This document shows positions 1-32,817 of a stretch of DNA of 32,817 nt, one piece after another. The notes below the pieces were generated by a model, which was not told where the DNA came from, searched no databases, and worked only from the letters and a program-made list of their open reading frames with translations. Positions within the stretch are counted from its first letter, which is position 1; each line of letters starts with the position of its first letter. Both the position numbers and the translations under genes were made by a program. This stretch comes from Chthonomonadaceae bacterium (lineage in GTDB: Bacteria > Armatimonadota > Chthonomonadetes > Chthonomonadales > Chthonomonadaceae): contig DAIDKH010000049.1 of NCBI GenBank assembly GCA_027450145.1, forward strand, positions 1-32,817. Direction: 5' to 3'.

Positions 1-114
1 GAAAATTGGCTAAGCGGCGTTAGGCATGGATTAGTGTCCAGTCGTACCCAGCAAAATGTTCAGCCCGTAGCCAGCTCTCGAACAAGCGCCCAATACGATA
101 CCGGGAAAGTGGAA

Positions 115-147
115 CAAGCCCCCTACACATAAAGTGTAGAGGGCTTG
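115..147 (-). terminator. Hairpin terminator after the phosphoesterase gene
   Basis: A 14-bp stem (115-128 with 134-147) surrounds the 5-base loop ATAAA, 23 bases beyond the stop codon of the minus-strand gene. The only imperfection (122/140) reads as a U-G wobble in the minus-strand RNA but as a C-A mismatch in the plus-strand RNA, which favours use by the minus-strand gene. The tail is only moderately U-rich (TTCC), so termination strength is uncertain. Positions 1-114 hold nothing I can assign. Confidence 0.6.
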
Positions 148-169
148 AGGTTTACAGCAATCACCAAAA

Positions 170-2884
170 CTACCGAGCAGGAATGCTCCCCGGATTATTT
201 AGTACGTACTTCTCGATAATAGGATCATCGCACTCAAATGAAAGCGCGCGGGATGCGGATTGGTATCCTGGCTGGCCTGGGAGCAGCGCCTTCTTTGGGT
301 CGAAGATTTGGGGGTCCACGGGTACAGTCGTGTAAGGAGCGAAATCTGGATGGGTTGTAAAGCAATCAGAAAAGTCGTTGCATACCGCGTCCGGATAACT
401 CAGTGGAGGTAACCCAAATATCTCGTACATTGTTTTATGCATACTTACAATGGTCGTGTGCCTATGACTTACGTAGTGCCGCTTCGCCCACGGGCTTATT
501 AGCAGCAGAACCGAGCGCTGCGCGTCCACGTGGTCGGGTTCCCCACCGGAATCGTCCTCGGTTACGAATATCGCCATATGTTTCCAGTATTTAGTGTGCG
601 ATAGGAAGTCAACAATCCGGCCCAATGCCAGGTCATCATCTGCCATCCACGATGCGACATAGGGGTATCCGCGTTTCGGTTGAGGCCCAGTACCGTGGTC
701 ATTGCACAGGTCGATACACGTAAATGAAGGCATAGGTCGTGTGCCGTCAATAAATCGCTGTGTAAAATCCTTCTCAAACCAGTCAGCCCGGTATTGATCG
801 GGAATATTCATGTTGAATATTGGGAACCCGAAGCAAGTGTTATCGTAAAGACACTTCTCCATCGGAATGTTCACCGTTTCACGTGCTCCGGTTGGTACCT
901 CCTTGTCATCCTCTATGATTCCAGAGAACTCGAAACCTTCACCGTAATTCCGGAATGTTTTGTGATATCGCGTTAGGTGATCCCATACAGAACCAGCTTC
1001 TGGATAGTCCTCTGGCGCCATCGATGCGTCAGATCCAAATGGCACGAGCCGACCAGGTGAGCTGTCAACGGGCCGAAAATCCCACCCAAGTGTGTAGACC
1101 ATCTGGCACCAGTTATTAGGCTTAACGTCCACCAGCCACCTATGGCCTACACCAGACATTTCGGGCATCATATAGAAGTTGTCGCTCACGGTAAAGTCGC
1201 GTGCCAGTGCATTGTGATTCGTCATGACGGGCACGTTGTGCAATGTGGGCTCTCCAGGTGCCGAGATGTCCTGATGTAGCCCCCAACGCAACAGTGAGCT
1301 GTCACTTCGCGCACCCGGGACATGATCGAAGACTGTGTCGAAAGTGTGGTTTTCCTTCAATATGAAGACGACGTACTTTATGTCCGGCGAGATATCCCCT
1401 GGAGTAGTAGGAATTACAGGGCTAGACATTTCAGCTCGATCCGCGGAACGGTCAACCATTCCATTATTGTAGAGCACCTGTGCGGTGAGGCGACCAAGTT
1501 CAGAATGATTCGTTGGCAGAGGTATGCGTGTAAACACACCTTTCATACCAAGAAATGGCGATACAGGCTGATGGGGCCCGGCGTTCGGCCCGTTGCCAAA
1601 TCCTCTAAAGCAGATCACGCCTAAGTGGCCGCCATTGGGCGATACGATGACCCGGTACGGATACCAGGCTGTTGGGATATGCCCGAGAATCCTTCCGGTT
1701 TGCGTATCCATAATTCCAATGGCATTTATGCCAATCTCACAAATATAAAGGCGCTTTCCATTAGGAGAAAGGGCGAGACCGGCAGGTTGCACTCCACGCA
1801 GGTTTGCAACCAGAGGCGACGGCTGGATAAGGGTGCGTCTGATAATTCGCCCTGTAGTTGCGTTAAACTGCTCAATGAGATCATCGTTGTTATCTGATAC
1901 AAACAGTGTGTTTCCACGGACGACCAGGAAATTGGGAGCGCTGCCGCCTACCGTCACGCCTACTGCAGAGTGCGCGCCAACTGGAACGCCGGTCTTGATT
2001 ACGTGCTCAACTACCGGCTTTTGTGGATTAGTGACGTTGATGTCCCAAACCGAGAACGATCCCGCGCTGTTGGGTTTCCCAACCGGAACGATGTGGCGGC
2101 CCTCCATGTTTACCCCGGTTAGAGCCTGTTGTGACGGTGTGCCGAACGGAGGATGAGAAATCCCGCGTTGTGGGTAGCCAACGGGCGCGGCTGGCACCAC
2201 ATGATAACGAAACATGCCTATATTGGCTACAAAGATATGCTTCCCGCTGATCGCGAGGGCATAAGGATAGTAGCCGGTTGGCGCTGAACCAACCACTTTT
2301 TTGGTTTCTAAATCAACAATTGCTATGCGAAAGTTCGCCACATCGGCACAGTAAAGGTAGTGGCCACCCGGACTTACTCGCAAACTTTGAATGACGCTGT
2401 TTGCATATTTTGTGCCGTCAACCATAGCATCAATGGAAACAAATCCCACTTCCTGAGCTGTAGCTACATCAAATTCGTAGAATCCACCATTGTTTCCACC
2501 CGACCAGTACAACTTTTTACCGTCTGGCGAGAAAGCTGCACTGCCGCCCACTCCCTGTCTCATTGGTTCTACTAGCTTGACGGTGGGATGCGGACTATTC
2601 CAATCTTCGATCAGTTGCCCCACGCTGCCACTAGCAACAAACGCCGTTTTGCCATCTGGACTAAGGACCATAGCATGCGGCCATTGCGCCAGAGGCGTGG
2701 AAACACCCCAGGGCTTAATCAGCCTACCTGTGGGCAACACCGTCGTTCCCCGTGGGTTGAACGTTGCGTAAGCATCTACAGCAGGGGCATGAAGGTAGGG
2801 AACCTGTTGCGGAGAGGCTTGAGCGACCAGGCTTACCGACATCGCCAGCATTGTTGCCGCACCGGCGATGAGTTTCAAATTCAT
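170..2884 (-). CDS. Secreted beta-propeller protein with C-terminal phosphoesterase domain
   Basis: About 904 residues. The ATG at 2884 is chosen because AAGGAG lies 8 bases upstream and a clean signal peptide follows (residues 1-23, ending VAQA before SPQ); a longer reading frame to 2968 has no such support. Roughly residues 45-470 carry repeated YVTN/WD-type blades (for example SPDGKTAFVASG, SPDGKKLYWSGG, SPNGKRLYICE), which should fold as a beta-propeller. Residues from about 500 to 870 match the phosphoesterase family of acid phosphatases and phospholipase C (PF04185): KENHTFDTVF near 507-515 and VTEDDSGGEPDHVD near 777, with an HTTIVSMHKTMYEIFGLPPL segment near the end. The family cleaves phosphomonoesters or phosphodiesters outside the cytoplasm; the substrate here is unknown. 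It stands alone between its own terminator and rbsK, 120 bases from the rbsK stop. The propeller-phosphoesterase architecture is seen in other environmental bacteria. Confidence 0.85.
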   Translation of the reverse strand: MNLKLIAGAATMLAMSVSLVAQASPQQVPYLHAPAVDAYATFNPRGTTVLPTGRLIKPWGVSTPLAQWPHAMVLSPDGKTAFVASGSVGQLIEDWNSPHPTVKLVEPMRQGVGGSAAFSPDGKKLYWSGGNNGGFYEFDVATAQEVGFVSIDAMVDGTKYANSVIQSLRVSPGGHYLYCADVANFRIAIVDLETKKVVGSAPTGYYPYALAISGKHIFVANIGMFRYHVVPAAPVGYPQRGISHPPFGTPSQQALTGVNMEGRHIVPVGKPNSAGSFSVWDINVTNPQKPVVEHVIKTGVPVGAHSAVGVTVGGSAPNFLVVRGNTLFVSDNNDDLIEQFNATTGRIIRRTLIQPSPLVANLRGVQPAGLALSPNGKRLYICEIGINAIGIMDTQTGRILGHIPTAWYPYRVIVSPNGGHLGVICFRGFGNGPNAGPHQPVSPFLGMKGVFTRIPLPTNHSELGRLTAQVLYNNGMVDRSADRAEMSSPVIPTTPGDISPDIKYVVFILKENHTFDTVFDHVPGARSDSSLLRWGLHQDISAPGEPTLHNVPVMTNHNALARDFTVSDNFYMMPEMSGVGHRWLVDVKPNNWCQMVYTLGWDFRPVDSSPGRLVPFGSDASMAPEDYPEAGSVWDHLTRYHKTFRNYGEGFEFSGIIEDDKEVPTGARETVNIPMEKCLYDNTCFGFPIFNMNIPDQYRADWFEKDFTQRFIDGTRPMPSFTCIDLCNDHGTGPQPKRGYPYVASWMADDDLALGRIVDFLSHTKYWKHMAIFVTEDDSGGEPDHVDAQRSVLLLISPWAKRHYVSHRHTTIVSMHKTMYEIFGLPPLSYPDAVCNDFSDCFTTHPDFAPYTTVPVDPQIFDPKKALLPGQPGYQSASRALSFECDDPIIEKYVLNNPGSIPAR

Positions 2885-2929
2885 ATTCGCTACTCCTTGT
2901 TTGGCAGGGCCTTTAAAAGTCCCATGACA

Positions 2930-2958
2930 AGTATGAATGCTTAAGAGAACGCAAACAA
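2930..2958 (-). promoter_or_regulatory. Possible sigma70-type promoter for the phosphoesterase gene
   Basis: On the minus strand TTGTTT (2958-2953) and CATACT (2935-2930) are 17 bases apart, giving a start site about 40 bases before the chosen ATG. Both hexamers are imperfect, so this is a weak prediction. Confidence 0.3.
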
Positions 2959-3004
2959 CATCAAACAAGGCTAGCAGGATTAAATTTCGGTTAAATTACG
3001 CAGT

Positions 3005-3973
3005 CTAGGTTATAACAATCGGCAATCCATGCCGCAATGCGCGACGAAACTCACGTACCTCGTCTGCGGTCCCAACAGAGGTCTGAGCTCCTTGCCGTGT
3101 AGTAGATAGTGCCGCTGCGCATTGTGCCAACGTAAGTGCCTCTGGAAGCTCGTGCTGCATCGCCAGTGCGGCAGCAAATGTGCCGCAAAAAACGTCACCC
3201 GCCCCAGTAGTATCGACAGGTGCTGTGTGCGGCGCCATCTGGTACAAAAGTTGATTCTCGGTGGCAGCCACCAAACCCTGATCCCCCATTGTGATAACCA
3301 CCACGGCCGGCCCCCTGGCACGAAGATTTTTGGCAGCGCGTTCAATGGCTGTTTTGTTTTCTAGTCGACTGCCGGTAAGATCACCTGCCTCGGTTTCATT
3401 CACGACTAAGACGCTTAGGCCGTTCAGGTCGTTGAGAATAGGCGGTGCAACAGGTGCATAGTTGAAAACTAGCAGCGGGTCGCCTGGTATCATTCCGTCG
3501 GCCAGGTACTTTACTGTGTTGTGATCGATTTCTGCCTGAAAGAGGATAACATCGGGAAGTGGAATACGAGAGACCGCCAGGTGGACGGAATGTTCCTGCA
3601 GCTCCTGATTGGCGCCCGGGGCCACTCCAATAAAGTTGGAGCCATTCTCGTCCACCATGATGAGCGCGGTCCCAGTCGAGCAACGATCGGTCAGCAGTAC
3701 GCCAGCCGTATTAATACCGGCCTGCTGCCAGGATTTCAACATCTGAGCACCATTTTCATCGGTACCGATGGAAGCAATAAACGAAGTAGGTGCAAACCTG
3801 GACGCAGCGACAGCCTGATTTGCTCCCTTACCGCCAAAAGCATAGTGAAGAGTGCCACCGCCAACGGTCTCACCAGGTTTGGGCAGGTGGTTTACACGAA
3901 GCACAATATCTATGTTGGCGCTGCCCACCACAAGTACGCGGCCGGCGCCGCCGCGTTTCAACGAGCGCAGCAA
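3005..3973 (-). CDS. rbsK: Ribokinase (PfkB family)
   Basis: About 322 residues, the usual length for ribokinase, which phosphorylates ribose to ribose 5-phosphate in the cytoplasm. Visible PfkB hallmarks are GSANID at 17-22, the substrate-loop segment PKPGETVGGG at 31-40, GGKGANQAVAASRF at 47-60, and the ATP/anion-hole signature DTTGAGD ending at the catalytic Asp near 256. The start codon is TTG, with GAGGTGG upstream overlapping the end of deoC. Only 9 bases separate it from the deoC stop, so the two are surely co-transcribed. The pairing with deoxyribose-phosphate aldolase raises the possibility that the sugar is deoxyribose (a DeoK-like role). The fold alone does not settle that; ribokinase is the default call. 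Confidence 0.9.
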   Translation of the reverse strand: MLRSLKRGGAGRVLVVGSANIDIVLRVNHLPKPGETVGGGTLHYAFGGKGANQAVAASRFAPTSFIASIGTDENGAQMLKSWQQAGINTAGVLLTDRCSTGTALIMVDENGSNFIGVAPGANQELQEHSVHLAVSRIPLPDVILFQAEIDHNTVKYLADGMIPGDPLLVFNYAPVAPPILNDLNGLSVLVVNETEAGDLTGSRLENKTAIERAAKNLRARGPAVVVITMGDQGLVAATENQLLYQMAPHTAPVDTTGAGDVFCGTFAAALAMQHELPEALTLAQCAAALSTTRQGAQTSVGTADEVREFRRALRHGLPIVIT

Positions 3974-3982
3974 TAAACCACC

Positions 3983-4714
3983 TCAATAATCACTGCCTAA
4001 CGCTCCCTGATCGGCTAGGATGGAAAGGGTACTGCTAGTGCCAAGTCTGGTGGCGCCTGCATTTAACATCGCTCGAGCTGTGGACACGGATCTAATGCCG
4101 CCAGACGCCTTGACCGACGTGCCGCCAGATACACTTCGTGCCATTAGTTCAACGTCGTGGACGGTTGCGCTAGAGGCAGTAAATTGCCCCTGCTCGTTGC
4201 GTATATATCCAAAGCCAGTACTTGTCTTCACGAAATCTGCACCTTCATCGCTGCATACACGACAAAGTTGTATCAAAAGGCTGTCGCTATTGAGCACTCC
4301 AGACTCTAGTATTACTTTCAATTTGCCGTTGGCAGTATGCACAAGGAGCGCAAGTTTAGAAACCTCCAATGCAACGAGTTGCAGATCTCCGCTCAGGGCC
4401 GCTCCCTGATGGATCACCATGTCTATTTCAGATGCTCCATGATTAAGTGCGGCCTCGGCCTCCTTTAGCTTTGCGTCTACGATGACCGAGCCGGCTGGAA
4501 AACCGACCACCGCGCACGTCGGAATAGCCGTTCCAGCTAACATTGAACACGCATTACGGACATTCACGCTGTTCACACACACCGAGGCCAGTGGCAAATG
4601 ACGAACGGAGTCTATGGCTTCCTGCAGCTGCGCGGTGGTAACGGTTGGCAGCAAAATGGCGTGATCGATAGTTCGTATGATGTCGGTTACCGAGAGTCCG
4701 TCCGCCTTATTCAT
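3983..4714 (-). CDS. deoC: Deoxyribose-phosphate aldolase
   Basis: 243 residues, typical of the short bacterial class. The enzyme cleaves 2-deoxyribose 5-phosphate to glyceraldehyde 3-phosphate and acetaldehyde in deoxynucleoside salvage. The Schiff-base lysine is in FVKTSTGFGY (K163), the assisting lysine in VKASGGIR (K202), and the conserved aspartate in EIDMV (D98). The ATG overlaps the ftsK stop by 4 bases (ATGA), which points to translational coupling, and rbsK follows directly. The three-gene order ftsK-deoC-rbsK makes one minus-strand operon. Nothing is missing from the active site. Confidence 0.96.
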   Translation of the reverse strand: MNKADGLSVTDIIRTIDHAILLPTVTTAQLQEAIDSVRHLPLASVCVNSVNVRNACSMLAGTAIPTCAVVGFPAGSVIVDAKLKEAEAALNHGASEIDMVIHQGAALSGDLQLVALEVSKLALLVHTANGKLKVILESGVLNSDSLLIQLCRVCSDEGADFVKTSTGFGYIRNEQGQFTASSATVHDVELMARSVSGGTSVKASGGIRSVSTARAMLNAGATRLGTSSTLSILADQGALGSDY

Positions 4715-7122
4715 GGTTGATCCGTTTCAGCTAATACCGCACCAGCGGCCCGTCCGCCGTACATGCGATCTACGTCATCGCGGGAAACTAGTATCTCACG
4801 TGGTTTCGCCCCGTTTAGTGGCCCCACGATTCCTCGCTCTTCCATCATCTCAACGATTCGGGCAGCGCGTGTGTAGCCAATGCGGAACCTGCGTTGAAGC
4901 ATACTGGTAGATGCCTGCCCATTATTAACAACTAGTTTCACTGCCTGCTCCATCAGTTGGTCATCCACATCCTCTTCCACCCTGTCTCCACCCGTCGATC
5001 CAGTTCGCAACTCACCCGTGGGCTCAATGATGGGTATGGTGTACGTTGGTTTCTCCTGCTCTTTTAGGAAGGCGACCAACCGATTAGTTTCGTCTTCGCT
5101 CATGTAGCAACCCTGTATGCGTACAGGCTTAGGTGACTCATTGCAGGCGAACAGCATGTCCCCACGCCCTATCAAGCGGTCCGCCCCCGGCATGTCGAGA
5201 ATGGTGCGCGAGTCGATTTGAGAAGCTACGGCAAAAGCGATTCTCGCAGCGATATTGGCCTTAATCGTACCTGTGATAATATCGACCGAAGGTCTCTGTG
5301 TGGCTAACACGAGGTGAATACCCGTGGCTCTAGCCAACTGTGCAAGGCGGCAGATCGAATTTTCTATCTCGGGGCCTTGCTGCATCATAAGGTCTGCAAG
5401 CTCGTCCACTATTAGCACAACGTAGGGCAGTTTCTCGGCTTCTGGAACACGTTGGTTGTACCCGTCAATATTACGAGTACCTATTGCAGCAAATCGATCA
5501 TACCTGCGATCCATCTCCCGCAGCGCTTCCCTAAAAATCCCAGATGCCTGTCGCACGTCCTTAACTACGGGGTGCATGAGATGCGGAATTCCGTCCCACA
5601 GACTCAGCTCCACGCGCTTAGGATCGATCATCAGCAACCTTACCTCGTCTGGTGTGGCACGGTATACGAGGCTTGCAATAAGGGCGTTAAGACAAACCGA
5701 CTTCCCTGAGTTAGTTGAACCTCCGATAAGCAGGTGAGGCATTTTCGTGATATCGGCATACCTAAATTGGCCGGTAACGTCTTTGCCGAGTGCAAATGTT
5801 AGTAGGGATGGCGCCTCCCGGTATAACGGTGTATCAAGGCACTCACGCAGACTCACGATCATCGTGGTTTCATTGGGAACTTCCACCCCGATCGCGGATT
5901 TACCCGGTATCGGCGCTTCAACGCGCACATCTATGGCAGCCAAACTCATTGCAAGGTTATCCGCAAGGTTAACAATCTTGCTCACCTTAATACCTGGAGC
6001 CAGCTGTATCTCGTATCGTGTTATGCTGGGTCCGCTAGCCACCTCCACCACATTGGCGCCGATGTTGAACTGTTCCAAGGTCTGTTCAATCTTGCTGATG
6101 CGGTCCTTAAGTTCCGTCTGAGTTCGGCGAGAGGTCGCCGTCGGTGACTCATTTAAAAGCATTAATGGAGGAAGCTGAAATTCTGTGCTGCCTATTTTAT
6201 CTGGTTTCGACTCAGAACTGGCTACGTCGACGCTGGTAACGGTCGGTACATCCGCACCAGCAATCTCCACAGGTGAGGAGGTCGTTATCGGTGTTGCTGG
6301 CTCCCGAGTTCTACGGGTTCTGCCCTGGGGCGCCGCTGCAACAGTTGGCGTATCGTCATCGTCGGCCTCACTCGAAGCATTCCGTCCCCATGGCGCGCTG
6401 AGATTGAATAGGTTTGGAAAACGCGATTTTACCGCTGGATGGTCATCATCCAGACCGTTTCTCCCTACAGGAATGGACTTTGCGGAGGTTTCTGGTTCAC
6501 GCACCGGTACACGGCCTTGACGTGACCGTACTACCGCCTCTCGTGGCGAAACTGTGTCCGGTCCATCGCTCGAAGTATAGATGCGGTTGCCCAACTGCCG
6601 GCTCTTCTGATGCATGCGGGCAAACACCTCCCTCACAGGCATATCTATGAGGAGAATGAGGCCGGTTAACCCTGTAAACGTGAGCAACAGGTAACTAAGC
6701 GGCCGCTGTAGTAGCGTGTACAGTGGATAACCCATCAACCCGCCCAACCAGCCCCCGGCATGTTCCATCGCGCTTGGTTCAAGCCGTGCAGCAGGAATCT
6801 GCTGGATGTGCTGTTCAGTCACCAGGGTAAGAAAGAGCAGAATCGCGCCCAGAGTCGCATGCGTAAACGGTATGCGCTTAATACCAGCTAACAGCATGAC
6901 ACCAAGTGCCAGAAGCGCGAGTGCGATGAAATACGCCCCCTCGCCAGTAAGTAAACGAAGTCCATGGTCGATGGCCCTGGGTACAGGCGCACTCTGTGGA
7001 AATATCAAAGACACCAGGCAGGCGATCGCAATAAATATGAGGCACAGCCCGGCGATATCTACCCATTTCTGCGAGATGGGAGATGTTGTAGGGGCCGCGG
7101 ATTTTGAACCTGCTTTTGCCAC
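4711..7122 (-). CDS. ftsK: DNA translocase FtsK/SpoIIIE
   Basis: About 803 residues. It is a membrane-anchored ATPase that pumps chromosomal DNA through the closing septum and helps resolve chromosomes. The N-terminus has four predicted membrane segments (about 21-41, 62-80, 88-104, 144-162). A linker rich in Ser, Thr, Arg and Pro follows (about 165-330), then the motor domain with Walker A GGSTNSGKSV (K474) and Walker B VVLIVDELADLM (D573). The last 70 residues form the winged-helix gamma domain that reads KOPS-type sites (LQRRFRIGYTRAARIVEMME). The start is GTG, with AAAGGG upstream and a good promoter at 7145-7173. The first gene of the operon, it overlaps deoC by 4 bases. Confidence 0.96.
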   Translation of the reverse strand: MAKAGSKSAAPTTSPISQKWVDIAGLCLIFIAIACLVSLIFPQSAPVPRAIDHGLRLLTGEGAYFIALALLALGVMLLAGIKRIPFTHATLGAILLFLTLVTEQHIQQIPAARLEPSAMEHAGGWLGGLMGYPLYTLLQRPLSYLLLTFTGLTGLILLIDMPVREVFARMHQKSRQLGNRIYTSSDGPDTVSPREAVVRSRQGRVPVREPETSAKSIPVGRNGLDDDHPAVKSRFPNLFNLSAPWGRNASSEADDDDTPTVAAAPQGRTRRTREPATPITTSSPVEIAGADVPTVTSVDVASSESKPDKIGSTEFQLPPLMLLNESPTATSRRTQTELKDRISKIEQTLEQFNIGANVVEVASGPSITRYEIQLAPGIKVSKIVNLADNLAMSLAAIDVRVEAPIPGKSAIGVEVPNETTMIVSLRECLDTPLYREAPSLLTFALGKDVTGQFRYADITKMPHLLIGGSTNSGKSVCLNALIASLVYRATPDEVRLLMIDPKRVELSLWDGIPHLMHPVVKDVRQASGIFREALREMDRRYDRFAAIGTRNIDGYNQRVPEAEKLPYVVLIVDELADLMMQQGPEIENSICRLAQLARATGIHLVLATQRPSVDIITGTIKANIAARIAFAVASQIDSRTILDMPGADRLIGRGDMLFACNESPKPVRIQGCYMSEDETNRLVAFLKEQEKPTYTIPIIEPTGELRTGSTGGDRVEEDVDDQLMEQAVKLVVNNGQASTSMLQRRFRIGYTRAARIVEMMEERGIVGPLNGAKPREILVSRDDVDRMYGGRAAGAVLAETDQP

Positions 7123-7144
7123 GAATTAACCCTTTCTACCACAG

Positions 7145-7173
7145 AGTATATCTGACAGGAGATGTTTTGTCTA
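7145..7173 (-). promoter_or_regulatory. Sigma70-type promoter of ftsK-deoC-rbsK
   Basis: On the minus strand TAGACA (7173-7168) and TATACT (7150-7145) are separated by exactly 17 bases. Both hexamers are one mismatch from consensus (TTGACA, TATAAT). The start site would fall about 15 bases before the ftsK GTG, leaving a short leader with the ribosome site. Confidence 0.65.
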
Positions 7174-7425
7174 CGTGTTTTCTAAAGTACACGAGCAGGA
7201 TGATTGAACGACGTAGAAGCAGACCGTTCATTACCAGGTATTATCGGCAGCCGTTAACGTTCTACGACAGCCACCCGGCGCATTCGCTAAAACGAATGAA
7301 CGTAGCGCGAATCGCTTAGCGGATGTGACTAACGTTGGGGGAAAACCTAAGTCCATGATTTATCCCCATGACAGGGATGCATTCGCTATTGAAGGTAACG
7401 GGATGAGTTATAGAGATAGATACCT
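7174..7425. other. Gene-free stretch upstream of ftsK
   Basis: No credible coding potential on either strand. The only structure I see is a small hairpin, CATTCG (7281-7286) with CGAATG (7293-7298). It probably holds only the upstream part of the ftsK control region and the gap after the lipoprotein terminator. Confidence 0.5.
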
Positions 7426-7466
7426 AAAAAGGGCTCGATATGTCACCTCAGTGCATAATCGAGCCC
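7426..7466 (-). terminator. Rho-independent terminator of the lipoprotein pair
   Basis: A 9-bp perfect stem, GGGCTCGAT (7431-7439) with ATCGAGCCC (7458-7466), is followed on the minus strand by TTTTT (7430-7426). It lies 24 bases past the stop of the Ig-like lipoprotein gene. Confidence 0.85.
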
Positions 7467-7490
7467 CTAATGAAGCACGCGTTAGAGTAA

Positions 7491-8129
7491 CTAGTTCACA
7501 TTAACTACCGCACCACCCGTGCCTACCGTCACAGTAGCCGAAGCGGTTTCTGTGGGATCATATTGACTAGTCGCAGTTACGGTGTAGGTTCCAGCAACAG
7601 CAGGCGCCGTGTAGAGCCCCGTGGATGATATGGAGCCACCCGCGGCAGGCGAAACGCTCCACGTCACGGACGTATTTGTAATGCCCACAATGTTAGCAGT
7701 GAACTGCTGAGTACCGTTGGGTGCTACTTGAACAGTTAGCGGCGTTACATCGAAAGTTATAGTAGTGACAGGAAACGTAATAGACTTTCCTATGGTTACG
7801 TCGGTAACGGTAATGTTTGACGTGCCGGGAGCCACACCGGTAAGCAAGCCCGTAGAACTAACGGTAACCGCCTCTGTGTTACTGCTTGAGAACGTGATTG
7901 TATCCGTGCTGATATTAACACCGATACCCGCGGCTGTTTCGCCACTGATACTAAGTTGTACGCTTTTGCCCTCTAGTATAGTAGGTGCCACAAAGCTGGA
8001 CTTTAACGTAGAGACCGGCGCTGTTATTCCGGCAGAACTACCGCCCCCGCCGCCGCAACCCGCGAGTGGGAGAGCAGCGAGAGTCCCCAGTAACATCAAT
8101 CCCGCAAACTTTACATAGATGCCCTTCAT
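7491..8129 (-). CDS. Lipoprotein with bacterial Ig-like domains
   Basis: About 212 residues. The ATG at 8129 has AGGAGC 8 bases upstream; the longer frame to 8186 lacks this. Residues 1-24 form a lipoprotein signal ending in the lipobox LAGC (Cys24), followed by a Gly/Ser tether, so the mature protein should be lipid-anchored outside the inner membrane. The rest is two beta-sandwich repeats of bacterial Ig-like type (BIG2-like: ILEGKSVQLSISG..., VSSTGLLTGVAPGTSNITVT, then VAPNGTQQFTANIVG..., ISSTGLYTAPAVAGTYTVTA). Such domains serve adhesion or as spacers; no enzyme motif is present. It lies 58 bases downstream of the NHL lipoprotein, probably in the same transcript, and shares its Ig-like content, suggesting both work at the cell surface. 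Confidence 0.75.
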   Translation of the reverse strand: MKGIYVKFAGLMLLGTLAALPLAGCGGGGGSSAGITAPVSTLKSSFVAPTILEGKSVQLSISGETAAGIGVNISTDTITFSSSNTEAVTVSSTGLLTGVAPGTSNITVTDVTIGKSITFPVTTITFDVTPLTVQVAPNGTQQFTANIVGITNTSVTWSVSPAAGGSISSTGLYTAPAVAGTYTVTATSQYDPTETASATVTVGTGGAVVNVN

Positions 8130-8187
8130 AATAAAATGCTCCTGTTTGGCAGATGCCTGATGTCTTAAAGATCGGAGTTGCCTCAAT

Positions 8188-9777
8188 TTAAACAGGCAGC
8201 GCTACGGGAGTAGTAATGCCGTTTATTCCTTCAAACTGGTTAGGACCAGTTCCAAAAGAGCCTAACGTTAGCAAGTTAGTTCCGTTGAGGTCGTCCATGC
8301 GTACCAGGCGGTTGTTGCCAGTGTCACTTACATAAATGTAACCGGCATTGTCTGCCCTAACATCCCACGGGTCTGAAAGCAGCGTACCGAATTTCGTACC
8401 ATAAACAGTTTCATTAGCTCCCGTCATGTCATCTATGCGAACAATGCGGTTATTATTCGTGTCAGCAATGTAGATTCTATTGGCAAGATCCACTGTCATG
8501 CCATGGGGGTCGTTAAGTTCACCTGGGTTTGCACCGGTTCCAAGTGTTCCATAGGTGACCCATCCTGCCCCTGTCATATCGTTGATTCGGACGATACGAT
8601 TATTTAATGCATCGCAAATATAAATTCGGTTACTGGTGTCAACAACCACTTTGAATGGGTTAGTAAACTGCCCGACCCCAGATCCACCGGTACCAAACGA
8701 CACGAAGTTCGTACCAGACAGGTCATCGACTCTAACGATTCGGTTGTTGTATGTATCAGCCACGTAGATGCGGCCGGAGCCGTCCAGCGCGATGCTTTGT
8801 GGGTTGTGGAACTGATTGGTGCCAGAGCCAAGCGTTCCAAATACCTGTGCGTTCAACCCGGAAATATTGCTCATCTTGACAATTCGGTGCTGTTTGGTAT
8901 CCGCAACATAGATGTTAAGCGCCGGATCAACGGCAACTCCAGTTGGTCCGAATGGTGCGGTTACCACAGAATTCCCTGTGAATGCCTGGTACCCAGCACC
9001 AGACATATTGGTAACCAGGGTTACCCTCCCATTAACATAGTCAGTCATTAAGAGCGGGCTGGCGGCCGTGGTGAGCACGGTAATCTCAAGCGTGCCCGTA
9101 ACCCCGCTTTCGTTGTCAGTAGCGCTGATGGTGGCGACACCACCAGTTACGCCCGAGATGAGTCCCGAGCTATTAACTCCGGCATTGGCGCTGTTGGATG
9201 ACCATTGAATATGCGAAGGAGTAAGAAGTACAGAATTTCCGGATGCATCCACGCCAGTGGCAGTTGCCTGCACATACACGCCAGTATTTAGACTAGCCGC
9301 TCCGGTAGCAAGCGAAATCGTCAAGGATTTCACGGTAGAGGCCATGGTGAAGCTCACATTGGCTGTTGCACCTGCGGTGATTGTAACTGTAGATGATCCG
9401 GCAGAATCAGCAACACCTGTACCGTCTGTAGACGGATAGGCCGCGGCGCCAACCTGCAGATTGCCTGGTGCGAGACCTGTGAAAGTCGCAGTAGATGTGC
9501 TGGCAGTGGTGGGCCGTGCCACCACTTGCGAGGCCACCTTGGTTGTACCGCTCATCAGCGTGATCACAACGCTGTTAGCTGCGGCGGGTATCAGCCTGCT
9601 CCCAGTGGGCCATGCAATGTTAACCACGGCTTTGCCTGTTCCCCGGCCGGTTACGGCTGAAGAGCCCGTACCGCAGCCCGCAATTGCATCACTTACGGTA
9701 GCGAGCAGCATTCCACCCCCCAGCAGGCGCAGCAGTTGGCGCCGAGGTATCGGCACCGACCCAAATCTATCACTCAT
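8188..9777 (-). CDS. Tat-type lipoprotein with Ig-like domain and NHL-repeat propeller
   Basis: About 529 residues. The ATG at 9777 has GAGGAGA 8 bases upstream, so the frame extending to 9894 is not used. The N-terminus has a twin-arginine motif (PRRQLLRLLGG) and then a lipobox (AIAGC), indicating Tat export and lipid anchoring. A Thr/Ser/Ala-rich region and one BIG2-like Ig domain (…LISGVTGGVATISATD…) follow. From about residue 255 to the end there are at least five NHL repeats with the signature IYVADTxxxRIVRxDD (IYVADTKQHRIVKM, IYVADTYNNRIVRV, IYICDALNNRIVRI, IYIADTNNNRIVRI, IYVSDTGNNRLVRM), which should close a six-bladed propeller. NHL propellers bind ligands or act as lyases; I see no catalytic signature. 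It is first in the pair with the downstream Ig-like lipoprotein. Confidence 0.8.
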   Translation of the reverse strand: MSDRFGSVPIPRRQLLRLLGGGMLLATVSDAIAGCGTGSSAVTGRGTGKAVVNIAWPTGSRLIPAAANSVVITLMSGTTKVASQVVARPTTASTSTATFTGLAPGNLQVGAAAYPSTDGTGVADSAGSSTVTITAGATANVSFTMASTVKSLTISLATGAASLNTGVYVQATATGVDASGNSVLLTPSHIQWSSNSANAGVNSSGLISGVTGGVATISATDNESGVTGTLEITVLTTAASPLLMTDYVNGRVTLVTNMSGAGYQAFTGNSVVTAPFGPTGVAVDPALNIYVADTKQHRIVKMSNISGLNAQVFGTLGSGTNQFHNPQSIALDGSGRIYVADTYNNRIVRVDDLSGTNFVSFGTGGSGVGQFTNPFKVVVDTSNRIYICDALNNRIVRINDMTGAGWVTYGTLGTGANPGELNDPHGMTVDLANRIYIADTNNNRIVRIDDMTGANETVYGTKFGTLLSDPWDVRADNAGYIYVSDTGNNRLVRMDDLNGTNLLTLGSFGTGPNQFEGINGITTPVALPV

Positions 9778-9815
9778 TACACTTTCTCCTCTAGTGAAAA
9801 TAAGACCAACTGGCA

Positions 9816-9876
9816 GAATGCGAGCGCTCGTCCTTGAGCATCTCCGGGGGCGCTGAGTACCGCAAGCGCCGCATTC
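9816..9876 (-). promoter_or_regulatory. Structured leader upstream of the NHL lipoprotein gene
   Basis: The sequence can fold as a three-way junction. A 7-bp closing stem (9816-9822 with 9870-9876) encloses a 5-bp hairpin GCGCT/AGCGC (9850-9854 with 9865-9869) and a 4-bp hairpin GCTC/GAGC with a 6-base loop (9826-9829 with 9836-9839). It ends 39 bases before the start codon. I do not recognise a known riboswitch class. The region is GC-rich, so chance pairing is possible. Confidence 0.35.
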
Positions 9877-10205
9877 GCACATTTTAAGCCGCAAAACATG
9901 TCATCCAGCATGGGGGGCATAACCGGGAACGGCGGCATATCCACCCGCCTTCAGTACTCCAGGCACTGCCTGTTGTAGCGCAACTACCATCATCCAGGAT
10001 GAAGCGGCGGTAGTTCATTTCCTGATTGCTTAATTGCGTAGCAGAAAATGTGCCAACACGATAAATTTACCGGATGAATACAAAGGACTAGTGAATTTAC
10101 GGGTGGTTGAGGTTCTTAAAGGAATCTGCGTACACTAAGGTGAAATTCCTTCTCACTGGTTAGGCTACTTTGCACGAAAATGCCCCGTCTGTCTGTTGTA
10201 GATAA
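9877..10205. other. Gene-free divergent intergenic region
   Basis: No supported gene. It contains a 13-base palindrome CAGGCA-C-TGCCTG (9960-9972), which could be an operator for either divergent unit. The minus-strand promoter of the NHL gene must lie here, but I cannot pick it out. Confidence 0.4.
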
Positions 10206-10211
10206 TATAAT
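10206..10211 (+). promoter_or_regulatory. Perfect -10 box upstream of the lamin-tail-like gene
   Basis: TATAAT matches the consensus exactly and would start transcription about 55 bases before the ATG at 10273. No good -35 hexamer sits 16-18 bases upstream, so it may need an activator or be fortuitous. Confidence 0.4.
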
Positions 10212-10272
10212 TGCCAGACTGAGTCGCAGCGGGCGACCTGAGTAACCACAGTTTCTTTTGGAGGCGAACTGA

Positions 10273-10671
10273 ATGCTACGAATAGCAGAGATTAAGCACT
10301 CACAGTCGGTTCGGGGTGAGTATATCGTTCTGCAAAATACAGGGCTCGTGGCCATTAACTTACGTGGCTGGGCCGTGTGCTCTGAGGCTCTCATGGATGG
10401 TACCATCAGGGATATCGCCGCTAGCCTCTACGTGTTTCAAACGGATGCCGTTGTAAAGCCCTACACCAAAGTGGTACTTTTTACTGGAAGTGGCGAAGAT
10501 GGCTGGCGGGAAACAACGGACGGCAGACAGGCTTATTGCGCCTACTGGAATCGCGAAACACCAGTTTGGCACGGCGCGCGAGCCGTCAATGTTTTGCACG
10601 TTGCCGGGACCCGATCGGTCGTCGAAAATGCCGTCCCCGTGTGTGATTCCCTTTCGACCGCATCTGCGTAG
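10273..10671 (+). CDS. Small stand-alone lamin-tail-like domain protein
   Basis: 132 residues; ATG preceded by GGAGG at 8 bases. The pattern resembles the lamin-tail domain (LTD, PF00932), an Ig-like beta-sandwich. It has GEYIVLQNTGLVAINLRGWAV near residues 16-36, then an aromatic strand (SLYVFQ), a PYTKVVLFTGSGEDGW segment matching the family's 'gets a halo of charge, then hTGxG' region, a YWNRETPVWH strand near 92, and ARAVNVLHVAGTRSV at the end. No signal peptide or membrane segment is visible, which is unusual because bacterial LTDs are generally parts of exported proteins. It precedes the secreted hydrolase gene by 131 bases on the same strand, and co-transcription is possible. The assignment rests on pattern recognition only. 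Confidence 0.6.
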   Translation: MLRIAEIKHSQSVRGEYIVLQNTGLVAINLRGWAVCSEALMDGTIRDIAASLYVFQTDAVVKPYTKVVLFTGSGEDGWRETTDGRQAYCAYWNRETPVWHGARAVNVLHVAGTRSVVENAVPVCDSLSTASA

Positions 10672-10802
10672 TCACTTCACGGATTGTTGATGTTGCTTGC
10701 TCCCCAGGTTCAAAGACTTGACCCTAAGATCTAAGGGGATCGGTATGCGTGCCATGAGCACAAATGCTGGGGTTTGTTTCAATTTCTTCAGGAGAGAATA
10801 CT

Positions 10803-13268
10803 TTGGTCAAATTGTTCCTGCCTGCTGCGATACTTATTGCTTCAGCGGGCGCGGCCGGTGCCCAACCTGCTGCCACCTCTCTCATCTCCAACTCTAAGGC
10901 TTTGACCTTACCTGCGGTTGGCAGATATTCACGCGCTCCAATCCATCGGGATCCTGTTGAGGCATCTATTATCAACGGTAGTTTTCAGCCACCCGCAGCA
11001 GGGAAAACAGTCACTACTGCCACTGGTAAAGTGGTAAAATGGGCGCCGACGAGCGCAACAGCCCAAGGAGATTACAAAGTAGATCGAGGCGGCTACACCG
11101 ATATCGTGATTGATCGAACCACTGGGGCACCCGCAATACTAAACGCTGGTGGTGACTCGTTGGTCTATGTCAACGGCGTACTATTACCCGGTGATGTGTA
11201 CGGCAACGGGCAGCTGCATCTTCCTATCTATCTACGCCCCGGCAGAAACGACCTTCTGTTTCTGTGCATCAGTCGCACTCTCTCGGTACACATCACTTCC
11301 CCTCGCGCCCCACAACAGCTATCTACAAGTGATCTTACACTCCCAGACCTACATGCAGGAGTGTATAACAAAGTGCTCGGCGCTATTCCTGTGCTGAACT
11401 CACAAAGAAAAACCGTAACCGGCTGCACGATAACCGTATCAGGACCCGGGATAAGCGCAGAAACCACCGAGGTACCACCACTTCTGCCGCTAGAGGGCAG
11501 AAAATGTGCGTTCAGGGCGGGTATACGTCCCGCGATGACGGCAAAATCAGTGATGCTCACAGTTTCGCTACGGCACAACGGCAAGCTGCTCGACACCACC
11601 CATTTTCCGCTGGCAGTGCGGTCGGCAGGAGAGACGTACAAGCAAACGTTTATAAGCAATATTGATGGAAGCGTACAGTACTTCGCAGTAAATCCCGCCC
11701 ACCCACTGCCGGGCGCCAAACGCCCCCCTGCACTGGTACTCACTCTGCATGGTGCAGGTGTTGAAGCGATTGGGCAGGTGAACGCGTACGAGTCCAAATC
11801 GTGGCTCACGCTCGTTGGGCCGACAAACCGCCGACCATTTGGCTTCGACTGGGAAGACTGGGGCCGGCTAGATGCGCTGGAAGTACTTCACATCGCTCAA
11901 CACACGATGGGTTTAGACAACAGCCGGACGTATCTTGCAGGTCACTCGATGGGTGGACACGGCACATGGCAGCTCGGCGTACTCTACCCTGACCGCTTTG
12001 CAGCAATTGGTCCGAGTGCGGCCTGGATTAGTTTCGCAACATATGCTGGAATGAAACCACCTGTAAATCCTACACCGGTGCAGAATATGTTCGACATCGC
12101 TGGCAACACCAGTAACACGTTGCTCATGGGCCACAATTACGCTCAGGAAGGCATCTACATTCTGCAAGGCCTTGCTGACGACAACGTTCCACCAACTGAA
12201 GCCAAACACATGGTCAAGTACCTATCGACATTTCACAAGGACTTCCGTTATCATTTTCAGCCTGGAGCAAACCACTGGTGGGATGTGTCCCCGGAACCAG
12301 GTGCTGACTGTGTAGACTACAGGCCAATGTATCAGTTCTTCGCTCACCATGTGCTTGCACCGGCGGCCTCTATGCGGCATATTGACTTTACTACTACCAA
12401 TCCCGGTGTAACTGCGCGCGATTTCTGGATGACAATCGAACAACAGGCCCGTCCAATGCTAGTGAGTAATGTGAACGTGGTGTTTGATCCCGGCCAACGA
12501 CTATTTCACGGCACCACGACAAACGTGGCCGTTATGAAATTCGATCTGCGACAGCTGCTCGTTCCCGGAGATCCAATTAACCTCAAAATCGACAATAATG
12601 TCGCGATAACGGTTAAATGGCCCAAAACTGGTATTTTGTGGCTTGAAAATACGCTCTCTGGCTGGCAGGAGATAAATGCGCTGCCGGCCACTGCAAAAAA
12701 CCCGTTACGAAATGGTCCCTTCAAACTGGCGTTCAACCACAATTTCATAATGGTGTATGGTACTCACGGTACACCCGACGAGAACTCGTGGGCAATGCAA
12801 AAGGCACGCTTGGATGCAGAAACCTTCTGGTACCGCGGAAATGGATCGGTGACCATCATTCCGGACACGGAGTTCAATGCCAAGGCAAATATCGACCAGA
12901 GTGTCATCCTGTATGGTAACAGCGTCACTAACAGCGCTTGGAAGGCACTCTTGGGAAGCAGCCCGGTTCAAATCACCGAAGGAAGTGCGAGTATTGGCTC
13001 GCACACATTTACGGGAAGCGACTTGGCCAGTATGTTTCTACAGCCACGGCCAGGCAGCGCCATAGCGTGTGTGGCTGCGATTTCCGGCACCGGCCTTACG
13101 GGAATGGAAGTAACCAATAGGCTTCCGATATTCATGTCCGGCACAGGTTGGCCCGATTGCACATTGCTCTCTTCCCACGTTCTATCCGCTGGTACCGCAG
13201 GTGTTCTGGCAGCTGGCTTCTTTGGAAACGACTGGAGCGTCAGCAACGGAGAATTTGCGTTTCATTAG
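10803..13268 (+). CDS. Secreted alpha/beta-hydrolase, prolyl-oligopeptidase-like
   Basis: About 821 residues from a TTG start at 10803, chosen because AGGAGAG lies 6-7 bases upstream and the product then begins with a standard signal peptide (VKLFLPAAILIASAGAAGAQ). The ATG at 10764 would put 13 polar residues before it and lacks a ribosome site. Residues to about 300 are beta-rich, with a galactose-binding-like feel (LPIYLRPGRNDLLFLC). The alpha/beta-hydrolase core spans roughly 305-510: ALVLTLHGAG (oxyanion strand), GHSMGGHGTW with the nucleophile near S382, LADDNVP with the acid near 458, and GANHWWD with the histidine near 490. The triad is therefore complete. About 300 C-terminal residues are beta-rich and of unknown role. 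The family includes peptidases and esterases, and the substrate cannot be told. Confidence 0.75.
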   Translation: MVKLFLPAAILIASAGAAGAQPAATSLISNSKALTLPAVGRYSRAPIHRDPVEASIINGSFQPPAAGKTVTTATGKVVKWAPTSATAQGDYKVDRGGYTDIVIDRTTGAPAILNAGGDSLVYVNGVLLPGDVYGNGQLHLPIYLRPGRNDLLFLCISRTLSVHITSPRAPQQLSTSDLTLPDLHAGVYNKVLGAIPVLNSQRKTVTGCTITVSGPGISAETTEVPPLLPLEGRKCAFRAGIRPAMTAKSVMLTVSLRHNGKLLDTTHFPLAVRSAGETYKQTFISNIDGSVQYFAVNPAHPLPGAKRPPALVLTLHGAGVEAIGQVNAYESKSWLTLVGPTNRRPFGFDWEDWGRLDALEVLHIAQHTMGLDNSRTYLAGHSMGGHGTWQLGVLYPDRFAAIGPSAAWISFATYAGMKPPVNPTPVQNMFDIAGNTSNTLLMGHNYAQEGIYILQGLADDNVPPTEAKHMVKYLSTFHKDFRYHFQPGANHWWDVSPEPGADCVDYRPMYQFFAHHVLAPAASMRHIDFTTTNPGVTARDFWMTIEQQARPMLVSNVNVVFDPGQRLFHGTTTNVAVMKFDLRQLLVPGDPINLKIDNNVAITVKWPKTGILWLENTLSGWQEINALPATAKNPLRNGPFKLAFNHNFIMVYGTHGTPDENSWAMQKARLDAETFWYRGNGSVTIIPDTEFNAKANIDQSVILYGNSVTNSAWKALLGSSPVQITEGSASIGSHTFTGSDLASMFLQPRPGSAIACVAAISGTGLTGMEVTNRLPIFMSGTGWPDCTLLSSHVLSAGTAGVLAAGFFGNDWSVSNGEFAFH

Positions 13269-13297
13269 GATACGGTAACTATATCAGCGATCACTAT

Positions 13298-13352
13298 GGC
13301 CCGTTGAGAGCGCCTGTTGCACCACCAACAGGTCCTTCAACGGGCCTTTCTT
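13298..13352 (+). terminator. Strong nested terminator after the hydrolase gene
   Basis: A 10-bp outer stem, GGCCCGTTGA (13298-13307) with TCAACGGGCC (13337-13346), encloses a second hairpin, CCTGTTG (13313-13319) with CAACAGG (13326-13332). TTTCTT follows immediately. It lies 30 bases past the stop codon. Confidence 0.85.
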
Positions 13353-13418
13353 CGCCCCGCGATACACCTCATTTCGCCTCGTACGAAACAATTTGACCGA
13401 CCTCGCTCAAATCCTGGT

Positions 13419-13467
13419 TTTCGTTTTGTTTTGTTTGCGCGCATATTCTTTCGTTTTGTGCTATAAG
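13419..13467 (+). promoter_or_regulatory. Direct repeats and possible -10 box before the E1 gene
   Basis: The 11-base sequence TTTCGTTTTGT occurs at 13419-13429 and again at 13449-13459, exactly 30 bases apart (about three helical turns). It is followed by TATAAG (13462-13467), a plausible -10 element about 33 bases before the start codon. The surrounding stretch is strongly T-rich on this strand. Repeats in helical phase next to a promoter suggest a regulator site, which is inferred. Confidence 0.35.
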
Positions 13468-13499
13468 GTATTTAGCCTTATCCAATTCAGGAGCCTTTG

Positions 13500-15998
13500 A
13501 TGCCAAAATCTCTACCCATAAAACCGGAACTAGTGCGCTCTAGCGGCAAGTTGGAATTTAGCCCAATTCCTCTGAATAGTTACAGCAAAACAATGGGCGA
13601 GGAACTTGCCAACTACAGCACAACAGAACTGGTAAGTATCTACCACGACATGGCGTGTATTCGTGCGTTTGAATCGATGCTTGACGAAGTGAAGAAGCAA
13701 GGGAAGTACCGCGAGATTGAATACAACCATAAGGGCCCGGCGCACCTATCCATCGGTCAGGAGGCTAGCGCAGTCGGGCAGAGCTTCTTACTGGATATTA
13801 ATGATCACATTTTTGGAAGCCACAGGAGTCATGGTGAGATCCTTGCCAAGGGCCTTTCGGCTATCAACAAGCTGTCCGATGATCAGCTTATGTCGGTCAT
13901 GGAAAACTATATGGACGGCGCCGCACTACGCGCATTGGAACAACCGGTGCCGGGCACAAATGAAACACACACACCAAAGGATGTAAAAAGCCTTGCCATT
14001 GAGTTTCTTCTCTACGGAGCGCTAGCAGAGATATTCGGTCGGGAGAACGGGTTCAATCGAGGTATGGGAGGGTCAATGCACGCCTTCTTCGCTCCGTTTG
14101 GCATCTTCCCGAACAACGCCCTGGTAGGAGGATCAGCGGACATTTCCGTCGGTGCTGCACTGTTTAAGCGCATCAACCGTCGCAATGGCGTCGTGATTTG
14201 CAACATTGGTGATGCTTCCGCTTCCTGTGGTCCTACATGGGAGGCACTATGCTTTGCAACAATGGAGCAATTCAAGACTCTCTTTGACGAAGCCCACAGA
14301 GGCGGACTGCCGCTGATCATGAACTTCGTTAACAACTTCTACGGCATGGGCGGTCAGCCAGTCGGTGAAACTGGTGGATTTGGTATACTCGCTCGCCTGG
14401 GAGCTGGCCTAACTGCCGATCAGATGCATGCTGAGCGCGTAGATGGATACAACCCACTCGCGGTCATCGATGCAATTCGCCGCAAACGGGCGATCCTCCT
14501 GGAAGGCAACGGTCCGGTACTGTTAGATACTGTCACATACAGATTTAGCGGCCACTCTCCTTCCGATGCCTCAAGCTATCGAGACCGTACGGAGGTTGAA
14601 GCCTGGCAAAATGTCGATTCACTGCATACTTACAAGTCTGACCTCTTGGCAAACTCTGTTGCAACTACCGAGCAGCTAACTGTGATCGCTGATTCCCTCG
14701 ATAGCGCGATTTTGCGAGCCTATCGTAGAGCTATCGATCTCGAGCTTTCACCCAGGGCAAACCTGTATAAATCCGGATGCCTCCTAGAGAATACGATGTT
14801 CTCTAACCACGAGGAACTATCTCTGGATGCTAGTGTTAGTCCAGAATTAAGTATTCTTCCCTCTGAAAATCCGCGCGTTCAAAGGCTCGCCTCGCGATCC
14901 CGCTCAGGAATTGATGAGACAGGAGCGACGCTGCCCAAGGCGCGCTGTATTGGCATTCGCGACGCACTGTTTGAAGCGATTTATTACCACTTTCAGAAGG
15001 ATCCTACGCTGGTTGCCTACGGGGAAGAGAATCGAGACTGGGGTGGCGCTTTTGGAGTTTACCAGGGCCTTACTGAGGCTTTGCCATACCACCGATTGTT
15101 CAATAGCCCTATCGCCGAGGCCGCCATCGTCGGTACCGCGGTTGGATACGCTCTGGAAGGCGGTCGCGCATTGGTAGAGCTGATGTACTGCGACTTTCTT
15201 GGTCGTGCGGGTGATGAAGTATTTAACCAGCTGTCAAAATGGCAGTCCATGTCTGGGGGGTTCCTCCGCATGCCGGTTGTGTTGCGCGTATCTGTGGGAA
15301 GCAAATACGGAGCCCAACACAGCCAGGACTGGACCGCTTTGTGCGCTCACATTCCGGGGCTAAAGGTTGTGTTTCCGGCAACACCGTACGATGCGAAGGG
15401 TCTTATGCACTCCGCACTACTAGGCACGGACCCTGTAGTATTCTTTGAGAGCCAACGAATTTACGATCAAACAGAGCTGTTTCACGGGGCACAAGGCGTT
15501 CCTGCTGATTTTTACACGATTCCGTTGGGCGCACCGGATGTAAAACGCCCTGGCAATGACATTACGATCCTTACTGTGGGTGCAACGCTCTACCGTGCTC
15601 TACAGGCGGCAGATATTCTTCGCGACAAGTATGGTATTTCTGCCGAAGTAATCGATGCGCGTTCCCTGGTTCCGTTCGACTATGCGCCTGTACTTTCAAG
15701 TGTAGCAAAAACTGGTCGCATCGTGCTGGCTAGCGATGCGTGCGAGCGCGGATCAATTCTACATACGATGGCGTCAAGGATAAGCCAACTTGCCTTCGAT
15801 GATCTAGACGCTCCGCCGGTTGTGGTTGGCGCCCGAAATTGGATAACGCCACCCGACGAGGTTGAGGACGCCTTTTTCCCGTTTGCTAAAGACATACTCT
15901 CGGCCATACATCAGCATATTCTTCCTCTACCTGGTTTCGATGCAGTTTCGGCGGACGACCGCGCAGAGATTGCAAGACGCGCAGCAGCAGGTATCTAG
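13500..15998 (+). CDS. Fused alpha-beta E1 component of a 2-oxoacid dehydrogenase-type TPP enzyme
   Basis: About 832 residues from the ATG at 13500, which has AGGAG 7 bases upstream; a TTG directly before it is also possible. The N-terminal half (about 40-440) is an E1-alpha domain: [14 protein letters not shown], then the TPP/Mg segment [10 protein letters not shown] (near 237) ending in VNNFYGMGG (near 277), and [10 protein letters not shown]. The C-terminal half (about 480-830) is E1-beta: [55 protein letters not shown]. Separate alpha and beta chains are thus joined in one polypeptide. These enzymes decarboxylate 2-oxoacids and pass the acyl group to a lipoyl E2. No E2 or E3 gene is nearby, and the usual GDG of the TPP motif reads GDA. 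Substrate is unknown (branched-chain 2-oxoacid, pyruvate or acetoin all possible). Confidence 0.85.
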
Positions 15999-16015
15999 CG
16001 CTTAAGAATCACCAA

Positions 16016-16050
16016 CGAGGGCAGCACGCGGTAAAGAGTGCCTGCCCTCG
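16016..16050 (+). terminator. Probable terminator after the E1 gene
   Basis: CGAGGGCAG (16016-16024) pairs with CTGCCCTCG (16042-16050), extended by CAC/GTG inside with one bulged base. The tail (ACCTCATCTTT) is only partly T-rich, so efficiency is uncertain. Confidence 0.5.
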
Positions 16051-16147
16051 ACCTCATCTTTGGGCAATCTAAACGCCGATTACGCATAAACCTACCCCTC
16101 CCGCTCTATTTCGCCCCGTACCACTACCCCAGGTTTCTAGTTAGTCG

Positions 16148-16178
16148 TTGGAAGGAATTCGCTGAATTGAACGATAAT
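16148..16178 (+). promoter_or_regulatory. Possible promoter of the 1219-residue gene and its isomerase
   Basis: TTGGAA (16148-16153) and GATAAT (16173-16178) are 19 bases apart, a little long. A start site near 16185 would give a leader of about 45 bases. Confidence 0.3.
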
Positions 16179-16231
16179 ACAAGCCTGTACACTATTGTTT
16201 CTCAATCTACCTTCTCCTGGGAGTGCCGATC

Positions 16232-19200
16232 ATGAAATGCTGCCTCGCAGTCGCATTAATCGCCAGCACAATGTTCTATACGGGTCGGGTAACCGCTCAG
16301 ACCGTGCATTATGATGGGCCACACGGCGTTGCCATCTCCATTAATGTAGTGACCGCAGAGAAGAAGCGCGCAATAGGTTTCAATGTGTACACTGGGAGAA
16401 AACTGGAAGCAGCAGTACGATTCACATCGCGAGGCCTAATTTCATGCCGTAATCCTAGGGTGAAGCGTTCTAATCAAGGTATTACAATCTCGTTTGCAAG
16501 GCTATCTGCCAGCCCAAATGCTGGGTTCGAACTAAAGAACAGCCGCTTGGACATTAGTGCAAGGCGCGGTCACTACCCCAAGGTTGACTTTTGGCTTCAT
16601 GTGCTCAACTTTGACAAGGTCACCTGGCAGAATAGAGTGGGAAAACAACCATTTCACTTTCTTAAAATTGAGATGCCGAACGCTCAGGTATGGCAGCAGG
16701 GCGGTTGGCTTAACGCAACACCTCTTGCCGACATGTTTCCTCTACTACTCGACGTTCACATTGGCACACCGGAAATCTCAGGCTACCATTACAACCGCGA
16801 GTGGAGTAACACGACACCCATTTCAGCGTTACCGATCCCAGTTATTGGTCTCTGGAATCCCAGTACGGGACACTATGCCGCCTGGGACTTCATGGAGAAC
16901 CGGTTAACGTCCAACTCAGAGCGAAACATTGCCGTTGGGTATTGCAATCGCCTCATACTCCCAGAGTCTCAAACAGAGGTGCTGCCTCAGTCAGAAACTC
17001 TGCCACCGATTACGCCGACTGACTGGAAAACTCAATCAACCTCAACGCAGGTAGACCAACATAACTCGTCGAGGTTCATCGCAATGGTTTTTCCCTACGG
17101 CGGCATTGGCTATCAGCATTGCGTTTATCCTGGTATCAACTTTACTCTTCAGGCTTCGGCAAGGCTCGTGTTCACTAGTTCGTTACCCTCCACCACTGAT
17201 CCCAATAGCTTCCTATGGTCGACGTATTGGCACGACCCAACGATACATGACCGCCTGCCTAGAGCCCCACGTGCCGCAGATTTAGGCTTTGTGGGCAACA
17301 GTTCCCACCTCGCAACTATACCAAACGCACCGGTAGGATCCATTTTGGGCGGTATCGGAGTATTTGGCGTTAGGGGTACTACCGCAATCGGCGGATGGGG
17401 CCGCCAGGATGAGGGTGCTGTTGCAGTAGCCGTAGCCAACAAAGACACTGCCGCACTTGTAGCCATGCGCAAAGAAGCGAATGATCTTGCCGCATCGGCA
17501 GTGCATTTCAAAAGTGGAGGGCTTAACTGCGTCTATTGGAAACAGCCCCTCACTGGTCAATGGGTTACAAAGTGGGGAGGTAAGCCCGCTGGTACGCTGC
17601 ACAACTCGGCAGGCTTCACGGCAGCGCGGCTACTGCTCGATCTGGCATATTACGATCACGACACACAGTACCTTCCGGTCGTGGACGGGGTAATGAATTG
17701 GGCAAAGGGGATAGTTTGGACACGCGGTGAATTTCCAGACGTACCATCTTCGCCGTTTGCTATAGGCGGTACTACAGCGGTAAGCTTTCTACTAGATTAC
17801 TACTCGCTCTATCACAACGATGGGCAACGTCGCGATAATGCGTTGCAAGCACTAAAGCTTGCACGGTCGTTCGCTTATCGGTACATGGTCATGTGGGCAG
17901 GCGACGGAAGTAGAACAGACCGGTTGGATAGCGCCTTTCTGTGGGAGCCTAATTCCGGACGCGATTGGACTGGAGCTGCATGTTCGAACGAGGTTATCTG
18001 GGATTTAGATATGGTGGCCGAGACCGCCGTCTACACCGGCGATCCCGTACTTCGTTGGGCACTCAATGGCACACTTTCGCGATGGCATAGACTGTATCAG
18101 AATGTCTACCGACCGAATATCGAAGACTATAGCTCCGCCGATTTTGCTGAAGGGTACGGCCTGGCCCCCGGCAATATCTACGGATACCCCGGCGGCCGCG
18201 CTGCTTATGGATTCGGCGGGCCTTTGAAACTTCTTGATCCCGTTGGCAGTTCCATCGCTCGCGTGATTGCAGGTCCTCGTGCCGCTTTGGTATTTGACCG
18301 TAATGTACACACAGTGATTCTTTCCGCCTATCGATGGACAAGTGCCGGGCAATTTGCATTCAAACTTCAGGGCATTCCTGGGACCGCAGACGTAACGGTA
18401 ACCGCTCCTTTTGCGAATATCGGTAACGAACCTGTTGCTCTTGAGAACGGGGTATACCGTAAGGCACCATTAGTTACGCGCAATTGCGACAGCCAGTGGA
18501 CGATCGTAATTCGCGGTGTAAAAACCAACGAATGGGTTGTGGTTGGATCACCCAACATCGCGGAATCGACACCGGAGCCTTTTGCGGTATCACTTACAGA
18601 ACATACCAGTCCCACACCGCCCGAGGCGTGCGCGCCATTCGTGCCTTTGGTCCTAACGCACGACACCAGATTAAAAACCGAGTGGCAAAACAGTAGCTTT
18701 GCAGGTCTCACAGCAGGGCTACGCTGGATTTGGTCAGTACCGTTTATCATTAGCAATGGCATCGGTGCAACTGAGTCACATACAATGCTTCCGGATCCAA
18801 CGACTGAAAACCTGCGCGCCTGTTTCATCTTGTACGCTCCGGCCACCACTAAATCTGTACCTGAACCACTTATGAGTAATGGAATGCCCTCAAAGCCTTT
18901 TTGGCCCAGCCCAGCGCTAGCGTGGCGCGGTTGGCCAAGCTGTATCTCTTCGCAGTTGCGAGAGATAGGATACCTGCTTCCCAACCACGCACAGCTTGTA
19001 GGAATAAAGCCAAACGGGACGAAGATTGTTGCGGCTAGTGGCTTAACCCGCGTTTCCCCAAATACACGAGACCAGATTACTGCTCGACTCCGCAGTGGAG
19101 CCAAAGAACTCGCTGCGATTGATCACTACAACGAGCAGATTGAGCTGTTGCGAATAGAAGCATCTTCTATTCCGCCAGATAAAATCGCATTATTCGAGCC

Positions 19201-19891
19201 AGTCCAGCAGAATAACCCTGCTTATACCCTCTTGACACAGGGCCTGCTCTTAACGAAGTCGGATACATTATCACCGCAGCAGATCTGCTCGCCCAAGATA
19301 TTTAATGCAAAGCGGTATCCCGTAGCCATATACCTGGATGGCGAAGATTACGATGTGGGAGACGAAACGCCTGCATCAATTTTGAAGGCCATACGAACCT
19401 ACTTGCGCGCAGGCGGTACACTCGTACTAATGGCTCACCTTCCATTCCCGTTTTATTACCCTGTAGATGGTAGCGGAACCGAATTACCCGGGGACCCCCT
19501 ATTACCAAAGTTGGGGCTCCCGCTATACAATGCTATAGAAGCGGCGCCTGCCAATCAACCGACCATCCAACTATTCCAAAATGAAACCGTTCTAACGGGT
19601 TTACCACCGGCTTTTGATTACCCCCAGGGAGACCCTCGCCTACGAAGCATCAACTCGGCGCAAGTACCAACAGGGTCAAAGTACCAGCCCATATACGAGG
19701 TCAAAGGAGCCAGAGGCACCAATTACGGCGACGCTGCAGGACTTCTAACACTTGCTGCCCAACCTGGAAGGCCCCCGGGCCGCATTCTCTACATTAGCGC
19801 TAAAATAATAGACGATCCGGTGCATGGAACGCAGGTTATCTGCTCTGCTGTAAAGTGGATTGCACATGTCGTACAAAGGATAAACAGATGA
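16232..19891 (+). CDS. Large secreted multidomain protein of unknown function
   Basis: About 1219 residues. The ATG at 16232 has GGGAG 8 bases upstream and begins a signal peptide (MKCCLAVALIASTMFYTG…VTAQ). I do not recognise the protein as a whole. Residues about 25-370 look beta-rich. About 400-640 is helical with Trp/Tyr-rich turns (GFTAARLLLDLAYYDHD, DYYSLYHND, GRDWTGAACSNEVIWDLDM), the style of an (alpha/alpha)6 toroid as in many glycoside hydrolases and polysaccharide lyases. About 660-780 is again beta-rich. The last 200 residues (about 1020-1215) resemble a class-I glutamine-amidotransferase-like or ThuA-like fold (YPVAIYLDGEDYDVGDETP, LRAGGTLVLMAHLPFPF). The overlap with a sugar-isomerase gene supports a role in carbohydrate use. 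I cannot point to catalytic residues, so enzyme activity is an inference from fold style only. Confidence 0.7.
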   Translation: MKCCLAVALIASTMFYTGRVTAQTVHYDGPHGVAISINVVTAEKKRAIGFNVYTGRKLEAAVRFTSRGLISCRNPRVKRSNQGITISFARLSASPNAGFELKNSRLDISARRGHYPKVDFWLHVLNFDKVTWQNRVGKQPFHFLKIEMPNAQVWQQGGWLNATPLADMFPLLLDVHIGTPEISGYHYNREWSNTTPISALPIPVIGLWNPSTGHYAAWDFMENRLTSNSERNIAVGYCNRLILPESQTEVLPQSETLPPITPTDWKTQSTSTQVDQHNSSRFIAMVFPYGGIGYQHCVYPGINFTLQASARLVFTSSLPSTTDPNSFLWSTYWHDPTIHDRLPRAPRAADLGFVGNSSHLATIPNAPVGSILGGIGVFGVRGTTAIGGWGRQDEGAVAVAVANKDTAALVAMRKEANDLAASAVHFKSGGLNCVYWKQPLTGQWVTKWGGKPAGTLHNSAGFTAARLLLDLAYYDHDTQYLPVVDGVMNWAKGIVWTRGEFPDVPSSPFAIGGTTAVSFLLDYYSLYHNDGQRRDNALQALKLARSFAYRYMVMWAGDGSRTDRLDSAFLWEPNSGRDWTGAACSNEVIWDLDMVAETAVYTGDPVLRWALNGTLSRWHRLYQNVYRPNIEDYSSADFAEGYGLAPGNIYGYPGGRAAYGFGGPLKLLDPVGSSIARVIAGPRAALVFDRNVHTVILSAYRWTSAGQFAFKLQGIPGTADVTVTAPFANIGNEPVALENGVYRKAPLVTRNCDSQWTIVIRGVKTNEWVVVGSPNIAESTPEPFAVSLTEHTSPTPPEACAPFVPLVLTHDTRLKTEWQNSSFAGLTAGLRWIWSVPFIISNGIGATESHTMLPDPTTENLRACFILYAPATTKSVPEPLMSNGMPSKPFWPSPALAWRGWPSCISSQLREIGYLLPNHAQLVGIKPNGTKIVAASGLTRVSPNTRDQITARLRSGAKELAAIDHYNEQIELLRIEASSIPPDKIALFEPVQQNNPAYTLLTQGLLLTKSDTLSPQQICSPKIFNAKRYPVAIYLDGEDYDVGDETPASILKAIRTYLRAGGTLVLMAHLPFPFYYPVDGSGTELPGDPLLPKLGLPLYNAIEAAPANQPTIQLFQNETVLTGLPPAFDYPQGDPRLRSINSAQVPTGSKYQPIYEVKGARGTNYGDAAGLLTLAAQPGRPPGRILYISAKIIDDPVHGTQVICSAVKWIAHVVQRINR

Positions 19892-20676
19892 ACCCAGGCT
19901 TCCTCGCAGCTCAGATGTACACGTTGAGGGAACACACCAAAACGGCCGATAGCTTTGCAGATGCACTTGAACGGGTCGCTGCGATTGGATACAACGCAGT
20001 TCAAATATCTGCTGTAGGAGCCATGGCAGGTGAAACTCCGGCTGTAACTGCAGGCCAGGCAAAAAAGCTGCTCGATAATAACGGTTTGTCATGTATCGCG
20101 ACGCACCGCGATTGGGATCGTCTAGAGTCGCAGACAGAGGCCGAGATTGAATTTCATCAGCAGTTGGGTTGTTCGTTTATCGCAATAGGCAGCTTGCCAA
20201 ATCGATATCGCGCTGATGGCGCAACAGGATATCGCCGCTTCGTTCACGATGCCCAGCCGGTGATAGCAAAACTGAAAGCCGCAGGCATTATCTTCGGGTA
20301 TCATAATCACGCCCACGAGTTTCAGCGAATCGAGGGCTCACACAACTGCCTGTTCGACATCTTCATTGACGCCGGATCTGATCTAGCACTGGAAGTTGAC
20401 GTTTATTGGGCGGCACATGCGGGCCTTAATCCTGAAAGACTTATGGAGCGCCTCAGCGGACGGGTGCCAGTCATCCATGTGAAGGATCGTGAAGTAGTGG
20501 CAGAAGGTCCTGTGATGGCTCCAATAGGTGAAGGCAATCTAGATTGGCCGCATCTCATTCCCTGTTGTTTACGCTCGGGGGTGAAGTGGTTCGCGGTGGA
20601 ACAGGACGAATACCGCCGCGATCCCTTTGACTGCTTGAAGTCGAGTTTCCAATACCTGAAGGAACTACCTGTTTAA
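19888..20676 (+). CDS. Sugar phosphate isomerase/epimerase-type TIM barrel (AP endonuclease 2 family)
   Basis: About 262 residues, typical of the xylose isomerase-like TIM barrel family (PF01261). The ATG overlaps the stop of the upstream gene by 4 bases (ATGA), with AAAGGA upstream, indicating translational coupling. Visible family marks are the opening strand AAQMYTLREHTK, GYNAVQISAVG near residue 33-43, GYHNHAHEF near 137, the acidic EVDVYWAAHAG strand, VIHVKDRE near 195, and WFAVEQDEY near the end. His, Asp and Glu side chains at these strand ends usually bind a divalent metal. There is no signal peptide, so it is cytoplasmic. It may process a sugar released by the exported partner. The exact reaction is not predictable, since the family spans isomerases, epimerases and dehydratases. 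Confidence 0.85.
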   Translation: MNPGFLAAQMYTLREHTKTADSFADALERVAAIGYNAVQISAVGAMAGETPAVTAGQAKKLLDNNGLSCIATHRDWDRLESQTEAEIEFHQQLGCSFIAIGSLPNRYRADGATGYRRFVHDAQPVIAKLKAAGIIFGYHNHAHEFQRIEGSHNCLFDIFIDAGSDLALEVDVYWAAHAGLNPERLMERLSGRVPVIHVKDREVVAEGPVMAPIGEGNLDWPHLIPCCLRSGVKWFAVEQDEYRRDPFDCLKSSFQYLKELPV

Positions 20677-20714
20677 TAAGCAGGAACTTCAATTATCCTA
20701 TGGGCGTAGCAGAA

Positions 20715-20746
20715 TTGAGGGTGGTCATTAGGTATCAGTTTATAAC
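20715..20746 (+). promoter_or_regulatory. Weak promoter candidate for trxA
   Basis: TTGAGG (20715-20720) and TATAAC (20741-20746) are reasonable hexamers, but the 20-base spacer is too long for an ordinary sigma70 site. The -10 match alone is the better evidence. Confidence 0.25.
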
Positions 20747-20828
20747 ATTGACTGCCATTAAATAATCAACGAACCAGATTCTATTACCTGCTCGCAGCGG
20801 TGGATGGAACTGAGAGTGAGGGAGCAAC

Positions 20829-21152
20829 ATGAGCAACGCATCTGCAGTAACCGGGGCGAGTTTTGAGCAAGAAGTGCTCAAGTCCGACGTGCCAGTAGTG
20901 GTAGATTTTTGGGCTGTGTGGTGTAATCCATGCAAGATGATCGCGCCAACCCTTGACGCCGTAGCGGCAGAATTCGCTGGACGCGCAAAGGTACTGAAGG
21001 TGAATGTAGACGAAGAGCAGGATGTCGCACAGAAATACAACATTCGGTCTATTCCCACGCTTTTGTTCTTTAAAGACGGCAAAGTGAGTGATCAGGTTGT
21101 GGGTGTGCAGTCCAAACAGGTAATTTCGGACAAGCTTCAGAAGCTCGTCTAA
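20829..21152 (+). CDS. trxA: Thioredoxin
   Basis: 107 residues, the standard length of a single-domain cytoplasmic thioredoxin that reduces protein disulfides using thioredoxin reductase. The active site is WCNPCK (Cys32, Cys35), with the buried Asp in VVVDFWA and the cis-proline in RSIPTLLFF. Asn replaces the Gly found in nearly all thioredoxins (WCGPCK), which could shift redox potential or partner choice. ATG start with a GAGGGAGC ribosome site. It is monocistronic, closed by its own strong terminator. Confidence 0.96.
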
Positions 21153-21184
21153 TTCTTGTTCCGTGTCTAAGTTCGAATAATGCT

Positions 21185-21228
21185 AAAGACCCAACGGTTT
21201 ACTTCTTCTGTAAGCGTTGGGTCTTTTT
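21185..21228. terminator. Bidirectional terminator between trxA and the convergent secreted-protein gene
   Basis: A 12-bp perfect stem, AAAGACCCAACG (21185-21196) with CGTTGGGTCTTT (21215-21226), is followed on the plus strand by a T run (21224-21228). The minus-strand tail is shorter (TTTAGC), so it should work best for trxA and possibly also for the gene ending at 21244. Confidence 0.9.
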
Positions 21229-21243
21229 ATTTGCTGCCAATTC

Positions 21244-21975
21244 TTACTTACCGCTGCCAGATGCCTGTGTAGTCTTCGGCTTACCTGCAGGCGCGCTGGA
21301 GCCTCCAGATTGGGCCTTCAGCATCGCCTGTAACAGCGGCACGATGCGCGGATAGGACAGAAACACCTTGCCAACGTACAGGTGATACCACTGAGCCTGG
21401 GTGGTAGTGTCACTGTACATACCCTCATTCGCCGGTGAATTTTTCGCGATATCAGCTGCAGCAGCTATTTGTGCGGGAGTAAGAATGTTGGCTATATCGT
21501 TTGATGCCGATGCAATGTTCTGTAAATTCAGCTGCTTCCTATCGGCAACGAACGTATCCATCGCATGTTTCATCCGCGCATCAAAGTCCTTCGGAATGGT
21601 GCCACCGCCATACACGCGCTTCTTCACATCTTTAAGTTCGCTCATGAACGGCGAGAATTGCTTGTCAGTAAGCATGGCTACCTTACGCTCGTAGTCTGCG
21701 GTTAACTGCTCCAGGACGGCGATAGTCCGTCTCAATTGATCGGTCGTAAGATGCAGCGGTGTGATATTTCTACTGCGGTCTATGTCATTAATGTCATTCA
21801 TGAGCAGAAACCGCTGCACTAGAGTGAGGCCCACCGGCGAAGGAGACGACGCGGTTGGTGCTGGCTTGGTAGCCGCCTGGTTAGTACCTCCATTGGCGGC
21901 AGGTTGTTGCGCTATTGCAGCGCTGGTTGAAAATACAACGAGCAAGGCTACACACAGAGACCTACCAGTCAGCAT
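21244..21975 (-). CDS. Exported helical protein of unknown function
   Basis: About 243 residues. Of the two near starts (GTG at 21981, ATG at 21975), the ATG fits better because AAGGAG sits 5 bases before it but would touch the GTG. A signal peptide is clear (LCVALLVVFSTSAAIAQ), followed by an Ala/Pro/Thr-rich linker to about residue 48, a helical core (about 50-215) and a Gly/Ser/Pro-rich tail. The core contains LTTDQLRRTIAVLEQLTADYERKV and ANILTPAQIAAAADI. This 'LTxxQ' style recalls Spy/CpxP-like periplasmic proteins, but the match is loose and I would not assign that family. It has no cysteines in the mature part. Convergent with trxA; divergent from the DinB-like gene. Confidence 0.65.
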   Translation of the reverse strand: MLTGRSLCVALLVVFSTSAAIAQQPAANGGTNQAATKPAPTASSPSPVGLTLVQRFLLMNDINDIDRSRNITPLHLTTDQLRRTIAVLEQLTADYERKVAMLTDKQFSPFMSELKDVKKRVYGGGTIPKDFDARMKHAMDTFVADRKQLNLQNIASASNDIANILTPAQIAAAADIAKNSPANEGMYSDTTTQAQWYHLYVGKVFLSYPRIVPLLQAMLKAQSGGSSAPAGKPKTTQASGSGK

Positions 21976-22258
21976 ATGCACTCCTTAAAGCCGCGAAAAC
22001 TGAAATATGAGTTGTTTAAGAGCAAAACACCTAATTCATTCACAGTATTTGGACGGCCACAACCACCCAATCGTTACAGTGCCCACGTAAAAGTGCACAC
22101 CTATACATATTCTACCCGTCTAACCAGCGCCCGCGGCTGCTACCGAAATGGATTGGTGTGTCGTGTCACGGGGTACAATTGGCAAACGAGTATCCATTCG
22201 TCGCAGTTTTCATGCGAGTTAATCTTAGCATTCGGTCGCGCCACAAGAGGTTCTTCTC

Positions 22259-22756
22259 GTGTTATCGCAAACATCAGACTTCCTAAAATATCGCCATCAA
22301 CGTGCGTCGCAGTACTTCATTGGTGAAGCGAAAAAGATCCAACAGGTCGACGCCTTTCGTTTCGCGTTCAAGAACTGGCCCGCTCACAACTGGGGCATTG
22401 GACAAAACGGCTCGGCCGCTTCGATCGTCTATCACGTCGCAGCTTGGCGTCAGTTAACCTTGCCCGTTCTTCACGGAGCTGCCACCATGAAAGGAGCGGG
22501 CGATTTCGACCCGCTGCTTGCGCCGCCTACAGATGACTGGCGTCTCATACTACAATGGGCAGAGGAAGAAGCCGCGCTTTGGGCGGCTGCACTGGAACCG
22601 CTTTCGCAATTTGACCTTGAACGCACGGTGGACTGGGGTGTCGATGGCTCACCGGAGATCGCTTCTGTGGTCTGGTCAATAATTGAACACGACATTCAAC
22701 ATGCCAGCCAACTGGAGTATCTACAACAGTCGATTTTAGTTGCAGCAGCGGTCTGA
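22259..22756 (+). CDS. DinB-like / metal-dependent four-helix-bundle protein
   Basis: 165 residues, usual for the DinB/YfiT-like superfamily. The start is GTG, with AAGAGG 8 bases upstream. The three metal-ligand histidines expected of the family are visible: H59 in IVYHVAAWR, and H144 and H148 in IIEHDIQHASQLEYL. Members include metal-binding proteins induced by stress and thiol transferases using bacillithiol, mycothiol or glutathione; the exact role is not predictable. It has no signal peptide. The 283 bases upstream (21976-22258) contain no gene I can support. Its neighbours on both sides are thiol-redox proteins (thioredoxin, VKOR-DsbA), which makes a thiol-linked role slightly more likely, though it is not in one operon with trxA. 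Confidence 0.8.
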   Translation: MLSQTSDFLKYRHQRASQYFIGEAKKIQQVDAFRFAFKNWPAHNWGIGQNGSAASIVYHVAAWRQLTLPVLHGAATMKGAGDFDPLLAPPTDDWRLILQWAEEEAALWAAALEPLSQFDLERTVDWGVDGSPEIASVVWSIIEHDIQHASQLEYLQQSILVAAAV

Positions 22757-22792
22757 CAATGGATTCAATTAGTATACGCACTTAACGCTGCG

Positions 22793-22823
22793 GTGACACT
22801 ACCTCAGGATAACACTGTATAAT
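22793..22823 (+). promoter_or_regulatory. Promoter upstream of the VKOR-DsbA gene
   Basis: A perfect TATAAT (22818-22823) is preceded by GTGACA (22793-22798) with a 19-base spacer. Transcription from about 22830 would leave a leader of about 105 bases containing two short reading frames. Confidence 0.5.
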
Positions 22824-22841
22824 AAAGTGCAGTATTATTCA

Positions 22842-22892
22842 ATGGCGCCAAGCTATGAGCGAAACGCCAATTGCAGTATTTGTCAGTTATGA
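22842..22892 (+). CDS. Possible 16-residue leader peptide with a CxxC motif
   Basis: A short frame in the VKOR-DsbA leader reads MAPSYERNANCSICQL and then stops. It contains CSIC, the CxxC spacing of redox or metal sites. It begins about 12 bases after the predicted start of transcription and has no Shine-Dalgarno sequence, so it may not be translated. The sequence AAAGGAGG begins exactly at the last base of its stop codon. Low confidence: a frame this short can arise by chance. Confidence 0.2.
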   Translation: MAPSYERNANCSICQL

Positions 22893-22938
22893 AAGGAGGC
22901 AGCGGCGGTCTGCGTACAGAGTCGCCGTGAAACTATGA
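22855..22938 (+). CDS. Possible 27-residue upstream frame overlapping the VKOR-DsbA start
   Basis: This frame (MSETPIAVFVSYERRQRRSA… ending AVKL) stops at a TGA that overlaps the VKOR-DsbA ATG by 4 bases, the arrangement of translationally coupled genes. The main gene has no ribosome site of its own close to its ATG, so coupling from this frame could supply ribosomes. The peptide is very basic near its middle. Its own ribosome site is weak. Confidence 0.25.
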   Translation: MSETPIAVFVSYERRQRRSAYRVAVKL

Positions 22939-24206
22939 GTGACACCGTAGTCGGTAACCCACTCGATTCTGGCAACACTCCCGGTGACGCTCCGGGGCAG
23001 CCAGCATCTCAAAGCCCTACCCGATATTTAATGCGGCGGGTACTCACCAACAATGCAACACTTGTTCTCGCCATTTTTGGTGCAGTACTAACAACAATTC
23101 TTACCGTTGAGGAACAAGGACCTGCACAAATCCTTCCGTGCAGCACAAAGTACACCAGCTGCGAAGGTGCGTTCCATAGTGCCTATGGCCATGTCGGGCC
23201 CATCCCCACGGCGCTATTTGGCTTATTAGCCTACATATTGCTCGCAGTACTCGCGTGGAAGCGCAGAGTTGCGCTAGCAGGTGTTGTATCCGGGGTCCAA
23301 TCAGAAACAAGCACGCTTTCCCAAATTCGTGTGATGGATATGGCAGTTTGGTTCTTATTGGTAGCGGGACTGTGCGTTTCCTGGTGGCTGCAATATATCG
23401 CAGTGTTTGTAATTGCAAGCTTTTGTCCATACTGTTTTACATCGGCCATTACTATTACCGTGCTCTTCTTTTTGGCCTACCACGATTATATTCTGGCCGG
23501 TAAACCGATGCCTTCCGACCAAAAAATGGTGTTTGCCGTTCTAGGATTCCTGGGCGTTGGGCTCGCGTTCATCTACATACCGGAAATTTTGCTGCGCCTT
23601 CAAGAAGCCAACGATGTCGCGCCGAAGGCTGTACCACTTACACTCCGATCACTTCTGCTCAACAGTCCGGCTCCGTCAGAGGGTAATCCGAATGCAAAGG
23701 ACGTCATCGTAGAATTTGCAGATTACGGTTGCCCACACTGTGCCCAGGCAGCCCGACGAATGCCCGCGCTTTTGAAGGCTAATCCTGACATCAAACTCAT
23801 ATTCAGGAACTATCCACTGGGTATGAACAGCCCCACAGGACCGAGATTTACGAATTCAGTTCTGTCTGCCCAGGCGGCACTTGCGGCTGGACTACAGGGC
23901 AAATTCTGGCAGATGCATGACCTCATCTACGAACACCAACGGGATATTGAAACCCCTAGTTTTTCAGGTTCTGGCTACGAGCAAATGGCTAGCTCCCTCG
24001 GACTAGACACTCACAAATTTGGCGCTGATATGCAAAGTCCAGCAATAGCGAAAGAGATTACTGCCGATTTCGAGGCGGGTAACCAGGCCCGCGTTGAATC
24101 TACACCCACCTTCTTCCTTGTCACACCAGACAAGATCACATCGTTTATTGGGGATGATGAGTTGGCTGCAATCTTGAAAAACAGGAAGGATCCTGCCTGG
24201 AAATAG
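22935..24206 (+). CDS. Fused VKOR-DsbA-type thiol oxidase
   Basis: 423 residues. Residues about 40-217 are a vitamin K epoxide reductase-like membrane domain with five predicted helices (about 40-58, 89-107, 136-156, 158-182, 199-217). It carries the loop cysteines C69 and C76 (CSTKYTSC) and the quinone-side pair CPYC (C164, C167). Residues about 255-420 are a DsbA-like thioredoxin domain with GCPHC (C266, C269) and the cis-proline STPTFFL near 390. All expected redox cysteines are present. The enzyme forms disulfides in exported proteins and passes electrons to quinones, replacing the separate DsbA and DsbB. The ATG at 22935 is the only start in frame after the TGA at 22890. It lacks a close ribosome site; AAAGGAGG is 36 bases upstream. 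The next gene starts 21 bases after its stop. Confidence 0.93.
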   Translation: MSDTVVGNPLDSGNTPGDAPGQPASQSPTRYLMRRVLTNNATLVLAIFGAVLTTILTVEEQGPAQILPCSTKYTSCEGAFHSAYGHVGPIPTALFGLLAYILLAVLAWKRRVALAGVVSGVQSETSTLSQIRVMDMAVWFLLVAGLCVSWWLQYIAVFVIASFCPYCFTSAITITVLFFLAYHDYILAGKPMPSDQKMVFAVLGFLGVGLAFIYIPEILLRLQEANDVAPKAVPLTLRSLLLNSPAPSEGNPNAKDVIVEFADYGCPHCAQAARRMPALLKANPDIKLIFRNYPLGMNSPTGPRFTNSVLSAQAALAAGLQGKFWQMHDLIYEHQRDIETPSFSGSGYEQMASSLGLDTHKFGADMQSPAIAKEITADFEAGNQARVESTPTFFLVTPDKITSFIGDDELAAILKNRKDPAWK

Positions 24207-24227
24207 GTAGGTTGACCTATAACACGT

Positions 24228-25322
24228 ATGCGTAGAGCGTTTCTCTCAATTTGTGCGTCGGTACTGGCTATCTCGTCTATTGCCTGCTTCCATTGCGACG
24301 CGGCAAAGGCTGATAGCCCAGTATGGGCGTTGGGTCGAGTAGTGGACGGCGATGGACATCCTGTGGCCAATGCCTTGGTAGCGGTGTATGATGACCAAAA
24401 CCGGGTAGAAGACTACGCGCGTACGAACGCTCAAGGCGATTACGCCCTCTCCATAAAGCCCTACATGCTTCACCTACCGCGAGCGCACGGCGGCGGATTT
24501 CTGGCACAGGTTTTTGGTACGGTTGGGCACCTGGTCGGGGGTGTCGCAGATTTCGTATCTAACCCGTTACGCGCCGGCCTGCATGCTGCGGCTGGCACTG
24601 TAGCAGCTTCCATGGTCGATCCATTATCGAGAGGAGGCATTGCAGCCGCCTCTGTTGTTCTGGATCAAACTCTGTTCGCCATTACTGATCCGCATCCACC
24701 AAAACCTGAGCAGGCCAGAAAGGAACCTGGGGCGCTCTTCATTAAGGCGGTCTCGGACGACAGGAACCCCCTGGTTGCAGTCGCCCGTGTCTACTGGATG
24801 CAGGACAATGTTTTCGAGCTGGATGGTCAAACTCATAAAACTCGTCTTGCCTGGGTGGATCCACTGCAGTTAACGAGCTACAGTTCTAAAAATCTTTCGC
24901 GTGTCCAGGGACGGTTTCTCACATTCACTAGTGCCAGGTTAGAACCAGCGTTAGCGGAACGAGGGCAGCCAGTGACACTGGAGGTGGTATTAGATACTCC
25001 GCCTTCGCCTAATACCCCCGTGGTCGTCGTAGCACGCGACTTTCGAAACGGCGAAGTTTGGCAGTTGCACAAGCACAATGGCATTTATGAAACGACCTTT
25101 ACCGTTGACAAGACCTTTCCAGATAACGATCAGGTTATCAGCGTTATTGCCTATCCAGCATCGCAACAGACACCTGGTCGCAGGAAAGATGCAGAAAATG
25201 CGATTCTTCACGCCGGGTTATGGAATCCGCTCAAGCAGTATGTCTACAATCCTCTACTGGTCGCAAGCCGAAACCGTGCCGATCTCACACTTACCGTGCT
25301 GAGTGCGCGACCTGGCGGTTAA
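24228..25322 (+). CDS. Exported protein with N-terminal carboxypeptidase-regulatory-like domain
   Basis: 364 residues with a signal peptide (MRRAFLSICASVLAISSIACF…). Residues about 33-80 match the carboxypeptidase regulatory-like beta-sandwich (PF13620 type): ALGRVVDGDGHPVANALVAVYD, then YARTNAQGDYALSIKP. A Gly/Ala-rich segment (about 88-145) and a C-terminal region without recognisable motifs follow. Only 21 bases separate it from VKOR-DsbA, so the two are probably co-transcribed. The ribosome site is weak; TAGGT-TG-ACCTA (24208-24219) just upstream can pair with itself. The protein may be a client or partner of the oxidase, but its mature part has few cysteines, so this is only positional inference. 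Confidence 0.7.
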   Translation: MRRAFLSICASVLAISSIACFHCDAAKADSPVWALGRVVDGDGHPVANALVAVYDDQNRVEDYARTNAQGDYALSIKPYMLHLPRAHGGGFLAQVFGTVGHLVGGVADFVSNPLRAGLHAAAGTVAASMVDPLSRGGIAAASVVLDQTLFAITDPHPPKPEQARKEPGALFIKAVSDDRNPLVAVARVYWMQDNVFELDGQTHKTRLAWVDPLQLTSYSSKNLSRVQGRFLTFTSARLEPALAERGQPVTLEVVLDTPPSPNTPVVVVARDFRNGEVWQLHKHNGIYETTFTVDKTFPDNDQVISVIAYPASQQTPGRRKDAENAILHAGLWNPLKQYVYNPLLVASRNRADLTLTVLSARPGG

Positions 25323-25340
25323 TGAGTGGTATAACAACTA

Positions 25341-25389
25341 GGTAATGTATAGAGAGCCTGTCGTTTTGACAGGCTCTCTATACATTACC
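25341..25389. repeat. Perfect 22-bp inverted repeat between the exported-protein gene and hemC
   Basis: Positions 25341-25362 and 25368-25389 are exact reverse complements around the 5-base loop GTTTT. The position, 18 bases past a stop codon, suits a terminator, but neither side has a T run, and the stem is far longer and more perfect than the other terminators here. It could be a factor-dependent terminator, an RNA processing site, or a small repeat element. A TTGACA lies inside it (25366-25371), but no -10 at the proper distance was seen. Confidence 0.8.
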
Positions 25390-25444
25390 AGCATTAAATG
25401 GCACAGAATACTAAAATGAATGACATAGAACAGGAGCTCCTTCG

Positions 25445-26365
25445 TTGCAGTTGCCCACCCGCATAAAAATGGGTACCCGAGGAAGCCTGCTTGCAGTCAC
25501 ACAGGCAGAACAAGCCTCCGCGCAGCTTATGGAACTGCGTCCTGGATTGCACGTGGAAACAGTGGTTATTAAAACCACAGGTGATACGAACACGGCCGGT
25601 TCTCTTGCAAGCATGGGCAGCAAAGGTGTGTTCGTAAAAGAGTTGGAGGAGGCGCTGCTCGCCGGAACTATTGACTTTGCCGTCCACAGCATGAAAGATA
25701 TGCCCGCAATTCTACCACCGGAACTACAGATAGTCTGTGTGCCCAAGAGAGAAGACCCGCGCGACGTACTGGTAACCACTCACAACGGACTGCACGGTCT
25801 TCCCGTTGGCGCTAAATTAGGTACTGGTAGTCCTAGGAGGGCTGCCCAGCTTTTAGCTGTTCGTCCTGACCTCGAAATTTGCGATGTGCGGGGTAATCTT
25901 GACACAAGACTTGCTAAATTGGCTGGCGGAGGCTTTGACGGTCTTGTTCTCGCCCGCGCGGGTATGAACCGGCTGACTGCGGTCAATCAAAACTGTCATA
26001 CGCTGCCCGTCGAGGTCTGCGTACCTGCAGTAGGACAGGGAGCGCTGGCAATTGAAGCCAATGCTAATCACCCGAGCATTGTGGAACTATTGGCCCCGCT
26101 CAACCATAGAGAGAGCCAAGACGAAACAATTGCGGAACGCGCATTTCTAATTGCGATTGGCGGAGGCTGCAGTCTTCCACTGGCGGCGAACTGCACTACG
26201 CACGATGGTATGCTTACCCTTGTGGCAGTGGCTGCATCGCGCAATGGCAAGCAGACACTTCGTCGGTCAGTTAGCGGCGCTCCCACCGAGGCGGTGAAGA
26301 TGGGCAACGAGCTTGCAACCTGGATGTTGGCGAACGGCGCTGAGGACCTGCTGAAGGAACATTAA
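25445..26365 (+). CDS. hemC: Hydroxymethylbilane synthase (porphobilinogen deaminase)
   Basis: 306 residues, the family length. It joins four porphobilinogen units into hydroxymethylbilane for tetrapyrrole synthesis. Seen in sequence: GTRGSLLAVTQAE near 10-22, the catalytic Asp in HSMKDMPA (D85), the substrate-binding arginines in GSPRRAAQ and VRGNLDTRLAKL, and the dipyrromethane-cofactor cysteine in IGGGCSLPL (C242). The start is TTG at 25445 with AGGAG about 9 bases upstream; the next candidate, ATG at 25469, has no ribosome site and would cut the first beta-strand. nadB follows after 6 bases. No other heme genes are in the window. Confidence 0.96.
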   Translation: MQLPTRIKMGTRGSLLAVTQAEQASAQLMELRPGLHVETVVIKTTGDTNTAGSLASMGSKGVFVKELEEALLAGTIDFAVHSMKDMPAILPPELQIVCVPKREDPRDVLVTTHNGLHGLPVGAKLGTGSPRRAAQLLAVRPDLEICDVRGNLDTRLAKLAGGGFDGLVLARAGMNRLTAVNQNCHTLPVEVCVPAVGQGALAIEANANHPSIVELLAPLNHRESQDETIAERAFLIAIGGGCSLPLAANCTTHDGMLTLVAVAASRNGKQTLRRSVSGAPTEAVKMGNELATWMLANGAEDLLKEH

Positions 26366-26371
26366 CACGGT

Positions 26372-27967
26372 ATGGAAATTCACACAGATTATCTGGTTAT
26401 CGGTAGTGGGTTGGCAGGGCTTACGTTTGCCCTCACGGCTGCAGAACATGGATCGGTAACTGTACTCACGAAACGCGCACCGGAGGACGCTAATAGCAGC
26501 TGGGCGCAGGGCGGTATTGCGGGTGTAATGGGCAGCGACGATACTTTGGAACTGCATATGCAGGATACGCTGGTTGCAGGGGCTGGCCTATGCCATCTAG
26601 ATGCGGTTAACGTACTGGTAACGGAAGGGCCCCAGCGCATTCTAGACCTCATAGAGCTAGGTGCCCACTTCAACACCACGCTCAGTAATGACGGGGAACA
26701 GGTACTGTCGCTCGGCCGAGAGGGTGGTCACTCGCGTAACCGTATTGTACACACTGCGGACTACACTGGGCTGGAATGCGAACAGACGCTGCTCCATGCT
26801 GTACATTCGCACGCGAACATCACAATTCTCGAGCACTTGTATGTTACGGACCTTGTTGTTTCGGACGTCGAGGGCGTACGTCGATGTACAGGCGCCAGCG
26901 CGAAGGGCTACGCCGAGGGTGAGCCCGTAACGGTGACGGCTAGGGCAACCCTCCTTGCGACCGGAGGCTGCGGGCAGGTATATCAGTACACTACGAACCC
27001 TGCGGTGGCAACCGGCGATGGCGTGGCCATGGCGTGGCGCGCGGGGGCACCCATTGCCAATATGGAGTTCATACAGTTTCATCCTACAACTCTACACCAC
27101 GCGAAGGCTCGCGCCTTTCTTATAACAGAGGCACTTCGCGGAGAGGGCGGCATCCTTAGGCATGCGGATGGCGAAGCATTCATGACCAAGTACCATCCGC
27201 TTAAGGATTTAGCGCCGCGAGATATTGTTGCCCGTGCCATTGTTAGTGAGATGAAACTACGTAATTGCGATTGTGTTTACCTGGATGCCACTCACATTTC
27301 TAAAGAGGTGCTTGCAGACCACTTCCCAACAATATCCCAAAAGTGCGCGGAGGTTGGCATCGATATTACACGTGATCCTATTCCAATCGTCCCTGCTCAG
27401 CACTACCAATGCGGAGGTGTAGTAACTGGCCTGAATGCTGAAACATTGATTGCCGGCCTATACGCGGCGGGAGAGGTAGCCTGTACCGGCGTGCACGGTG
27501 CGAACCGTCTTGCCTCTAATTCGCTGCTAGAGGCAATGGTATTTGGAAGACGAGCGGCTCTTCACGCGGTAGACCATGGTGCCGACTGTCATATCGGTCT
27601 ATCGTCGATGAAAATCGAAGGGCATATCGAGCGTCCGCTTATGCCTGATGAAGAGGCTGTGGCTGCCCAACAGTGTGTTCAGCGAATTATGAATCGCAGC
27701 GCCGGAATAGTTCGATCCACTTCCGATATGGAAGCGGCACTCCACAAGGTAGAGGCATTACTCGACGGGTTCACAGGTCGTCAGCTATCTGCCTCCGCAT
27801 GTGAAGCGCGCAATGCAATAACAGTAGCCACGCTTATCCTTAAGTCCGCTTTAAAGCGGCACGAGAGCCGTGGTCTGCACTATACCTTAGATTACCCTGA
27901 ACGCAGTGAAGGAGAACCCAGTGATACAGTTCTCGTTCCGTTACCTGTTCAACAAGCAAGAAAGTAG
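26372..27967 (+). CDS. nadB: L-aspartate oxidase
   Basis: 531 residues, the usual length. This FAD enzyme oxidises L-aspartate to iminoaspartate, the first step of de novo NAD synthesis. The FAD-binding glycine motif is IGSGLAGL (10-17), followed by SSWAQGGIAGVM. The catalytic-region arginine is in LRGEGGILRHADG near 256-262, and the GVHGANRLASNSLLEAMVFGR signature lies near 370-390. It is only 6 bases downstream of hemC, so it forms a two-gene operon. The ribosome site is weak (AAGGA about 13 bases away, inside hemC), suggesting dependence on hemC translation. nadA and nadC are not nearby. Confidence 0.95.
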   Translation: MEIHTDYLVIGSGLAGLTFALTAAEHGSVTVLTKRAPEDANSSWAQGGIAGVMGSDDTLELHMQDTLVAGAGLCHLDAVNVLVTEGPQRILDLIELGAHFNTTLSNDGEQVLSLGREGGHSRNRIVHTADYTGLECEQTLLHAVHSHANITILEHLYVTDLVVSDVEGVRRCTGASAKGYAEGEPVTVTARATLLATGGCGQVYQYTTNPAVATGDGVAMAWRAGAPIANMEFIQFHPTTLHHAKARAFLITEALRGEGGILRHADGEAFMTKYHPLKDLAPRDIVARAIVSEMKLRNCDCVYLDATHISKEVLADHFPTISQKCAEVGIDITRDPIPIVPAQHYQCGGVVTGLNAETLIAGLYAAGEVACTGVHGANRLASNSLLEAMVFGRRAALHAVDHGADCHIGLSSMKIEGHIERPLMPDEEAVAAQQCVQRIMNRSAGIVRSTSDMEAALHKVEALLDGFTGRQLSASACEARNAITVATLILKSALKRHESRGLHYTLDYPERSEGEPSDTVLVPLPVQQARK

Positions 27968-27981
27968 CGCATAAGCTAAGG

Positions 27982-28001
27982 CGTGCGACGTGTCTCGCAC
28001 G
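27982..28001. terminator. Possible terminator between convergent nadB and rqcH
   Basis: CGTGCGA (27982-27988) pairs with TCGCACG (27995-28001) around a 6-base loop, between two convergent genes. Neither side has a T run, so termination may be weak or factor-dependent. Confidence 0.3.
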
Positions 28002-28069
28002 TGACTTCGTATTAGGGATAAATTGAACACGCCTTTACTACACGCAGCGGAGCTGGTAGCCCTCCCTTT

Positions 28070-29824
28070 TTAATCTGCAAGACCTGGTGCAATGTCCAGG
28101 GTCACCTCCTTGATGTAATCTGCAGCACCGGGAGCGGAACCACGTGGTTTTCGAACATAACGTTTAAGTGTGTAGTCTACCGAGACGAGCGCAGAATGCT
28201 TGTTGGCAGAATGCCGCGCACAGATTTGCGCTGCATAAATCAGGACCGAACGAGGTACCTGCTCTGGTTTCCCATGTGTCCTAATAATGGTATGGGCACT
28301 TGGCGCCGCACGTACATGAAGCCAGATGTCATTTGTATGCGCAACGCGTGTGGTTAGGTAGTCGTTCGCGGTAGAAGTCTCACCCACTAGTATCTCAAAG
28401 CCTTCCGCTGAAAAATACCGCCGGATCTTGTGACCACCCCACTCACTCTCTCCTGGCTTTGTGGAACTAACTACGACCTCGCGAGGGAGCACACCTGCGG
28501 TGCGTAGCTCATTGCGTAGATCGGCGATCGCATCCTCTGTAGCGAGTAACTGCAGCTCAACCAGAGCCTTCTTTAGCGCAGCAGCCTGTGTATCAAGAAG
28601 CTGTTCGCGTTCTGCCTCCCGCTGCATTGACATTTTCGCCTTCCGGCTACGGCTGAACAGATGGTCGGCTTCTTCGAGCGGAGACCGTCCCGCACCAAAA
28701 TTGATTACTATGGGTTTGAGTTCTGGATCCCAGTAGTCCTCGACTACCATACTTGTCATGCCAGGTTGGGCCCGCCACAGATTTGCTTTAATTAACTCAG
28801 CCCTTTTTCGCAGGTCATCAGCCTGTGATGCCTCCAACATTCCCTTGGTGCATGCCTCAAGTTGGTGGGCATTGTGCCGCAAAGCCTGTTGCAGTTCATT
28901 GTGCAGGGAGGCACGCAGCCCTTGAAGATGGCTCCGCTGCGCGGCGAGCGACCAGCACTCATCAAGTGCCATACTCAAACTGTCAACTGGCAGGCATGTC
29001 GTATGCAACATCTGGACAGAGGCAATCGGATAAGCGCCTACTGCCCGCCCCTCTTCATCACGGTATATTACGGGGCTATACGACCCTGCACTCGCGGAGT
29101 GAAATATTTCTCGCCAAGCCTCGTAAATGCCATTGGCAAGATCCTCGGACTTTATTGCCCGAACAGCAACTTCCCTTGCCAAAAACGGGGACATGCCCTC
29201 GTAAATCTGCTGCAGCGCGCGCACAATGCCGTTTTCACCGCTTAGATCCGAGTTCATAATCTCTCTCAAGATGTGTCGCTCCGATCCTGCAGCGAACGGC
29301 GATATTCGATCATCCTGCGCTGGTGGAGGCAGATAAGTTCCACCTGGCAGTATTTCGCGATATCGATTAATACGGTGTGTAACACGTTGGGCTGCATCCA
29401 GAATTCGGCCATCGTGATCTACGAGGATCATGTTTGAATGTTTGCCCATGATCTCAGCGATAAGTGTGTGCGGCGGATCGTCCAACCCCTTGGTAACAAT
29501 ATGTAGGATCCTATCCAGCCCCTGCTGTTCTACCGCAATAATACGGCGGTTCTCCATATGACGACGGACTGCGGTACAAAATGCAGGTGGAACAGGAACA
29601 TTACTGCGTTTGGTGCTTGTGAGGTGAAGGCGCGCAAACTGAGCCGAAGTATCTATTAGCAGGTGATGTGTCTTATCTCGGTTACGTATTGTTAAAACGA
29701 GTTGATTAGGAAACGGCTGCCGAACATCTTGTATTTGTCCGCCTACGACTAGTTTGTTCAATTCCACGACGACTGCGTTCATTGTAATGCTGTCATATGG
29801 AACTCTCTTAGTAGTGTCAGTCAT
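28070..29824 (-). CDS. rqcH: RqcH / NFACT-family ribosome quality-control protein
   Basis: 584 residues with the full NFACT architecture: NFACT-N (about 1-200), helix-hairpin-helix region, central coiled coil (about 300-445, including SRSRKAKMSMQREAEREQLL), and NFACT-R (about 465-570, DIWLHVRAAPSAHTII, KPRGSAPGAADY). RqcH binds stalled 50S subunits and drives tRNA-Ala recruitment to add C-terminal alanine tails that mark the nascent chain for degradation. The residues known to matter for this, the DR pair (D104-R105 in GLDRIL) and the EIM triplet (124-126 in AEIMGK), are intact, so it should be active. It was formerly called fibronectin-binding protein A. The ATG start has a poor ribosome site. 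It is divergent from the LCP gene. Confidence 0.92.
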   Translation of the reverse strand: MTDTTKRVPYDSITMNAVVVELNKLVVGGQIQDVRQPFPNQLVLTIRNRDKTHHLLIDTSAQFARLHLTSTKRSNVPVPPAFCTAVRRHMENRRIIAVEQQGLDRILHIVTKGLDDPPHTLIAEIMGKHSNMILVDHDGRILDAAQRVTHRINRYREILPGGTYLPPPAQDDRISPFAAGSERHILREIMNSDLSGENGIVRALQQIYEGMSPFLAREVAVRAIKSEDLANGIYEAWREIFHSASAGSYSPVIYRDEEGRAVGAYPIASVQMLHTTCLPVDSLSMALDECWSLAAQRSHLQGLRASLHNELQQALRHNAHQLEACTKGMLEASQADDLRKRAELIKANLWRAQPGMTSMVVEDYWDPELKPIVINFGAGRSPLEEADHLFSRSRKAKMSMQREAEREQLLDTQAAALKKALVELQLLATEDAIADLRNELRTAGVLPREVVVSSTKPGESEWGGHKIRRYFSAEGFEILVGETSTANDYLTTRVAHTNDIWLHVRAAPSAHTIIRTHGKPEQVPRSVLIYAAQICARHSANKHSALVSVDYTLKRYVRKPRGSAPGAADYIKEVTLDIAPGLAD

Positions 29825-29909
29825 TGTCTCGGTTATACTTTCATGAGTTAGCGGCGGGCCAGTGCCTTTAGTTTAACCTATTTTGTCTACCGACAGGTAC
29901 GGCTCTGCG

Positions 29910-29939
29910 TTGACGTGCATGCAATACAAGTGCTATATT
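29910..29939 (+). promoter_or_regulatory. Sigma70-type promoter of the LCP gene
   Basis: TTGACG (29910-29915) and TATATT (29934-29939) are 18 bases apart, both one mismatch from consensus. Transcription would begin near 29946. This rules against the GTG at 29915 as the translation start. Confidence 0.65.
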
Positions 29940-29998
29940 GGTTACAAGAACGAAAGCGTTTGCCGCAACGGCATGCTGCAACGGAGGAATGGTTCGAT

Positions 29999-31249
29999 TT
30001 GAACGATGATGGCGCAAATTCTATGACCGGAAGTTCACGTAATTCGGATCGCACTCGTAAACCTGGGCGCCGCCGCTCATCGCGGTCTAAGTTGCGCCCC
30101 AGGGGAGCCGCGGTACTGTCCTTCTGCGGTGTGTGTGCGGTACTTGGCGCATTTGCTGGGAACTTCTTCTGGCGAAGTCCGGCGCTACGGTCGATGGTCT
30201 TTGACTACTTTACCCCCAAGCATTTAGCACAGGACATCGAACATCATGACATTTTCGCAAGTTACAGCCCATCGTTGCGTTTTCCGGCCCAATACCAGCA
30301 TTCTATGAATTTACTGGTACTTGGATGCGACGCAGATTACTACCCAGGTAAGCCTATTCCCATTGCTACCAGCAACGGACGCAGTGATTCCACGATGCTA
30401 GTGCACATTAACTTCGATAAAGACACCGTAGATATCATAAGTATTCCGCGCGACACTGCCTGTAACATACCCGGGCATCCTGGGTTTGACAAGATCAATG
30501 CTGCCCATGAGTGGGGAGGAAACAAGCTCACTGATGCCACGGTAGAGCAGGACTTCGGAATTGTCCCGGATTACACGGTTGCAGCGCACTTTAGCAGCTT
30601 TCAGAAGATTGTTAACGCAGTTGGCGGCGTTGATCTCTATGTCGACAAGCCGCTAAACTATGATGATAACTGGGCGAACCTGCACATTCATCTAAAGCCG
30701 GGATTTCAACACCTCAATGGCTATCAAGCCATGGGTTTCGTACGAATTCGGCATTCCGATAGCGATATCGTGCGCGAACAGCGGCAACAAGAGTTCCTAG
30801 AGGCGTTGAAACATCGTGTAGAGTCACCTGCGAATTTCAATGCGCTGCCCAATGTTCTTAACGCGATAACTGACAACCTTCAAACGAACATGACCCTGGA
30901 GCAGATGCTTTCCTTGGCGCACTGGGCAGCGAGCGTCCCCAAGGCCAATATTCACACGTACATTGTTCCCACTATTCAAGGCCCTAGCTTCGTATACACA
31001 GATCAGGATCCCACTCGCAAACTGCTCGCGCAAGTTCTCTATAATGGCGATACGTCGCAGGTGCATCTCAATCTTATTCAACCGCCGGCCAATCTCGCAT
31101 ATGTTGGTGGAGTAACTCATATCACGAGGTACCGTCGACGAATTCGGCGCCGTCGTCATCTCCTACATCATAGGTCAGTGGGCAGGTATATTACCAGCCC
31201 GGCGGAGCATAGATCCTTAACTCTCCCTACACCTCCGCCGGTTAGCTAA
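29999..31249 (+). CDS. LytR-CpsA-Psr (LCP) family transferase
   Basis: About 416 residues from a TTG at 29999, chosen because GGAGGA lies 10 bases upstream and the promoter at 29910-29939 excludes the GTG at 29915; ATG at 30023 remains possible. A basic cytoplasmic tail (GRRRSSRSKLRPRG) leads to one membrane helix (about 36-57), then the extracytoplasmic LCP domain (about 100-275): MNLLVLGCDAD, the phosphate-binding GRSDSTM (R128, D130), and SIPRDT (R151, D152). LCP enzymes attach undecaprenyl-linked polymers to peptidoglycan or other surface acceptors. The polymer here is unknown. The last 45 residues are strongly basic (RYRRRIRRRRHLLHHR) and outside the family domain. The stop overlaps that of convergent purD. 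Confidence 0.88.
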   Translation: MNDDGANSMTGSSRNSDRTRKPGRRRSSRSKLRPRGAAVLSFCGVCAVLGAFAGNFFWRSPALRSMVFDYFTPKHLAQDIEHHDIFASYSPSLRFPAQYQHSMNLLVLGCDADYYPGKPIPIATSNGRSDSTMLVHINFDKDTVDIISIPRDTACNIPGHPGFDKINAAHEWGGNKLTDATVEQDFGIVPDYTVAAHFSSFQKIVNAVGGVDLYVDKPLNYDDNWANLHIHLKPGFQHLNGYQAMGFVRIRHSDSDIVREQRQQEFLEALKHRVESPANFNALPNVLNAITDNLQTNMTLEQMLSLAHWAASVPKANIHTYIVPTIQGPSFVYTDQDPTRKLLAQVLYNGDTSQVHLNLIQPPANLAYVGGVTHITRYRRRIRRRRHLLHHRSVGRYITSPAEHRSLTLPTPPPVS

Positions 31250-32562
31250 TCAACACCACTTGTTAATTGAGTCTGTAACTGGGCCGCCCCACTGGCGATA
31301 TCGGTACGATAATGCATGTCCTGATAGCTAATTTTGGAGATGCCCGCATATGCAGCGGCCCGTGCCGCGTAAAAGTCTGCTGCTCGGGCAGTTACCGCGA
31401 GAACTCGTCCGCCATCGGTCACTACCTCATTTCCCGAGACCCTGGTACCTCCATGAAAAACAATACAGCCGGCACTCTGTGCGGCCTCCTCCAGACCCTC
31501 AATAGGAACACCGCGCTTGAAGCTGCCAGGATAGCCACCAGAGGCGGCAACGATGGAAACCGATGCGCCGTCATACCACTCCACTCGAGCATCGGCAAGA
31601 TTGCCATCCAGTGCTGCTAGTAAAATAGGTACCAAATCGCTTTTGAGCATGGGGAGGACAGCCTGCGTTTCAGGATCACCGAACCGGCAATTGAATTCTA
31701 TACACTTCGGACCCGTTGGTGTGAGCATGATTCCGGCATACAAGGCGCCGCGGTATGGAATTCCTAACTCACGGATTGTATCGATAGCCGGTCGCACAAT
31801 CGACTGGATGATCTGTTCGACGTCGCGTGATTTTAGGTCCTTAACCGGGCAGTAGGCCCCCATGCCTCCTGTATTGGGTCCCTCATCATGATCGAGGAGC
31901 CGCTTATGGTCCTGAGCTGGTAGCAGCGGCACGATCGTGTGTCCGTCTGTAATTACCATAACAGAGGCCTCTGGACCAGTTAGACGCTCCTCAATAACAA
32001 CCTGATTTCCGGCGTCACCAAATACTCGCTGCACCATTATGGACTCAATTGCCTGTTCGGCCTGCTGGCGGGTATCGCAAACCGTTACGCCTTTGCCAGC
32101 GGCGAGGCCATCGGCTTTAATAACCACTCCTCCCACAGAGCGCGGCTCCGAAAAGTACTGCGCCAGACGATCCAGCGCCGCTGCAGGCGTATCGCACACC
32201 CAGAATTCAGCGGTGGGAATATTCGACTTGTGCATGACATCTTTTGCAAAGGCTTTGCTGCCTTCAATTCGCGCAGGATCGCGCGACGGACCAAACACGC
32301 GTAGACCACGTCCCTCAAACAGATCCACAATGCCGGCCATTAGAGGTACCTCCGGCCCGACTACGGTGAGATCTACCTTATTAACAGCAGCGAAATCTGC
32401 CAGCGCAGTGATGTCAGTCGCAGCTATCGCGACATTTTCTGCACAGCGCGCCGTGCCAGCATTTCCGGGTGCACAATAAACGTGCTCCACCATAGCACTC
32501 GCGGCAATCTTCCACGCCAGTGCATGTTCTCGACCACCACTGCCAACTACCAGTACGCGCAT
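31246..32562 (-). CDS. purD: Phosphoribosylamine-glycine ligase (GARS)
   Basis: About 438 residues, as expected for the monofunctional enzyme that makes glycinamide ribonucleotide in de novo purine synthesis. The start ATG at 32562 gives the canonical opening MRVLVVGSGGREHALAW, with GAGGG about 10 bases upstream. The ATG at 32595, overlapping dnaB, would add 11 polar residues and is less likely. ATP-grasp features are intact: GSKAFAK, VVIKADGLAAGKGV, LLPAQDHKRLLDHDEGPNTGGMGAY and the metal-binding ECNCRFGDPE-type segment (IEFNCRFGDPETQ). It lies 25 bases downstream of dnaB and is likely co-transcribed. No other pur genes are in view. Its stop shares bases with the LCP stop. Confidence 0.96.
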   Translation of the reverse strand: MRVLVVGSGGREHALAWKIAASAMVEHVYCAPGNAGTARCAENVAIAATDITALADFAAVNKVDLTVVGPEVPLMAGIVDLFEGRGLRVFGPSRDPARIEGSKAFAKDVMHKSNIPTAEFWVCDTPAAALDRLAQYFSEPRSVGGVVIKADGLAAGKGVTVCDTRQQAEQAIESIMVQRVFGDAGNQVVIEERLTGPEASVMVITDGHTIVPLLPAQDHKRLLDHDEGPNTGGMGAYCPVKDLKSRDVEQIIQSIVRPAIDTIRELGIPYRGALYAGIMLTPTGPKCIEFNCRFGDPETQAVLPMLKSDLVPILLAALDGNLADARVEWYDGASVSIVAASGGYPGSFKRGVPIEGLEEAAQSAGCIVFHGGTRVSGNEVVTDGGRVLAVTARAADFYAARAAAYAGISKISYQDMHYRTDIASGAAQLQTQLTSGVD

Positions 32563-32587
32563 TTGCTGTTCCCTCTCAAGCCGCCCC

Positions 32588-32817
32588 TCACTCATCAGGA
32601 GTATGTTGCAGATCTAGATTTTCAAAACGGGTGTACGCAGGAAAGAAACCTATACTTACCTTGCCAGTTGGACCACTTCGGTGCTTTGCGATGATAAGTT
32701 CAGTCTCCTCCGGTCGGCTGCCATCCGCTGGCATACCACCGCCATCCTCCGCACCTGCTTCTTTCATTTTGTAGTAGGCATCTCGGTAGATGAACATTAC
32801 AATATCAGCCTCGGCCT
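32588..32817 (-). CDS. dnaB: Replicative DNA helicase DnaB, C-terminal end (cut by window edge)
   Basis: Only the last 75 or so codons are present; the gene continues past the right edge. The visible part begins AEADIVMFIYRDAYYKM and ends with ETELIIAKHRSGPTGKV and FPAYTRFENL. This is the diagnostic end of the RecA-like motor of DnaB, including the arginine-bearing KHRSGPTG segment. DnaB unwinds DNA ahead of the replisome. An acidic insertion (KEAGAEDGGGMPADGSRPEE) separates the two conserved parts, as is common in DnaB. It is followed by purD on the same strand. Confidence 0.93.
   Translation of the reverse strand, partial: AEADIVMFIYRDAYYKMKEAGAEDGGGMPADGSRPEETELIIAKHRSGPTGKVSIGFFPAYTRFENLDLQHTPDE

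Follow-up and report, generated by a model that had tools for sequence, protein, structure and literature searches.

The Locus and Its Two Overlapping Genes

The window analyzed here, a stretch of 32,817 nucleotides taken as a whole, is a contig of a 4.14 Mb Chthonomonadaceae genome (G000; Armatimonadota) that is 97% complete. It holds a large gene followed by a smaller partner gene (Table 1). The initial annotation described a 1219-residue ORF overlapping a sugar isomerase/epimerase ORF by 4 bases, and the ATGA overlap is confirmed. The mechanically called large ORF opens at an in-frame GTG at 16223; the ATG was retained as its start, and purine-rich, ribosome-binding-like stretches lie 7-8 bases 5' of the start of both the large and the partner ORF. 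That the large ORF is coding is certain, because a full-length relative at 73-74% identity is found in locus L002 (JAJYCW010000077.1) and ten more relatives at 36-46% identity complete a 12-row alignment (A1), one of them truncated by a contig end. The protein had also been taken to be exported, and this holds for the protein itself and its relatives, with an export signal in all 43 of the 43 distinct relatives whose N-terminus is covered. The test applied to the relatives was crude, asking for an A-x-A-type site together with a hydrophobic stretch; among the controls, 7 of 315 segments from the interior of these proteins passed it, as did 123 of 334 N-termini of other genes at the same loci.

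Table 1. Features of the large gene and its partner in the window, with residue numbers referring to the protein concerned.
Feature	Coordinates	Strand	Remarks
Large secreted protein, 1219 aa, unclassified family	16232..19891	+	ORF, ATG 16232 to TGA 19889-19891
Signal peptide, residues 1-22, VTA/Q site	16232..16297	+	Site read by eye
N-terminal beta-rich region, residues about 25-370	16304..17341	+	Invariant D167, W191, W208, D323; secondary structure inferred
Helical region, residues about 380-655, candidate catalytic core	17369..18196	+	Invariant D503, D558, D563, W579, E587, E640
Second beta-rich region, residues about 655-790, end of N-module	18194..18601	+	
C-module part 1, residues about 801-965, beta-rich	18632..19126	+	
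C-module part 2, residues about 975-1215, possibly GATase1-like (weak evidence)	19154..19876	+	Invariant E1038, Y1076, E1103, R1136, R1138, Y1187
ATGA overlap of large and partner genes	19888..19891	+	Found in all four coupled genomes (three genera)
Partner, 262-aa xylose-isomerase-like TIM barrel related to AtOGE	19888..20676	+	H139, H141, D171, H197, E238 kept

An Unclassified Family in the Armatimonadota

A search with the single protein found relatives in 15 of the 31 genomes of its class, and a profile search extended this to 70 of 291 Armatimonadota genomes (48 of the 194 of good quality), some of them matched in the C-terminal part only; several matches, those in family f16 included, are limited to the last 200-odd residues. 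Relatives are about 1200 aa long in many cases and 1450-1690 aa in others. Relatives were sought within the Armatimonadota and, beyond the phylum, in one narrow contig scan with the window protein alone, in plasmids and in viral contigs; the plasmid collection gave no match, and none of 35 pattern matches in viral contigs was confirmed. The large protein thus belongs to an unclassified, exported family present across the Armatimonadota and is not an orphan.

The view that the protein matches no known family end to end is borne out by searches of Pfam, NCBIfam and the PDB, all of which lacked a significant match. The large protein alone matched no Pfam or NCBIfam family even at E<=1, and the 12 relatives of A1 gave no NCBIfam match and one weak Pfam match each to DUF4350 (0.018) and DUF7589 (0.045). 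Against the PDB, nothing significant was obtained with the single protein, the 12-row full alignment, the 41-row N- and C-module alignments, a 43-row profile of the helical core or a 41-row profile of the C-terminal domain, and two HMM consensus sequences found nothing significant in Pfam or the PDB. The top non-significant PDB matches in the helical region were farnesyltransferase beta (4yde; E 0.16, single protein) and a GH105 protein (4xuv; E 0.73, consensus), both helical toroids and weak hints of an alpha/alpha fold. Titles-level listings of the literature on this family or on new Armatimonadota glycosidase families contained nothing on this protein.

Profile-profile comparison by hhalign with GH88, GH127, MGH1, DUF4350 and ThuA gave probabilities below 12% throughout, in a test in which same-kind controls also failed (<1%). 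The loci passing the length filter for it numbered 12/20 for ThuA, 9/15 for GH88 (30 fetched), 16/30 for GH127, 21/30 for MGH1 and 20/30 for DUF4350. Of the three glycosidase families, GH127 scored highest, at 5.6-7.9%, a value to be read in the light of a test without power; the helical region and the beta region after it also had their strongest, though weak, profile signals with GH127 (P 0.0069 and 0.0044). The helical-toroid glycosidases of the GH127-like, GH88/105-like and MGH1-like types share with the large protein the proposed succession of a helical core and a beta domain; the large protein differs from them in having no significant match and about 370 beta-rich residues ahead of its helical core.

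For the C-terminus, the initial annotation had suggested an amidotransferase/ThuA-like fold, of which the GATase-like part is weakly supported and the ThuA part is not. The C-terminal domain profile had two PDB matches, 2gk3 and 5gsl, at E 0.93 and 1.2, both over the same Y..GG..L stretch, and both are presumably GATase1-like folds. This stretch is common to the C-terminal domain, DUF4350, 2gk3 and the beta-galactosidase 5gsl, at a level that is not significant (P 0.0025 among 35 comparisons, in addition to the E values just given). No Cys or His reaches 90% in the 41-row alignment of the C-module, so that the Cys-His-Glu triad is not conserved and an active class I amidotransferase was rejected. 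ThuA proteins have a class I amidotransferase-like fold. Membership of ThuA (PF06283) was also rejected, with no Pfam ThuA match and hhalign probabilities of 0.4-0.6% in the comparison whose controls failed too. ThuA proteins proper are separate genes in 30 of the 31 class genomes, in contrast to the C-terminal domain of the large protein.

Modules and Invariant Residues

Across 41 N-module sequences, with identities down to 23%, ten residues are invariant among the polar and aromatic ones listed, namely those given for the N-terminal and helical regions in Table 1. The acidic ones (D167, D323, D503, D558, D563, E587, and E640) are invariant in 41/41, and the conserved acidic residues that had been sought in the helical domain are therefore present. 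The C-module residues in Table 1 are likewise invariant across 41 sequences. Between the window protein and its relative in L002, the helical region changes slowest, with dN at 0.116 vs. 0.183-0.218 elsewhere and dS mostly saturated. Structure prediction, also suggested beforehand, was carried out with AlphaFold2 on two sequences for each of the N- and C-modules and gave no usable fold, both models being unusable at mean pLDDT values of 32.4 and 29.6. The order of fold types (beta-rich, helical, and C-terminal GATase-like), as judged from sequence, is plausible.

Some relatives divide the protein or extend it. At locus L087 in genome G061 the N-module and the C-module are separate adjacent genes, at 7163-9490 (775 aa) and at 9727-12318 (863 aa); the latter joins the C-module to CBM9 and also carries a weak 3keto-disac_hyd match. 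In family f16, a gene at L092 (3900-5651) encodes a GH99 domain followed by the C-terminal GATase-like domain of the large-protein family. The separate genes in G061 and the C-terminal domain behind GH99 in f16 together indicate that the protein has two or more modules that can be exchanged, with a boundary near residues 790-800. Among the long forms, Pfam places CBM9 and 3keto-disac_hyd at the end of those in L095 and L103 and has no match for those in L046 and L048.

The Partner Gene

The partner is a Pfam AP_endonuc_2 protein (E 2e-14; 54.4 bits vs. a cut-off of 31.1) whose best solved relative is 8bvk, at E 1.8e-25. 8BVK is AtOGE, an Agrobacterium 3-keto-O-glycoside beta-eliminase in which H132, D163, H189 and, weakly, E233 bind metal and H134 is required (PMC10628242). 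AtOGE residues H132, H134, D163, H189, and E233 correspond to H139, H141, D171, H197, and E238 of the partner, and all five are kept in 15 of 15 partner sequences, one of which is a distant paralogue. This paralogue lies in the genome of the window itself (G000:C2:127723-128445) and is 34% identical. The sequence therefore supports an AtOGE active-site layout in the partner, which does not decide the particular reaction, because a hydratase-type relative and further isomerase-like ones share these residues. The AtOGE operon includes genes for a dehydrogenase and an oxidoreductase as well as another isomerase-like gene (PMC10628242); none of these lies beside the partner in the window. The genome of the window could make 3-keto sugars, as it encodes 31 GFO_IDH_MocA proteins over the cut-off, none of them nearby.

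Conservation of the Gene Pair

Some partner relative is found in all 31 class genomes, and a close partner (>=55% identity) in 15 of them, every one belonging to the 17-genome family; one of the 15, G024, has a partial gene at a contig end, and the region expected to hold its large gene is missing. A close partner together with a full or split large gene occurs in six genomes (G000, G023, G018, G019, G020, and G022), and the two are coupled in four of these (G000, G023, G020, and G022), each with ATGA. The proposed check of adjacency across genomes thus came out positive in four genomes of one clade and negative in G018 and G019, where the two genes are separated by 1.16 Mb or sit on different contigs. 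Another nine genomes of the class carry the partner but no full large protein; one of them, G027, has a divergent 719-aa relative of the large protein on a different contig. Conversely, families f2 and f3 include eight genomes in which a large gene is accompanied only by partner relatives that are <=35% identical. A universal pairing was accordingly rejected, each gene being found elsewhere without the other, and the description of the two genes as a fixed functional pair proved too strong.

A tree built from the large protein places all four coupled copies in one clade with 100/100 support, and the copy of G019 is adjacent to it; the partner tree left the branching unresolved. The coupling therefore arose once and lasted through three genera. 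Downstream of the coupled pair, genes of the thioredoxin type, of an unknown type (c4) and of the VKOR/DsbA type are partly kept, so plain synteny is possible. A 245-aa protein without a Pfam match is encoded at 21244-21981 on the minus strand of the window; its gene is also retained after the partner in G023, G020, and G022 and has a counterpart in G024.

It is quite possible that the coupling is incidental, a single ancestral rearrangement having joined the two genes and synteny having kept both. The restriction to one clade, the uncoupled genes of G018 and G019, the nine genomes with the partner but no full large protein, and the retention of unrelated downstream genes all fit this. Set against it is the exact ATGA, kept across three genera at about 47% large-protein identity, and the fact that the upstream gene varies, being a DNA ligase in G020 and an E1/transketolase gene in the window. 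In addition, the related genome of Chthonomonas calidirosea is termed "seemingly disorganized" in an abstract (PMC4959169), so that pairs retained there may mean more.

Carbohydrate Context

No other carbohydrate-degrading gene was found in the neighborhood of the pair in the window, the closest being genes for a PfkB kinase and a DeoC aldolase, which lie on the opposite strand. On the minus strand, the adjacent ORFs at 7491-8186 and 8188-9894 both contain Big_2 domains, accompanied in the second by NHL repeats; the two may be distinct, or a stop or frameshift may have divided a single gene. Carbohydrate genes do occur beside relatives of the large gene. In genus g15, NPCBM and GH28 are beside one copy and apiosidase and RHGA-epimerase-like genes beside the other, and GH5 and GH95 are near the copies in g16 and G033, respectively. 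These belong to a set of ten neighbor genes picked for recurrence or an operon-like row. Directly upstream of a g15 copy, L036 encodes (11028-13592, minus strand) an 855-aa protein that begins with NPCBM and includes about 690 residues to which Pfam assigns nothing.

An unselected tally drew on 22 loci, so that each genus and copy was represented roughly once; we took two genes of >=150 aa on each side and left out those cut by locus ends. The resulting 77 genes became 76 when one, the family's own C-module, was dropped. Two GH95, one apiosidase and two polysaccharide deacetylases are among the 25 of 107 families listed for these neighbors, compared with no carbohydrate enzymes among the 25 of 115 listed for 80 control genes. 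In this partial comparison the excess is small and there is little enrichment, and a clear carbohydrate neighborhood was rejected as a general rule. Most copies look like single genes, often among housekeeping genes. The domain fusions are better evidence for a role in carbohydrate use than the neighboring genes. The association of relatives with carbohydrate functions that the initial annotation anticipated was found in the CBM9, 3keto-disac_hyd and GH99 fusions and in the apiosidase, GH28, RHGA-epimerase-like, GH5, and GH95 neighbors.

Proposed Function and Alternatives

On balance we favor reading the large protein as a carbohydrate-active enzyme, exported and built of several domains, from an undescribed family, with the partner processing the product taken up in one clade of the Chthonomonas family. 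The export signal, the conservation of the family, its invariant residues and domain fusions, and the coupling with its clade are observed; catalysis, fold, substrate and the joint pathway are what we infer. The large protein would most likely be a glycoside hydrolase or polysaccharide lyase, with an active site in the helical region (D503, D558, D563, E587, and E640) flanked by beta domains, and may be the founding member of an unclassified glycosidase/lyase-type family. Its C-terminal GATase1-like domain, having no amidotransferase triad, would probably be structural or binding. Extracellular cleavage by the helical core is likely but unproven, and the substrate may be a plant-type polysaccharide or glycoside cut outside the cell. 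The imported sugar or glycoside could then become a substrate of the cytoplasmic AtOGE-like partner, which would work either as an isomerase or through elimination/hydration of a 3-keto-glycoside. This joint pathway, from cleavage outside to processing by the partner within, is offered as a hypothesis.

Somewhat unlikely, in our view, is a non-catalytic role for the large protein, as a secreted protein that binds glycans or as a cell-surface scaffold, in which the invariant residues are structural. Such a role would agree with the lack of a catalytic family match in any search, the several beta-rich regions seen by inspection, the CBM9 of relatives and the frequent occurrence as a lone gene. 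However, ten invariant residues, at least six of them acidic, in 41/41 sequences at such low identities fit an active site better, as does the finding that the helical region changes slowest. Helical-toroid proteins serve many chemistries, and this diversity, together with the weak match to farnesyltransferase beta, could suggest that the N-module acts on a non-carbohydrate (e.g., peptide or amide bonds) like other proteins of this kind, but the CBM9, 3keto-disac_hyd, and GH99 fusions make this very unlikely.

Returning to the favored reading of a carbohydrate-active enzyme, a more far-reaching version may also be considered, which we regard as doubtful. The N-module would represent a new glycosidase/lyase family across the Armatimonadota. 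In one clade it would carry out the extracellular step of a two-step breakdown that the AtOGE-like enzyme finishes inside the cell via a 3-keto-sugar, and in g15 it would work with pectin-type enzymes (apiosidase, RHGA-epimerase-like, and GH28).

The Armatimonadota are noted carbohydrate users with few characterized enzymes. Its lack of any Pfam, NCBIfam or PDB relative, its export, its invariant acidic residues, and the joining of members to CBM9 and of the C-terminal domain to GH99 make the large-protein family a good candidate for a new family of carbohydrate-active enzymes. A member is present in the cultivated Chthonomonas calidirosea (G019, 100,834-104,499) of the Chthonomonadaceae, which makes direct testing possible.
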